A DNA stretch of 64,000 bases from Bradyrhizobium sp. LHD-71. Lineage in GTDB: Bacteria; Pseudomonadota; Alphaproteobacteria; Rhizobiales; Xanthobacteraceae. A program made the position numbers and the translations under genes. A model generated the notes under the pieces. It saw nothing but the letters and a program-made list of their open reading frames with translations. It did not search any database and was not told the origin of the DNA. Below are positions 1-64,000 of this stretch, one piece after another (position 1 is the stretch's first letter; each line of letters opens with the position of its first letter). The stretch covers positions 124,001-188,000 of the forward strand of contig NZ_JAVIFX010000002.1 of the NCBI RefSeq assembly GCF_031157255.1, in the 5' to 3' direction.

Positions 1-778
1 CCACGAGGTCGAAGTCGCGCGTCTCCGGACCTTTACCGTTCATCATGTTGAGCTGATAGCGGCCGCTCTCGCTCTTGCCGACCTTCAACACGCGATGATT
101 GAACTGGACATCGGCGTCGATCTCCTCACGCAGGCGCTCGATGATCTGCTCGTTGCCGTTCTGGATGGAGTAGAGGCCGATATAGCCGTCGATATCCATC
201 ACGAAGTTCTTCAGCGCATTCAGCCCGTTGGTATTGTGGCTTTCGGTGGCGATGTCGGAACGCGCCATCACCTTCAGGAATCGCTTGGCGATCGGATCCT
301 TCACTTCACGGTCGAGCAGTTCTTCGCAATTGATGAAGGCCCAGGGGTGCTCGTTATCGTGTGCGCCAACGCCCTCATAATATTCCTGAGGCGACATCAT
401 CTGCGTACAGCGCTTTCGAAACGTCTCGATGGCGTCTGCGGTCTTGTCTCCGTACTTGCGGCGCATGCCGCGCAAGTCGTCCAGCAACTCGCCGTCAAGT
501 TGCACCTGCTCGGCATCGATCGGAATGGTTTGCAGACCGAGATGCTGGACAAGGTCCCGTAGCGGGTCCGGACCGAGCATCGAGTAATCGTAGATTTCAG
601 CGACGCCGGCCTCGTACAGCGCCGGCGCCTTGTCGAATGTCTTTGACAGGATCTTGCCGCCAAGGCGTTCCGTCGCCTCGAAGATGGTCACCTTGCACAG
701 TGGTCCAAGCTTCTTGCGCAAGTACCAGGCGGTCATCAGGCCGCCCGGCCCTCCCCCAACGATCGCCAGATCCAACAT
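1..778 (-). CDS. FAD-dependent oxidoreductase (amine-oxidase-like), partial
   Basis: The frame opens at ATG 778 on the minus strand and runs off the window edge, giving 259 codons without a stop. The N-terminus reads MLDLAIVGGGPGGLMTAW, a Rossmann dinucleotide-binding GxGxxG motif at about residues 8-13, followed by a glycine-rich FEATERLGGK segment (about residues 36-45), the usual second FAD-contact motif of flavin amine oxidases and phytoene-desaturase-like enzymes. A purine-rich stretch (GGGGAAGGGGCG) precedes the ATG and may act as ribosome binding site. It lies downstream of rpoC on the same strand but beyond the rpoC terminator, so it is probably transcribed separately. Substrate cannot be told from the visible half. 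Confidence 0.8.
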   Translation of the reverse strand, partial: MLDLAIVGGGPGGLMTAWYLRKKLGPLCKVTIFEATERLGGKILSKTFDKAPALYEAGVAEIYDYSMLGPDPLRDLVQHLGLQTIPIDAEQVQLDGELLDDLRGMRRKYGDKTADAIETFRKRCTQMMSPQEYYEGVGAHDNEHPWAFINCEELLDREVKDPIAKRFLKVMARSDIATESHNTNGLNALKNFVMDIDGYIGLYSIQNGNEQIIERLREEIDADVQFNHRVLKVGKSESGRYQLNMMNGKGPETRDFDLV

Positions 779-972
779 TCGCCCCTTCCCCGGACGCGAC
801 CGCGACGCCGTCTTTGCCCGCGCGCAGTCGGCCACGAGCCTCGTAAGGAAGAGTGTTTTTCACCTGAAAGGAAGATGAACAAACCGGGGGTGCTAAACAA
901 AAAACGCGATTGCGCGCGAAGAAAAACCAGCTGCACCCGGCGGCGCTTGTTCCGCGGTGGCAATCGCCGGAC

Positions 973-1002
973 AAAAGAAAGGCCGCCCGAAGGCGGCCTT
1001 TC
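973..1002 (-). terminator. Intrinsic terminator of rpoC
   Basis: Read on the minus strand, an 11-bp perfect stem (977-987 paired with 992-1002) with a TTCG tetraloop is followed by a run of T residues (973-976). It starts 23 bases after the rpoC stop codon. Stem, stable tetraloop and T tract together make this a textbook rho-independent terminator closing the rpoBC transcript. Confidence 0.92.
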
Positions 1003-1024
1003 GATCGATCGATTGGAGGAGCGG

Positions 1025-5233
<4,209 letters not shown>

Positions 5234-5347
5234 CGTCTTCTCCGCTTGCCGACCATCGTCGGCCGCTGTCGAATTCATCCTTGATCGCCGCCATGGCCGG
5301 GCTACCCCGGCCATCCTGCTTGGAGGAGCATCAGCTCCCAAAGCGGG

Positions 5348-5370
5348 GTACGCGGGACGGGCCCGCGTAC
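5348..5370 (-). other. Hairpin in the rpoB-rpoC gap
   Basis: A perfect 9-bp inverted repeat (5348-5356 with 5362-5370, 5-base loop) sits 8 bases past the rpoB stop codon. No T run follows it in the direction of transcription, so it does not look like a terminator; an RNA processing or stability element between the two polymerase genes, or a short REP remnant, is possible. Confidence 0.5.
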
Positions 5371-5377
5371 GACAAAT

Positions 5378-9490
<4,113 letters not shown>

Positions 9491-10069
9491 TGTGTCCTCT
9501 CATCATCGCCGCCTGCCGGAGCGGCCCGTCCGAAGCGCGGCTCACGCCGCCTCCGGGTCAAAAAATCGAAGTGGTTCCGAGCCCCGAAATCCGCGCCCTC
9601 AGGAAATTTTTCCTGACCTCACCGGTTCCAAATCCAGAACGCAAAAGAACGCGCTGGGCGCGACCCTGCGCCCCGCACGTTCCAAATCTGCCTTCACGGA
9701 CTAAAAAAGCCCGAAATGACCTGTCTCCCAACGACCCGCGCGAAATCTAGCTGATTCTCGTGTCGCGAACCGTTCTGTCTGCTGCCGCCCTGATATAGGA
9801 CGGCGATCGTGGCGATTCGAGGGGCAAGCCCATAAATCTCCACACATTTCTGTGTCCCGGACAAGCCCGTTCGGGCTGTCCGACGGCCCCGGCCGCCGAT
9901 CGATCGCCGGGAAATCGCAGTTCCCATAACCAGACCCCGCCAGCCACCGCCCGGGGTCCCACACCTGCCGCGTCGTGGCCGGAACTCAGCCCGGCCAGTC
10001 GCGTCTTGAGTTGCGGCGCTCCCGGGGAGCCATGCGCCGGCCCCCGAGATCTGCCGAAACGGCCTGTGT
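9491..10069 (-). other. rplL-rpoB intergenic segment, no gene seen
   Basis: 579 bases between the rplL stop and the rpoB start. No frame here has a family resemblance or plausible ribosome binding site. It contains several GC-rich inverted repeats, for example GACCCC/GGGGTC arms around 9933-9958. In many bacteria this gap carries an attenuator or RNase III site that lowers polymerase expression relative to L7/L12, which is a reasonable guess here. Confidence 0.4.
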
Positions 10070-10450
10070 TTACTTCAGCTCGACCTTGGCGCCAGCCTTC
10101 TCGAGCTGGGCCTTGAGCTTCTCGGCCTCGTCCTTGGCAACGCCTTCCTTGACGGGCTTCGGCGCGCCCTCGACCAGATCCTTGGCCTCCTTCAGGCCGA
10201 GACCAGTGATCGCACGGACCTCCTTGATGACCTCGATCTTCTTGTCGCCGGCGGCGGCAAGCACGACCGTGAACTCGGTCTTCTCCTCAGCCGGAGCGGC
10301 GGCGCCACCGCCGGCACCCGGAGCCGCAGCAACCGCAACCGCCGCGGCGGCCGAAACGCCCCACTTCTCCTCGAGGAGCTTCGCGAGCTCTGCCGCCTCG
10401 AGCACCGTGAGGCTCGACAGATCATCAACAATCTTCTGCAAGTCAGCCAT
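10070..10450 (-). CDS. rplL: 50S ribosomal protein L7/L12
   Basis: 126 residues. The multi-copy stalk protein that recruits translational GTPases. It has the N-terminal dimerisation domain ([22 protein letters not shown]), an alanine/glycine/proline-rich hinge at about residues 35-55, and the globular C-terminal domain with the conserved [21 protein letters not shown] stretch divided around residues 84-104. It lies 52 bases downstream of rplJ and is surely co-transcribed with it. Confidence 0.99.
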
Positions 10451-10502
10451 TTGTCTTCGTTCCTTGGATAGTTCGAACCAGTTGAGTTAAGCGAAGAGCG
10501 CG

Positions 10503-11021
10503 TTACGCCGCTTCGCCCTTTGAGGCATGAGCCTGGATGACGCGTGCGAGCTTGCCCGCAGGCGCATTGGTGAGCTGAGCGAGCTTGGTTGCCGGCGCCA
10601 CGATCAGGCCGACGAGCTTGCCGCGCAGTTCGTCCAGCGACGGCAGCGAGGCAAGCGCCTTCACACCGTTCGTGTCCAGGACGGTTTTACCCATCGAACC
10701 GCCGAGAATGACGAACTGCTCGTTCGTCTTGGCGAATTCGACGGCAACCTTCGGCGCCGCTACCGGATCTTTCGAAGTGGCGATCACGGTCGGCCCCTTC
10801 AGAAGGGAACCGATGGCAACGACGTCCGTGCCTTCAAGAGCAATTTTGGCGAGACGGTTCTTCGAGACCTTCACCGCGGCACCCGCCTGCTTCATCTGCA
10901 TGCGCAGCTTCTGCATTTGGGCGACGCTCAGGCCCGAATAGTGAGCAACGATCGCGACGCCGGTGTCCTTGAAGACAACGTTCAGATCTTCGATCGCCTG
11001 TTTTTTTGCCGCTCGTTCCAC
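10503..11021 (-). CDS. rplJ: 50S ribosomal protein L10
   Basis: 172 residues; anchors L7/L12 dimers to the ribosome stalk through its C-terminal helix. The N-terminus [14 protein letters not shown] and the motif [12 protein letters not shown] are typical. The start codon is GTG at 11021, preceded by a GGAGAGA Shine-Dalgarno sequence eight bases upstream. The preceding 534 bases form a long leader with no gene, which is where L10 or L10-L12 complexes usually bind to regulate their own translation. Confidence 0.98.
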
Positions 11022-11555
11022 AGCAAGCTCTCTCCGGTTGGCGATCTTGCGGGATACGCTCGATCACCGGGTTTCACCCGCCGCCCTGCCATGATCCAGG
11101 TTGCCCTGGGATGGTCCGGCGGCCTTTTCAGGAAGCCTGCCCTTCCGCCAGCGAAGGTCGCTGCGGGATGTCGAGGTTCGAACCATCAATGCGGCCCGCA
11201 TGTGCGAACCAGAAATCCGGTCTTCACCCGTCTGTGCAGGCCATGCGATTAAGCCGTTGTCAGAACTTGCGTTCAGCCGCGGGCGCCTGCAGTCTCGGAC
11301 AGGATGGAACCGCCTGGCGAACCAGACGATCCCAGCGGTTCCGGTCAACAGATTGGCTGCCTCCCCGATCAATCCAAGCGGATTTTCGCCGAGGAATGGC
11401 CTCCAGTTCAAAATTGTCCGAAAGCGCAAGGGCGCACTGGCCAGAGGCCGGTACGCCCGGTGGCGGGTGTTTAGTCGCTCGCGGCCGAGTTGCCAAGGGG
11501 AAAGTTCAGGAAAAGCCCTCACCCCGAAGCGAGACCGATGCCCGACGATAGCCCC
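11022..11555 (-). promoter_or_regulatory. Long rplJ leader (likely promoter and autoregulatory RNA)
   Basis: About 530 bases lie between the rplA terminator and the GTG start of rplJ. Because a strong terminator closes the upstream operon, the rplJ-rplL(-rpoBC) promoter must be here. An L10-binding leader RNA is expected by analogy with other bacteria; I could not match a specific fold. Long frames on both strands in this stretch lack family features and are taken as chance. Confidence 0.45.
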
Positions 11556-11589
11556 ACAAAGAAAGGCGGAGCGGGTTTCCCCGCTCCGC
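11556..11589 (-). terminator. Intrinsic terminator after rplA
   Basis: On the minus strand a perfect 10-bp GC-rich stem (11566-11575 with 11580-11589) closed by a GAAA loop is followed by CTTTCTTT. It begins about 34 bases after the rplA stop. This separates rplK-rplA from rplJ-rplL. Confidence 0.9.
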
Positions 11590-11622
11590 TCTGATTGCTC
11601 AAATGACGAATGCCGGTCTGGA

Positions 11623-12315
11623 TCAGCTCGTCAGGCTGGACGGATCGATCTTCACGCCCGGCCCCTGGGTCGAGGAGACCGCCACGCGCTGCACGTAGGT
11701 GCCCTTCGATCCCGCCGGCTTCGCCTTGATCACCGCATCAGCGAGCGCCTTCACGTTCTCCACCAGCTTGTCTTCGTCGAATGACGCCTTACCGATGCCG
11801 GCCTGCACAATACCGGCCTTCTCGACCCGGAACTCGACCGAACCGCCCTTGGCGCCCTTGACGGCGTTGGTGACGTCCATCGTCACCGTGCCGATCTTCG
11901 GGTTCGGCATCATGCCGCGCGGGCCGAGCACCTTACCGAGGCGACCGACCAGCGGCATCATGTCGGGGGTGGCAATGCAGCGATCGAACTCGATCGTGCC
12001 GCCCTGCACCTTCTCGACCAGGTCTTCCGCGCCGACCACGTCGGCGCCGGCGGCCTTCGCCTCATCCGCCTTCGCGCCGCGCGCGAACACGCCGACCCGC
12101 AGGGTGCGGCCCGTGCCGTTCGGCAAGGTGACCACGCCGCGCACCATCTGGTCCGCATGGCGCGGATCGACGCCGAGATTCATCGACACCTCGATGGTCT
12201 CGTCGAACTTCGCCTTGGCGCGCTCCTTGATCAGCTTGATCGCTTCCGCGATCGGATAGAGCTTTTCGCGGTTCACGCCGTCATAGGCCTTCGTCAAACG
12301 CTTACCCGTTGCCAT
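11623..12315 (-). CDS. rplA: 50S ribosomal protein L1
   Basis: 230 residues. L1 forms the mobile stalk near the E site, assists release of deacylated tRNA and represses the L11 operon by binding its mRNA. Recognised from [20 protein letters not shown], the motif [16 protein letters not shown] and the [10 protein letters not shown] segment with [10 protein letters not shown] just before it. The gene follows rplK after six bases on the same strand, so the two are translated from one mRNA. Confidence 0.99.
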
Positions 12316-12321
12316 GATCCG

Positions 12322-12750
12322 TTACCCCGCAACGTCCAGACCCATCGAGCGGGCCGAGCCCTCGACCATCTTCATGGCCGCTTCGATGGTGTCGCAATTC
12401 AGGTCCTTCATCTTCTTTTCGGCGATCTCGCGCACCTGCGCTTTCGTCACCTGGCCGGCCTTGTCGCGGCCCGGCGTCTTCGAGCCGGACTGGATCTTCG
12501 CCGCCTGCTTCAAGAAGTAGGACATCGGCGGCGTACGCATCTCGAAGGTGAAGGAGCGATCCTGGTAGATGGTGATGACCACCGGGATCGGCGTGTTCTT
12601 CTCTTCCTTCTGCGTCTGCGCGTTGAACGCCTTGCAGAATTCCATGATGTTGAGGCCGCGCTGACCGAGCGCGGGGCCGATCGGGGGCGACGGATTCGCC
12701 GCGCCCGCCGGCACCTGAAGCTTCAGGTATCCGGTTACTTTTTTTGCCAT
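12322..12750 (-). CDS. rplK: 50S ribosomal protein L11
   Basis: 142 residues. Binds the GTPase-associated centre of 23S rRNA together with L10. Typical N-terminal domain [20 protein letters not shown], proline-rich and thiostrepton-binding, and a C-terminal rRNA-binding domain ending in [11 protein letters not shown]. Located between nusG and rplA in the standard secE-nusG-rplK-rplA order. The 162-base gap upstream contains small inverted repeats and is a plausible site for the L1-binding leader. Confidence 0.99.
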
Positions 12751-12912
12751 GCTGTCTCTTCCTCAAGTGGGCGCGGACCATTCCGTGCCTTCCAAGGACC
12801 GTGGTGCGGCTCAAGAGCGGCTGGCGACCACCCCCTCACCTTCCACGGCTTCTTCGGAGATTTCTCTCCGCACGTCATAGCCGAGGCCTTCCCTCGACCG
12901 TGACGAGACCTC

Positions 12913-13443
12913 TTAAACCTTCTCGACCTGACCGAACTCGAGTTCGACAGGCGTTGCGCGGCCGAAAATCGACACTGCGACCTTCACGCGCGAGCGGGCT
13001 TCGTCGATTTCCTCCACGACGCCGGAGAACGACGCGAACGGACCGTCGGCCACCCGCACGTTCTCGCCGATCTCGAACGAAACCGACGGCTTTGGCCGCT
13101 CCACGCCCTCCTGCACCTGGTGCAGGATGCGCATCGCCTCAGCCTCTGAAATCGGCATCGGCTTGTTATCGGCGCCAAGGAAACCCGTCACCTTCGGCGT
13201 GTTCTTGATCAGGTGAAACGCCTCGTCGGTCAGGTTCATCTTCACCAGCACATAGCCGGGAAAGAACTTCCGCTCGGTATCGACCTTGCGGCCCCGGCGG
13301 ACTTCCGTGACCTTTTCAGTCGGAACCAGGATCTGTTCGAACAGCTCCTCCACGCCACGTTGCTTGGCCTGCTCGCGGATGGATTCGGCGACCTTCTTCT
13401 CGAAGTTCGAATAGGCGTGAACGATGTACCAGCGCATGCTCAT
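12913..13443 (-). CDS. nusG: Transcription termination/antitermination factor NusG
   Basis: 176 residues from ATG 13443 (MSMRWYIVHAYSNFEKKV); an internal ATG at 13437 would give the equally plausible MRWYIVHAY start. NusG binds the RNA polymerase clamp through its N-terminal NGN domain and links to Rho or ribosomal protein S10 through the C-terminal KOW domain. Visible are the NGN motif FFPGYVLVKMNL and the KOW core GENVRVADGPFASFSGVVEEID. The frame is open another 26 codons upstream, but that part overlaps the end of secE and is not NusG-like. Confidence 0.98.
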   Translation of the reverse strand: MSMRWYIVHAYSNFEKKVAESIREQAKQRGVEELFEQILVPTEKVTEVRRGRKVDTERKFFPGYVLVKMNLTDEAFHLIKNTPKVTGFLGADNKPMPISEAEAMRILHQVQEGVERPKPSVSFEIGENVRVADGPFASFSGVVEEIDEARSRVKVAVSIFGRATPVELEFGQVEKV

Positions 13444-13462
13444 GATTAAGAGATCCGATAGC

Positions 13463-13654
13463 CTACGCTTTGATGCCGAGGATGAAGGTAACGACGAGCC
13501 GGATGACCTGATCGGCCGCAAGGAAGAAGATCGACGACACGGCCACCATGATGAAGACCATCACCGTGGTGATCATGGTTTCCTTGCGTGTAGGCCAAGT
13601 GACCTTGGAGGCCTCGGCCCGCACTTCCTGCAGGAATTTGAACGGGTTCGCCAT
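13463..13654 (-). CDS. secE: Preprotein translocase subunit SecE
   Basis: 63 residues with one C-terminal membrane helix (about residues 28-58), the minimal form of SecE found in most Alphaproteobacteria. The amphipathic segment before the helix has the conserved pattern EASKVTWPTRKET. SecE clamps SecY in the protein-conducting channel. The gene ends 19 bases before nusG. It is normally preceded by tRNA-Trp; here tRNA-Trp is more than 8 kb away. Confidence 0.98.
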   Translation of the reverse strand: MANPFKFLQEVRAEASKVTWPTRKETMITTVMVFIMVAVSSIFFLAADQVIRLVVTFILGIKA

Positions 13655-13868
13655 CGCTCTTGATACGTTCCTTGGACGAATTCGCTGGACAAGCAGGAAT
13701 CCGGATAAGCCCCCTCGTGCCCAACCCCAGGATTTGAGGATGAGGCCGGCAAGCGGGCCTGATTTGGGAAATTCAGTGCCGTTTCGGAAGTCCGTCAGCC
13801 GGGCCGATCACGGGTGCCGCTTCGTACTGCGCCGCAGGCGAAACGTCAAGTTCCTGAACCGTTCCCGG

Positions 13869-13888
13869 ACCGTCCCCCCGGGGACGGT
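13869..13888 (-). terminator. Possible terminator hairpin after the cyclase gene
   Basis: A perfect 8- to 9-bp inverted repeat (ACCGTCCC paired with GGGACGGT) lies about 30 bases past the cyclase stop. There is no T run after it on either strand, so factor-independent termination is doubtful. Confidence 0.3.
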
Positions 13889-13917
13889 GATCCATTCCCA
13901 CCCCTGCAGCCAGCACG

Positions 13918-15492
13918 TCAGGCCGGTTTTGCCGGTCTCTGCTCGAGCACCGCCATCGCCTGGCTGAGCATCACCTTGATCCGGTCGATCTCGTTCACAT
14001 TGATCGCGGCCGGATCGAGGTAGAAGCTGAGGCCGGCCGTTTCCTCGCTCAAGACCTGCGACTCCCCGCCCTCGGCCTCGAACAGGCGCTCCACCACATA
14101 AGGAATCACCTCCCGGCTGATGCCCTTCATCGTGATCGATGCCAATGGACGCGCGGTGATGAGCCTTTTCACCAAGGCATAGGTCTCGTAGCTCAAGACG
14201 ATGCGACCGGCTTCCGCTACCGACTGCAGCCGCGCGGCAAGGTTCGCTTCGGCACCGATGATCGTATAGTCCATGCGGTCGGCGCTGCCGAAATTTCCGA
14301 CATTGCAGTAGCCCGAATTGATGCCCATGCGGGCCTGGAACGGCTGCTCGATGCCGTGATTGCGCCAGTTGACGTTCAGCTCACGCAAGCGCTGCTGCAT
14401 CTCCCATGCCATACGCAGGCACGCTTCGGCATCGCCGACCTCGCCGCGACTCTCGGGATCGCCAAAGAAGATCAGCATGGCATCGCCAATGAACTTGTCG
14501 ATCGTTCCACCATGCTTCGTCGCGATCGCCGACATTTCGGTGAAATACTCATTGAGCAGAAGCGTCACCTGTTCGGGTTGCAAACGCTCCGTTGTCGCAG
14601 TGAAGTTCTGGATGTCGGAGAAGAAGATCGTCAGCTTCTTGCGCTCGGTGTGGATCGCAACATCCTTCTGGCCGCTGAAGATGCTCTTGTAGACCTGCGG
14701 GGAAATGTATCGCGAGATCTTCATGGAAAGGCTGGCGAGGAAATCATTCGCCGATTCGAGCTCCTGGTTCATCCGCCGGATCACACGCCCCTGCCGCTGC
14801 TGCAACAGGAGGAACGACACCCCGCAGATCGTCGCAATGGCGAAGTAGGCGAGCAGAAACTTGAACGAGAAAAGATTGGCGGCGATCGGCTGGGTGATCG
14901 TGACCTCCTGGATTCCGCGCACGTCGCCGACTTTCCAGTCGCGTTTTTGGCTTTCGGGATGGCTGTTGTGGCAGGACACGCACGCCGCTCCCATGATCAC
15001 CGGCGCAACCAGCCGAACACTGTCGCTCAACAACGACCATGACGACTCGACCAGCCGCTGGTCGGAATTCTCGCGCAGGCTCGCCAGCGCACGCTTCTCG
15101 AAGTCGTCCAGCACGTGCGGCGTGCGGTTGGCGAACGGAACATCGGACACGAAGCGGTATTGGATGTTCTGCTGCTGCTCGCTGATGACTTGCCCAAGTT
15201 CGAGCGAAAGCGTGGCGGGGATCGGAATGGCGCCGAGAACCGCTTCGTAGTTGTGGACTACCTGGGTCGAGCCCGGATTTGCCAGCACGCGGCCGACGAC
15301 ATTCGTCGAGTAGTAGCCGCGAACGCTGGAGATCACGGAGTTGAGGTCAGCGGCTTGGCGTCTGAGAGAGGTCTCGGCCAGATGGGTCAGGTCCAGCCAG
15401 ACTGCAACGGGCAATGCAGCCAGCAGCGCGGCAATCGCGCCTGCGATCAACAGGCTGCGGCCACGCAGCCTGGCTGAGTGATCATTTGCCAT
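13918..15492 (-). CDS. Membrane adenylate cyclase with periplasmic CxxCH (DUF3365-like) sensor domain
   Basis: 524 residues. Layout: membrane helix 1 (about 13-33), a periplasmic domain of about 175 residues containing CVSCH (C171, C174, H175), helix 2 (about 211-231), a coiled linker, and a class III nucleotide cyclase domain (about 285-450). The catalytic domain is complete: metal ligands D293 (FSDI) and D337 (GDA), purine-selecting K333 and D408, transition-state N417 and R421. The Lys/Asp pair points to ATP rather than GTP. The periplasmic part resembles DUF3365/Tll0287-like domains that bind c-type haem, so a haem-based redox or gas sensor is inferred. Start ATG 15492 gives a positively charged N-terminus before helix 1. 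Monocistronic by position. Confidence 0.85.
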   Translation of the reverse strand: MANDHSARLRGRSLLIAGAIAALLAALPVAVWLDLTHLAETSLRRQAADLNSVISSVRGYYSTNVVGRVLANPGSTQVVHNYEAVLGAIPIPATLSLELGQVISEQQQNIQYRFVSDVPFANRTPHVLDDFEKRALASLRENSDQRLVESSWSLLSDSVRLVAPVIMGAACVSCHNSHPESQKRDWKVGDVRGIQEVTITQPIAANLFSFKFLLAYFAIATICGVSFLLLQQRQGRVIRRMNQELESANDFLASLSMKISRYISPQVYKSIFSGQKDVAIHTERKKLTIFFSDIQNFTATTERLQPEQVTLLLNEYFTEMSAIATKHGGTIDKFIGDAMLIFFGDPESRGEVGDAEACLRMAWEMQQRLRELNVNWRNHGIEQPFQARMGINSGYCNVGNFGSADRMDYTIIGAEANLAARLQSVAEAGRIVLSYETYALVKRLITARPLASITMKGISREVIPYVVERLFEAEGGESQVLSEETAGLSFYLDPAAINVNEIDRIKVMLSQAMAVLEQRPAKPA

Positions 15493-15709
15493 GGTGATGC
15501 TTCCTCTTTCGTTCCCGGCCGGCAGAACCAGAGGATGCCCGGCAGACGGGACCTGCGGCCGCCAAAAAGGCTGCCTTGGCAGGCTTGCCGATCAGATAAC
15601 CGAGTGGAACTCACCGCAAGCAAAATCAACGCCCCGCTTTCGCCCCTGGGCTACGGTGCGGCAAGCTCGGGCAGCGCCCCTTATTCAATTGTCAAACAGC
15701 ATGCGGCCT

Positions 15710-15793
15710 GTAGCCCGGATGAGCGAAGCGACATCCGGGTGATATCTGTCGCAGAGTCAGCTCCCGGGTGTCGCTTCGCTCACCCGGGCTACG
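15710..15793. repeat. REP-like palindrome, family A copy 1
   Basis: Two arms of about 30 bases (starting GTAGCCCGGATGAGCGAAGC and ending in its near complement ending CACCCGGGCTAC) flank a short centre containing GCAGAGTCAG. A related element with the same arms and the same AGAGTCAG centre is at 29219-29367, which shows it is a dispersed repeat. Confidence 0.75.
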
Positions 15794-15939
15794 GACCCGG
15801 CTTCGCCCTACAGGCTACGCCGGGCACGCGTGCATCATCGCCCCCCTGTTCTTGTCCGGCCTGAGGCTTGCCGGTCGTCTTGTGCTTTCCTTCGGCCCGA
15901 AAGGGCTGTGCGGAACGCAAGGGCGTTTCACCGCGCCCG

Positions 15940-16160
15940 CGGCGCCATGTGCTCTTGGCAAGCACATGGCAGCCGTGTGCCTTTGGGAAGCACACGGCGG
16001 CCGTATGCCTTTTGGGGCACACGGCAAGCCACGGAGGAGGCTCAACGCCTGCGCTCCGCACGCGATGGTTCTTTTCACGGCTTGCTGCATGCCCCCGGGC
16101 CTCGCCACTTTCGCTGGCTTCGCCCGGTTCGTGCGAACTGTCGCCCGGGCATGCACTTGG
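15940..16160 (-). ncRNA. Candidate structured RNA: three tandem hairpins plus a branched stem
   Basis: Three consecutive hairpins: 15944-15953 with 15961-15970 (10 bp), 15972-15980 with 15990-15998 (9 bp), and 16000-16009 with 16016-16025 (10 bp; the one non-Watson-Crick pair is G-U if read on the minus strand but A-C on the plus strand, favouring minus-strand RNA). Upstream on the minus strand a long-range stem (16143-16154 with about 16087-16100) encloses two smaller hairpins, one ending in a GAAA tetraloop. The hairpin loops share a CCAA-like core. No protein function is apparent. Transcription is not shown; it could also be a dispersed DNA repeat. Confidence 0.35.
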
Positions 16161-16398
16161 ACCGTCCGTCCGTCGTACCGGCGTCTTTCCTTCAGGCATC
16201 ACACGGATTTCTCCGGCGCTTTCCAAAGGCCCGGCATCGTAACGGCCACCGCATCCCGCTCCGCATCGATAAGACGACCGCGACGCGCCCTTCCGTTGGA
16301 GCGGGACGGGAGGAGGATATTGCGGATAGGAATGAAGGCAAGAACAATTTCGGAAAAAAGAGAATTCGCTGTGAACATCCTGTGCAGATCGTCTCACT

Positions 16399-16477
16399 CG
16401 TCATTGCGAGCGGAGCGAAGCAATCCAGTCTGCGGTTGCGGCAATCGCCGCGCTGCTTCGCGGCTCGCAATGACGAG
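16399..16477. repeat. REP-like palindrome, family B copy 1
   Basis: Begins CGTCATTGCGAGCGGAGCGA and ends in the complementary CTCGCAATGACGAG, with GCAATCCAG inside. The same arms frame the element at 26486-26648. This is the classic form of REP sequence abundant in Bradyrhizobium-type genomes. Confidence 0.8.
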
Positions 16478-16563
16478 TTGCGCTGCTTGGCGCCGAAATC
16501 CGGCGAGCAAAGAACAATTGAACAAGGCTTGTTTGAATGGGCTTGCCCGTCGCTCCCCGCTTC

Positions 16564-19500
16564 TCAGAACCTCCAGGTGAACTGTCCCTTGATGGCGTGG
16601 TCCTCGGTGCTGCTGGCGAGCTGGCCGAGATAGGAGACGCCGAGCGTCATCTGTGGCGTGATGTTTAGGTCGAGCCCGGCTTCGACCAGCGCGCTGTCGC
16701 GCGCCAGCGGCACGCCGCTGATGCTGAAGCCCACGCCCGGGTTCTGCAAAAACGCCAGCACCGCCTCCGGCGTCACGTCGTTGAACGCATGCTGCCAGGC
16801 AAACGACGCCCGCGGCGTCAGCGCCGCGCCGTTCACCAGCGCAAACGTCGTCGCAAACCGTGCGCCCAGCGTCGAGTAGCCGACCTCCTCGGTAATGCTT
16901 GAGCCCCTGAGCGCGGCGACGCCATCACCCTCGGTGAAGCTGTTGGTCTTCACATGCACCCAGGCCAGCCCCGCGAACGGTTCGACCGCAAGCCGTCCGA
17001 GGTTGACCCCGTAGCCAAGCTCGCCGAACACCTGTCCGGTGCCGCCGCTGTAGTCGGCGGTGGCACGATCGACAAAGCCCGGGAACATGATCCGGCGACG
17101 GGTGTCGATCTCGTGATGCGCATAGGCCGCGCCGCCGCGCAAATTCCAGGCGCCGAAGCTGCCGCCGCCGTAGAGTGCGACGTGGCCGCTGTCGACCGTG
17201 GCGCGGCTGGCGCGATCACCGATGTTGACGTCGGATTGCGAATAGCCGGCCGCAAAGCCGACGCGCCAGCGATCCGCCAGACCGTTGCCCGCCAGATCGC
17301 CATCGAGTCCGACCAGCGCGCCGCCGAGGCTGCGCTTGACGCTCGCGGCATTGCCGTCGCCGTCGAAAGTACCCCAGGCGCCAAAACCCTGCGTCCAGAA
17401 TGTGAGGCCGGACGAACGCGGCGGCGGTGCACCGGGTGGCGGCGCCTTCGCCGGCAAGTCCGCCGCGTACGCCTCCTGCGGCGAGGGCTGATAGGCCAGC
17501 GCCGGCCCGCCGATCCCGAGCGCCGCCAGTGGTCCGCCTGCGCCCGCATAGGGCGCTTGCCGCAGCCGGCCGAGCACGGCGCTGCGCACATAGCGGCTGT
17601 CGTTGACGAGCACGCCGCCTACGCTCGCATGCACCTCGCCTGAGAGCGCATCGAAGGCGCGCCGTGCGTCCGCGGCGGTGGCTTGATTGAACACGGCGGC
17701 CCCCAGCGTGCTGTTAACGCCGCCGACCTGCAACGCATCGGCGACGGCGTGCTGATTGGGCGTCCGCGCGGCCGAATTGAACGGAAGCGCTGTCAGCGTC
17801 AGGAAAACGTTGTTGGTGTCGTTGCTGAGTGTCGGATCGAGGAAAACGGAGCTGACACTCACCGACAGCGTCTCGGTCCCGCTTACGCCTCCGTCAGCTC
17901 TGAGAATTGCGTAGGTGGTGGGGGTGTAGACACCGGGCGCGGCCACGACCCGCACGGTGCCGCCGAGCGTTGCCGTGCCGGTGACGTTGGTGCTGTCGGC
18001 GGCGGCGGGCGACACCTCGACCAGGTAGGTCGCCGCGGTCGAGAGCGCGAGATTGCCCTGCACATTGATCGTGCCGATTGAATTGCCCGGCGACAGCGTG
18101 CCGCCGTCGATCGTAGTCGCGGGCAGAGTGCCGCTGCCGCCGACGAGGCCACCGCCATTGACCGTGAGACGACTCGACGAAGAAATCGAGCCGTTCACGA
18201 TCAGCGCGCCGCCGTTGACGGTCATGTCGCCGGTATGGATGGCGGTGCCGGTCAGCGTCCAGGTGCTTCCGCCGCTCTTCTCGAAATGCTCGAATCCCCG
18301 ATGCTGCCCTGTGTCGCCAACCTGGCTGATGTCGAAGGCACCATCCACCTCGCCGCCCAGCGCCAGGGTGTCGCTGCTGCCGCCAACGGCGTTCACTGCG
18401 CCCTGGATGTTGGAGCCCTGCCGCAGTTCGAGCCGGTTGTTGCCGCCGGCGAAGGTGATGGCGTCGCCACCGCCGCCGCCGATAATCGTGCCGCTGTTGA
18501 TCAGGGTGCCACCATTGACAAAGACGGCGGGGCCGGCGGGGCCGCTGTCGCCGCCGTGGCCGTTGTTGATCGTGCCGTGATTGATCTTGCTAGCACCATT
18601 GCTGAGCGACACGCCGGCGCCGCCGGCGCCGCCGCCGTTGCCGATGCCGCCGTTGCCGCCGTTGATCGTGCCGTAATTGGTCAGAGTGGCGCCACTGCCG
18701 GAGAGCGAGACGCCGTTGCCGCCGGTGCCGCCGCCCCAGCCGCCGGTGCCGCCGGTGATCGTGCCGTGATTGGTCAGAGTGGTGCTACTGCCGGAGAGCG
18801 AGACGCCGGTGCCGCCGGTGCCGCTGGGGCCGAACTTGTTGTTGCTGCCGTAGCGACCGCCGGGGCCGCCGGGGCCACCGGTGCCGCCGGTGATCTTGCC
18901 GTAATTGGTAATACTGGCGCCATTAGCCGAGTAGACCCCGGCCCCGCCACCTCCGCCCGTGCCACCGATTGCGGGACTCGAGCCGGACGGGGCGAACCCC
19001 GTGCCGCCGTAGCCGCCGCTGCCGCCGGTAATAGTTGAGGAGGCGCCGACCGTCACTTGGCTGATCCCGGTGAGCATGAGGCCGGTGCCGCCAGTGCCCC
19101 CCTCACCGGCGTAGCCCCCGGTGGGGACAGCCGGATCGCCGCCGTTGCCGCCGTTGCCGCCGGTGCCGCCTTGGAGGTTGACGCCGATCGTACCGAGCGA
19201 ACCTGAACCCGTGACGACTGCGCCAAAGCCACCGGCGCCGCCACCACCGCCGCCACCGCCGTCATGGAAGTGCTCGCTGCTGCCGTCGCCGCCGCGCCCG
19301 CCGTTGCCGCCCGTCCCGCTAGAGGTCGGCAGCGTAGACCCGGAGGGGCCGGTCACAAAAAAGTGCCCCCCACCGCCACCGCCGCCGCCACCACCGCCGT
19401 CGTTGCCCTTGCCGCCGTCGAGGCCGGTGCCGCCGGTGCCGCCGGTGGGGCTGTAGACGCCCCAGCCGCCCTTGCCGTAACCGCTGCTTTCGCCGCTGTC

Positions 19501-19914
19501 GTTGCCGCCGTTGCCGCCGAAGCCGTAGAAGCCGCTGCCGCCACCACCACCGCCGCCGCCGGTGGTGCCTACACCACCGGCGGCGGGTTTGTCCGTGGGC
19601 TTGTCGGACGCGCCTTGGCCGCCGGTGCCGCTGCCGCCGTTGGCGCCGCCATTGCCGCCCCTCGCAAAGACGGGCGGCGCGGCGACCAGCAGAGTCCCCA
19701 CCAGCGCCACGGCAACCAGCGCCGTCGTGCCGATGAGCACCCGCCTCAGCCGGCGGATGCGAACGGAAGGATCGTGCGAGATTTTTGCCGGCCGCGCCCG
19801 CCGAACGGCGCCGTCGAAGCGCCCATGCGTGGAGGCGATCAAAGCATCCGGCCTGACCGGCGGCATCTGATGACGTTGCGCCTGATGAAAGAGCCTGTCG
19901 ACGGTCCGCCGCAT
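16564..19914 (-). CDS. Autotransporter with glycine-rich passenger domain
   Basis: 1116 residues. After a long basic N-terminal extension (1-58) comes a hydrophobic signal segment (about 59-79) with likely cleavage after VFA84. The passenger from 85 to about 480 is built of GGxGG repeats and of repeated units such as TLTNYGTINGG and TLTNHGTITGG, typical of a right-handed beta-helix. Residues about 540-690 show passenger-associated strand repeats (NGGALIVNGSI, GGTLSPGNSIGTINVQG). The last about 280 residues form the outer-membrane beta-barrel, ending in FTWRF, with the terminal aromatic residue needed for BAM insertion. Predicted to be a surface or adhesion protein. ATG 19914 is taken as start; MPPVRPDALI (residue 17) is an alternative. 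Confidence 0.87.
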   Translation of the reverse strand: MRRTVDRLFHQAQRHQMPPVRPDALIASTHGRFDGAVRRARPAKISHDPSVRIRRLRRVLIGTTALVAVALVGTLLVAAPPVFARGGNGGANGGSGTGGQGASDKPTDKPAAGGVGTTGGGGGGGGSGFYGFGGNGGNDSGESSGYGKGGWGVYSPTGGTGGTGLDGGKGNDGGGGGGGGGGGHFFVTGPSGSTLPTSSGTGGNGGRGGDGSSEHFHDGGGGGGGGAGGFGAVVTGSGSLGTIGVNLQGGTGGNGGNGGDPAVPTGGYAGEGGTGGTGLMLTGISQVTVGASSTITGGSGGYGGTGFAPSGSSPAIGGTGGGGGAGVYSANGASITNYGKITGGTGGPGGPGGRYGSNNKFGPSGTGGTGVSLSGSSTTLTNHGTITGGTGGWGGGTGGNGVSLSGSGATLTNYGTINGGNGGIGNGGGAGGAGVSLSNGASKINHGTINNGHGGDSGPAGPAVFVNGGTLINSGTIIGGGGGDAITFAGGNNRLELRQGSNIQGAVNAVGGSSDTLALGGEVDGAFDISQVGDTGQHRGFEHFEKSGGSTWTLTGTAIHTGDMTVNGGALIVNGSISSSSRLTVNGGGLVGGSGTLPATTIDGGTLSPGNSIGTINVQGNLALSTAATYLVEVSPAAADSTNVTGTATLGGTVRVVAAPGVYTPTTYAILRADGGVSGTETLSVSVSSVFLDPTLSNDTNNVFLTLTALPFNSAARTPNQHAVADALQVGGVNSTLGAAVFNQATAADARRAFDALSGEVHASVGGVLVNDSRYVRSAVLGRLRQAPYAGAGGPLAALGIGGPALAYQPSPQEAYAADLPAKAPPPGAPPPRSSGLTFWTQGFGAWGTFDGDGNAASVKRSLGGALVGLDGDLAGNGLADRWRVGFAAGYSQSDVNIGDRASRATVDSGHVALYGGGSFGAWNLRGGAAYAHHEIDTRRRIMFPGFVDRATADYSGGTGQVFGELGYGVNLGRLAVEPFAGLAWVHVKTNSFTEGDGVAALRGSSITEEVGYSTLGARFATTFALVNGAALTPRASFAWQHAFNDVTPEAVLAFLQNPGVGFSISGVPLARDSALVEAGLDLNITPQMTLGVSYLGQLASSTEDHAIKGQFTWRF

Positions 19915-19928
19915 ATGCTTGCCACTTC

Positions 19929-20141
19929 TTATTGGTGAGGAAGTTCTCGAAGGCGGGCGCCAACGACCGTCGGATTGGGCGTGATGTCGTCGAGGACGAC
20001 GTCGTCAATCGGGCGTGTGGCTCCGACCCAACTGGGCTGCACTTGTGCGCTCGCGGGTGCGGTGATCATTGTCGCTGTGAGCGCGATTGCCCTGGCTCGG
20101 CTGTTCGATGGCGCGAGGCGGCGCTTCCGTAGAATCGTCAT
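19929..20141 (-). CDS. Small exported protein, unit A (uncertain)
   Basis: About 70 residues from ATG 20141: a basic N-terminus (MTILRKRRLAP), a short hydrophobic stretch ending in a PASA cleavage-like site, and a tail with ITPNPTVVGARLRELPHQ. A GGGGGG run four bases before the ATG could be a ribosome binding site. The last 50 bases are about 72% identical to 20689-20738, and the upstream DNA is duplicated too (20161-20257 and 20765-20861). It ends 14 bases before the autotransporter ATG on the same strand, so it may be a leader gene of the autotransporter. Function unknown; coding status is not certain. Confidence 0.35.
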   Translation of the reverse strand: MTILRKRRLAPSNSRARAIALTATMITAPASAQVQPSWVGATRPIDDVVLDDITPNPTVVGARLRELPHQ

Positions 20142-20160
20142 TGGCCCCCCAATGTTGCGA

Positions 20161-20257
20161 TTGGCGTCGTCCAGAATCACAGCTGATTCACGCTAGTGGC
20201 GTCAGCGCATGGGGACGATTGGCGAGAAACGAACAGGTGGAGCGAGAAACGAACTCG
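20161..20257 (-). repeat. Duplicated upstream element, copy A
   Basis: Aligns without a gap in its distal part to 20765-20861: 32 of 37 bases match between 20221-20257 and 20825-20861, and CGCTAGTGGCG is shared at the same offset. It lies upstream of the small unit A and is read here as a duplicated promoter or leader. Confidence 0.6.
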
Positions 20258-20660
20258 ACGGGAGTTTTCCACCGACTGTTGTAAAATTGACGAGGCGATT
20301 TTATAACGGCGCGTCGACGTCATCGCGCAATGCTGCAATCGATCTCGCGATGTTGCGACCCGTCGGTTGACCAGAAATCCTGAACCTCGGCTAATCGCTA
20401 TCTGTCTCGTTGGCGCTAGCGCCGGACAGAGAGTGGTCGACCAGGACGCCGCCGCACCTGTTCACGAGGTCGTCGTCAAGGACGATCTCGATCTTCTCAA
20501 GATGCCTGTGGTCACGCATCATGAAAGGGATGCGGGCCTCCTCCGTGCCGAAACAACGCATGCCGACGCCGCTATATGACCCGCACGCCGCGCAGATTGC
20601 GCCTGGCATCGGTCCAGAAGGGGTCGTTCTCGACGCGACGGATCACGTCCGGCGGCAGGA
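20258..20660. other. Spacer with no convincing gene; possible gene remnants
   Basis: Between the two duplicated units. On the minus strand short frames encode peptides such as ILPPDVIRRVENDPFWTDAR and RIPFMMRDHRHLEKIEIVLDD, which look protein-like but are interrupted and in different frames, as in a decayed gene. The part 20258-20390 is AT-richer and holds nothing recognisable. Confidence 0.35.
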
Positions 20661-20688
20661 TCATCTGCCGCTCGACGCATCCTGTTGA

Positions 20689-20861
20689 TGAAGGAATTCG
20701 CGGAAACCGGTGTTTACGACCATCGGATCGGGCGTGATCGTATGACCTCCCATCTTGTTGCAACTTGCGTCACCTCGAATTCCAGCTTGGCTCACGCTAG
20801 TGGCGCCGGGAGGCAGCGGCCAATGGCGAAAAACGAACAGATGATGCGAGAAGCGAACTCG
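20689..20861 (-). repeat. Duplicated unit, copy B (deleted form)
   Basis: Contains the counterpart of the unit A 3' coding end (20689-20738, giving TITPDPMVVNTGFREFLHQ) directly joined to the counterpart of its upstream region (20765-20861). The segment that encodes the signal peptide in unit A is missing, so B looks like a copy with an internal deletion. No good start codon remains in the matching frame; it is treated as a remnant. Confidence 0.5.
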
Positions 20862-20989
20862 CATGGCTTCCGCTAGCCATTGCACAAAGTCGCCGATTGC
20901 GATTCGCCCCCGAGCGCGATTCAACTTTTCTGCTGAAACTTTTCTCGATCATTGCGCGTTAAAGGTGCGGGACTGGAGGAACGCTCGCG

Positions 20990-21958
20990 ATGGCGACGGA
21001 GACTTCCGACGTCGCGAGGTGGCGGCCCTCGCACGAAGAGTTCTGGCGAGAGGGCATCAGGCGGATGCTCCCGTCGCTCGACCTCGCCATGCCGCTCCGT
21101 CACAGACTTCATGCCGAAGCATCAACGTGGTCAGCGTCGGGAGTCCACATCACACGCATGATCCTGTCTGGTGTGCTCACGTCAGGCACGCGGTGCGTTG
21201 TGGCTGACGGCGCCGACGAGGTCGCGCTCCACATTGTCAGTAATGCGGATATCTCGAGCCCTGCGCATCTCGGGCACGAACCCGTCATTCTCAACGGCGA
21301 AGCTGTGCCCACGTGGAACGCGGAGGCGCACTCGATGGTGTGGGTGGCACCGACACGCGCGACGGCGCTTCGGGTGTCACGCAAACTGCTGGCCGACGTC
21401 ATACCCGACCTGGACGACCAGCTGGCACGCCCAAACCTGATACTGAGAGACAACGAGGCCCTGCGGCTCTTGATCACTCACGTCGACTCGCTATTAGGCA
21501 GCGTGTTGTCGAAACCCGATCTCCAGCGTCTTGCGGCCTCGCACGTTCGCGATCTCGTCGCCGCGACACTCGGCGCCGCCCGCGATACGGCGTCCCTCGC
21601 CAAAGAAGGCGACATCCGCGCCGCGCGCCTGCACGCCATCAAGGCCGACATCACGGAACGACTAAGCAACCACGATCTCTCCGTCACCTCCGTCGCCGCG
21701 CGCCAGCAGGTCACTCCGCGTTACGTGCAGACGTTGTTCGAGCGGGAGGGCACTACATTGTCGGCGTTCGTTCGCGCGCAACGTCTCGCCCGCGCGTACG
21801 ACCTGCTGGCGGATCCACGGAACGCCAACCGGCCCATCAACATCGTGGCGGGCGAAGTCGGCTTCAGCGATCGTTCGCATTTCAATCGGACGTTCCGGCA
21901 ACGCTACGGCGTTGCGCCCTCGGACGTACGGACCACGGCGCGGCGGAAAGAGCGATAA
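20990..21958 (+). CDS. AraC-family transcriptional regulator
   Basis: 322 residues. The C-terminal part (about 218-316) is a full AraC double helix-turn-helix domain: LSVTSVAARQQVTPRYVQTLF for the first helix pair (about 230-250) and the signature GEVGFSDRSHFNRTFRQRYG (about 288-307) for the second. The N-terminal 200 residues resemble the AraC-binding-like sensor domain of the family that often follows. It is transcribed away from the autotransporter and the small units, and sits between them and tRNA-Trp, so it is a candidate local regulator; that link is inference from position only. The N-terminus could also start at a later ATG. Confidence 0.88.
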   Translation: MATETSDVARWRPSHEEFWREGIRRMLPSLDLAMPLRHRLHAEASTWSASGVHITRMILSGVLTSGTRCVVADGADEVALHIVSNADISSPAHLGHEPVILNGEAVPTWNAEAHSMVWVAPTRATALRVSRKLLADVIPDLDDQLARPNLILRDNEALRLLITHVDSLLGSVLSKPDLQRLAASHVRDLVAATLGAARDTASLAKEGDIRAARLHAIKADITERLSNHDLSVTSVAARQQVTPRYVQTLFEREGTTLSAFVRAQRLARAYDLLADPRNANRPINIVAGEVGFSDRSHFNRTFRQRYGVAPSDVRTTARRKER

Positions 21959-22030
21959 CGCCCCTGCCAAATGCGGGTATCCAAAGTCATTCAGATACGC
22001 AAACGATTGAAATGATTGGCGGGAGTGGAA

Positions 22031-22106
22031 TGGCAGGAGTGGCAGGGCTCGAACCTGCGACCCCCGGTTTTGGAGACCGGTGCTCTACCAATTGAGCTAC
22101 ACTCCT
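22031..22106 (-). tRNA. tRNA-Trp (CCA)
   Basis: 76 bases including an encoded 3' CCA (22031-22033). Acceptor stem AGGAGTG/CACTCCT, D arm GCTCAATTGGTAGAGC, anticodon loop CTCCAAA (anticodon CCA), T arm GCAGGTTCGAGCCCTGC, discriminator G, all as expected for tRNA-Trp. In relatives this gene directly precedes secE; here 8.4 kb separate them. Confidence 0.97.
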
Positions 22107-22117
22107 ACTGAATCGTC

Positions 22118-22146
22118 TCTATAGCGAAGCCGTTTGCTCGCGTCAC
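22118..22146 (-). promoter_or_regulatory. Likely promoter of tRNA-Trp
   Basis: On the minus strand GTGACG (-35, 22141-22146) and TATAGA (-10, 22118-22123) are separated by exactly 17 bases and place the transcription start a few bases before the tRNA 5' end at 22106. Each box matches the sigma-70 consensus at four of six positions. Confidence 0.5.
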
Positions 22147-22372
22147 GTCCTGTTTTAGGGCGAATTTCGGCCCCGCGCTCGGCCACCGAGTTCCGGGACC
22201 GCGAAGCTGAGCTCCTGAACCTCATGCCGGAGTTCACCGACCAATAAAGTCGGGGCGGTTGATGGGCCGATTTGCCTGTGTGCCACAGGTAACAGAACGG
22301 ATGAGGACCCCGGGCTATCGATCCGGTAGTAGAACGCCAGCCGCCCGGCTGGCCCAACTGTCTGGTGACGTC
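22147..22372. other. Intergenic, nothing recognised
   Basis: Lies between the divergent tRNA-Trp and the caspase-like gene. The caspase-like frame stays open through 22259, but the extension lacks a signal peptide or family match; the promoter of that gene should be here. Confidence 0.4.
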
Positions 22373-23776
22373 ATGCGCACAATCGTCCTAGTCCTGGCCG
22401 CGCTCCTCGCCCTCGCCTTCGGACATGATGCGGCACTCGCAGAAAAGCGCATCGCGCTGGTGATCGGTAACTCCGCCTACCAGAACGCACCCAGGCTTTC
22501 GAATCCGTCTAGGGATGCTGCCGCGATCGGCGACATGCTGCGCAAGGCCAGTTTCGAGGTGGTCGAGAGCATTCGCGACGCCAACAACCAGGATATGCGC
22601 CGGGCCTTGCGCGAATTCTCGGACAAGTCGCAGAACGCGGACATGGCCGTGGTCTATTTTGCCGGCCATGGCATCGAGGTCGACGGGCAGAACTATCTGA
22701 TCCCGACCGACGCCGTGTTGCAGCGAGACCGCGATGTCTATGATGAAGCGATATCGCTCGAGCGCATCCTGCAGACGGTCGAGGAAGCCAAGACACTGCG
22801 TCTCGTCATTCTCGACGCCTGCCGCGACAACCCGTTCGCGAGATCAATGAAGCGCGTGTCGGCGCTGCGCTCGCTCAATCGCGGCCTGATCGCCGTCGAA
22901 CCGATGAAGGCCAACACGCTCATCGCCTATGCGGCAAAGGGCGGATCGGTGGCTGAAGACGGCGACGGCGAGAACAGCCCGTTCGCCACGGCGCTGCTGA
23001 AGCACCTGCCGACTCCGGGCCTGGACCTGCGCCAGGCGTTCGGCCTCGTGCGCGACGATGTGATGAAGGCGACCGACAACAAGCAGGAGCCGTTCGTGTA
23101 TGGCTCGCTGGGTGGAGCAACGGTCGCGCTGGTGCAGACGGCCTCGCTCATCACAACCGCTGCACCCGAGACGCCCGCTGCGGCCCAGCCTGCGGCAGCC
23201 GCCAATCCTGCGGCTGAGATCCGGCGCGACTACGAGTCCGCCGAACGTGTCGGCACCAAGGAAGCATGGGAGTCGTTCCTGAGGAGGAATACAGCCGGCT
23301 TCTACGCCGACCTGGCCCGCGCACAGCTTTCCAAGCTGAATGCCGAGCAGGCTTCTACGAGCGCCGCCGAGAAAGCGAAGAAGGCCGCCGAAGAGACGGC
23401 GCGCCTGGCCAAGGAAGGTGCGACAGCCACCGAACAGGCGAAGGCCGCTGCCGACGCCAAGGCTGCGCAGAAGGCCAAGATTGACGCGGAGAATGCCAAG
23501 AAGCGCGAGCAGGCGCGGGTCGCCGCCGCCGAACGCAAGAAGCGCAGGGAAGAAGCGCGGATCGCTGCGCAGTCCAAGGCCGTATCCCTTCCCAACCCGA
23601 TTGGGCGAGCCGGTTCGACTGAGCCGCAAGCAAGGGCGGTGAGATCGACACCAAGGCTCGATCGCGCATCGCTGTGGGCACGTTGCGATGCGCTGGTGGC
23701 ACGCGGCGCCCGCGATGACGATATTGCCCGCCCGGGTCGGATCGAATTCTGCGTCAACAACGGCGGCAGATACTGA
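22373..23776 (+). CDS. Exported caspase-family (peptidase C14) protein with coiled-coil tail
   Basis: 467 residues from ATG 22373, chosen because it starts a clear signal peptide (MRTIVLVLAALLALAFG, cleavage near residue 23). The caspase-like p20 domain follows: KRIALVIGNSAYQN (25-38), catalytic H99 in YFAGHG and C150 in ILDACRDNPF, with the usual ENSPFATALL segment (about 200-209). Residues about 305-425 are Ala/Lys/Glu-rich and predicted to be a long coiled coil, and the end (RASLWARCDALVARG onward) is a small cysteine-containing module. Both catalytic residues are present, so it could be an active orthocaspase or metacaspase-like protease in the periplasm. Natural substrate unknown. Confidence 0.9.
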   Translation: MRTIVLVLAALLALAFGHDAALAEKRIALVIGNSAYQNAPRLSNPSRDAAAIGDMLRKASFEVVESIRDANNQDMRRALREFSDKSQNADMAVVYFAGHGIEVDGQNYLIPTDAVLQRDRDVYDEAISLERILQTVEEAKTLRLVILDACRDNPFARSMKRVSALRSLNRGLIAVEPMKANTLIAYAAKGGSVAEDGDGENSPFATALLKHLPTPGLDLRQAFGLVRDDVMKATDNKQEPFVYGSLGGATVALVQTASLITTAAPETPAAAQPAAAANPAAEIRRDYESAERVGTKEAWESFLRRNTAGFYADLARAQLSKLNAEQASTSAAEKAKKAAEETARLAKEGATATEQAKAAADAKAAQKAKIDAENAKKREQARVAAAERKKRREEARIAAQSKAVSLPNPIGRAGSTEPQARAVRSTPRLDRASLWARCDALVARGARDDDIARPGRIEFCVNNGGRY

Positions 23777-23842
23777 TCGACCATCGCCGCGAGGCTGAAC
23801 GCTCCGTTACCCTTCGATTGCCAGCTCCGCCTCTCACCGCAT

Positions 23843-24029
23843 GTCGTCCCGGCCAAGCGTAGCGCCGAGCCGGGACCCATAACCACCGACGCCGATTTGT
23901 ATTCGTCACGTTCACCACGCAGCTTCGACTCGGCACGCAAGCGTTACGCAAGAAGGTCACAAACGCACGTCGTCTCATGAAGACAGGGGATATAGGTCCC
24001 GGCTCGGCGCTACGCTTGGCCGGGACGAC
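23843..24029. repeat. REP-like element, family C: perfect 35-bp inverted repeats
   Basis: Arms 23843-23877 and 23995-24029 are exact reverse complements over 35 bases and enclose 117 bases. Each arm is itself a partial palindrome (GTCCCGGC ... GCCGGGAC). The rest of the 399-base gap between the caspase-like gene and the serine hydrolase gene (23777-24175) shows no gene. Confidence 0.8.
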
Positions 24030-24175
24030 GACGGAGGCGCCTTATGTCTGTGCGCATCGCTGTCAGAGCGAAACGTGCCTGTTCAAAACTCTCAATCTGC
24101 GCCAAGCTGCGATGATCTTTCGCGGTTCAGACCGCATTCCGGAACAGCAAATCAAGAACGATCGGGAGGACATCA

Positions 24176-25420
24176 ATGCCTGCGCGTGCGACCGCCAAAA
24201 AGGCTGCAGCTCCGAAGAAAAATGGCCTTCAGACGCCGCCCCTGCCGAAAGGCAAGCCTGAGAGCCTCGGCCTCTCGTCCGCACGGTTGAAGGGCCTGTC
24301 GGATGCGATCCGCCGCGAGGTCGACAAGGGCACGCTGCCGGGCGCCGTCGTCATGGTGGGTCGCAAGGGCAAGGTCGCTCATTTCGACGCCATCGGCCGG
24401 CAGGGTCCGTCGTCCGACGCGAAGATGCGGCCAGACTCGGTGTTCCGCATCTTCTCGATGACGAAGCCGATCGTCTCGGTGGCCATCATGCAGCTGGTCG
24501 AAGACGGCAAGCTTCTCATCAACGATCCACTGTCGAAGTACATTCCATCCTTTGCCAAAACCCAGGTCGGCGAGGTGCGCGACGGCAAGATTCATCTCGT
24601 GCCGATGAAGCGCGAGATCACCATTCAGGATCTTCTGAGCCACACCAGCGGCATCTCTTACGAGATCACCGGCCCCGGCCCGATCCAGTCGCTTTATACC
24701 GAGGCGAAGATCTATCGCCGCAACATGAGCAACGAAGAACACGCGGAAGTCATCGCCGGGCTGCCATTGATCTGCCAGCCGGGCGCCGAGTGGAACTACA
24801 GCCGCTCGACGGACATTCTTGGCCGAGTGGTCGAAGTCGTCTCCGGCAAGACGCTCAGCAGCTATCTGACCGATCACATCCTCGCGCCGCTGCAGATGAC
24901 CGACAGCGGCTTCCATATCGAGGAGGAGCGCGCACACGACAGGCTTGCCGAGCCGTTTGCGAATGACCCGTGGACCGGCAACAAGGTCGTCTATTTCTCG
25001 ATGACGCAGAAGCCGATTTCCGAATCCGGCGGCGGCGGCATGGTGTCAACCGCGCCGGATTATGCGCGCTTTGCACAGATGCTCGCTAATGGCGGTTCGT
25101 TGAACGGCGAACGCATCATCGGCCGCAAGACGCTGGAGTTGATGACATCGAACCACCTCGGCAGCGACGTGAAGATCGCAACGACGCACATTCCGCCCGG
25201 GCACGGCTTCGGTCTTGGCTTCGCCGTTCGCCTCGAGAAGGGCATGGCGCCCTATCCCGGCTCGGTCGGTCAGTACTTCTGGGGTGGCGCGGCCGGCACC
25301 CAGTTCTGGGTGGATCCGGCTGAAAATCTCTGGGCGGTGCTGATGGTGCAGGCGCCGGGCCAGCGCGAATACGTGCGCGTGCTGTTTCGCAATCTCGTCT
25401 ATGCAGCGGTCGAGGGCTGA
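24176..25420 (+). CDS. Serine hydrolase of the beta-lactamase/class C esterase family
   Basis: 414 residues, no clear signal peptide (a Lys/Ala-rich N-terminus of about 15 residues instead). Catalytic SxxK motif is S94-M-T-K97; the second motif YxS is Y208-S-R (WNYSRS), and a glycine-rich WGGAAGTQFW segment near residue 368 takes the place of the KTG-type motif. This pattern fits EstB-like esterases and other penicillin-binding-protein-fold hydrolases more than true beta-lactamases. Likely cytoplasmic ester or amide hydrolysis. A GGGAGG ribosome binding site lies just before ATG 24176. Confidence 0.85.
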   Translation: MPARATAKKAAAPKKNGLQTPPLPKGKPESLGLSSARLKGLSDAIRREVDKGTLPGAVVMVGRKGKVAHFDAIGRQGPSSDAKMRPDSVFRIFSMTKPIVSVAIMQLVEDGKLLINDPLSKYIPSFAKTQVGEVRDGKIHLVPMKREITIQDLLSHTSGISYEITGPGPIQSLYTEAKIYRRNMSNEEHAEVIAGLPLICQPGAEWNYSRSTDILGRVVEVVSGKTLSSYLTDHILAPLQMTDSGFHIEEERAHDRLAEPFANDPWTGNKVVYFSMTQKPISESGGGGMVSTAPDYARFAQMLANGGSLNGERIIGRKTLELMTSNHLGSDVKIATTHIPPGHGFGLGFAVRLEKGMAPYPGSVGQYFWGGAAGTQFWVDPAENLWAVLMVQAPGQREYVRVLFRNLVYAAVEG

Positions 25421-25532
25421 ACGCACCGTTCCTGCTTAGCTCCCATTCCGGTTCAGGGACCGCCGTAGCTTTACAGAGCTATTGGCGGCCCCTATTCACG
25501 TTCAGGAGCTGACGGAACAGGTGCACACACGG

Positions 25533-26513
25533 ATGAACAAGGTTGAGACCATCGTCGACGACCGGCGGCATCTGCTCGCGCCGTTTCACGGCGAAAGGCC
25601 GCCTGCTCCGCAGTGGTTCGACGAGGCCATAGCCGACGCGCCCGAACGAACTTTCACCGATGTGCGCGGCGCACAGATCGAGACACTTGCCTGGGGCGAG
25701 CGCGGCAAGCCCGGCCTGTTGTTCGTGCATGGCAACGGCGCTTGCGCCGACTGGTGGAGTTTCATTGCGCCGTTCTTTGCGGAGACCCATCGGGTCGCTG
25801 CTTTCTCCATGTCAGGCATGGGGGGCTCCGGCTGGCGCGACCGGTACAGCTACGATCTCTATGTCGATGAGGCGTTCGCCGTTGCCGAGGTGACTGGCTT
25901 GTTCGCATCGCCGGCGAAACCTGTCATCATTGGCCATTCGTTCGGTGCTTTCATCACATCTGGAATTGTCGGACGCGCCGGCGCCCGTGTCGGCGGCGCG
26001 ATGTTGCTCGACGGCCCTTTTCTCGGATCCGCCGCGCGCAAGCGGCAGCGCGAGATGCGGGGAGCGCCGCGCCCGAAACGAGTCTACGATACGCTCGAAC
26101 AGGCGCTCGCACGCTTCCGCTTCTCACCAGACCAGGATTGCGAGAACCTATTTATCGCCGACTGGATTGCGCGCGTGTCGCTGCGAAAGGTCCGCCGTAG
26201 CGACGATACGATCGGCTGGACCTGGCGCTTCGACCCCACGCGCTTCACGGGATTCCTGCACGGATATCCGGCGAACGATCTCTCGATGGCGCAATGTCCG
26301 ATCGCGGTGATCGGCGGCTCGCGTTCGGGCTTCGTGACAGAGCGGCGCATGGACGAGCTTGCGCCGTACCTCCCGAAGGGCGCGCCGTTCGTCGTCATCC
26401 CGGATTCCGACCATCACATCATGGCCGACCAGCCAATGGCGCTCGTCGCTGCAATCCGCATGCAGCTTGCCAATTGGGGATCGGCCGTCATTGCGAGGCA
26501 CAGCCGTTCGTAA
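25533..26513 (+). CDS. Alpha/beta hydrolase
   Basis: 326 residues from ATG 25533; an in-frame TTG at 25482 and GTG at 25521 are possible earlier starts. The oxyanion-hole motif FVHGNGA (about 64-70), nucleophile elbow GHSFG with S136, and a histidine in PDSDHHIM near the C-terminus complete a canonical catalytic triad layout. Family members include epoxide hydrolases, haloalkane dehalogenases and esterases; the sequence alone does not choose. The last codons (ARHSRS, then TAA at 26511) lie inside a REP element, so the natural C-terminus has been replaced or extended by repeat DNA. Confidence 0.85.
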   Translation: MNKVETIVDDRRHLLAPFHGERPPAPQWFDEAIADAPERTFTDVRGAQIETLAWGERGKPGLLFVHGNGACADWWSFIAPFFAETHRVAAFSMSGMGGSGWRDRYSYDLYVDEAFAVAEVTGLFASPAKPVIIGHSFGAFITSGIVGRAGARVGGAMLLDGPFLGSAARKRQREMRGAPRPKRVYDTLEQALARFRFSPDQDCENLFIADWIARVSLRKVRRSDDTIGWTWRFDPTRFTGFLHGYPANDLSMAQCPIAVIGGSRSGFVTERRMDELAPYLPKGAPFVVIPDSDHHIMADQPMALVAAIRMQLANWGSAVIARHSRS

Positions 26514-26648
26514 GAACGGCGTCGCTTCGCTCGCCTATAGCCGTTCGTAAGAACGGCGTCGCTTCGCTCGCCTATGGCGACGAGGCAATCCAGCGCGGCA
26601 TTTGCAGCAGATTCAGACTGGATTGCTTCGCTTCGCTCGCAATGACGG
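26486..26648. repeat. REP-like element, family B copy 2, with internal 37-bp tandem repeat
   Basis: Outer arms CGTCATTGCGAG (26486-26497) and its complement ending at 26648 match family B at 16399-16477. Inside, a 37-base sequence occurs twice in perfect tandem (26502-26538 and 26539-26575), carrying CGTTCGTAAGAACG, a small palindrome. The stop codon of the alpha/beta hydrolase is in the first copy. Confidence 0.85.
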
Positions 26649-26664
26649 CGTTGCTTCGCTTGGA

Positions 26665-27435
26665 CTAGCTGATCGTTCCGCCACCATCGATGACGATGCT
26701 CTGGCCGTTGACGAATGCGCCGGCCTTCGAGGCGAGAAACACCGCGCCGCCGGCGATCTCGTCGGGCTGGCCGATGCGCCGCATCGGCGAGCGCGCTTCG
26801 GTCGTCTTCAGCGTCTCCGGATTGTCCCACAGCGCCTTGGCGAAGTCGGTCTTGATCAGGCCGGGCGCGATGCAGTTCACACGGATGTTGTGCTGACCGT
26901 ATTCGACCGCGAGATTGCGTGCGAGCTGCAGGTCGGCAGCCTTCGAGATGCCGTAGGCGCCGATGGTCGCCGACCCCTTGTAGCCACCGACCGAGGAAAT
27001 GATGATGATCGATCCATCCTTGCGCTCGATCATCTGCGGCACGGCGTAGGAGATCAGCCAGTTGTTGGCGATGATGTTGTTCTCGAGGATCTTGCGGAAC
27101 TGGTCGTCACTGATGCCGGCGAGCGGCCCGTAGTAAGGATTCGACGCCGCGTTGCAGACCAGCACGTCGACCTTGCCGAAAGTCTTGGTCGCTTGGTCGA
27201 CCAGGTTCTTCAATTCGTCCTTGGAGGAAATGTTGGCCGGGATCGACACCGCCGTGCCGGCGCCGTGGCGCTCGTTGATCACCTTCGTTACCTCTTCGCA
27301 GGCCGGCAGCTTGCGCGACGATACGACGACCTTTGCGCCGTGTTCGGCAAAGCGTTCGGCGATGGCGCGGCCGATGCCGCGCGACGAGCCGGTGACCACC
27401 GCGACCTTGCCGGACATATCGAACAGACTTGGCAT
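26665..27435 (-). CDS. SDR-family NAD(P)-dependent oxidoreductase
   Basis: 256 residues, standard classical-SDR length. Cofactor motif TGSSRGIG (15-22), structural NAA motif near 95-97, catalytic S147/S148 in ISSVGG, and Y161-G-I-S-K165. The C-terminus (GAVFLASKAGAFVNGQSIVIDGGGTIS) is typical of SDRs whose product remains oxidoreductase of hydroxyl/keto groups; similar to FabG- and DHRS4-like members. It faces the alpha/beta hydrolase convergently across a REP element and follows the histidine phosphatase gene on the same strand. Start ATG 27435 has an upstream GGAGGG ribosome binding site. Confidence 0.93.
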   Translation of the reverse strand: MPSLFDMSGKVAVVTGSSRGIGRAIAERFAEHGAKVVVSSRKLPACEEVTKVINERHGAGTAVSIPANISSKDELKNLVDQATKTFGKVDVLVCNAASNPYYGPLAGISDDQFRKILENNIIANNWLISYAVPQMIERKDGSIIIISSVGGYKGSATIGAYGISKAADLQLARNLAVEYGQHNIRVNCIAPGLIKTDFAKALWDNPETLKTTEARSPMRRIGQPDEIAGGAVFLASKAGAFVNGQSIVIDGGGTIS

Positions 27436-27556
27436 GCAACCCTCCCTTTGGACTCTAGGTTCGCGCTCGCCCGCGCGTTCTTGATGACGCGAAGCTTAAG
27501 CAGGCTTTCCCGTTTCCGGCAACCTGCGGCAAGAACGGCGCGCGGGCAGCGGCCCG

Positions 27557-28261
27557 TCAGGCGAGTTTCGTGATCTCCGGCCCTGCCGGCTGATGCATCG
27601 CCGGATGATCGCCGCCGGCGAGCCATGGCTGATGATTGACCATGCCGATACGCCAGCCGTCGTCACCGTTCAGCGTCAGATAGTCGAGCCGCGTCAGCGA
27701 GCAGTTTTCGACCGCGAACGAGAGGCCGCCCTGCGGACCGAGACCGAGCGCCAGCGCGATCGCCGCCTTGATGACGCCCCCATGCGCCACGGCGACGATG
27801 TCGGAGCCCGGATGCGCCTCATTGAATTTCTTGATGCCGTTGCCGACGCGCGCATAGAGATCGAGAAAGCTTTCGCCGTTGGGCGTCCTTTCATCGGCCG
27901 GCCCGAACCAGTGACTGCCAAGCTGCACTGGCCGGCTCGCATAAAATGCCGTGCGGTCCCTGCCCTGCCAATCGCCGAGGTTCTGCTCTGCGAAATCGGG
28001 CTCTTGTTGCATCGATGCGGGTTTCGGGAAACCGGCTTGCCAGATCGCTGCGGCCGTCTGATGCGTGCGCTTCAGATTGCTCGAACACCAGATCGCGCCC
28101 TTAGGCAGCGTGCGCGCCAAGCCCTGGAACACCACCGTATCACTGCAATCACAGCCGAGATCGGATTGTCCGTAAATACGTCCCCCGTCTTCGCGCACCG
28201 GCGCGTGGCGAACCCACCACCAGCGTGTGATCTCCGGATGGGCACTGGACGCATTGGACAT
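27557..28261 (-). CDS. Histidine phosphatase family protein
   Basis: 234 residues. Shows the phosphoglycerate-mutase-like core: RHA (R18, H19, the phosphorylated histidine), a second arginine R65 in SSNLKRTHQT, acid E92 in FAEQNLGDWQG and H160 in VAHGG. All catalytic residues are present, so it is probably an active phosphatase, substrate unknown. It is 121 bases upstream of the SDR gene and may be co-transcribed with it; it is divergent from the second SDR gene. Confidence 0.9.
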   Translation of the reverse strand: MSNASSAHPEITRWWWVRHAPVREDGGRIYGQSDLGCDCSDTVVFQGLARTLPKGAIWCSSNLKRTHQTAAAIWQAGFPKPASMQQEPDFAEQNLGDWQGRDRTAFYASRPVQLGSHWFGPADERTPNGESFLDLYARVGNGIKKFNEAHPGSDIVAVAHGGVIKAAIALALGLGPQGGLSFAVENCSLTRLDYLTLNGDDGWRIGMVNHQPWLAGGDHPAMHQPAGPEITKLA

Positions 28262-28409
28262 GGAACAAGCCCTTCAATATTGTTTCGTGTTATTAGCTAC
28301 GTCAGTGTGACTTGAGCTTCAAGACGCCTTGAGCCTCAAGGTGCTTTGGCGCATGCATCTCACGCCAAAAACGTGACACGTGAAAAACGTGACATATGGG
28401 AGGACAAAA

Positions 28410-29201
28410 ATGGGCCGTCTCGAAGGCAAATCGGTCGTGATCACGGGCGCAGGTTCGGGCATCGGGCGCGCCGCGTCGCTGATGTTCACAAAAGAAGGCG
28501 CGAAGCTGATCGCCGTCGACAAGACCGATGCCGTCGACGAGACCGTCAATCTGGTGCGCGCGGCCGGCGGCACGGCCGAGGCGATCAAGGGCGACGCAGG
28601 ACTAGAGCAGGACGTCGCGAGCTTCATTGGCAAGGCCGTGTCAGCCTATGGCAAGCTCGATGCGATCTGGGCCAACGCCGGCGTTTCCGGCGGCTGGGTG
28701 CCGCTGCACGACCAGACCGTCGAGCATTGGCAGGAAATTTTGCGCGTCAACCTGATCGGCCCGTTTCTCGCCATCAAACACGCATCCGCGCAGATGATGA
28801 AGCAAGGCCACGGCGGCTCGATCATCTGCACGGCATCGGTGGCAGGCCTGAAAGCCAACGCCGGCGGTACCCCCTATAGCGCCAGCAAGGCCGGCGTCGT
28901 CAGCCTGGTGCAAACGTCGTCATACTCCCTGACCGGCACAGGCATTCGCGTCAACGCAGTGTGCCCCGGACTGATCGAAACCGGGATGACGCGCGCGACC
29001 TTCGAGAGGGCCCGCGAGCGTGGTACCGAAAACAAGATCGGCCAGATCAATCCGACGCAGCGCGGCGGCAAGCCGCACGAAATCGCTGCGATGGGTCTGT
29101 TCCTTGCGAGTGACGAGGCGTCCTACGTCAACGGCCAGGCCTTCCCGGTCGATGGCGGGCTCACGGCGTCGATGCCGTTTGCCGGCAAGTTGAGGACGTG
29201 A
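28410..29201 (+). CDS. SDR-family oxidoreductase
   Basis: 263 residues from ATG 28410, preceded by the strong ribosome binding site GGGAGG six bases away; the frame is open from a GTG at 28380, which is less likely. Cofactor motif TGAGSGIG (12-19), NAG motif (89-91), catalytic S143, Y156 and K160 (YSASK), and the C-terminal FPVDGGLTAS. A classical SDR, probably acting on a hydroxy- or keto-acyl substrate given the acyl-CoA genes nearby, which is inference from context. Confidence 0.93.
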   Translation: MGRLEGKSVVITGAGSGIGRAASLMFTKEGAKLIAVDKTDAVDETVNLVRAAGGTAEAIKGDAGLEQDVASFIGKAVSAYGKLDAIWANAGVSGGWVPLHDQTVEHWQEILRVNLIGPFLAIKHASAQMMKQGHGGSIICTASVAGLKANAGGTPYSASKAGVVSLVQTSSYSLTGTGIRVNAVCPGLIETGMTRATFERARERGTENKIGQINPTQRGGKPHEIAAMGLFLASDEASYVNGQAFPVDGGLTASMPFAGKLRT

Positions 29202-29218
29202 GGGAGCAGCAACGAACT

Positions 29219-29367
29219 GTAGCCCGGGTAGAGCGAAGCGCAGCCCGGGGCACCTTCTCAGAATAGCGAATGACTGAAGACCTGTCGCCCGGATGAGCGC
29301 AAGCGACATCCGAGGTTGCTTCGCGGAGAGTCAGACCCCGGGGTCGCTTCGCTCGCCCGGGCTACGG
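29219..29367. repeat. REP-like palindrome, family A copy 2
   Basis: Begins GTAGCCCGGGTAGAGCGAAG and ends TCGCTCGCCCGGGCTACGG, with GAGAGTCAGACCCCGG in the second half as in the copy at 15710-15793. It fills the 175-base gap between the second SDR and the phosphotransferase, two convergent genes. Confidence 0.75.
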
Positions 29368-29376
29368 ATTCGCCCC

Positions 29377-30456
29377 TTATGCCGCGCCCGCCTTCACCGC
29401 ATACTCCCACGAGGACTTCGCCAGCGGCACGACGCGCGCTGCACTTTCAGATGCGCGCGCCGACGCAGCGGTACCGTCGCGGATGCGACCGGCGATGCCT
29501 TGCAGAATGCAGGTGAGACGGAACAGATTATAAGAGAAATACCAGTTCAGGTCCGGAATGCCGGGACGCCCAGTCGCCTTGCAGTAGATCTCGATCGCCT
29601 CTTCCAGCGTCGGAATGTTCAACGCGGAAAGATCCGCGCCAACGAGCCCGGTACGGCCACCGCCAGAGGACATGATCCACTGCATCAACAGGTAGGAGAA
29701 ATCCGCCAGCGGATCGCCCAGCGTCGACAGCTCCCAGTCGAGAACCGCGACGACCTGCGACGTGTCGGGCGCAAAGATCATGTTGTCGAGCCGGTAGTCG
29801 CCGTGCACGACCGACACGCGTTCCTGCTGCGGCACCGTCTTCGGCAGCCACTCGATCAACCGCTCGACCTCGTCGACCTTTTCGGTCTCGGAGGCGCGAT
29901 ACTGCTTCGTCCAGCGGTCGACCTGGCGCGCAAAATAGTTGCCGGGGCGGCCGTAGTCGGCAAGTCCGATCTTCGCGGGGTCGTAGCTGTGCAGTTTCGC
30001 GAGCGTCATGATCTCCGCCTCGAAGATCGGCCTGCGATCTTCACGCGAAACGTCCGGCAGCGTCTGATCCCAGAACACCCGTCCCTCGACCATCTGCATG
30101 ACATAGAACGCGGCGCCGATCACGCTGTCGTCGACGCAGAGGCCGTAGGTCCTGGCGGCTGGAAACCCTTGCGCATGCAGCGCCGTGATGACGCGATACT
30201 CGCGGTCGACGGCGTGCGCCGACGGCAGCAGCTTGCCGAACGGCTTGCGGCGCATCACATAGGCACGCCCCGGCGTATCGAGCCGGTACGTCGGATTCGA
30301 CTGGCCGCCCTTGAACTGGCTGACCTTCAACGGGCCTGAATAGCCCTCCACATGCTCGCGCATCCACTTGTCGAGGTTGGCCTCGTTGAAACGATGGCGC
30401 TCTTCGACCTCCTTGGTGCCCGAGAACTCGGAATCGCGGCTTGCGGCTTGCGCCAT
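29377..30456 (-). CDS. Phosphotransferase (APH/ACAD11 N-terminal type)
   Basis: 359 residues. Choline/aminoglycoside-kinase fold: glycine-rich loop FKGGQSNPTYRL (about 48-59), ATP-site lysine/arginine in YVMRRKPFGKLL, catalytic H218-G-D220-YRLDN225 and the metal aspartate D240 in VLDWELSTLGDP. This set is characteristic of the kinase-like half of eukaryotic ACAD10/ACAD11. The gene follows an acyl-CoA dehydrogenase gene by 17 bases on the same strand, i.e. the two halves of ACAD11 as a bacterial operon. ATG 30456 is chosen, with AAGAAGG upstream; a TTG nine bases earlier is possible. Confidence 0.9.
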   Translation of the reverse strand: MAQAASRDSEFSGTKEVEERHRFNEANLDKWMREHVEGYSGPLKVSQFKGGQSNPTYRLDTPGRAYVMRRKPFGKLLPSAHAVDREYRVITALHAQGFPAARTYGLCVDDSVIGAAFYVMQMVEGRVFWDQTLPDVSREDRRPIFEAEIMTLAKLHSYDPAKIGLADYGRPGNYFARQVDRWTKQYRASETEKVDEVERLIEWLPKTVPQQERVSVVHGDYRLDNMIFAPDTSQVVAVLDWELSTLGDPLADFSYLLMQWIMSSGGGRTGLVGADLSALNIPTLEEAIEIYCKATGRPGIPDLNWYFSYNLFRLTCILQGIAGRIRDGTAASARASESAARVVPLAKSSWEYAVKAGAA

Positions 30457-30473
30457 GATGCCCAACCTTCTTC

Positions 30474-31721
30474 TTAGCGGGTCTTCATCGGCGTGAAGTT
30501 GCCGTGGCGGGCGATTTCCATGCGCGCGATTGAGCGGTTGTGCACCTCGTCGGGACCGTCAACCAGACGCAGCGTCCGCGACTGAGCATACATACGCGCA
30601 AGACCGGGGTCTTCGGTAACGCCGGCGCCGCCGAACGCCTGGATCGCGTCATCGACGATCTTCAACAGCATCTTCGGCACGGCGACCTTGATCATCGCGA
30701 TCTCGAGCTGCGCCGCCTTGTTGCCGACCTTGTCCATCATGTCGGCTGCCTTCAACACCATCAGCCGATTGATCTCGATGTTGGTGCGGGCTTCGGCGAT
30801 GCGCTGCTCCCAGATCGAGTGCTGGACGATGTACTTGCCGAATGCGACACGCTCGGACAGGCGCTTGACCATCTTCTCCAGCGCGACCTCGGCGCGGCCG
30901 ATCGCGCGCATGCAGTGATGGATACGGCCCGGACCGAGACGCCCTTGCGCGATCTCGAAGCCCCGCCCCTCGCCGAGCAGAAGGTTTTCGCGCGGCACCC
31001 GCACGTCCTTGAGCAAGATCTGGGCGTGACCGTGCGGTGCGTCGTCGTAGCCGAACACCGGCAGCATGCGCTCGATGGTGATGCCTGGCGTGTCCATCGG
31101 CACCAGGATCTGCGACTGCTGCTGATGACGCGGATTATTTGGATCGGTCTTGCCCATCAGGATCGCGATCTTGCAGCGCGGGTCGCCCGCGCCGGACGAG
31201 AACCACTTGCGGCCGTTGATTTTGTAGTAGTCGCCGTCGCGCTCGATACGGGTTTCGATGTTGGTCGCGTCGGAGGACGCGACCGCCGGCTCGGTCATCA
31301 GGAACGCCGAGCGGATCTCGCCGTCCATCAGCGGCCGCAGCCACTTGCGCTTCTGCTCCTTGGAGCCGTAGCGCAAAAACACTTCCATGTTGCCTGTGTC
31401 AGGCGCCGAGCAGTTGAACACCTCCGACGCCCAGCTGATGCGGCCCATCTGTTCGGACAGAAGGGCGTATTCGAGGTTGGTCAGGCCCGCGCCATGAAAC
31501 TCGTCGTCCTCATGGTCGTTCGGCGGCATGAACATGTTCCACAGGCCCTCGGCGCGCGCCTTCTTCTTCAGCTCTTCGAGGACGGGAACGACCTTCCAGC
31601 GGGTATCGCCTTCATTCATTTGCTGCCGATAGGTCGGCACGGCCGGTTCGACATGCTTTTGCATGAAGTTCACGACCCGATCGAGCCAATGGCGCTGGCG
31701 TTCCGACATATCGAAGTTCAT
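30474..31721 (-). CDS. Acyl-CoA dehydrogenase (ACAD11-like)
   Basis: 415 residues. FAD-dependent alpha,beta-dehydrogenation of acyl-CoA or, in this subfamily, conversion of phosphorylated 4-hydroxyacyl-CoA. Family signs are the FAD/substrate loop [15 protein letters not shown] (about 140-154), the [10 protein letters not shown] strand, [12 protein letters not shown], and the C-terminal [19 protein letters not shown] and [12 protein letters not shown] regions. First gene of a two-gene unit with the phosphotransferase. The 255 bases upstream to the divergent MFS gene hold the promoters of both. Confidence 0.95.
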
Positions 31722-31976
31722 GGGCGATTCCTCACGCTTGTGTTTCTACGGCTTCGATCATTTCTATACATCGCGGCCAAGTGGGGGCAAGCCGCTTTGA
31801 GGAACCCTCAACCCGCGCAAATCGCAATGCAAGATGCGGCAATGCCGCAATCCCGGCCCCTGCCCTGGAGTCGACGTCTGCGGAATTCTCAGCCAATCCG
31901 GCGACGGAAGCTGTCCTCGTCTGATGATTGCAAAAAGGGCTTCACAACCCACGGGTATAGAGTCATTGAACATCCG

Positions 31977-33143
31977 ATGCTCTATCCCCTCGCGGCTGCG
32001 GCGCGCGGCCGCTGGGCCGTAGCGACCATGTTCCTGGTCAATGGCTTCCTTGTCGGGAGCTGGGCGCCGCAGATCCCATCAGTCCTGACTCGACTTGAGA
32101 TCACCGAATCCACGCTCGGCCTGCTCATCCTCTGCTTCGGCCTTGGGGCACTGTCGTCCATGCCATGGAGCGGCTACCTGATGGCGAAGCATGGCACGCG
32201 GAACGTCCTGCGCTTCTTCGCCTCCATTGCGACGCTCGGCCTGCTGGCAGTAGCGCTGGCGCCGAACGTTTGGCTCGCGGCCGTCGCGCTGGGATTGTTC
32301 GGCGGCATGATCGGCACCATGGACGTCGCCATGAACGCCAATGCGGTCGTGGTTGAGCGAAAGCTGACGCGCGCCATCATGTCGTCGTCGCACGGCTTCT
32401 GGAGTCTCGGCGGTTTTGCCGGCGGCGGTGCGGGTGGCATCATCATTCAAAATTTCGGACATCTGCAGCACGCCGCGCTGGTGACGGTCATCGCGATCGC
32501 CGCAGTCGCCTGCGCGCTCCCGCATCTGATCGCTGAGGACCGCCCCGTCGCCCACGAGCACGCGAAATTCGCGCTGCCGCGCACCGCAATCGTCTATCTG
32601 ATCGGGCTGATCGCGCTGTGCGTCATGGTTCCGGAGGGCGCAGTGCTCGATTGGGCTGCACTCTACCTGCAGCAGGAGCTTGGCAGCGATCTCGCCATCG
32701 CCGGCTTCGCCTTCGCCGGTTTCTCCGGCACCATGGCAACCATGCGCTTCCTCGGCGACGGCGTGCGCAGCCGCTTTGGCGCCGTCCAGACGTTTCGGAT
32801 ATCAGGCGTGATCGCGGCGGCAAGCATGTTGGCAGCCGCGCTTTCTCCATGGCCATGGCTGGCGATCGCCGCCTTCGCCTGCTGCGGGCTCGGCATCGCC
32901 AATATGGTGCCGATCGCGTTTTCGGCCGGTGGCAACCAGTCAGGAATGGCGTCGGGCACGGGCATGGCGATCGTCACCACCATGGGCTACTCGGGCATAC
33001 TGCTGGCGCCATCGGCGATCGGCTTCGCCGCCGAGCGGACAGGCTTTGGCCCGGTTTTCATAGCATTGTCGGGCTTGCTGTTTGTTGTCTGCCTGATGGC
33101 ACCCCTCGTGCGGGCCGCCGATCTTCCCAAGATTTCGAGTTGA
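31977..33143 (+). CDS. MFS transporter (YbjJ-like)
   Basis: 388 residues from ATG 31977, about 12 hydrophobic helices. The N-terminus RGRWAVATMFLVNGFLVGSWAPQIP and the loop GYLMAKHGTRNVL are typical of the small YbjJ/FucP-like group of major facilitator proteins. The substrate is unknown. The frame is open far upstream through the antisense of the acyl-CoA dehydrogenase, but hydrophobicity and family similarity begin only at MLYPLAAAARGRW. Transcribed divergently from the ACAD11-like pair. Confidence 0.88.
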   Translation: MLYPLAAAARGRWAVATMFLVNGFLVGSWAPQIPSVLTRLEITESTLGLLILCFGLGALSSMPWSGYLMAKHGTRNVLRFFASIATLGLLAVALAPNVWLAAVALGLFGGMIGTMDVAMNANAVVVERKLTRAIMSSSHGFWSLGGFAGGGAGGIIIQNFGHLQHAALVTVIAIAAVACALPHLIAEDRPVAHEHAKFALPRTAIVYLIGLIALCVMVPEGAVLDWAALYLQQELGSDLAIAGFAFAGFSGTMATMRFLGDGVRSRFGAVQTFRISGVIAAASMLAAALSPWPWLAIAAFACCGLGIANMVPIAFSAGGNQSGMASGTGMAIVTTMGYSGILLAPSAIGFAAERTGFGPVFIALSGLLFVVCLMAPLVRAADLPKISS

Positions 33144-33197
33144 TTGGGAAGTCTGCTGTCATTTCAGCACGCTACAGACAAAAGCGGCCGAAGAAAC

Positions 33198-33271
33198 TGG
33201 AGCGGGTGAAGGGAATCGAACCCTCGTATTCAGCTTGGAAGGCTGCTGCTCTACCATTGAGCTACACCCGC
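33198..33271 (-). tRNA. tRNA-Gly (TCC)
   Basis: 74 bases with encoded CCA (33198-33200). Acceptor GCGGGTG/CACCCGC, D arm GCTCAATGGTAGAGC, anticodon loop CTTCCAA (anticodon TCC), T arm GAGGGTTCGATTCCCTT, discriminator T. Expected in relatives next to tRNA-Tyr and upstream of tuf. Confidence 0.97.
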
Positions 33272-33280
33272 GCGAACCCA

Positions 33281-33309
33281 GATATGCAACGCCTTATGCC
33301 GCTTTGCAA
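33281..33309 (-). promoter_or_regulatory. Possible promoter of tRNA-Gly
   Basis: On the minus strand TTGCAA (33304-33309) and CATATC (33281-33286) are 17 bases apart, ten bases before the tRNA. The -10 match is weak (three of six). Confidence 0.35.
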
Positions 33310-33385
33310 CGCCGCCGACGCTGGCCGCGCCAATTTCCGGGGGCCTCATTTCCGGCTTTGTTCTCCCTCTCGCCGGTTGAGCGGT

Positions 33386-34147
33386 TCACGCGGGCAGGAA
33401 TGCGGTGTCCGCCTCGTTCCCGACACATGTAACGGGCGCGCCGTACAGCGCCTGCAACGACGCCCTTGTGATGACGTTGCCGGGCGCACCTTCAGCCTTC
33501 AGGATTCCGTCGCCGAGCAAGGCCGCTCGATCGGCGTAGCGCATCGCCTGATTCGGATCGTGCGTCGTAAACAGCACGCCGAGCCCTTGCGCAGTCAGCG
33601 TGCGGATCTGCCGCATCACTTTGCCCTGATTGCCGAAGTCGAGGCTGGCCGTGGGTTCGTCGAGGACGACATATCGCGGCTCCTGCACTAGCGCTCGGGC
33701 GATGAGAACAAGCTGCCGCTCGCCGCCCGAGATCATGGTGTACGGCGTGTCGAGGAGGTGCCTCACCCCCAATTCGGCGAGCTTTGCCTCAACGACGACG
33801 CGATCCACGGCCGTCGGGCTTGCGAACAGACCGTTGTGGGCGGTGCGCCCCATCAGCACAATATCGCGCACGCTGAAAGCGAACGCGGGTGCATGTCCCT
33901 GCGGCACGTAAGCGATCCGCCTCGCCCGCTCGCCGACCGTCATTGCCAGAAGCGAATATCCGTCGATCGACACAGCGCCGGCATGGGGTGGCAGCAAGCC
34001 GAGCATCGTCTTCAGCAACGTCGTCTTGCCGCCGCCATTGGGACCAAGGAGAGCGACCGCTTCTCCTGCTTCAACCGCGAGCGACAGGTTGCGACCGATG
34101 GTGCGGCCGGGATAGCCGTAGCTGAGTTTTACTGCCGCGAGCGTCAT
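33386..34147 (-). CDS. ABC transporter ATP-binding protein (iron-siderophore/cobalamin type)
   Basis: 253 residues. Walker A GPNGGGKT (35-42), signature SGGE (140-143), Walker B VVLDEP (160-165), H-loop H196. The sequence is FecE/BtuD-like, the ATPase that powers uptake of iron chelates, haem or vitamin B12. Follows the permease gene by 10 bases on the same strand in a binding-protein, permease, ATPase operon. Confidence 0.93.
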   Translation of the reverse strand: MTLAAVKLSYGYPGRTIGRNLSLAVEAGEAVALLGPNGGGKTTLLKTMLGLLPPHAGAVSIDGYSLLAMTVGERARRIAYVPQGHAPAFAFSVRDIVLMGRTAHNGLFASPTAVDRVVVEAKLAELGVRHLLDTPYTMISGGERQLVLIARALVQEPRYVVLDEPTASLDFGNQGKVMRQIRTLTAQGLGVLFTTHDPNQAMRYADRAALLGDGILKAEGAPGNVITRASLQALYGAPVTCVGNEADTAFLPA

Positions 34148-34157
34148 GATCGCTGCC

Positions 34158-35177
34158 TCATGACCAGCTCCTTCGCGCCGACGTCAGTAGCCATATGAAC
34201 ACGGGCGTACCAATGATGGCGGTCAGGATGCCAAGTGGAACCTCGACCTGCGCCATGCTGCGAGCGAGTGTATCGATTAACAGCAAGTAGCTTGCGCCGA
34301 ATAGCGCCGCGGTGGGAATGAGCCTGCCGAACTCGGGACCGACGATAAAGCGAGCCAGGTGCGGCACGATCAATCCAACCCAGCCGATGATGCCGGCCGC
34401 CGCAACACTCGCGGACGTCACCAGTGTGGCGGCCGCCACGATAGCGATGCGCAAGGCGCCTGTGGCGAGGCCAAGCGCCCTCGCCTCGTCTTCCGGAAGC
34501 GACAACACGTTGATCCGCCAGCGCAGCGCAATCAGGATGATCGTGCCGAGCGCGATCGGACCGAACAACGGAAGCAGATCGTTCTTGTCGGTGCCCGCGA
34601 GGCTGCCAAGCAACCAGAAGGTCATTGCGGGAAGCTGGTTGTACGGGTCGGCGACGTACTTCAAGAGCCCGACACCTGCACCGAGCAGCGAACCAACCAC
34701 CACGCCCGTCAGCACCAGCACGAGCGCGATGTCGCCGGAGCGAATCGAGGTGCCGATCAGATAGACCAGCGCCACCGCCAGCAGGCCGCCTGCGAAGGCA
34801 AGGCCCTGGATGACGACGATGCCGGCCGAGATGTAGATGCCTGTGATCGCGCCGAGCGCAGCACCCGACGATGCGCCCAGAATATCGGGCGAGACCAGCG
34901 GATTACGGAACAAGCCCTGGAATGCGCCGCCGGCGACCGCGAGCGCCGCGCCGCAAAGGATGGCGGCGAGCACACGCGGCCCGCGGATGTTGAAAATGAC
35001 CGCTTCCGCTGCGGGCGTCAGCGTCGAAGGCTCGCCGCTCAGACGTGACCAAAGCGCGCTGGCGAGGTCCATCAGGCCGACTGGAAAGCGCCCGACGGAG
35101 AAGGCAAGCGACACGCCGACAACGAGCAGGCCGAGACCAAGCACCAATCCGCCAGTCGCCCCGAAACGATCGCTCAT
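34158..35177 (-). CDS. FecCD-family iron ABC transporter permease
   Basis: 339 residues from ATG 35177, which overlaps the stop codon of the binding-protein gene (ATGA), so translation is coupled. About nine to ten hydrophobic helices. Conserved family segments RGPRVLAAILCGAALAVAGG, FRNPLVSPDILGASSGAALG and GWVGLIVPHLARF are present. The frame is open upstream to 35417 but that part is antisense-type sequence inside the binding-protein gene. Confidence 0.95.
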   Translation of the reverse strand: MSDRFGATGGLVLGLGLLVVGVSLAFSVGRFPVGLMDLASALWSRLSGEPSTLTPAAEAVIFNIRGPRVLAAILCGAALAVAGGAFQGLFRNPLVSPDILGASSGAALGAITGIYISAGIVVIQGLAFAGGLLAVALVYLIGTSIRSGDIALVLVLTGVVVGSLLGAGVGLLKYVADPYNQLPAMTFWLLGSLAGTDKNDLLPLFGPIALGTIILIALRWRINVLSLPEDEARALGLATGALRIAIVAAATLVTSASVAAAGIIGWVGLIVPHLARFIVGPEFGRLIPTAALFGASYLLLIDTLARSMAQVEVPLGILTAIIGTPVFIWLLTSARRSWS

Positions 35178-36202
35178 TCGCGTCCTTCCAGCACGGCGCC
35201 GATCTGCGCATCGGTCGGCGTGTGATGATAGAAGCGCGCGTAGAACTCGCGCGTCACTTCGGCCAGATCTTCCGGAAACAGGTTCGGGTAAAGCAGCTTG
35301 CCGAGCCAGATCAGGCCCGGCACGCGGTTGACCGACGGCGGAAAATCCACCCAGCCGAAGGGCAGCTTGGGCGAGAGGTGGACCCTCCCTTCGCGCACGG
35401 CCTTGACACTCGCCCACGACGGATCGCCGCGGACGTTACGCGCAAAGTTCTGATCGATGGTGATGATCACCTCCGGATCCCACGCCAGCACCTGTTCGAT
35501 GGAAACTGTGGCAAGCCCACCGCGTGTCTGCCCGGCGACATTGACAGCGCCCATGAACTCGACGGTCTCGACGTTGATGGAACCACCAAGTCCGGTTTCG
35601 AGCCCGCGCGGGCCGCGAGCATAGTACACCCTCGGCCGTCGTTCGGCCGCAACACTCGTAATCCGCGATCGACACGTACGCACGACATCCTCACAGAAGC
35701 GCGCAAGATCCTCCCCACGCGCCGGCTCGCCGACGAGTTGCCCATGGAGCCGGTAACTCTCGGCAATCTTGTCGAATCGACCATCGAGCAATGCATAGGC
35801 AATGCCGGTCTGTGCCTGCACACGATCAGCCGTTTCGACAAAGGTGCGCGCGGTCGAGCCGATATCGAGAATGAGGTCAGGCTTCAGCTGAAGGAGCACT
35901 TCTAGGCTCGTGGTGTTGCCACGCCCCGTCAATCGTCCAAGCTCCGGCCGCGCTCCGATCTCAGGATCGAGATACGCAAGCTCAGCCTGTCGGTTGGCCC
36001 GCGGCCAGCCCAGAAGCGTCTGAGGCTGCAATGTGTAATGTGCGATGGCTGCAGGTGGACCGGCCGGGAATACGCGATCGATGCGGGCCGGCACGTTGAT
36101 CATCCGCCCGGCCGCGTCTGCGATGGTCAGTGCACGCGCGACACGGGGTGACGCCAATACGGCGGCAGATACGACCAGAAGCTTGCGGCGCGTCAACCTC
36201 AT
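35174..36202 (-). CDS. Periplasmic iron-chelate binding protein
   Basis: 342 residues. Signal sequence MRLTRRKLLVVSAAVLA, with a twin-arginine (possible Tat) and cleavage near ARA24. Type III binding-protein fold with the FecB/BtuF-like pattern IDRVFPAGPPAAIAHYTLQP and LLQLKPDLILDIGS, and the interdomain segment FMGAVNVAG. First gene of the three-gene operon. No TonB-dependent receptor or regulator of the Fur type is beside it. Ligand could be a siderophore, haem or cobalamin. Confidence 0.9.
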   Translation of the reverse strand: MRLTRRKLLVVSAAVLASPRVARALTIADAAGRMINVPARIDRVFPAGPPAAIAHYTLQPQTLLGWPRANRQAELAYLDPEIGARPELGRLTGRGNTTSLEVLLQLKPDLILDIGSTARTFVETADRVQAQTGIAYALLDGRFDKIAESYRLHGQLVGEPARGEDLARFCEDVVRTCRSRITSVAAERRPRVYYARGPRGLETGLGGSINVETVEFMGAVNVAGQTRGGLATVSIEQVLAWDPEVIITIDQNFARNVRGDPSWASVKAVREGRVHLSPKLPFGWVDFPPSVNRVPGLIWLGKLLYPNLFPEDLAEVTREFYARFYHHTPTDAQIGAVLEGRE

Positions 36203-36331
36203 GGGGCCCTCGGAGCAATCCTAATCGAGGGCGCGGTATGAGGTAAGATGGGCGGGCTGCGATATGGCGGGATGCACGGCCGGCTTGTCGGCGCCGCCCG
36301 ATGATCGCGGAGCGGGGTGTTCTTCTCGTTG
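36203..36331. other. Short gap between the iron ABC operon and the MFS gene, promoter expected
   Basis: 129 bases with no gene. The upstream region of the binding-protein gene must carry its promoter; no Fur box can be identified with confidence. Confidence 0.3.
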
Positions 36332-37555
36332 TCACTGCCGCAGCGACGGCACGACCAGGAATGGCATCATCCCTAACAGAAGGTTTACCAGGGCAAAGAC
36401 GATCATCAGGTCGTAGTTGCCGGTCCAGTCGTGAATAAGGCCGCCGCTCCAGGACCCGAAGGCGGCGCCGAGCCCGCTGCCCAGCGAGATCGCGCCGAAG
36501 ATCGTACCGACGCGCTCACCGCGGAAGATCGTCATGGCGGTTGCTGAAATCAGCGGACCACGCGAACCGATCGTGCTGCCGAAGCAGATGATGAAGCCGG
36601 CGAGCAACCAGATGCTTGGATAGGCGCGCAAGAGCCACAACATGATGATCCCGGTCACCGAGAGACCATAGGCGAACAGGATGGCACGACGCCGGCCGAG
36701 CAACCCGTCAAGCAAGCTGACGCTCACCATCCCAGCCGCAAGCGCTACACCGCTGAAACCCCACGCGGTTGCCGCCTGCAACGGCGGAAAGCCTGCTTCG
36801 ACGAGATAGGCGACAACCTGCGCAGCAATGCAGTACATACCGACGCCCGTGAAGAAATACGTGCTGAACAGCGCCCAGAAGGCGTGATGGCACATGGCCG
36901 AGCTGAGCTTCCACTCCGCGCCGGCTTGGTCCGACGGTGCCGCAATGGCTCCGCTCGCACCGGCTGCGAGGCGACGCCAAGGCAGCACGAGCAGCGGGAC
37001 AGCAAGACCAAGCATGACAACGCCGATCAAGCGATAAGCGCCGCGCCATCCATAAGCGTCGATCAGCACCTGCGACAGCGGAAGCCCGATGAGCGTGCCG
37101 ATGCCGGTCGCGGCGAAGACGACCGCCATGGCCATTGGCAGCCGCGGGCCAAACCAGCGGCCGAGCAGCAACGAGCTTGCGACCGTCCCGAGGCAGGCGG
37201 CGCCGAATCCGGCAGCAAGGCCGACGCAGAGCTGAAGTTGCCACAGCGCCTGTGCATACGCGGCCGCCGAGAAGCCACCACCCACGAGCAACAGCCCGAA
37301 GGCATATACAGCGCGCGGTCCCAAAAGGTCGAAGAGCCTGCCGACCAGCGGCGACGCCAGCCCTGCCGACAGGGCCGCAAGCGAATAGATCGAAACGACC
37401 TCAGCTCGATCCCAACCGAACTCCGCCGAGATTGGCAGCAGGAAAACCGGAAAGATCTCATTGGCGCTTCGCCCCAGCATGGACAATGCGAAGCAGATGC
37501 CGAGCACGACGAAGGCCATGCGCGGCTTCAGCATTAGGCCTTGGCGTGACGACAT
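36332..37555 (-). CDS. MFS transporter, monocarboxylate/OFA-like
   Basis: 407 residues from ATG 37555, with AAGGGG four bases before it. Twelve hydrophobic helices; SANEIFPVFLLPISAEFGWDRA is the typical first extracytoplasmic loop and LASPLVGRLFDLLGPRAVY the 2-3 loop motif A. Resembles MFS proteins of the oxalate-formate/monocarboxylate group. Divergent from a LysR regulator, 156 bases apart, so regulation by that LysR protein is likely. An ATG at 37654 gives a 33-residue longer form. Confidence 0.85.
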   Translation of the reverse strand: MSSRQGLMLKPRMAFVVLGICFALSMLGRSANEIFPVFLLPISAEFGWDRAEVVSIYSLAALSAGLASPLVGRLFDLLGPRAVYAFGLLLVGGGFSAAAYAQALWQLQLCVGLAAGFGAACLGTVASSLLLGRWFGPRLPMAMAVVFAATGIGTLIGLPLSQVLIDAYGWRGAYRLIGVVMLGLAVPLLVLPWRRLAAGASGAIAAPSDQAGAEWKLSSAMCHHAFWALFSTYFFTGVGMYCIAAQVVAYLVEAGFPPLQAATAWGFSGVALAAGMVSVSLLDGLLGRRRAILFAYGLSVTGIIMLWLLRAYPSIWLLAGFIICFGSTIGSRGPLISATAMTIFRGERVGTIFGAISLGSGLGAAFGSWSGGLIHDWTGNYDLMIVFALVNLLLGMMPFLVVPSLRQ

Positions 37556-37711
37556 CAGGCCCCTTACGAGTGTTGGCTGCACGTTTGACAGCATTTCGGG
37601 ACCTTGAACGAGGCGCAAGAGAAACCGCATCCGTCTCAGGTGAGCCGCATTCATCCGAAATGTTGGCCATCGCCCGCCAGGCGACGTAGATTGAAAGACT
37701 AGGACCTATCT

Positions 37712-38659
37712 ATGAAGCGTGCACCGCCGAACCGAAGGACAGCCACCCCGCGCATTGCGGCGGCGACGCTCAGACCGGCACAGCTTCTGGCGCTACAGGC
37801 CTTCGACGTCGCGGTCCGGCTGGGCAGCTTCAAGGAAGCTGCGGATGTGCTCAACCTCAGCCCATCGGCCGTGAGCCACCGCATCCGCAACCTTGAAGAA
37901 GAGACGGGCGTCGCATTGTTCGTGCGCAATCACCGGGCCATCGAGCCGACCACCGAGGGCCGCAGGCTTGCCGGAGCGACCGGGCGAGCGTTTGCCGAAC
38001 TCGCGCGAGTCGACTTGCCGGCTGGCCGCACGCCGGGCCGGCAGCGCCTGAAGCTGAAGGTGTTTCCGCTGTTCGCCTCCGCCTGGCTGATCCCGCGCCT
38101 GGCCAGCTTCGTTGCGAAGCATCCGGACATCGATCTTGCGATCGAGACCTCGATGCACAACGTCGACTTCAACGTGGAGGCTTTCGACGCGGGCATCAGC
38201 GTCAGCAACGGCTCGTTCGCTGGACTGGACGCGTTGCATCTGGCTCCCTTGAGGGCGACGCCGGTCGCCACGCCTGCACTGGCGCGCCGCCTGAAGCTGC
38301 GGGAACCTCGCGATCTCGGCCGCGCGGTGCTGATCCATGTCACGCCATTCCCTGGAGCGTGGCCGCAATGGCTGAAGCGGGCGGGCGTGGCGAAGCTCAA
38401 GCCCGCCCGCTCGATTGCCGTCGACAACTACGTCGCAGCCATTCAGGCAGCTGAGCAAGGCGCGGGCATCGCACTTGGCATGGAGCCGTTCATCGCGGCG
38501 CGCGAACGACAGGGCGCGATCTGCCGTCTGTTTCCGATCGTGTCTTCGGCCGGAAGCTATTGGCTGGTGCATCCGCCGCCGGCGCGGCGCAATCGCGCGC
38601 TCGAAGTGTTCAAACACTGGCTCCTGGCCGAACTCGGCGATCTGCATGACGCGCGCTGA
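37712..38659 (+). CDS. LysR-family transcriptional regulator (GcvA-like)
   Basis: 315 residues. N-terminal helix-turn-helix: LLALQAFDVAVRLGSFKEAADVLNLSPSAVSHRIRNLEEETG (about 25-66). The substrate domain begins RLKLKVFPLFASAWLIPRLASF. Divergent from the MFS gene at 36332-37555; the 156-base gap is a normal place for a LysR operator that controls both. Effector unknown. Confidence 0.92.
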   Translation: MKRAPPNRRTATPRIAAATLRPAQLLALQAFDVAVRLGSFKEAADVLNLSPSAVSHRIRNLEEETGVALFVRNHRAIEPTTEGRRLAGATGRAFAELARVDLPAGRTPGRQRLKLKVFPLFASAWLIPRLASFVAKHPDIDLAIETSMHNVDFNVEAFDAGISVSNGSFAGLDALHLAPLRATPVATPALARRLKLREPRDLGRAVLIHVTPFPGAWPQWLKRAGVAKLKPARSIAVDNYVAAIQAAEQGAGIALGMEPFIAARERQGAICRLFPIVSSAGSYWLVHPPPARRNRALEVFKHWLLAELGDLHDAR

Positions 38660-38857
38660 CATCACGCGCGGCATGCATATCTATCGAGACGGCGTCCGCG
38701 GGATCCCCAACCCCTGCCGGTTTCCATTGACTTCCGGCCGGGGGGTGCCCATAAACCGCCCGCCGCAAATAGCGTGGGTCGCCCTGCGCAGGGCCTTGTG
38801 TTCCGCATCCGCGCACAATCCGGTCCTGACCGCGCCAATCCCGACCTTGGCGGCTCC
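38660..38857. other. Gap with a possible promoter, no gene
   Basis: Contains TTGACT (38727-38732), 17 bases, CATAAA (38750-38755), matching sigma-70 boxes at five and four of six positions, about 100 bases before tRNA-Tyr. Otherwise nothing was recognised. Confidence 0.35.
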
Positions 38858-38943
38858 GGGGGAGTGTCCCGAGTGGCAAAGGGAGCTGACTGTAAATCAG
38901 CCGCCTCATGGCTTCGCAGGTTCGAGTCCTGCCTCCCCCACCA
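38858..38943 (+). tRNA. tRNA-Tyr (GTA)
   Basis: 86 bases with encoded CCA (38941-38943). Type II tRNA with a long variable arm, acceptor GGGGGAG/CTCCCCC, anticodon loop CTGTAAA (anticodon GTA), T arm GCAGGTTCGAGTCCTGC, discriminator A. Plus strand, opposite to tRNA-Gly and tRNA-Trp. Confidence 0.97.
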
Positions 38944-38991
38944 GCCTTCGCTGGCTTTGCCAGATACGGCTCGGCAAGCCGGCAGCGCCTC

Positions 38992-39387
38992 TCAACGTTG
39001 AGGGATGCGCGCAATGACCTTGATCTCGAAGTCGAAGCCGGCCAGCCAGTTCACCCCCACTGCGGTCCAGTTCGGATAAGGCGGATCGCCGATTGCCTTG
39101 TCGCGGACAGCCATGAAGGTTTCGAATTGGCGCTCCGGATCGGTATGGAAGGTGGTGACGTCCACAACATCCTCGAAGGTGCAACCGGCGACCGCCAGAA
39201 CGGCATTCAAATTGTCGAAGGCGAGCTGGACCTGGCGCTTGAATTCGGGCTCCGGAGAACCATCCTCGCGGCTACCCACCTGGCCTGACACGAACAGAAG
39301 GTCTCCCGAGCGGATCGCCGCCGAATAACGGTGAGCATCGTAAAGCGCATGCCGATCGGCAGGGTAGATTGCATCGCGTTTGGCCAT
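38992..39387 (-). CDS. RidA-family protein (divergent)
   Basis: 131 residues from ATG 39387 (MAKRDAIYPADRH). YjgF/RidA fold: SGDLLFVSGQVG and VLAVAGCTFEDVVDVTTFHTDPE are typical of the family. The arginine that is essential for enamine/imine hydrolysis in RidA (in the sequence P-x-R before the V-E-V strand) is replaced by tryptophan here (YPNWTAVGV). The gene is therefore probably not a standard enamine deaminase. It is divergent from the LysR gene at 39531, suggesting LysR-controlled expression. Longer frame upstream (to 39531) lacks family features. Confidence 0.85.
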   Translation of the reverse strand: MAKRDAIYPADRHALYDAHRYSAAIRSGDLLFVSGQVGSREDGSPEPEFKRQVQLAFDNLNAVLAVAGCTFEDVVDVTTFHTDPERQFETFMAVRDKAIGDPPYPNWTAVGVNWLAGFDFEIKVIARIPQR

Positions 39388-39530
39388 GGTATTGCCCTTT
39401 CCTGTGGGTGAGACGCCTCGTGTCTTGCGGCCGCAAGCCGCCACATCGACCGCGCTGACAGGACATAAACCGGCGGCATTACGCACATTAGACATTGAAA
39501 TTGACACGGACTGATGCAAAATACCCATCA

Positions 39531-40472
39531 ATGCCGCGTCCGTCGCTCAACGATCTTGCCGCTTTCATAGCCGTTGCCACGCACCGCAGCTTCCGCCGCG
39601 CAGCGGACGAGATCGGGACAGCGCCCTCCACCCTGAGCCATACAATGCGTGCGCTCGAGGAACGCATGGGGATGCGTCTTCTGAACCGCACCACGCGCAG
39701 CGTCTCGCCGACGGAAGCCGGCTTCCAGTTGCTCGCCCGCCTTCAGCCCGCGCTCACGTCGCTGGACGAGGCACTCGAAAGCGTTGCAGCGTTCCGGGGC
39801 TCTGTTGCGGGAACGGTCCGCATCAACGCACCACGATTGCCGGCCGCGCTTCTCGTCCGAGACGTTCTTCCTCAGCTGGCGGAGCGCCATCCGGACTTGA
39901 CGGTGGACATCGTGGTCGAGGGGCGGCTGATCGACATAGTCTCCGGCGGGTTTGATGCCGGCGTGCGCCTCCTCGCGTCGGTCCCCAAAGATATGATCGC
40001 GGTGCCATTTGCGCGCACCCTGGCGTTCATCTGTGTCGTATCGCCGGCCTATCTCGATCGCTTCGGCGAGCCGGCAATGCCGGAGGAATTGCAACGCCAC
40101 CGTTGCATCGGCCATCGGAGGCCCAGCGGCAAGCTCTACCGATGGGAATTCGAGCGTGCTGGCCAGGAACTGACGATCGATGCGAACGGCCCCCTCGTCC
40201 TTGACGATGAGGAGCTGATGGTCGAAGCCGCCATAAAAGGCCTGGGCATCGCCTATGTGGCGGATTGGGCCGCCGAAACGGCCTTGTCGGATGGCCGCCT
40301 GCTCAAGGTCCTGACGGCCTGGATGCCTGCTCCGGAGCGAGTTGCGGTCTACTATCCCGGACATCGCGCCGTACCGCCGGCATTGCGGGCTTTTCTTGAT
40401 GCCGCGAAGGATTTGGAGAAAAAGGGCCTTAACGAGATGGACCAAAGCGGCAGCGCCGCGATCGATCGTTAA
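39531..40472 (+). CDS. LysR-family transcriptional regulator
   Basis: 313 residues from ATG 39531 (MPRPSLNDLAAFI); a TTG at 39495 is open in frame. N-terminal HTH: AAFIAVATHRSFRRAADEIG, then TAPSTLSHTMRALEERMGMRLLNRTTRSV. The effector domain resembles that of DsdC/YafC-type group 8 LysR regulators. The divergent RidA-like gene starts 143 bases away; control of that gene is the obvious guess. Confidence 0.92.
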   Translation: MPRPSLNDLAAFIAVATHRSFRRAADEIGTAPSTLSHTMRALEERMGMRLLNRTTRSVSPTEAGFQLLARLQPALTSLDEALESVAAFRGSVAGTVRINAPRLPAALLVRDVLPQLAERHPDLTVDIVVEGRLIDIVSGGFDAGVRLLASVPKDMIAVPFARTLAFICVVSPAYLDRFGEPAMPEELQRHRCIGHRRPSGKLYRWEFERAGQELTIDANGPLVLDDEELMVEAAIKGLGIAYVADWAAETALSDGRLLKVLTAWMPAPERVAVYYPGHRAVPPALRAFLDAAKDLEKKGLNEMDQSGSAAIDR

Positions 40473-40616
40473 GCCGGATCGGCGACACAGACCAAGATGA
40501 TTGGGAGCGCTTTTCGGACCCGGGCCCGAATGCCTTGACCGGGCCACGGAATCCGGAAATAGCCTCCCTCAAGAACACAGCGCCGAAACTCAAAGAGAAT
40601 CTCCGCGGAGTTGCAA

Positions 40617-42107
40617 GTGACCCTCCCGGCCCAATCCGGCGCCGTCGACCAGGCCGCCCCAGCGGCCACGCGATCAGCTCAAAGCCCTGCCCCGCATCCG
40701 CCGGACAACCCGACGCTGATTGCGCTGATTGCTGCGGCGGCGCTGTTCATGGAGATCCTGGACGCGACCATTATCTCGCCTGCCATCCCGCAGATGGCGG
40801 CGAGCTTCGGAACAACGCCGGTCGCGGTCTCCACCGGCATCTCCTCCTATCTCATCACGGTTGCGATCTTCATTCCGGCCAGCGCCTGGCTTTCGGATCG
40901 TTTCGGCGCACGCAACGTATTCGCCTGTGCGATCGCCGTCTTCACCATCGCGTCGGTACTGTGTGGCCTTGCCGAAACCCTGACCCAGTTCACCGCCGCG
41001 CGCGTGCTGCAGGGCATCGGCGGCGCGATGATGTCACCGGTCGGCCGCATCGAGGTGATGCGGCGTACCCACCCGACGCAGCTCCTGCGCATGATCGCGT
41101 TCGTCACCTGGCCCGGCTTGAGCGCACTGGTGATCGGTCCGCCGCTCGGCGGCCTGCTGACGACATATCTGTCGTGGCGCTGGATCTTCTACATCAACGT
41201 GCCGATCGGCATTCTCGGCATCGTCCTGGTGCTGACATTCTTCGACCGGCACCGACCGAGTGCGCGGCGCCGCTTCGATGCGCTCGGGTTCGTGCTCACC
41301 GGCGGCGCGCTCGGTGCGCTGATCTTCGGCATTGAGAGCGTCAGTCGCAACGAGTCGCTGGTCGTGGCGCTCGGCATCGTCGGGCTCGGACTTGTGCTCG
41401 GGTTTCTGGCCGTCCGCCACGCGCAGCGCCATCCCGCCCCGCTGTTGTCGCTGGCCCCGTTCAAAATACCATCGTTCTCGATCGGCACACTCTGGGGCGG
41501 TGGCCTGTTCCGCCTTTCCTCCAACGGCACGATGTTCATATTGCCGATCATGTTCCAGGTGGGCTTCGGCATGACCGCATTTGCAAGTGGTCTCCTGATC
41601 GGGGCCTACCTCGCTGGCGACCTTGGCATCAAGGTGGTCGCGAACCGGATCGTGCGCACCTTCGGCTTTCGCAACACGCTGATTGGCGGCACCCTGTTCG
41701 TCGCGATTGCGAGCGCCCCGCTGCTCGTCATCGACCCGCAGACCCCCCTCTGGATCCTCGTGCCGCTGCTCGTCGTGGTCGGCGCGAGCCGCTCGATTCA
41801 GTTCACGGCGCTGAACTCCCTCGTCTTCGCCGACCTGCGGCCGGACCAGATCTCGAGCGCGTCGGCGCTGAACAGCATGTCATTCCAGGTCTGTGCCGGG
41901 ATCGGCGTGGGTCTGGCCGCTCTCGTGCTGGCGCTGTCGGCTGCGGCGCGAGGTGCCGCGGACGCGCCGCTCACGATGTTCGACTTCCGCGTCGGTCTCG
42001 GCTTCACGCTCACAGTGGTGACAGTGGCAGCGCTTGCGTATATCCGGCTGTCGCCGCATACGGGATCGCACGTCACCGGCCATCGCCTGCCTAAGAAGGA
42101 CAACTGA
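40617..42107 (+). CDS. DHA2-family MFS multidrug efflux transporter
   Basis: 496 residues from GTG 40617, which has CGCGGAG seven bases upstream; TTG 40611 is six bases earlier in frame. About 14 hydrophobic helices, as expected for DHA2 (EmrB/QacA) proteins. Motif MEILDATIISPAIPQMAASF near residues 45-65 is the DHA2 signature and LSDRFGARNVF the 2-3 loop motif A; GPPLGGLL matches motif C. Proton-driven export of lipophilic compounds is inferred. No adaptor (EmrA-like) gene is beside it. Confidence 0.88.
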   Translation: MTLPAQSGAVDQAAPAATRSAQSPAPHPPDNPTLIALIAAAALFMEILDATIISPAIPQMAASFGTTPVAVSTGISSYLITVAIFIPASAWLSDRFGARNVFACAIAVFTIASVLCGLAETLTQFTAARVLQGIGGAMMSPVGRIEVMRRTHPTQLLRMIAFVTWPGLSALVIGPPLGGLLTTYLSWRWIFYINVPIGILGIVLVLTFFDRHRPSARRRFDALGFVLTGGALGALIFGIESVSRNESLVVALGIVGLGLVLGFLAVRHAQRHPAPLLSLAPFKIPSFSIGTLWGGGLFRLSSNGTMFILPIMFQVGFGMTAFASGLLIGAYLAGDLGIKVVANRIVRTFGFRNTLIGGTLFVAIASAPLLVIDPQTPLWILVPLLVVVGASRSIQFTALNSLVFADLRPDQISSASALNSMSFQVCAGIGVGLAALVLALSAAARGAADAPLTMFDFRVGLGFTLTVVTVAALAYIRLSPHTGSHVTGHRLPKKDN

Positions 42108-42110
42108 TCC

Positions 42111-42911
42111 ATGGGCGAGCGCTTCCGCAAGCGAGGGGGAGATTTTCGCTCACGCAAACCGGCGCGCCCGTTCGGCCGGTCGCAGCGCGCATCGACGGAT
42201 GTCGTCGTTCTGTACGGCTGGCATTCGGTGACGCTGGCACTGGCCAATCCGAAGCGGAAGATTCGCAAGCTGCTGGCGACCGAGAACGCCGCACGTCGGC
42301 TCGCCGAGGAGAGCATTGCGCCGCGCGTGAAGCCTGAGATCGTCCGGCCAGACCAGATCGCCGCGCAATTGCCGCCGGACGCGGTGCATCAAGGCCTGCT
42401 GGCGGAGGCCGATCCCCTGCCCGCACCGACGATCGACACGCTGGAAACGCAAGGCATGGTGCTGGTGCTGGATCAGATCACCGACCCGCACAATGTCGGC
42501 GCCATCCTCCGCTCGGCGGCAGCCTTCGCCGTGAAGGCGATCGTCACGACGGCCCGGCACTCGCCGGAGGTGACCGGCGTGCTCGCCAAGTCGGCGTCGG
42601 GCGCGCTGGAGTTCGTGCCGTTCATCACCGTCCAGAATCTCGCCCGCGCCCTGAACGAATTGAAAGAGCGCGGCTTCATGGCAGTGGGACTCGATAGCGC
42701 CGGCAGCGAGACCTTGAGCGCGGTCGCCATGACGGAGCCGTTGGCGCTCGTGCTGGGCGCCGAAGGCAAGGGCCTGCGCCAGCTCACCCGCGAAACCTGT
42801 GACGTCGTCGCCCGGCTCGACATGCCGGGCGAGATCAAGAGCCTGAACGTCTCGAACGCAGCCGTGCTTGCACTTTACATCGCAGCAAGCAAGCTGGGGT
42901 TCGTGAAGTAG
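42111..42911 (+). CDS. rlmB: 23S rRNA (guanosine-2'-O)-methyltransferase RlmB
   Basis: 266 residues. SpoU-family (SPOUT) 2'-O-methyltransferase: substrate-binding N-terminal domain (about 30-105), then motif 1 DQITDPHNVGAILRSA with N128 and R134, motif 2 LVLGAEGKGL (213-222) and motif 3 SLNVSNAAVLALY (244-256), the trefoil-knot SAM site. Modifies 23S rRNA position G2251 (E. coli numbering). It starts 4 bases after the MFS stop. In many Rhizobiales rlmB lies next to these tRNA genes, as it does here. Confidence 0.93.
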   Translation: MGERFRKRGGDFRSRKPARPFGRSQRASTDVVVLYGWHSVTLALANPKRKIRKLLATENAARRLAEESIAPRVKPEIVRPDQIAAQLPPDAVHQGLLAEADPLPAPTIDTLETQGMVLVLDQITDPHNVGAILRSAAAFAVKAIVTTARHSPEVTGVLAKSASGALEFVPFITVQNLARALNELKERGFMAVGLDSAGSETLSAVAMTEPLALVLGAEGKGLRQLTRETCDVVARLDMPGEIKSLNVSNAAVLALYIAASKLGFVK

Positions 42912-43026
42912 TCATCATTGCAGCGGGGCAGCACTGGTAGGCTGGCATCGAGGCGGATAGCCAGCTTCGAATGATTCCGACGCTTCTCAATTTCCCAATC
43001 GTGCTTTTGTGTCCGCCGCAGCGCAA

Positions 43027-43569
43027 TTATTCGCTTTTGCGCCACTCCAGCCGCGCAATCAGATCATCGAAAGATTCGGCGATCATATGATAGTCGTCAG
43101 GCGTGATGATTTCGTCGTCGTTGTATTTCCCAAGATATCGCTCACCGGCGATCAGAATGGAATTCTTTCGCGGGCCATCCAAGCACAGGAAGTATTTTCC
43201 GTTGCTGCATTGGCTTGCGATCGGCAGCAGCTCACCTGGATGATTCCACTCGCGCATGACCCGATAAATGTTTCGCAGATCTCCATATCGCCGCGGATCG
43301 CGTAACAGACCGTGCATGAGCTGCAGGTCCCAGAAGCCGTCGGGATTTACCCAAGCCTCGGCAGCCGTGAGCGGTGGTTGCGGCTCAGTGTAAAGACCAA
43401 GTTGCCACCCATCCGGGCTATCGAGACGCGGTGGAGGAAATTTTGCAGCATTGTATCGCAAAAGAAATGCACGATAGCGAGGTGGCATCGCGTAACCGAT
43501 GTCCCGCTCGAACTCTCCAATGTCGTTGTCAGTCAGCTGTTCGCCACTGGATTCGATGAGTACGGACAT
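43027..43569 (-). CDS. SUKH (SMI1/KNR4) domain protein
   Basis: 180 residues from ATG 43569 (MSVLIESSGEQLTD); the frame is open 55 codons further but that part is not protein-like. Recognised by LTDNDIGEFERDIGYAMPPRYRAFLLRYNAA (about 12-42), the SUKH pattern, and following PPPRLDSPDGWQLGLY. Such proteins are often immunity proteins in contact-dependent or polymorphic toxin systems, but no toxin gene is visible here. It could equally be a housekeeping SMI1-like regulator. Confidence 0.75.
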   Translation of the reverse strand: MSVLIESSGEQLTDNDIGEFERDIGYAMPPRYRAFLLRYNAAKFPPPRLDSPDGWQLGLYTEPQPPLTAAEAWVNPDGFWDLQLMHGLLRDPRRYGDLRNIYRVMREWNHPGELLPIASQCSNGKYFLCLDGPRKNSILIAGERYLGKYNDDEIITPDDYHMIAESFDDLIARLEWRKSE

Positions 43570-43749
43570 GGGACAGATTAGTTGTACTGTGTCACAAACT
43601 GCTGACGCCAGGAATGAGGCGGTTTTAGAGCCGCAGCATAACGATGTCGCCGGAATTCCCGGCAGGGTTGATCCCCAGCTCGGTCTGTGACGCAGTATGC
43701 GACCCCGGAGCCACGGCGTCTCCCCCGGGATCAAGTGCTGCGAGCGCCG

Positions 43750-44301
43750 TCAGTGATAGCGATGGTGATGCGAGTGACGCGGCGCCCCGTGGTGCCGATA
43801 GCTGTGATAACCGCGATGCCGTGGCCCATAGTAGCGCGAATAGCCGTGGTACCGGTGCCGATAAGCGCGGCGATAGCTGTAGACCGTCGGTGCCGTAACC
43901 GCCGGCATGCCGTGATAGTGGTGATGGGTCGGATGCGCGTAAGGGCCACCGTCATAGCCGTAGTAGCCGCGCGAATAGCCGCTCCAGCCGCCGACCGCGC
44001 GCTGCTGATAGCTGACAGCCGGCGCGAACATGCCCGGACCAGTATAGGTCGGCCCCTGATTGACATAGTAGTACTGCGGCTGAACCCAGTATTGCGGCTG
44101 AACCGAGTAGTAGGTGACCGGCGGGGGCAACAGGGAATAGGACCAGCCGACGCCGTAGCCCCAATCGCCGCACGAGCCATAGCCTCCCGACCCGCAACTC
44201 GAAATCAAACTCGGGCCGCAGCCTCCGCAACCCGCCATCGCGGGGGCGGACACCGCCGCCACCGCCATCGCGGCTGCAAGACCAATCAGATATCGACGCA
44301 T
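43750..44301 (-). CDS. Exported Gly/Tyr/His-rich protein
   Basis: 183 residues. Signal peptide MRRYLIGLAAAMAVAAVSAPAMA, cleavage likely after residue 23, AGGAGA ribosome binding site before ATG 44301. The mature protein is low-complexity, rich in tyrosine, glycine and histidine, with four cysteines near the start (GCGGCGPSLISSCGSGGYGSC). The last third (HPTHHHYHG, RHRYHGY, GAPRHSHHHRYH) is a histidine-rich tail and may bind metal. The type is common in Bradyrhizobium-like genomes with no known function. Confidence 0.7.
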   Translation of the reverse strand: MRRYLIGLAAAMAVAAVSAPAMAGCGGCGPSLISSCGSGGYGSCGDWGYGVGWSYSLLPPPVTYYSVQPQYWVQPQYYYVNQGPTYTGPGMFAPAVSYQQRAVGGWSGYSRGYYGYDGGPYAHPTHHHYHGMPAVTAPTVYSYRRAYRHRYHGYSRYYGPRHRGYHSYRHHGAPRHSHHHRYH

Positions 44302-44401
44302 TGTGCTCTCCTGTTACGCAACTCTTGACGCTGCTCGTTCTCGTTTGACGCTTCTTGAATTCTTCGCTTCTGTTTGCCGCCCAGAACCCATCACGGATGA
44401 A

Positions 44402-44860
44402 TCAGCGCCGGGATGGGATTTGAGGTTGGAGCTGCTGTCCGCGCGCCCGAAGCTCCGGCGAGTAGATGATCTGCGGCGGGTCGGCCGGCACTGGTGTTGG
44501 CGGCTCGTAGCCGCGCGGCGACTCCGTCGACCACGACCGGTAATAAGGAGCGGCACCTGGCAGAACGCGCGGCGGTGTGTTGATCTCGTGACGACCATAG
44601 CCAGGGCGGCGTCCAGTGCGCGGATAGTAATGACCTGCTGGACGCGGCATGCCCGCAGGCCAGCCGCCGTAGACCGTCGGCTGAACGTGAATTCCCTTGC
44701 CGAGGCCCCAGTCGCCTTCGACCACCGCGAACGAGGCATCGATGCCGTCGATGACAATCGGCACACCAGCCCGAGACGGAATGACGACCACTGGGCCTGT
44801 ATCGGCCAAGGCTGCGACCGTCATACCTGTCAGAAATGCAAGCCCAAACGCCATCCGCAT
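44402..44860 (-). CDS. Exported protein of unknown function
   Basis: 152 residues from ATG 44860; a GTG at 44905 in the same frame adds 15 residues with no features. Signal peptide MRMAFGLAFLTGMTVAALA. The mature part has TGPVVVIPSRAGVPIVIDG and proline-rich segments (PPRVLPGAAPYYRSW, PPTPVPADPPQI). Same strand and about 100 bases from the Gly/Tyr/His-rich gene, so the two may be one unit. Confidence 0.65.
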   Translation of the reverse strand: MRMAFGLAFLTGMTVAALADTGPVVVIPSRAGVPIVIDGIDASFAVVEGDWGLGKGIHVQPTVYGGWPAGMPRPAGHYYPRTGRRPGYGRHEINTPPRVLPGAAPYYRSWSTESPRGYEPPTPVPADPPQIIYSPELRARGQQLQPQIPSRR

Positions 44861-45121
44861 CTGTTGTCGCCCCGGAACTCGCCGCGACTGTAGTTCAATG
44901 GACACGGTCGGGGGTAAAAAGTGGCCGCAAATGTGGCGGTAAGCCTAACGCGTAAGCATTGGGATCATTCGACTTCGCAAGCGCGCGTAAACCAGCCCGT
45001 TAACGAAGATGGAAGTTCGCGCGCATGCGCTCAGCGAGAAAGACTGCGTTTTGCGCAGGCTTTAATTTCGTTAACTGTGACCTTGTCGGACGGCGGCGGC
45101 GCTGCTAGCTGTTCGGCCACA

Positions 45122-45196
45122 GCCGGAATAGCTCAGCGGTAGAGCAGCGGTTTTGTAAACCGAAGGTCGGGGGTTCAATCCCCTCTTCCGGCACCA
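45122..45196 (+). tRNA. tRNA-Thr (TGT)
   Basis: 75 bases with encoded CCA (45194-45196). Acceptor GCCGGAA/TTCCGGC, D arm GCTCAGCGGTAGAGC, anticodon loop TTTGTAA (anticodon TGT), T arm GGGGGTTCAATCCCCTC, discriminator A. The first pair of the anticodon stem is G-A, as in other alphaproteobacterial tRNA-Thr(TGT). Confidence 0.95.
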
Positions 45197-45600
45197 CGCC
45201 TGGCCTTCGGCTACGCGTGGCGCGCCAAGCAAATGGCTGCGAAGCCTGAACACCGCACTCATATCCCAGAAGCAACCGATCGCCGACGCGACCTCATTGC
45301 CTCCTGTCCGAAGCGGACGACACGAACCCACGGATTCTTGCCCGCCGGACTCGCCTGAAGCCGCCGCGGGTCTATAGTAGGCGTCTCGTTCACTGGGGCA
45401 GGTGGGCAATGCTCGACATCAAAATCGACGACACTCGCAATTCGCGAATCAACGAAAAATTCCAATCCGCTTTCGGGCGACCGATTGCCCATCGACTCCC
45501 TGCTGCCACCAAGCGCCCCCGACTGAGCCGATGACAGCCGCCTCGCCAGCGACCGTCATTGGCGACCGGCTCGTCATGCGGTTGCGGGAGCGATCCATCG
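45197..45600. other. Gap downstream of tRNA-Thr, nothing recognised
   Basis: 404 bases without a gene or clear repeat. The promoter of the MBOAT gene should be in the last part. Confidence 0.4.
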
Positions 45601-47112
45601 ATGCTCTTTAATTCGTACGAATTCATTCTCTTCCTGCCGCTTGCTCTAGCGGCTCACTTTCTTGCGGCCCGATGGAGCATCTCGGCGGCCGTCGCGACGA
45701 CGACGATCTCTTCGCTGATATTCTACGCGTGGTGGAAGCCTCCTTTCGTCGTGCTCCCCATCGCGTCGATCGTTTTGAACTATTGGCTGGCCAGTCGAAT
45801 TCTCGCATCGCCGATTGCCGAGCGCCGTCCCCTCGTTCTTGCCGGCGTCGCCGCAAACGTGCTTGTCCTCGCTTACTTCAAGTACTTCGACTTCATCCTG
45901 TCGATCTTTGAACAGCGCAGCGCATCCGTTCCGGACGTGCCGCTCGCCCTGTCCTTCACGACGTTCGTACAGATCGCGTTTCTCGTTGAGCTCGCGCGGC
46001 ACCCGGAAAAGGTCGCGCCCGCGAAGTACGCCATGTTCGTCGCGTTCTTTCCGCATCTGATTGCGGGACCGATCGTTCGCTGGAGTGAGCTCGGGCCGCA
46101 GCTCGACGATCGGGGTCGCTATCGGATCAACTGGGACAATGTGGCTCTGGGATTGACCATCTTTCTGCTGGGCCTCGCCAAGAAGATTCTGCTTGCTGAC
46201 CAGCTCTCGCCACACGTCTCGCTGGTATTCGATGCGGCCGCCGCCGGCCAGCCGATCGGCGCGGCGGCGGCATGGGGCGCCTCCATCGCCTACTCCCTGC
46301 AGCTCTTCTTCGACTTCTCCGCCTATTCGGATATGGCCGTAGGCCTTGGGCTGCTGTTCAATCTTCGGCTGCCCGTGAACTTTGCCGCTCCGTTGCGCTC
46401 GACAAGCATTATCGACCTCTGGCGGCGATGGCACATCTCCCTTTCCCGATTCTTGCGCGACTTCATTTACGTTCCGCTCGGCGGCGGAAAGAAGGGAGGC
46501 CTGCGACAGTGCGCCAACCTGTTCGTGACGATGCTGATCGGCGGGCTATGGCACGGAGCGAACTGGACCTTCATTGCATGGGGCGCTTTCCATGGCGCGC
46601 TGCTTACGCTCAACCACATCTGGCGTCTTTTGCGGGGCCCGGTTCGACCGACGATGATCGGCCGCAGCGTGGGGTGGTTGCTGACTTTCGCAGCTTTTGC
46701 GGTGGGCATGACGATGTTTCGGGCCGCGAACATCGAGACCGCCGGATCGCTATTGCAGGCAATGGCCGGCTTTGGCCCGGGCGCCTCTGACGTGAACTTC
46801 AATCCGGCGCCCGATTTCTGGTTTCTGCGACAAGGATATGTCTCTGAGGAATTCGTTCGAACCTGGTTCGGCGCGCACTGGAGCATATCCGCAACGTTGC
46901 TCACCGCCGCAGCGCTCGCGGTCATGCTGCTTGTCCCGGACACCATGGAGCTGACGAACTATCGCGAGAACGAACCTCATTCCGACTGGAGACGCTCGTA
47001 TGGCTTGACCTGGACCCCGAGTGCGGCCTGGTGCGCTGGAGCAGTCGTTCTGTTCGCGGTTCTGTTCGCGCGGCTCAACCAGTTCACGGAGTTTCTCTAT
47101 TATCAGTTCTAG
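45601..47112 (+). CDS. MBOAT-family acyltransferase (AlgI-like)
   Basis: 503 residues from ATG 45601 (MLFNSYEFILFLPLALAAHF), about 11-12 hydrophobic helices. AlgI-type membrane-bound O-acyltransferase: LAYFKYFDF near 90, FPHLIAGPIVRW (150-161), WRRWHISLSRFLRDF with H278, and the catalytic histidine H318 in GLWHGANWTF. Such proteins transfer acetyl or other acyl groups across the membrane to surface polysaccharides. Followed after 6 bases by an exported partner, the common two-gene arrangement. Confidence 0.9.
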   Translation: MLFNSYEFILFLPLALAAHFLAARWSISAAVATTTISSLIFYAWWKPPFVVLPIASIVLNYWLASRILASPIAERRPLVLAGVAANVLVLAYFKYFDFILSIFEQRSASVPDVPLALSFTTFVQIAFLVELARHPEKVAPAKYAMFVAFFPHLIAGPIVRWSELGPQLDDRGRYRINWDNVALGLTIFLLGLAKKILLADQLSPHVSLVFDAAAAGQPIGAAAAWGASIAYSLQLFFDFSAYSDMAVGLGLLFNLRLPVNFAAPLRSTSIIDLWRRWHISLSRFLRDFIYVPLGGGKKGGLRQCANLFVTMLIGGLWHGANWTFIAWGAFHGALLTLNHIWRLLRGPVRPTMIGRSVGWLLTFAAFAVGMTMFRAANIETAGSLLQAMAGFGPGASDVNFNPAPDFWFLRQGYVSEEFVRTWFGAHWSISATLLTAAALAVMLLVPDTMELTNYRENEPHSDWRRSYGLTWTPSAAWCAGAVVLFAVLFARLNQFTEFLYYQF

Positions 47113-47118
47113 GCAGCC

Positions 47119-48147
47119 ATGATCTCGAAGACATACTCCATCATCGTCGCTGCGGCCTGTGCAGCGTTGCTCGCGGCCACCGCCACCCTCAACGTTGCAA
47201 TCGATCCGCAATGCGTTTTTCGCGCATGTGCGTCGGACGGACGCGCAACCGCGAACGAGCGATATCATCGGCTGTTGGCCTATAAGCTGCGCGCGGTGGA
47301 AACCGATGGACTGCTGTTTTCGAACTCCCGTGGAAAGGCCTTCGACACCAACGCCGTCGCCCTGGCGCTCGGAGCCAAACACGTCGCTTCGTTTGCCGTG
47401 TCCGCCGGGGCGATAACGGACCATCTGCCTTTCCTGAAATACATTCTGAGCGATCAGGCCGCGCATGGCGGCAAGATTCAGAAAGTGCTGCTGCTGCTGG
47501 ACGCAGATTTCTTCGGCACCCGCCCTTGGACCAACCTTAACCTGGACAGCTTCCTTCCACCTGAGGTCAGCGGCGAGTCCGGGCTGAGATTCTGGCTGCG
47601 CTACCTCTTCGCCGTGCAGTTCAAGGGATGGCGGGAGAGTATCACCTCGACGGCACGGCGCGACCTGACCGCCACCCCCAACGTGCGCCTGGCCTCGCTG
47701 GACGGCCCGCCAACGGGACTTGTGGCGGCCGGTGGTCAACCGGCACAGGCGGAGGAAGCCCCGACGCCCGAACGGCTTTCGCGCATCAGCAAATCGCACA
47801 AGCCGTTTCTGAACGAACAACTGAGGGATCTTGATGAGTTCGTTCAGTTGTGCCGCCGGAAGGACATTCAGCTGACGATCGCTCTCAATCCGCTGACGCG
47901 GGTCAACAGCTCGACCTACGAACCGGGACGCCTCGAAGACACGATCGCCAGTATCAACGAAATCACCGACCTATGGGACTTCACCGCGCCTGAGTGGCTG
48001 GCGGAAGATCTCGCCCATTGGCTCGATGTCTCCCATTTCCGACCCGAGATTGCCCAGGTAATGCTGGACCGGATGTTCGCAAACGCCGGACCGAGCGACT
48101 TTGGTCGGTTCAGAAGGAAAGCGGAGAGCGGATCGTTGGAGCGCTGA
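47119..48147 (+). CDS. Periplasmic/membrane-anchored MBOAT partner protein
   Basis: 342 residues. An N-terminal membrane anchor or signal (MISKTYSIIVAAACAALLAATATL) is followed by a soluble domain. The segment VETDGLLFSNSRG resembles the GDS-like start of SGNH/DltD/AlgJ-like partners of MBOAT proteins (usually GxSR), and SHFRPEIAQVMLDRMF near the end carries the D-x-x-H-type motif (LDVSHF) seen in these proteins. Translationally close to the upstream gene, so the pair most likely modifies an exported polymer together. The acceptor is unknown. Confidence 0.7.
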   Translation: MISKTYSIIVAAACAALLAATATLNVAIDPQCVFRACASDGRATANERYHRLLAYKLRAVETDGLLFSNSRGKAFDTNAVALALGAKHVASFAVSAGAITDHLPFLKYILSDQAAHGGKIQKVLLLLDADFFGTRPWTNLNLDSFLPPEVSGESGLRFWLRYLFAVQFKGWRESITSTARRDLTATPNVRLASLDGPPTGLVAAGGQPAQAEEAPTPERLSRISKSHKPFLNEQLRDLDEFVQLCRRKDIQLTIALNPLTRVNSSTYEPGRLEDTIASINEITDLWDFTAPEWLAEDLAHWLDVSHFRPEIAQVMLDRMFANAGPSDFGRFRRKAESGSLER

Positions 48148-48189
48148 CCTTGATGCAGCGCCGAGGATAGTGGCGGCCCATCGGCGCCC

Positions 48190-48624
48190 CTAGCGCTGCA
48201 CCTGCGCCAGTCCGGTTCCGGCAGGAGCAATCCGCGCCGCTTTCTTTCCAGTTGCATCGAACTGTTTGAGATAGGCGACGATGTCGTCGATCTGCTTCGG
48301 ATCCTTCAGACCCGGAAAGATCATCTTGGTCCCGGGTATCTTGGCCCTGGGATCCTTGATGTAGTCGCGGAAGGTTGCTTCATCCCAGACAAGTCCCGAG
48401 TTCTTGTTCGCCGGCGAATAGCTGTAGCCTTCGATCGTCCCCGCCTTCCGTCCGAACAGCCCGTTGAGCATCGGTCCGACGGCGTTCCTGGCCTTCTCGC
48501 CGACCTGATGACACGCCTTGCACTGGTTGAAAATCTTCTCGCCCGCAGCCGGATCCTGGGCGTAACCAGGCAGCATCGCGAGCGCCCCAGCTCCAAGGAC
48601 GACAAAGAAACCGAAAATGCGCAT
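48190..48624 (-). CDS. Class I cytochrome c (cytochrome c2-like)
   Basis: 144 residues. Signal peptide MRIFGFFVVLGAGALAMLPG, haem site CKACH (C35, C38, H39) and distal methionine M101 in GTKMIFPGL. Medium-size soluble cytochrome c typical of electron donors to terminal oxidases. Last gene of the oxidase cluster on the same strand, 58 bases after subunit IV, so probably the donor of this oxidase. Confidence 0.95.
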   Translation of the reverse strand: MRIFGFFVVLGAGALAMLPGYAQDPAAGEKIFNQCKACHQVGEKARNAVGPMLNGLFGRKAGTIEGYSYSPANKNSGLVWDEATFRDYIKDPRAKIPGTKMIFPGLKDPKQIDDIVAYLKQFDATGKKAARIAPAGTGLAQVQR

Positions 48625-48682
48625 CCGATCGTCTCCTTGACGAATATGTCAGTCGCCCCAAGCTCGATGATGGTGATGATGG

Positions 48683-49081
48683 TTACGTCCCTGACGCGAA
48701 GAATATCACCCTGGTCAGATGCGTGTAGTCGGATTCGAACGCCATGATCGCAACAAAAACCAGTATCAGCGCCGGCGGCAGCAGGATGGCATAGGTCAAA
48801 GCCAGACGCTCCCAGGCCATATGCATGAACACGGCGACGATCAAGCCGGCCTTCAACACCATGAACAACAGAATCAGCGACCATCTGAGATGGCCTTGCA
48901 GCGCGAAGTAGTCGACGAAATACGAACAAGCGCTGAGAACGAATAACCATCCCCAGACCACGAGATAAAGCTTGATCGGGTGCTGCTGGCCCTCCGCGTG
49001 CGCCGACGCCGGCGCGGGCGCCTCATGTGCATGAGCGTCGTGCTGACGTTGTCCGTCGAGAGTTGCTGTAGCCTCTGTCAT
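48683..49081 (-). CDS. Cytochrome c oxidase subunit IV (prokaryotic)
   Basis: 132 residues with a His/Ala-rich cytoplasmic N-terminus and three hydrophobic helices (about 36-56, 67-88, 97-120). The pattern FMVLKAGLIVAVFMHMAWE is the prokaryotic COX4/CyoD family signature. Follows subunit III by nine bases. Helps assembly or stability of the oxidase. Confidence 0.9.
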   Translation of the reverse strand: MTEATATLDGQRQHDAHAHEAPAPASAHAEGQQHPIKLYLVVWGWLFVLSACSYFVDYFALQGHLRWSLILLFMVLKAGLIVAVFMHMAWERLALTYAILLPPALILVFVAIMAFESDYTHLTRVIFFASGT

Positions 49082-49090
49082 CCGGCGACC

Positions 49091-49813
49091 TCACCACAGA
49101 TAAAAGAAAGCGAAGATGAAAACCCACACGAGATCGACGAAGTGCCAGTACAGGCCCATGATTTCGACGACTTCGTAGTTCCCTCTTCTGCTGGTGAAAA
49201 AGCCTCGTCGTCCGTGATCGAAGTCTCCGCGCCAGACCTTTCGCGCAATGATGATCAGGAAGATCACGCCGAACGTCACGTGGGTGCCGTGGAAGCCGGT
49301 GATCATGAAGAAGCTCGAGCCGAACTGCGCAGCGCCCCATGGGTTCTCCCACGGCCGCACCCCTTCCATGATCAACTTGGTCCATTCGAAAGCCTGCATA
49401 CCGACGAATGCTGCGCCCAACACGGCGGTCACCAGCATCAGGATCGCCGTTTTGACGCGATCGCGCCGGTAGCCGAAGTTGACAGCCATCGCCATCGTCC
49501 CGCTACTGCTGATCAGGACGAAGGTCATGATGGCGATCAGGATCAGCGGGATATGGTGCCCCGCAATCTCGAGCGCGAAGACTTCGCTCGGATTCGGCCA
49601 GGGCACGGTCGTGGACATGCGCGCCGTCATGTACGCGAGCAGGAAGCAGCCGAAGATGAAGGTGTCGCTGAGGAGGAAGATCCACATCATGGCCTTCCCC
49701 CACGGGACGTTCTTGAACGCCCGCTGGTCCGACGACCAGTCCGCGACAATGCCTTGCCAGCCTGGTGGCCGCGGATGCGGCACAACGGTGTTTGTCAGCG
49801 CAGTCTCGGCCAT
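49091..49813 (-). CDS. Cytochrome c oxidase subunit III
   Basis: 240 residues from ATG 49813; a TTG six bases earlier is the start of the longest frame. Full-length COX3 with seven helices: KAMMWIFLLSDTFIFGCFL, GMQAFEWTKLI, FMITGFHGTHVTFG and the C-terminal GLYWHFVDLVWVFIFAFFYLW. This is the second of two subunit-III-like genes in the operon and the more typical one. Confidence 0.94.
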   Translation of the reverse strand: MAETALTNTVVPHPRPPGWQGIVADWSSDQRAFKNVPWGKAMMWIFLLSDTFIFGCFLLAYMTARMSTTVPWPNPSEVFALEIAGHHIPLILIAIMTFVLISSSGTMAMAVNFGYRRDRVKTAILMLVTAVLGAAFVGMQAFEWTKLIMEGVRPWENPWGAAQFGSSFFMITGFHGTHVTFGVIFLIIIARKVWRGDFDHGRRGFFTSRRGNYEVVEIMGLYWHFVDLVWVFIFAFFYLW

Positions 49814-49826
49814 CGCCAACCGTTCC

Positions 49827-50525
49827 TCATGTCAGCAGCTGGCGACAGATGGCGACGAAATCGTCCGCCCAGCCCGTCAGCAGCGCAAGCAACACCAGCC
49901 AGACCAGCAGCAGGAAATGCCAGTACATGGTGCATAGTTCCACGCCCAGGCGCAGCTGTGCCGGTTCGGCGCCACGCCACGCCTTGACCGTTGTCCTGCC
50001 CAGGGCGACGAGGCCGCCCACCACGTGCAGAGCATGGGTCGCGGTGATCAGATAGAAGAAGGCGTTAGCTGGATTGGCTGCCGGAAGGTAACCCGCAGCA
50101 TCGAGCTGCTGCCACGCCAACAGCTGGCCAATCAGGAAAACAAGGGCGGAAGCGCCTCCCGCCAGCAGGCCGATCAACACCCCTTCGCCGTCGTCGCGAC
50201 CAACCGCAGCCCGCGCCCATTGCAGTGCGCCACTGCTCACGATGAGAACGGCGGTATTGAACCACAATAGCTTCGGCACCGGCAGCGAACGCCAGTCGAC
50301 CAGCTCCATCCGCATGGTGTAGGCGCTGACAAAAAGCGCGAACAACGAGCCGACGACCGCGAGAAACACGCCCAGTCCGATTTTCGCCGGCGGCAGCGAT
50401 GAAGCGCCGCGAGCATCGTCGATCACGCCCGTTTCGAGCCAGGGTTTGCTGGCCAGCCGCTGCTGGGAAAGCCACCACCCCGCAATGACCGCGACCACCG
50501 CCAGGAACAGCACAATGGCGCTCAT
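49827..50525 (-). CDS. Second cytochrome c oxidase subunit III-like protein
   Basis: 232 residues, start ATG 50525 overlapping the coxI stop by 4 bases. Hydrophobic throughout (about six helices). The C-terminal part ALHVVGGLVALG and ELCTMYWHFLLLVWLVLLALL matches the COX3 end (HxxHVxxG and YWHFxxxVWL), but the N-terminal half is divergent and lacks the usual FxxE motif. Two consecutive subunit III genes are known in alphaproteobacterial aa3-type oxidases of the caa3-like branch. Roles in assembly or in a heteromeric complex are possible. Confidence 0.85.
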   Translation of the reverse strand: MSAIVLFLAVVAVIAGWWLSQQRLASKPWLETGVIDDARGASSLPPAKIGLGVFLAVVGSLFALFVSAYTMRMELVDWRSLPVPKLLWFNTAVLIVSSGALQWARAAVGRDDGEGVLIGLLAGGASALVFLIGQLLAWQQLDAAGYLPAANPANAFFYLITATHALHVVGGLVALGRTTVKAWRGAEPAQLRLGVELCTMYWHFLLLVWLVLLALLTGWADDFVAICRQLLT

Positions 50526-52300
50526 GCACGGGCTCCCTGCACCGCGAACCCGCCCGGAGGCTCATTCTGCGGCACGAAGTCCCGCGGCGCGCCGGGCACG
50601 CTATAGTCGTACGCCCAGCGATAAACGATCGGCAGCTCCTTGCCCCAGTTGCCGTGTGCCGGCGGGGTTTGCGGGGTTTGCCACTCCAGCGTCGTGGCTC
50701 CCCACGGATTGCCGCCGGCTTCCTTCCCCTTGAACAAGCTCCAGGCGAGGTTGAACACGAAAACCAGTTGCGCGGCGCCGACAATCAGCGCCGCCACGCT
50801 GATGAACGCGTTGAGATCATGGGCGGAGGCCGGGATGAAAGACGTTTCGCCAATGTCGTGATAGCGACGAGGCATGCCCTGAAGGCCCACGTAATGCATG
50901 GGGAAGAAAACGGCATAGGCGCCGAGGAAGGTCACCCAGAAGTGGAATTTCCCGAGCCCATCGTTGAGCATTCGGCCGGTGATTTTCGGATACCAGTGAT
51001 AGATCGCGCCAAACACGACCATGATCGGCGCCACACCCATCACCATGTGAAAGTGCGCGACGACGAACATGGTGTCGGACAGCGGTACGTCCACGACCAC
51101 GTTGCCGAGGAACAGCCCTGTCAGTCCGCCGTTCACGAACGTGACGATGAAGGCAAGGGCAAAGAGCATCGGCACGGTAAGATGGATATCGCCGCGCCAC
51201 AGGGTCAGCACCCAGTTGTAGACCTTGATGGCCGTCGGGATGGCGATGATCAGCGTGGTCGTTGCGAAGAAGAACCCGAATTGCGGGTGCATGCCGCTGA
51301 CATACATATGGTGCGCCCAGACGACGAAGCTGAGCGCGCCGATCGCCACGATCGCCCACACCATCATGCGATAGCCGAAGATGTTCTTGCGCGCGTGCGT
51401 GCTGATCAGGTCGGAGACGATGCCGAACGCGGGCAGCGCGACGATATAAACTTCAGGATGACCGAAGAACCAGAACAGGTGCTGGAACAGCAGCGGGCTG
51501 CCGCCGCCATACTTCATCAGTTGGCCCATCTCCTGGAGCGTCGGCATGAAGAAGCTGGTGCCGAGCGCCCGGTCGAGCAGCATCATCACCGCGGCGACGA
51601 ACAGCGCCGGAAACGCCAGCAACGCCATCACCGTTGCTGTGAAAATACCCCACACCGTCAGCGGCATCCGCATCAACGTCATGCCGCGGGTGCGTGCCTG
51701 CAGCACCGTCACCACGTAGTTCAATCCGCCCATGGTGAAGCCGATGATGAACAGGATGAGCGACGCCAGCATCAGGATGATGCCCCACTCGTTCCCACCG
51801 GGAGTTCCGGAAAGAATGGCCTGCGGTGGATACAGCGTCCAACCGGCGCCGGTCGGGCCACCCGGCACGAAGAAGGTCGCGACCAGCACCACCACGGCGA
51901 GCAGGTAGATCCAGTAGCTCAGCATGTTGACGTAGGGGAAGACCATGTCCCGGGCGCCGACCATCAACGGGATGAGGTAGTTGCCGAAGCCTCCCAGAAA
52001 CAGCGCGGTCAGCAGGTAAATCACCATGATCATGCCGTGCATGGTGATGAACTGAAGATACTGGCTCGGATCAATGAACGAGAACGTCCCAGGAAATCCG
52101 AGTTGCAGTCGCATGAGCCACGACAGCACCAGCGCAACCATCCCGATGGCCATCGCCGTCAGCGCATACTGGATGGCGATGACCTTGGCGTCCTGCGAAA
52201 AGATGTACGTCGTCCACCAGCTCTTTGGATGGTAAAGCTCGACGTCGACCACTTCGGCCGGCGTGATCCCCGTGTTCGTGTCAGACAGGACATCGACCAT
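50522..52300 (-). CDS. Cytochrome c oxidase subunit I
   Basis: 592 residues, 12 core helices. Haem and copper ligands: H88 (low-spin haem), H281 with cross-linked Y285, H330 and H331 (CuB), H416 (high-spin haem) and H418 (low-spin haem). The motif FGHPEVYIVALP (E283) marks an A1-type D-channel. Together with subunit II this is an aa3-type oxidase reducing O2 to water and pumping protons. Starts 67 bases after subunit II. Confidence 0.97.
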   Translation of the reverse strand: MVDVLSDTNTGITPAEVVDVELYHPKSWWTTYIFSQDAKVIAIQYALTAMAIGMVALVLSWLMRLQLGFPGTFSFIDPSQYLQFITMHGMIMVIYLLTALFLGGFGNYLIPLMVGARDMVFPYVNMLSYWIYLLAVVVLVATFFVPGGPTGAGWTLYPPQAILSGTPGGNEWGIILMLASLILFIIGFTMGGLNYVVTVLQARTRGMTLMRMPLTVWGIFTATVMALLAFPALFVAAVMMLLDRALGTSFFMPTLQEMGQLMKYGGGSPLLFQHLFWFFGHPEVYIVALPAFGIVSDLISTHARKNIFGYRMMVWAIVAIGALSFVVWAHHMYVSGMHPQFGFFFATTTLIIAIPTAIKVYNWVLTLWRGDIHLTVPMLFALAFIVTFVNGGLTGLFLGNVVVDVPLSDTMFVVAHFHMVMGVAPIMVVFGAIYHWYPKITGRMLNDGLGKFHFWVTFLGAYAVFFPMHYVGLQGMPRRYHDIGETSFIPASAHDLNAFISVAALIVGAAQLVFVFNLAWSLFKGKEAGGNPWGATTLEWQTPQTPPAHGNWGKELPIVYRWAYDYSVPGAPRDFVPQNEPPGGFAVQGARA

Positions 52301-52367
52301 CGGCTGCCCTCTTCAGATTCGTCGCGGCCGGCCGCTCCCGCCGTTCGCGATCTGTCGCATCAGCAAC

Positions 52368-53219
52368 TCATTCGCCACTCACCTGGTACGTCGCTTTCAA
52401 GGTCCTACGCTGGCCGGACAGCTCCGCAAACGTCTGCTGCTGCTCCAGCCACGCCTGATACTCGCCTTCTTCCTGGACGATGACCTTGCTTCGCATCTGC
52501 GCGTGCGCAATGCCGCAAAGCTCCGCGCAGAGCACGTCAAAGGATCCTGTCCGCGTGGGCGTGAACCAGAAGTAGGTGACCGCGCCGGGCACCATGTCCA
52601 TTTTGGCGCGGAATTCAGGCACATAGAAATTGTGGAGAACGTCGACGGAGCGCAGCAGCACCTTGATAGGTTTACCGATCGGCAGGTGGAGGTCGCCGCT
52701 TTCGATCACGACGTCATCCTGTCCTGCCGCATCGCCCGGATTCAATCCCAACGGGTTGTCGGAGCTGACGTTACGGACATCGGATGTGCCGAGCTTGCCG
52801 TCCTTTCCTGGAAGGCGGTAGCTCCAGCGCCATTGCTGTCCCATGACTTCGATCTGCGACGCATCTGCCGGCACCGTGACGAACTGGTGCCAGACGACCA
52901 GACCCGGCGCCAGCATCGCTGCGACGCCGACCGCCGTGCCGACCGTCAGCCACCATTCGAGCCTCTTGTTCTCCGGCTCGTAAGCGGCCTTGCGTCCCTC
53001 CTTGTGGTGAAAGCGGAAGACGCAATAGGCCATGAACGCGACGACCGCGACAAAGACGGCGCCGGTGATCCAGAACGTCAGGGAGATGGTATCGTCAATG
53101 TAGCCCCAGTTCGACGCAATAGGCGTCCACCACCACGGGCTCAGCAGGTGAAACAACACCGAGCCGATCGCGACCAAAAGCAGTATGAGCGCTACCACCA
53201 TCCCCCATTCATCCTTCAT
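52368..53219 (-). CDS. Cytochrome c oxidase subunit II
   Basis: 283 residues. Two N-terminal membrane helices (about 6-26 and 45-68), then a periplasmic cupredoxin domain. The CuA site is complete: H196, C231, E233, C235, H239 and M242 (CAELCGIAHAQM). No CxxCH, so no fused cytochrome c. The start MKDEWGMVVALILLL lacks a classical lipoprotein signal. First gene of the oxidase operon. Confidence 0.96.
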   Translation of the reverse strand: MKDEWGMVVALILLLVAIGSVLFHLLSPWWWTPIASNWGYIDDTISLTFWITGAVFVAVVAFMAYCVFRFHHKEGRKAAYEPENKRLEWWLTVGTAVGVAAMLAPGLVVWHQFVTVPADASQIEVMGQQWRWSYRLPGKDGKLGTSDVRNVSSDNPLGLNPGDAAGQDDVVIESGDLHLPIGKPIKVLLRSVDVLHNFYVPEFRAKMDMVPGAVTYFWFTPTRTGSFDVLCAELCGIAHAQMRSKVIVQEEGEYQAWLEQQQTFAELSGQRRTLKATYQVSGE

Positions 53220-53483
53220 CGAAGGCAGCGAACAAAAGGGCGGAAACTGCGCCTGTCCCGATGACCGATTTCAAGTCGCTTCGTGGCGCCTATCTCGCGT
53301 ATGCACCGGCTGCAAGATCAAAGCAGGATACGGAGCGCAAAATCAGACCACCACCTCATCGGGCCAGGAGGTCTTTACAACTTGAGGATGATACGGACCG
53401 GGCTCAGCGTCAATGGCGGATCAGGCGCGCGTGATGCAGCGCATCAAGGCGCTTGTGCAGGCGCACAATGATGATTCCATCGG
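53220..53483. other. Gap between oxidase and antiporter operons
   Basis: 264 bases with no gene. Promoter of the oxidase operon is expected here; no clear FNR or sigma-54 site was found. Confidence 0.4.
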
Positions 53484-55166
53484 TCAGAGGTAGAACAGAG
53501 CCAGGTAGATCACCAGCATGATTGCGGCCCAGAATGCCATGGCACCGGTCGGCAAGCTTCGAGCAAGAATGCCCTCTGGACCGTGATAGTAGCGAGCTGC
53601 CCTCCCGACTGCGCTGGCACCACCGGTCGTCCAAGTAGCAATGCCGCTCCAGCCGCGCCCGGCGAGCCGGTCAAAGCTTTTCGCAAGGCTGACCCCTGCC
53701 CGCCGGTAGAGCCAGTCCACGTCAAGCGTGATGGTCAGTGTCCGCTTGAGCAGGTTCAGCATCAGGAAGAAGGCCAGGCCCGAGAACAGCAGGAGCTGCA
53801 GATAAAAGACGACGTGGCTCGCCGTATAGGGAATGTAGTCGACCCCGAACGGCAGCAGTGCGTAGAGCGCTTGTGGTGCCACGCCGATGCCGATGCAGAG
53901 AACCGCGAAGAACGCCATCGCCATCCGCATGTTCCACGGTGGCTCGGCGGGCCGCAGACCCGAGTCCTTCTGGAAGAACACGAACCAGGGAAACTTGATG
54001 CCCGCGTGCAGAAAGACGCCGGCGGAGGCCGCCGCCAGAAGATACCAGACAACCGCCAGATGCTCCTTTCCTGCAGCCTCCGATATCATCGATTTCGACA
54101 CGAAGCCCGATGTGAGCGGGAAGGACGAGATCGAGAGCGCACCGACAATGCCGCAGATGGCCGTAAACGGCATCGTTCTGAAAAGCCCTCCAAGATCGGT
54201 GCATTTGCGCCTCTCGGTCATGTAGAGAACCGAGCCCGCCGACATCAGCAGCAACGCCTTGTAGATGATGTGCGTGAATGCGTGCGCGGCGGCGCCATTG
54301 AGCGCCATCTCCGTACCAATGCCGATACCCACGACCATGAACCCGACCTGGTTGACGATCGAATAGGCAAGTATTCGGCGCATGTCGTTCTCGAGGATCG
54401 CATAGATGATCCCGTAAAACACCATGAACAGGCCGACGTAGATCAGCAGCTCCGTTCCCGGGAAGGTCCGCAGCAGCACAAAGACTGCCGTCTTCGTGGT
54501 GAACGCCGACAGAAACACCATCCCGCTCCATGAGCTTTCCGGATAGGCGTCCGGCAGCCAGGCAGAGAGCGGCCAGGCGCCCGCGTTGAGCAGGAAGGCC
54601 GCAAGGATTAAGCCGCGCGGAACGCTGTCGAGCGTCAGCTTGTCGAATGCGGTCGAACCCGTGCTTGCGATTTCGCCGACGATGCCGGCCATCAACAGCA
54701 CGCCGCCCAGAAGATGGATCGCTGCGTAGCGCAAACCAGCACCGTAAGCGGACGGTCCCACGCTCCAGATGATCAGGGTGGAGGCGATCGCCATCAGTTC
54801 CCAGAAGATGAAGACCGTCAGCCAGTCGCCTGCGAAGGTCACGCCGATAGCAGCACCGGCGTAGCAGAAGGCCGCGGCAAGTTCGATCACGCGGCGCTGG
54901 TTGAGTGCGAACAGCCCGCCGGCGAACGCCATGATGGCAAAAACGGTCGCGAACAACCGCGACAGCGCATCGCCCTTCACGAGCACGAGCTCGTAGCCGA
55001 GATAGGCATGCCGAGCCGCGACTCCGTCCGGAACCTGCCAGATGAGATAGAGCGTCAGGAGCGGCGCCAGCAGGAGCAGCGTTGGACGCAGCCGTCCGGA
55101 CAGCATCGGCAGCAGTATCCCGGCCGCAATCAGCACCAGGGCGGGAGGCAGCGCGCTAGCTGTCAT
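53484..55166 (-). CDS. MrpD/NuoN-type antiporter subunit (third)
   Basis: 560 residues from ATG 55166 (MTASALPPALVLIAAG), overlapping the previous small gene by 11 bases. About 14 helices with the proton-pumping family core: FIFWELMAIASTLIIWS (about 133-149), LNAGAWPLSAWLPDAYPESS (about 208-227), and AHAFTHIIYKALLLMSAGSVLY (about 310-331), i.e. the conserved lysines and glutamate. Belongs to the MrpA/D/NuoL/M/N family. The longest of the three D-like subunits in the operon and its last gene. Confidence 0.9.
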   Translation of the reverse strand: MTASALPPALVLIAAGILLPMLSGRLRPTLLLLAPLLTLYLIWQVPDGVAARHAYLGYELVLVKGDALSRLFATVFAIMAFAGGLFALNQRRVIELAAAFCYAGAAIGVTFAGDWLTVFIFWELMAIASTLIIWSVGPSAYGAGLRYAAIHLLGGVLLMAGIVGEIASTGSTAFDKLTLDSVPRGLILAAFLLNAGAWPLSAWLPDAYPESSWSGMVFLSAFTTKTAVFVLLRTFPGTELLIYVGLFMVFYGIIYAILENDMRRILAYSIVNQVGFMVVGIGIGTEMALNGAAAHAFTHIIYKALLLMSAGSVLYMTERRKCTDLGGLFRTMPFTAICGIVGALSISSFPLTSGFVSKSMISEAAGKEHLAVVWYLLAAASAGVFLHAGIKFPWFVFFQKDSGLRPAEPPWNMRMAMAFFAVLCIGIGVAPQALYALLPFGVDYIPYTASHVVFYLQLLLFSGLAFFLMLNLLKRTLTITLDVDWLYRRAGVSLAKSFDRLAGRGWSGIATWTTGGASAVGRAARYYHGPEGILARSLPTGAMAFWAAIMLVIYLALFYL

Positions 55167-55395
55167 AGTAGGTGTCCGGACGCTTGAGCATCCAGCCAAG
55201 CGCCTTTGCCGCGAGGATCAGCAGGACGCAGCTTGCAAAGCCGAACCACGCGCCGAAACCGAAGGTGCCGTCGAGCCCGAAATAGGGATGATGATGCACC
55301 ACCAGATCCATCAACACCGTGCCGGCCAGAGCGATCGCAAAGACGATCCAAAGCAGGCGGATGGTGCTATCCCGCGTCAGCCAGTGATCATCCAT
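55156..55395 (-). CDS. Small membrane protein of the Mrp operon
   Basis: 79 residues, two hydrophobic helices (about 12-34 and 45-66) with FAIALAGTVLMDLVVHHHPYFG between. It lies between two D-like subunit genes, 3 bases after one and overlapping the next, so it must be part of the operon. No match to MrpA-G subunits by eye; similar small proteins occur in this type of operon in related genomes. Confidence 0.75.
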   Translation of the reverse strand: MDDHWLTRDSTIRLLWIVFAIALAGTVLMDLVVHHHPYFGLDGTFGFGAWFGFASCVLLILAAKALGWMLKRPDTYYDS

Positions 55396-55398
55396 GGC

Positions 55399-56877
55399 TC
55401 AGCGCTCCATCATCATCGTTGCCAACGCGTATGGCACGTTCGGCATCAGGAAGAGAAGAATAGTCCCTGCGGCGGTGACCGTCAGCGCCAGCACGATCGG
55501 CCATGGCGCTTCGCCATGCGCAGGAGCATCATGATGCTTGCCGACGTGCGGTTCCCGGAAGAACGCGCGATAGACGATCGGCAGGAAGTAGCCGGCATTC
55601 AGGATCGTGCTGACGATGATGATGGCGACGGCGATCCAGTTACCGGTCTGCATCGCTCCGCTCAGGATGAACCACTTGCTGACGAATCCCACGGCCGGCG
55701 GGATTCCGATCATGCTGATTGCGCCGATTGCAAAGGCGCCCATGGTCCACGGCATCCGCCTGCCGATACCGTCGAGCTGGCTGACTTCCGTCAGATGCGA
55801 GGCCGTGTGAATCGAGCCGGCCGCGAAGAACAACGTAATTTTGCTGACCGCGTGTGCAGCGATGTGTATCGCAGCGCCGATGAGCGAGATCGGCGCCAGG
55901 ATCGCCGCCCCCAGAATTACGTAGGACAGCTGCGAGACGGTGGAATAGGCCAGCCGGCGCTTCAGGTTGTCCTGTCGCAGCGCCACCAGCGATGCGGCAA
56001 TGATCGTCGTTCCGGCGGCCAGCGTGAGCCAGAGCGATTGCCCTGCCGCACTCAGCGCCTCGACGCCGAAGATCATCACGACGACTTTCAGGATCGAAAA
56101 GACCCCGGCCTTCACCACCGCGACCGCATGCAGCAGCGCACTGACCGGTGTCGGCGCGACCATCGCCGCCGGCAGCCAGAAGTGAAATGGCATGACGGCG
56201 GCCTTGCCAATGCCGAAGACAAACATCGCCAGCAGCAGCGCGATGATCCCGGCGCCTACCTTGCCGCCAAGGATTCCGCCGGGGGTAAAATCAAGCGTGC
56301 CCGCAAGCGCATACGTGCCGATCAGCGCCGGAAGGAACAGGACCAGCGACGTGCCGAGCAACAACACGAGGTAAAGGCGGCCGGCGCGGATGGCCTCCTC
56401 ATTGCCCTTGTGAATGACCAACGGATAGGTCGACAGCGTCAGCGCCTCATAGAACAGGAACAGGGTGAACAGGTTCTTCGAAAGCGCAATGCCGATGGCG
56501 CTGCCGATGGCGACCGCAAAGCAGACGTAGAAACCGGTCTGCCGCGGCTCGTCGTTGGCGCGCATGTATCCGATCGAATAGATCGAATTAACGATCCACA
56601 GGGACGAGGCGACCAGCGCGAACAGCATCCCCAACGGTTCAGCCTTGAAGGCAAGGGCAAGGCCCGGCGTCACGTTGATGATGTGCGCTTCCGGCCGCGC
56701 ACCACCGAGCACGGGGGTGAGCAAAGCACAGACGATGGCGAACAAGATGCCTGCGGTCGCGAGCGTCACTGCCTCCCGCAGATTGGGCACGGCGTGACAG
56801 AGCGGAATGATCACAGCGCCGATGAACGGCACCAGCACCGCGAGAAGCACCAGCGTCTCGGCTGAGGGAGCCGTCAT
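55399..56877 (-). CDS. MrpD/NuoN-type antiporter subunit (second)
   Basis: 492 residues from ATG 56877, which overlaps the stop of the upstream gene by one base (TGATG). Fourteen helices. The conserved proton-path sequence FLFYEALTLSTYPLVIH, FWLPAAMVAPTPVSALLHAVAVVKAGVFSILK and AHAVSKITLFFAAGSIH are present. Resembles MrpD/NuoM-like subunits. Confidence 0.92.
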   Translation of the reverse strand: MTAPSAETLVLLAVLVPFIGAVIIPLCHAVPNLREAVTLATAGILFAIVCALLTPVLGGARPEAHIINVTPGLALAFKAEPLGMLFALVASSLWIVNSIYSIGYMRANDEPRQTGFYVCFAVAIGSAIGIALSKNLFTLFLFYEALTLSTYPLVIHKGNEEAIRAGRLYLVLLLGTSLVLFLPALIGTYALAGTLDFTPGGILGGKVGAGIIALLLAMFVFGIGKAAVMPFHFWLPAAMVAPTPVSALLHAVAVVKAGVFSILKVVVMIFGVEALSAAGQSLWLTLAAGTTIIAASLVALRQDNLKRRLAYSTVSQLSYVILGAAILAPISLIGAAIHIAAHAVSKITLFFAAGSIHTASHLTEVSQLDGIGRRMPWTMGAFAIGAISMIGIPPAVGFVSKWFILSGAMQTGNWIAVAIIIVSTILNAGYFLPIVYRAFFREPHVGKHHDAPAHGEAPWPIVLALTVTAAGTILLFLMPNVPYALATMMMER

Positions 56878-58370
56878 CAACGCACCCCTCCGAGCAAAGC
56901 CTTGGCCACGGTGCTCGCCATGCCGGCGGTCCATTCAGTGTCGATGCCGAAATAGATCGTGGCCAAAGCCAGCACCAGCAGCGGCAGCAGCATCGACAGC
57001 GGCGGATCGCTCGCATCCGCGATCGCCGGCGACGGCTTGCGCAACCACGCCACTTCGAGGACGCGACCGACATAGAGCAACGCCAGCAGTGAGCTCGCCA
57101 TGATCGCGATCACGAGCGGCCACCACCCCCTCTCGATCGCGCCGATCGCCAGATACCATTTGGAGATGAATCCGGAGGTGCCCGGCGTGCCGACCAGGCC
57201 GAAGCCTGCGATCGTGAACGCCGTCATGGTTAGCGGCATCCTGCGGCCTATGCCTGCAAGGTCAGTCAGATTCATCGGGCAGGCACGATAGAAGACCGCG
57301 CCCACGGCAAGAAACAGTGCCGCCTTCATCAACGCGTGATTGACGATGTGAACGAGACCGCCGGTCAGTCCCGCCTGATTGGCGAGCGCAATGCCAAGCG
57401 TAATGTATCCGATCTGTGCAACCGACGAGTAAGCGAGCATCCGCTTCACGTTGCGCTCGAAAACCGCAACCGTCGACGCGATGAACATCGCCGCGACCGA
57501 AAGCGCCATGAGGATGTCCGACAGCGGTAGCGCACGGACGTCGATCGAGGCGCCGAAGACGGAGAACAAAAACCGGATCAGAAGATAGATGGCAACCTTG
57601 GTGGCCGTCGCGGCGAGGAAAGCGGTCGCCCAGGAGGGTGCGTAGGCATAGGCGTTCGGCAGCCAGGCATGCAGCGGAAACAAAGCCAGCTTGAGACTGA
57701 CGCCCACGGTCACGAAAGTGAGGGCTGCGATCACGGCCGGCGACTGGCCAGGCCACGCTTCAGCCAGGCGGACGGCCATATCGGCCATGTTGAGGGTGCC
57801 GGTGAGAAGATAGAGCAGGCCTACGCCAATGACGTAGAACGTCGCACCGATCGTCCCCATGATCAGATACTGGAAGGCGGCCACAAGCGCGCGCCGATCA
57901 GGTCCGAGCGCGATCAGCACGTAGGTCGACAGCGACGAGATCTCCAGGAAGACGAACGCGTTGAAGGCGTCGCCGGTGATCGCAATGCCGAGCAAGCCGG
58001 TCAGGCAAAGCAGGTACATGCAATAGAACCAGGCTCGCTGCGGCGCGGCGATCTCGAACGCGACGGAACGTCGCGCGAACGGCATGATCACTGCGCCGAC
58101 GACCGAGACGAGCACCAGCACGAAGCCGTTCAGGGCATCGACGCGATACTCAATGCCCCACGGCGGCTCCCAGCCGCCGAGATGATAGGAGATGGTCCCG
58201 CTCGAGAGCACCTGCCACAGCATGCAGACGGCGATGACGGGCATCAACCAGCTGACGACCAAAGCGAGCGCAAAAGCCGTCGTGCCGCGACGCATGAAGC
58301 CGGCAAGCAGCGCACCGATAAGGGGAATGACCACCTGCAGGGCCGGAAGGTGCGGCCAGACTGCCTTCAT
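56877..58370 (-). CDS. MrpD-type antiporter subunit (first)
   Basis: 497 residues. Fourteen helices; FVFLEISSLSTYVLIALG, FPLHAWLPNAYAYAPSWATAFLAATATKVAIY and NHALMKAALFLAVGAVFY, with the conserved E, K and K residues of the proton-translocating family. The best match of the three to MrpD/MnhD, and the one directly after MrpC, its usual position. Starts inside the MrpC stop (ATGA overlap). Confidence 0.94.
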   Translation of the reverse strand: MKAVWPHLPALQVVIPLIGALLAGFMRRGTTAFALALVVSWLMPVIAVCMLWQVLSSGTISYHLGGWEPPWGIEYRVDALNGFVLVLVSVVGAVIMPFARRSVAFEIAAPQRAWFYCMYLLCLTGLLGIAITGDAFNAFVFLEISSLSTYVLIALGPDRRALVAAFQYLIMGTIGATFYVIGVGLLYLLTGTLNMADMAVRLAEAWPGQSPAVIAALTFVTVGVSLKLALFPLHAWLPNAYAYAPSWATAFLAATATKVAIYLLIRFLFSVFGASIDVRALPLSDILMALSVAAMFIASTVAVFERNVKRMLAYSSVAQIGYITLGIALANQAGLTGGLVHIVNHALMKAALFLAVGAVFYRACPMNLTDLAGIGRRMPLTMTAFTIAGFGLVGTPGTSGFISKWYLAIGAIERGWWPLVIAIMASSLLALLYVGRVLEVAWLRKPSPAIADASDPPLSMLLPLLVLALATIYFGIDTEWTAGMASTVAKALLGGVR

Positions 58371-58732
58371 ACGTCACGGTCCTTCTCGACAATCTCCTCC
58401 TCCTCAACGGTGCCATAGGCCTCGTTGATGCGGACCACGAGCGCAAGTCCGAGCGCCAGCGTGGCGACACCGACGACGATGGCGGTCAGGATCAAGACGT
58501 GCGGAAGTGGATTCGAATAGACCGAAAACGCCGGATCGATGATTGGCGCCGTACCGCCGATGATCTTTCCCGGCTCGATGTAAAGAAGATAGACCGAGGT
58601 CTGGAAGATGGACAGCCCGATCAACTTCTTCACCATGTTGCCGCGGGCGATCACGATGTACAACCCGGCCATCATCAGGAAGATCGTGACGATGTAATTG
58701 TAGTGCTGCGCAAGATCGATCAGCGTCGCCAT
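58367..58732 (-). CDS. MrpC-like (NuoK-type) subunit
   Basis: 121 residues, three helices. NYIVTIFLMMAGLYIVIARGNMVKKLIGLSIFQTSVYLL and DPLPHVLILTAIVVGVA-like pattern (NPLPHVLILTAIVVGVATLALGLAL) match MrpC/MnhC. Overlaps MrpB stop by 1 base and the next gene by 4. Confidence 0.93.
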   Translation of the reverse strand: MATLIDLAQHYNYIVTIFLMMAGLYIVIARGNMVKKLIGLSIFQTSVYLLYIEPGKIIGGTAPIIDPAFSVYSNPLPHVLILTAIVVGVATLALGLALVVRINEAYGTVEEEEIVEKDRDV

Positions 58733-59148
58733 CAGCGGCCCCGCTCGACGAACGCATAGAAAATGGCCGTCATCGTGCCTGCGACCGTTACCAGGACGCC
58801 TGCTTCCACCAGAAAAATTCCAAGCTCATGGGCATGCACGGCGTCGTGCCCCAGCACCGAATAATCGAGAAAGTTCTTGCCAAGCAGAAGTCCTGCGACG
58901 CCGGTGCCGGCATAGATCAGCACGCCAAGGGGGATCATCCGCTGCACGACGGCCTGCGGCGCCATGCGTTGTGCTGCCTCGAGGCCGAACGTGATCGTCA
59001 GCAGGACGACGACGCCGGACGTGATGACGCCGGCCTGAAAGCCGCCGCCCGGTCCGTAGTCGCCGTGAAACTGCACGTAGAGTGCGAACAGCAGAATGAA
59101 TGGCAGGATCAGCTTGGTGCCGATCCGGAGAATGAGATCGAGACTCAT
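58732..59148 (-). CDS. MrpB-like subunit
   Basis: 138 residues from ATG 59148 (MSLDLILRIGTKLILPFIL); the frame continues upstream but that part is antisense-type. Four helices. HGDYGPGGGFQAGVITSG is the MrpB signature (GxxxPGGGFQ) in this membrane family. The start overlaps the stop of the DUF4040 gene. Confidence 0.93.
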   Translation of the reverse strand: MSLDLILRIGTKLILPFILLFALYVQFHGDYGPGGGFQAGVITSGVVVLLTITFGLEAAQRMAPQAVVQRMIPLGVLIYAGTGVAGLLLGKNFLDYSVLGHDAVHAHELGIFLVEAGVLVTVAGTMTAIFYAFVERGR

Positions 59149-59675
59149 TGCCCGTCGCCCCCCTCTTCGGTCCGCCCCCTGCGGCGCATGCCGCGCAGCA
59201 ACAGCATCACGCCAATGCCCGCCGTGAAGATGACGGTCGTCTCGCCGAGGGTGTCGTAGCCGCGATAGTCGGCCAGCACTGACGTGACGGCATTCGGAAC
59301 GCCGGTTTCCTTGATGGTGTCGGAAAGGTAGCGAGGCCCCACGTGCTTGTGAATGATCGCATCCGCCGTGCCGAAGGGTGGCAAGGCAAGCGTGCCCCAC
59401 ACCAGCAGGGCTCCGGTGCCGATGGCAACCACAAGCGGCAGCACCTTGGTGCGAAACGAGCGCATCTCGGTGGTGCTGATCAGATGCAGCGTCGCAAGCA
59501 GGATCACCGTCGAGATGCCCGCGCCGACCGAGGCTTCGGTCATGGCGACGTCGACCGCGTCGAGCACGATCAGCACACTCGCCATCAGGAAGCTGTAGAT
59601 CGTCGTCAGCACGACAACGCCGAACAGATGACGCTGCAAGACGATCGCGACAGTCACCACGGCAAGCATGGTCAA
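59145..59675 (-). CDS. DUF4040/MrpA C-terminal-like (MbhD-MbhE-like) subunit
   Basis: 176 residues from TTG 59675. About four to five helices: FGVVVLTTIYSFLMASVLIVLDAVDVAMTEASVG contains the DUF4040 core, followed by a MbhE-like part (GVPNAVTSVLADYRGYDTLGETTVIFTAG), which is found at the C-terminus of MrpA. Thus the C-terminal region of MrpA exists as a separate protein here. In the same frame upstream, IEVLINATLLTML is protein-like and would start at ATA 59702, overlapping the MrpG stop (ATAG); the true start may be ATA there rather than TTG 59675. Confidence 0.9.
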   Translation of the reverse strand: MTMLAVVTVAIVLQRHLFGVVVLTTIYSFLMASVLIVLDAVDVAMTEASVGAGISTVILLATLHLISTTEMRSFRTKVLPLVVAIGTGALLVWGTLALPPFGTADAIIHKHVGPRYLSDTIKETGVPNAVTSVLADYRGYDTLGETTVIFTAGIGVMLLLRGMRRRGRTEEGGDGQ

Positions 59676-59698
59676 CAGCGTCGCGTTGATGAGGACTT

Positions 59699-60055
59699 CT
59701 ATGACCGCCTCCCCTCGGTTTGCTCGGCGGCCGCGCGATCGGCCCTGCGGTCGGCATCAAGCATCGGCGCGATGCCGTCCTGGAGACAGGCCTGCGCAAG
59801 CGCGTGCGTCACCACGGGTCCGGTAAAAACGAACAAGGCGAGCAGGAACAGCAGCTTCAGGGTGATGAGGCTGAGGCCAGCCTGCAGCGCCATGCCGAGT
59901 ACAAGGAAGCCGACGCCGAGCGTGTCGATGACGCTTGCCGCATGCATGCGGGTGAAGACCTCAGGCATGCGGACGAGGCCGACAGCCCCGACGACCACGA
60001 AGAATGAACCGAGCAGGATGCACACCCAGCTTGCAAGATCCAGGGCGAACGTCAT
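59699..60055 (-). CDS. MrpG-like subunit
   Basis: 118 residues, three helices. VCILLGSFFVVVGAVGLVRMPEVFTRMHAASVIDTLG is the MrpG/MnhG signature (RxPDxxxRxHAxS). Overlaps the MrpF gene by four bases and the putative ATA start of the next gene. Confidence 0.94.
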   Translation of the reverse strand: MTFALDLASWVCILLGSFFVVVGAVGLVRMPEVFTRMHAASVIDTLGVGFLVLGMALQAGLSLITLKLLFLLALFVFTGPVVTHALAQACLQDGIAPMLDADRRADRAAAEQTEGRRS

Positions 60056-60333
60056 GAGCCGCGCTCCGTGTCGGCCCGGTGCGCAAGATCGCCGTGTCGG
60101 AAGAACTTCAGAACCGCGAGCGTGCCAATGAGATTGAGCAGGCCGTAGGTCAGCCCGATGTCGAGGAACTCCGGTCGGCCCGTCAGGAAGCCGAACACGG
60201 CGAGCAACATGATCGCAAGCGTGCCGACGGTGTTGCCGGCAAGCACCCGGTCAAAGATCGTCGGACCCAGGATGGCGCGCGCGATCGCCAGCGCCAGAGC
60301 GACAAGGATGGCGGCGGCGGCGACGGCGAACAT
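60052..60333 (-). CDS. MrpF-like subunit
   Basis: 93 residues, three helices. ARAILGPTIFDRVLAGNTVGTLAIMLLAV is the MrpF signature (GPxxxDRxxAxN). Overlaps MrpE stop by one base. Confidence 0.94.
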   Translation of the reverse strand: MFAVAAAAILVALALAIARAILGPTIFDRVLAGNTVGTLAIMLLAVFGFLTGRPEFLDIGLTYGLLNLIGTLAVLKFFRHGDLAHRADTERGS

Positions 60334-60806
60334 CAGGCCGAGCCTTCGAACCGGCTGACCCGACGGTCCATGCCGCCCGCTTCGAGATCGAGGGCGCCTT
60401 CAGTAACCAGCGCATGCACGGTGAGCTTGTCACCGTCTGCGGCAACCGTGATCGTGCCGGGCGTCAGCGTAATCGAGTTCGCGTAGGTGGCCCTGCCGAC
60501 CGTGGTCCGCTGAGTGGCCGTGACGACGGTCATGGTCGGAGAAATCGGCAGGCGCGGGTGCAGGATGATCTTCGTCACGGCCCACGCCGACTTGCCGATC
60601 TCGACTGCGAGCCAGGGCAGATAGGTTATCGCACCGCGGAAGAGTTCGATCGGATGCCCCTCCTCATCCGCGGTCCGCATCCGGATCGCGGCCAGCAGGC
60701 ACAGGACCGAGCAAACCAGTCCGGCGACAACGAGCATCGGGGTGTAGTGGCCGGACAGAACCAGCCAGAACAGGTACAGAAACGCTGTCAGACTAACGTA
60801 TCGCAT
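60333..60806 (-). CDS. MrpE-like subunit
   Basis: 157 residues. Two N-terminal helices and a soluble tail with AITYLPWLAVEIGKSAWAVTKIILHP and NSITLTPGTITV, the MrpE/MbhA signature. First gene of the ten-gene operon; its promoter should lie in 60807-61000. Confidence 0.94.
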   Translation of the reverse strand: MRYVSLTAFLYLFWLVLSGHYTPMLVVAGLVCSVLCLLAAIRMRTADEEGHPIELFRGAITYLPWLAVEIGKSAWAVTKIILHPRLPISPTMTVVTATQRTTVGRATYANSITLTPGTITVAADGDKLTVHALVTEGALDLEAGGMDRRVSRFEGSA

Positions 60807-61062
60807 GCGCCCTCATACGCCATCTCGGCCGGCCCTGTCGCGCAGCTGAGCCGTATCATGCTGCGACAATCCGCCGTGCTCCGCTGCGACACCCTTGCTC
60901 TTCGCGGCGGCTCTTTTGAAGCTTGCACAAATGAAGTTCGGTCTCAATGCGACCTGAGAAGTCAATTCGCCGTTTGCTCGGCAATGGGCTCAACACCGGA
61001 TTATCGGCCGAAGCCAGGAGGAACGTCTGAAAGAAGCCAGGAGGAACGTCTGAAACAAGACG
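60807..61062. other. Gap upstream of the Mrp operon with 23-bp tandem repeat
   Basis: No gene. Two perfect tandem copies of a 23-base unit (61010-61032 and 61033-61055; starts GAAGCCAGGAGGAACG) lie near the HU terminator. The promoter of the Mrp operon should also be here. Confidence 0.55.
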
Positions 61063-61098
61063 CTAAAATAAAGAAGGCCCCGACGAGGGGGCCTTCTT
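61063..61098 (-). terminator. Intrinsic terminator of the HU gene
   Basis: On the minus strand an 11-bp stem (61071-61081 with 61088-61098) ends in TTTATTTT. It is about 22 bases past the HU stop codon. Confidence 0.93.
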
Positions 61099-61120
61099 CT
61101 CTTCGTTACGCGCCGTCGTT

Positions 61121-61420
61121 TCAGACTGCGTCCTTTGCGGCCTTGACAGGGCGCGCCCGGACGATCTTTCGAGCGGGCTTCGCCTTGAACATCATCTCCT
61201 CGCCGGTGAAGGGGTTGGTGCCCTTGCGCGCCTTGGTGGCGGGCTTCTTGATGACCACAAACTTCGCGAAACCCGGCAGGAGGAAGACACCGTTCTTCTT
61301 CAGTTCTTTATGGCCGACGTCTGTCAGCGTTTCCATCACGCCTTTCACGTCACGCTTGGAGAGTTCGGTGGTGGTCGCAATCTTTTCGATCAATTGCGAC
61401 TTTGACATCTGGGCAGCCAT
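61121..61420 (-). CDS. HU-family DNA-binding protein
   Basis: 99 residues. Histone-like protein that bends DNA as a dimer. MAAQMSKSQLIEKIATTT and the beta-arm FTGEEMMFKAKPARKIVRARPVKAAKD follow the HU pattern; GFAKFVVIKKPATKARKGTNP is the conserved beta-sheet region. The C-terminal arm is a little longer than usual. A strong AAGGAG ribosome binding site precedes ATG 61420. Monocistronic with its own terminator. Confidence 0.96.
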   Translation of the reverse strand: MAAQMSKSQLIEKIATTTELSKRDVKGVMETLTDVGHKELKKNGVFLLPGFAKFVVIKKPATKARKGTNPFTGEEMMFKAKPARKIVRARPVKAAKDAV

Positions 61421-61597
61421 GTATGCTCCTTAATGATTCTGGAGCGGCCACCATATTGCGGAAAATGCTTTAGCAGCAGGGTTTCCGTGACTTTTCACAA
61501 CAAACTCGCCTCTTGACGGCGCGCTTGCGTACCCTCGCGAATCAGACCCGATTCGCCGATTTTTCCCGGGAATCCGAGCTTATAGGATCGAAGTCCT

Positions 61598-62182
61598 TCA
61601 TCGTTCCGCGATGAAATCCGCCAGCCGCCGGGCGCCGTCCTCGACGGCGCCGACGTTGGAAATCACCAAATCCGGCTTGATTTCGGCCGCAATCGATGCC
61701 CGCTGCAGGCGGCCGCCGAGGTCGCCATCACTGGCGCGCCGACGCGCCGCAAGCCGTTCGGCGAGCACGTCGGCCGGCGCAGTGATCAACACCACGGCCA
61801 GCCGCAAGTATCGCTGCCGTGCTTCGCCGATGATCGTGCGCGACGTGTTGACGACGACCGTACGGTTCGCGGCGATATCCTGCTCGATTGCGCGGCCAAT
61901 GCCGTAGCCCTGATCATGCGCACGCCACCATAGCGCGTAGTGACCCGCCGTCACCGCACCATCAAAGTCCGCGCGGCTGATCGCCTCGTTGTTCTCGAAT
62001 GCAGAGGCGGCGCGTGTGATAATGCGACGTGGGAACACGATCCGGTCGGACCCGCCAAGCATGCCTTGCGCGACTCCAAGCAGCGTATCCTTGCCGGCTC
62101 CGCTCGGGCCGACCACCAACACCAGCGCGCCCGGGCCGATCCTCTCGTCGCGCGGGTGCGCTATCGTCGCGTGGTCGTTCAC
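61598..62182 (-). CDS. phnN: Ribose 1,5-bisphosphate phosphokinase PhnN
   Basis: 194 residues. Guanylate-kinase-like fold with P-loop GPSGAGKDT (25-33). PhnN forms phosphoribosyl pyrophosphate from ribose 1,5-bisphosphate in the C-P lyase pathway. RIVFPRRIITRAASAFENNEAIS is family-specific. Starts inside the phnM stop (4-base overlap), so it is the last gene of the phn operon. Confidence 0.95.
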   Translation of the reverse strand: MNDHATIAHPRDERIGPGALVLVVGPSGAGKDTLLGVAQGMLGGSDRIVFPRRIITRAASAFENNEAISRADFDGAVTAGHYALWWRAHDQGYGIGRAIEQDIAANRTVVVNTSRTIIGEARQRYLRLAVVLITAPADVLAERLAARRRASDGDLGGRLQRASIAAEIKPDLVISNVGAVEDGARRLADFIAER

Positions 62183-63336
62183 GCCACCCGGTGACCTGCC
62201 CGCCAGACGCTGCGCACGACCGGCACGCCGGCCGCAACGTGCACGCGGATCAGATCGGCGCGCTTGCCCTTGGCGATCTCCCCGCGGTCGCTCAGGCCAA
62301 CCGCCTTAGCCGGCGCCTTGGTCACGGTCCGGACCGCTTCCGGCAGGGTGATCGAAGGGATGCGCTCGGGAAGCTGCAACGCCGCCATCAGCAGGCTCGA
62401 TGGAATGTAGTCGGACGACAGTATGTCGAGATACCCTTGCTGCGCGAGATCAACTGCTGCGATGTTGCCTGAATGCGAGCCGCCGCGCACAACGTTCGGC
62501 GCGCCCATCAGAATGCTGATGCCGGCCTCGTGCAATCCGCGCGCTGCCTCGAGCGTGGTCGGGAATTCCGCGACCGCCACCTTGCCGCGAACGGCATCGG
62601 CGACGTTCTCGTCGGTCGTATCGTCATGGCTCGCAAGTGGAACGCCGTGGCGCTTCGCCAGCGCCACGAGTTCGCGCATATTGTTCTCGGCATATTTCTT
62701 CTGGTACTCGAACCGTCGTGCGAACAGCTCGTCGAGCTGCGCGTCGTTCATGCCGCCCTTCTTGCCACGATAATACACGCGCAGCTTTTCCTCGTCGCGG
62801 AACTGACGCTGGCCGGGCGTATGGTCCATCAGCGACATCAACCGCACGTCCGGCCGCGAAGCAAGCTGCGCCGCATCCTCCACCACCGTCGGCATTGGCA
62901 CCTCGCAGCGCAGATGCAGGAAATGATCGGCGCGCAGCAGGTCCGCCTTGCGCGCGGTGTCAATGGCCCCCGCGAGCACTTGTGCCTGGCCGTCGACCTC
63001 CTCGGCGCCGTCTTCCCGCCAGACACGCAGCGAGTCCAGCACGGTGGTAATCCCGCTGGTCGCAAGCTGGCCGTCATAGGAGACAACTGCGGCAACCGGG
63101 TCCCAGTACACTTTTGGCCGCGGCACGTAGTGCGCTTCGATATGGTCCGTATGCAGCTCGATCAGGCCCGGCATGACCAGATCGCCCTTCATGTCCTCGC
63201 CGCGCTCGGGCGCATTGCCCTCGCCGATCTCGACGATCCCGCGGTGGGCGACGACGAGCCAACCGCGTTCGATCACGCGGTCGTCAAGCACGATCCTTGC
63301 ATTGGTGAGAATCATGTCGGCACGACTCGATTTCAT
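62179..63336 (-). CDS. phnM: Alpha-D-ribose 1-methylphosphonate 5-triphosphate diphosphatase PhnM
   Basis: 385 residues from ATG 63336 (MKSSRADMILTNARIVL), preceded by GAGAG; M8 (63315) is an alternative. Amidohydrolase superfamily; metal motif H62-T-D-H65 in IELHTDHIEAHY, later metal ligands around HDDTTDENV and GAPNVVRGGSHSGN. Splits pyrophosphate from the triphosphate intermediate of C-P lyase. Between phnL and phnN as in other phn operons. Confidence 0.96.
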   Translation of the reverse strand: MKSSRADMILTNARIVLDDRVIERGWLVVAHRGIVEIGEGNAPERGEDMKGDLVMPGLIELHTDHIEAHYVPRPKVYWDPVAAVVSYDGQLATSGITTVLDSLRVWREDGAEEVDGQAQVLAGAIDTARKADLLRADHFLHLRCEVPMPTVVEDAAQLASRPDVRLMSLMDHTPGQRQFRDEEKLRVYYRGKKGGMNDAQLDELFARRFEYQKKYAENNMRELVALAKRHGVPLASHDDTTDENVADAVRGKVAVAEFPTTLEAARGLHEAGISILMGAPNVVRGGSHSGNIAAVDLAQQGYLDILSSDYIPSSLLMAALQLPERIPSITLPEAVRTVTKAPAKAVGLSDRGEIAKGKRADLIRVHVAAGVPVVRSVWRAGHRVA

Positions 63337-63358
63337 CTGTTCTCTCACGCAGCTTTTC

Positions 63359-64000
63359 TCATGCAACGGCGGCAAATTTTGTGACATCCACGACCCGATC
63401 GGCAATCTGCTCGCGCACGTCATCGTCATGGACGATGGCCACCATCGCGACAGACTTCCGTTTCTTCTCCTCGATCAAGGCCACGACCACTGCTCGATTG
63501 GCGGCATCGAGCGACGCCGTCGGCTCGTCCAGCAAGAGCAGCGGCAGGTCGGGCAGAAAGCCACGGGCGATGTTGACGCGCTGCTGCTCGCCACCGGAGA
63601 AGGTCGACGGCGGTAGCATCCAAAGCCGCTCCGGAATATTGAGACGCCGCAGCAGGGCGCCGGCGCGCTCACGAGCCTCGTCGCGAGATACTCCAGCGAC
63701 GATCAACGGTTCGGCCACCACGTCCAGCGCCGCCACACGGGGAACCGCGCGCAGGAATTGACTGACGTAGCCAATCGTATTCTTCCGCAGATCAAGAATC
63801 TGGCGCGGCTCCGCGGCGGCGATGTCGACCACATTGCCCTGGTGGCGTACCGCGACCCGGCCGGAGTCGCAGCGATAGTTTCCGAAGATGATCTTCAGGA
63901 TCGATGACTTGCCGGCTCCGGATGGGCCGGAGAGCACCACGCACTCGCCCGGATGAGCGTCGAACGTGACGCCCGCGACCACAGGCAGGCGGATGCCGCC
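63359..64000 (-). CDS. phnL: Phosphonate C-P lyase system protein PhnL (partial)
   Basis: The window edge cuts off the start; GGIRLPVVAGVTFDA upstream of the first in-window methionine (63982) shows the gene continues. ABC-type ATPase of the C-P lyase core complex: Walker A GPSGAGKSS, signature FSGGEQQRVNIARGF, Walker B LLLLDEPTASLD. Together with phnM and phnN it shows the organism has a C-P lyase operon beyond the edge. Confidence 0.95.
   Translation of the reverse strand, partial: GGIRLPVVAGVTFDAHPGECVVLSGPSGAGKSSILKIIFGNYRCDSGRVAVRHQGNVVDIAAAEPRQILDLRKNTIGYVSQFLRAVPRVAALDVVAEPLIVAGVSRDEARERAGALLRRLNIPERLWMLPPSTFSGGEQQRVNIARGFLPDLPLLLLDEPTASLDAANRAVVVALIEEKKRKSVAMVAIVHDDDVREQIADRVVDVTKFAAVA

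Follow-up and report, generated by a model that had tools for sequence, protein, structure and literature searches.

We identify a repeated, folded, non-coding unit on the minus strand at ~16341 to ~15825 of the window (the whole 64,000-nucleotide stretch of Bradyrhizobium sp. LHD-71 DNA analysed here) and read it, with a probability of roughly three in four, as one copy of a dosage-amplified family of structured RNA genes acting in trans. Comparison among copies shows a conserved structure with compensatory changes, no coding and multi-copy dispersal; in several genera, promoter-like boxes keep a constant position, and in several genomes the copies are homogeneous by lineage. From these comparisons, it is highly probable that the unit is an RNA gene, while the evidence leans slightly toward a product that works in trans. 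An earlier note, made from the letters of the window, had proposed a possible undescribed structured RNA or repeat within coordinates that cover less than half of the unit, and both descriptions hold, as the unit is a dispersed repeat and carries compensatory changes. "Undescribed" is meant here with respect to Rfam 15 and the open-access literature only.

A 431-base query from the region retrieved, by BLAST, itself and further dispersed copies with differing flanks in the window's own genome (G000), with a contig end cutting 5 of 19 copies. Searching the same genome with a covariance model of the RNA core (R1) returned 21 copies. Three of these, on C27, C28 and C32 (L078, L080 and L079, L-numbers denoting single loci), are 100% identical to genome G025 over ~1.94 kb and were therefore left out of the copy count as probable contamination; the assembly seems to include these contigs from a Bradyrhizobium-like strain. 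This leaves 18 R1 copies, or 19 if a fragment at the end of contig C49, detected by BLAST, is included. The unit spans ~500 to 650 bp (~650 bp at one G025 locus), and its boundaries stay the same where the flanking DNA is unrelated. The genes on either side of the window copy are both co-directional with the RNA. By Pfam, the minus-strand neighbour at 13918-15492 is a Tll0287-like sensor that also carries a guanylate/adenylate cyclase domain, and the minus-strand neighbour at 16564-19914 is an autotransporter. The features of the window copy, in the order in which the minus strand is read, are as follows.

16336..16341, minus strand: -35-like box TTGCCT of a candidate promoter; place and 16-nt spacing kept in the G000 copies
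16314..16319, minus strand: -10-like box TATCCT; TACGAT, TATCAT or TACCAT in other copies
16298..16308, minus strand: 5' arm of the 5' stem, CGTCCCGCTCC; standard pairs in 708 of 745 ungapped cells
16252..16262, minus strand: 3' arm of the 5' stem, GGAGCGGGATG; paired with 16298..16308
16246..16252, minus strand: 5' arm of a long-range helix, GCGGTGG; 461 of 476 cells are standard
16086..16155, minus strand: branched arm with small hairpins, the 12-bp pairing of the earlier note; seen in the fold and in compensatory changes
16062..16068, minus strand: 3' arm of the long-range helix, CCATCGC; folding 15900-16200 as a single sequence gives two of these bases other partners
16044..16061, minus strand: 5' arm of core stem P1; conserved structure, covariation
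15944..16025, minus strand: arm Pc, three tandem hairpins; 1 or 2 hairpins in other G000 copies
15908..15927, minus strand: 3' arm of core stem P1; conserved structure, covariation
15895..15906, minus strand: tentative 3' hairpin GCCCTTTCGGGC; 15900-15906 pair elsewhere in the single-sequence fold
15856..15874, minus strand: tentative 3' hairpin CCGGCAAGCCTCAGGCCGG; 90 Watson-Crick cells, 5 gaps, no variation
15825..15850, minus strand: conserved 3' end CAGGGGGCGATGATGC; the RNA would end near here
15706..15798, no strand assigned: separate REP-like palindrome between the RNA and the boxA-like motif; no match beside L006, L009, L012, L014, L016 or L018
15683..15700, minus strand: boxA-like motif GCTGTTTGACAATTGAAT, 3' of the RNA; recurs 3' of some copies

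A second, different REP-like palindrome (CGTCATTGCGAG...) lies at 16396-16478, on the other side of the RNA gene, and several G025 copies also have this palindrome on their downstream side.

The minimum-free-energy fold of the minus strand contains the three back-to-back hairpins that the earlier note had described, at 15944-15970, 15972-15998 and 16000-16025, with stems of 11, 11 and 10 bp instead of the 9-10 bp it gave; across the G000 copies, the number of these hairpins is 1, 2 or 3. Their lone non-Watson-Crick pair, 16005:16020, is A.C on the plus strand and U.G on the minus strand, as had been noticed. The 12-bp long-range arm proposed beyond them also exists, but the fold splits it into a 9-bp piece (16086-16094 with 16147-16155) and a 6-bp piece (16095-16100 with 16122-16127). 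It does enclose two small hairpins, at 16104-16118 and 16133-16144 (alternatively 16126-16139), and the loop of the hairpin at 16104-16118 carries the expected GAAA on the minus strand. The impression that there is more structure here than chance would give was correct: the fold of 15900-16200 on the minus strand has an energy of -173.3 kcal/mol (z -9.2, with 0 of 100 shuffles as stable), and the effect is less marked on the plus strand (z -3.6, with none of 100 shuffles reaching its stability). By eye, a four-way junction is another possible drawing of the core, in which a local CGCCGG/CCGGCG hairpin would compete with P1.

RNAalifold on 19 sequences gave a structure of 33 pairs, 12 of them with double changes. 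This structure, transferred by sequence-only alignment, fits 91.4% of the ungapped pair cells (3291 of 3600) in 116 other sequences, a test set from which we had left out all G000 cores, five cores in the defining alignment and three duplicates (121 to 118), as well as two further sequences overlapping the defining alignment (118 to 116). The earlier note had suggested looking for covariation among homologues, and compensatory changes are indeed present: we counted 42 same-branch compensatory changes in the 116 sequences, compared to a mean of 6.4 and a maximum of 14 in 200 null replicates in which substitutions were reshuffled within the branches of the tree. With the two overlapping sequences kept (118), the count was 44, against a null mean of 5.5 and maximum of 16. 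A stricter, R-scape-like pairwise G-test on the whole RNA (L290 and L295 left out) returned no significant pair, a negative result that counts against the RNA-gene reading, although we read it as low power.

The mismatches also carry information about which strand is folded. Across the 116 sequences, G-U cells outnumber A-C cells on the minus strand by 529 to 89. Single changes away from a Watson-Crick pair number 87 for GU and 27 for AC, compared to 97 and 64 in the shuffles; as AC is depleted and GU is not raised relative to the shuffles, the strand evidence is supportive, though weaker than the raw counts imply. The 5' stem has 85 GU and 5 AC cells and 9 compensatory branch changes against a null maximum of 5, in a test that is not independent because the stem was defined on part of the sequences scored. 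The long-range helix GCGGUGG:CCAYCGC has 49 GU and 0 AC cells and no same-branch double change. Within the 5' domain, a proposed third helix further in did not hold up, having 72 mismatches. Among the G000 copies, the tandem hairpins of Pc hold 22 GU-on-minus, 2 AC-on-minus and 6 other mismatches. Individual pairs in these copies change in a compensatory manner, with 16092:16149 in the branched arm going from C-G to T-A (the wobble intermediate is present), 16107:16115 in the same arm from A-T to G-C in 1 copy, and 15898:15903 in hairpin GCCCTTTCGGGC from C-G to T-A in 2 copies. The all-helix total over the G000 copies (GU 90, AC 22) includes a one-base-misplaced Pe helix, whose counts we do not use, and 18 of its 22 AC cells are contributed by a single outer pair in an alternative hairpin.

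Upstream of the 5' stem, the boxes listed above suggest a promoter from which transcription would start near 16307. At least 10 of 12 matches to TTGACA/TATAAT, with a spacing of 16 to 18 and at a fixed distance before the 5' stem, were found in 26 of 102 scored copies. By genome, this level was reached in G001 (4/4), G017 (9/9), G027 (4/4), G029 (1/1), G034 (1/1), G006 (3/6) and G026 (1/3), and in 3 of 43 catalogued loci (here and below, the named loci plus two IMG/VR loci), and by no scored copy of G000 (0/13), G025 (0/15), G020, G024 or G033 (0/1 each). TTGACA itself stands at the -35-like place in the G001, G017 and G027 copies. In G000, TTGCCT-N16-TATCCT or a similar arrangement gives 8 of 12 matches in 12 of 13 copies, a level also reached by 36 of 514 control windows; that the window-type promoter scores only 8 of 12 speaks against the RNA-gene reading, as does the failure of all 15 scored G025 copies, of 40 of 43 catalogued loci and of the single copies of G020, G024 and G033 to reach 10 of 12. 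L073 and L074 in this genome have a different spacer between similar boxes. The promoter, boxA and neighbour counts leave out 4 of the 18 G000 copies, which lie near contig ends, and the promoter count also omits one further copy without a scored 5' end, giving 13.

Other upstream arrangements occur. The G025 copies share a block with the palindrome CCGAAATTCGG, perhaps an operator. At the place of the -35 box of other genera, they carry TTTACC, a possible -35 box with a background score; TGTCAA, upstream in the same genome, was dropped as a -35 candidate. A conserved block, AAAATATTCCACTTTACCGAAATTCGG, with a palindrome precedes the 5' stem in L109-L125, and a similar remnant is present in G377 and G419. 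In a second upstream type, seen at L261, L262, L278, L288 and L289 (G006, G024, G026 and G033), CTTATCCCCG or a similar sequence replaces TTGACA.

On the 3' side, the 11-mer GCTGTTTGACA (at most 1 mismatch, 40 to 300 nt 3' of the core) occurs in the sense orientation in 39 of 136 copies, compared to 1 of 136 antisense and 1 of 90 control windows. The sense motif accompanies 11 of 14 G000 copies, 4 of 6 in G006, 0 of 17 in G025 and 13 of 65 catalogued copies. Its longer form, the 18-mer GCTGTTTGACAATTGAAT, is present at 16 places in G000 at up to 2 mismatches, 11 of them adjoining copies. The 11-mer also lies in the 16S leaders of G025 and G006, where we take it to be boxA; no 16S was found in the G000 assembly. 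Its position downstream of the RNA, with no sense copy in G025, counts against the RNA-gene reading. Using heuristic, GC3-filtered ORFs, we found the nearest upstream ORF to be co-directional in 12 of the 16 G025 copies that have one and the nearest downstream ORF to be opposite in 9 of 16. In G000, G001, G006 and G017, the downstream ORF (also heuristic) is convergent in 13 of the 20 copies for which one was called, which makes antitermination into a neighbouring gene unlikely.

Protein coding was rejected for the element. Its long ORFs (270 aa on the plus strand and 202 aa on the minus strand) have no Pfam match, and indels and stops interrupt most frames in four other copies checked, with single frames staying open in some of the five copies checked. 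Relative to the window copy, 104 of 107 indels are not multiples of three, many of them shared by descent. Of the 17 G025 copies, one has a GC3-filtered ORF that overlaps the edge of the unit.

Known RNA families were searched with Rfam 15, which found four tRNAs in the 64-kb window and no family at the gathering threshold on the element. At E up to 10, the interval 15600-16560 gave 12 matches, all below gathering: 9 on the neighbouring REP palindrome (the source of a mir-1304 match), 1 outside, and 2 on the RNA, namely, a glycine riboswitch at 16.8 of 32 bits and MAT2A_B at 15.2 of 45. The same scan of 15 relatives at E up to 1 gave 5 matches, none of which reached gathering and all of which, to judge from their coordinates, lie in 3' flanks; WsnRNA46 scored highest, at 43 of 65.3 bits. 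Nor is the element a tRNA, as a tRNA gene was present in 3 of 36 loci scanned and none lay at the element. BLAST gave no match in either a plasmid or a phage collection, and a plasmid or phage origin was rejected. Three IMG/VR viral contigs (L246, L247 and L248) carry the core pattern, in what may be viral or host DNA, and two of the three also match R1 (128 and 93 bits). We found no description of the element in the titles, abstracts and available passages of the open-access literature.

Beyond its own genome, the family is widespread within one bacterial family, with sequence profiles detecting diverged copies in other genera. At E 0.001, R1 matched 19 of 61 genomes, its own included, and, of the 24 genomes examined from the order's other families, one (G038, with 2 weak matches) was a weak case. 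A survey at E 1e-6 found it in 256 of 391 genomes and 24 of 47 genera of the same family, with per-genome copy counts recorded up to 8. An exact 23-mer from the element had no match in named genomes, while a degenerate 24-mer core pattern had at least 120 stretches there. Among the matches listed, 80 loci belong mainly to Bradyrhizobium, along with Afipia clevelandensis and unclassified relatives (10 of the 80 were left out at the R1-matching step), so the earlier impression of recurrence in Bradyrhizobium-type genomes is borne out by named records. As the listed loci are mainly Bradyrhizobium, G025, which has 17 copies by R1, is probably a Bradyrhizobium as well.

At one locus, compared across 8 genomes chosen from 40 searched, a copy is in place in 6, with a right neighbour common to all six and a left neighbour shown in two. 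In the other two, G377 and G419, the RNA body is gone and a 5'-like remnant is left (judged by eye), which points to loss, not insertion, as the reason for the absence at this one locus. Relative to the G025 copy there, five sister G025 copies are 95 to 97% identical, the other eleven are 75 to 97% identical over full or partial stretches, and same-site copies in six other genomes are 78 to 90% identical. In the tree, 14 G000 copies form a single clade and the 17 G025 copies another; single clades are also seen in G001, G027, G033, G034 and G035, and not in G006 (4 clades), G017 (3) or G026 (2). Either concerted evolution or repeated re-amplification would give such homogeneity within genomes.

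The main rival of an RNA gene is a mobile repeat, i.e., a non-autonomous, MITE- or BIME-like DNA element whose hairpins would be cruciforms or transposase sites and whose promoter boxes would be incidental. Nearly 20 G000 copies scattered among differing flanks (a contig end truncates 5 of 19), recurrent boundaries within unrelated surroundings, REP-like palindromes on both sides of the window copy and subfamilies within genomes are all what such an element would produce. We nevertheless consider it improbable, as the depletion of AC cells relative to shuffles (27 versus 64) and the excess of GU over AC in the 5' stem (85 versus 5) and the long-range helix (49 versus 0) concern G.T pairs on one strand that are useless to a cruciform, and the promoter boxes keep a fixed distance in several genera. 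Furthermore, the 6 of 8 genomes with the element and 2 of 8 with a decayed 5' remnant (by eye) at the one locus tested point to inheritance and loss, and a casual, unsystematic look noticed no target-site duplication. A mobile element with an RNA as its working part (SINE-like, or a guide or omega-RNA without its nuclease) would accommodate both the RNA-level covariation and the amplification of single lineages (14 G000 and 17 G025 copies, one clade each). This too seems a poor prospect: the ORFs of the window copy lack Pfam matches, an ORF overlap occurs only at the edge of that single G025 copy, and no Rfam family matches at threshold. In addition, the G000 copies share sequence upstream of the presumed start, which argues against retroposition, since retroposition would lose it.

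A third explanation, which we regard as less probable still, is that the unit acts in cis on the genes beside it, as their 3' UTR or leader element. The orientation of the two genes that flank the window copy would suit it, as would the co-directional upstream ORF in 12 of 16 G025 copies; however, the opposite downstream ORFs (9 of 16 in G025 and 13 of 20 in G000, G001, G006 and G017, by heuristic ORFs) and the unit's own promoter boxes in several genera do not. The same absence of consistent neighbours, by heuristic ORFs, is the reason for proposing that the RNA acts in trans.

Under the preferred reading of a trans-acting RNA gene family, an RNA of ~450 to 650 nt would be made from its own sigma-70-type promoter, here from ~16307 to ~15825, and the folded product would work in trans, alone or with proteins. 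The nearly 20 copies would provide gene dosage in the manner of rRNA or tRNA genes and would be kept alike through gene conversion or repeated re-amplification. The 1, 2 or 3 tandem hairpins would represent local expansion of one arm with pairing kept. More weakly, the downstream boxA-like motif hints that Nus antitermination factors bind the transcript, a role that we consider doubtful.

Bacteria have few large structured RNAs that yield no protein, and for most of them a function is still to be established. It is conceivable, although we think it rather unlikely, that the family represents a new large RNA machine (an RNP scaffold, an RNA-only assembly or a ribozyme) whose genetics in Bradyrhizobium and its relatives would resemble those of rRNA. 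Such a machine would fit the many homogenised copies at dispersed sites, the boxA signal and the strong promoters seen in several genera, and its variable tandem hairpins would then form a peripheral module open to exchange. The RNA would occur in many copies in soil and nodule bacteria, and as these carriers have RNA-seq data and genetics, its transcription, structure and function are directly testable. The family could also account for some stretches annotated as hypothetical proteins.

REP- and BIME-type repeats are built from short palindromic units of tens of bases, and the present unit, at ~500 to 650 bp, does not have that length. The available text of Hahn et al. 2016 (PMC5082802) describes two such repeats, Br-REP1 and Br-REP2, along with ten sRNAs of Bradyrhizobium. 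The repeats are short palindromes with consensus lengths of 20 and ~40 nt at ~200 and at least 50 intergenic sites, and they resemble the present family as intergenic stem-loop repeats of the same bacterial group with RNA-seq reads (PMC5082802). The earlier note would have taken a match to a known REP-type element as counter-evidence, and no match to the consensus sequences given in the available text was found in the window when up to 3 mismatches were allowed (PMC5082802). The same text also refers, without showing the data, to a larger element of which Br-REP2 is part (PMC5082802), so the distinction drawn here covers the two short consensus palindromes. The sRNAs, BjsR1-BjsR10 of B. japonicum USDA 110, are intergenic and in some cases have 2 to 4 imperfect copies; as described in that text, they differ from the present family in their fewer copies and in blot markers of 60 to 160 nt (PMC5082802). 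This separation is made by description, and one of the sRNAs may correspond to a fragment of the present RNA. The accessible text of Cuklina et al. 2016 (PMC4842269), a dRNA-seq study of B. japonicum USDA 110, contains no mention of repeat, repetitive or copies.

An rRNA leader with boxA shares GCTGTTTGACA with the family, as this motif lies in the G025 and G006 16S leaders and 3' of part of the copies. In contrast to a leader, the boxA-like motif is here 3' of the RNA, nothing conserved was seen after it, and the element has no rRNA match by Rfam.

OLE, ROOL and GOLLD are, in the available text of PMC12286853, also large, elaborately folded bacterial RNAs with covariation, and the lack of coding and the conserved fold of the present family are its likeness to them. 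The family differs from these RNAs in having no Rfam 15 match at threshold, with no sequence relation found, in its presence in one bacterial family with one weak case outside it, and in its up to ~20 chromosomal copies per genome. To our knowledge, many chromosomal copies per genome are unlike OLE, ROOL and GOLLD. By analogy, such large ornate RNAs appear to be the closest kind to this family.
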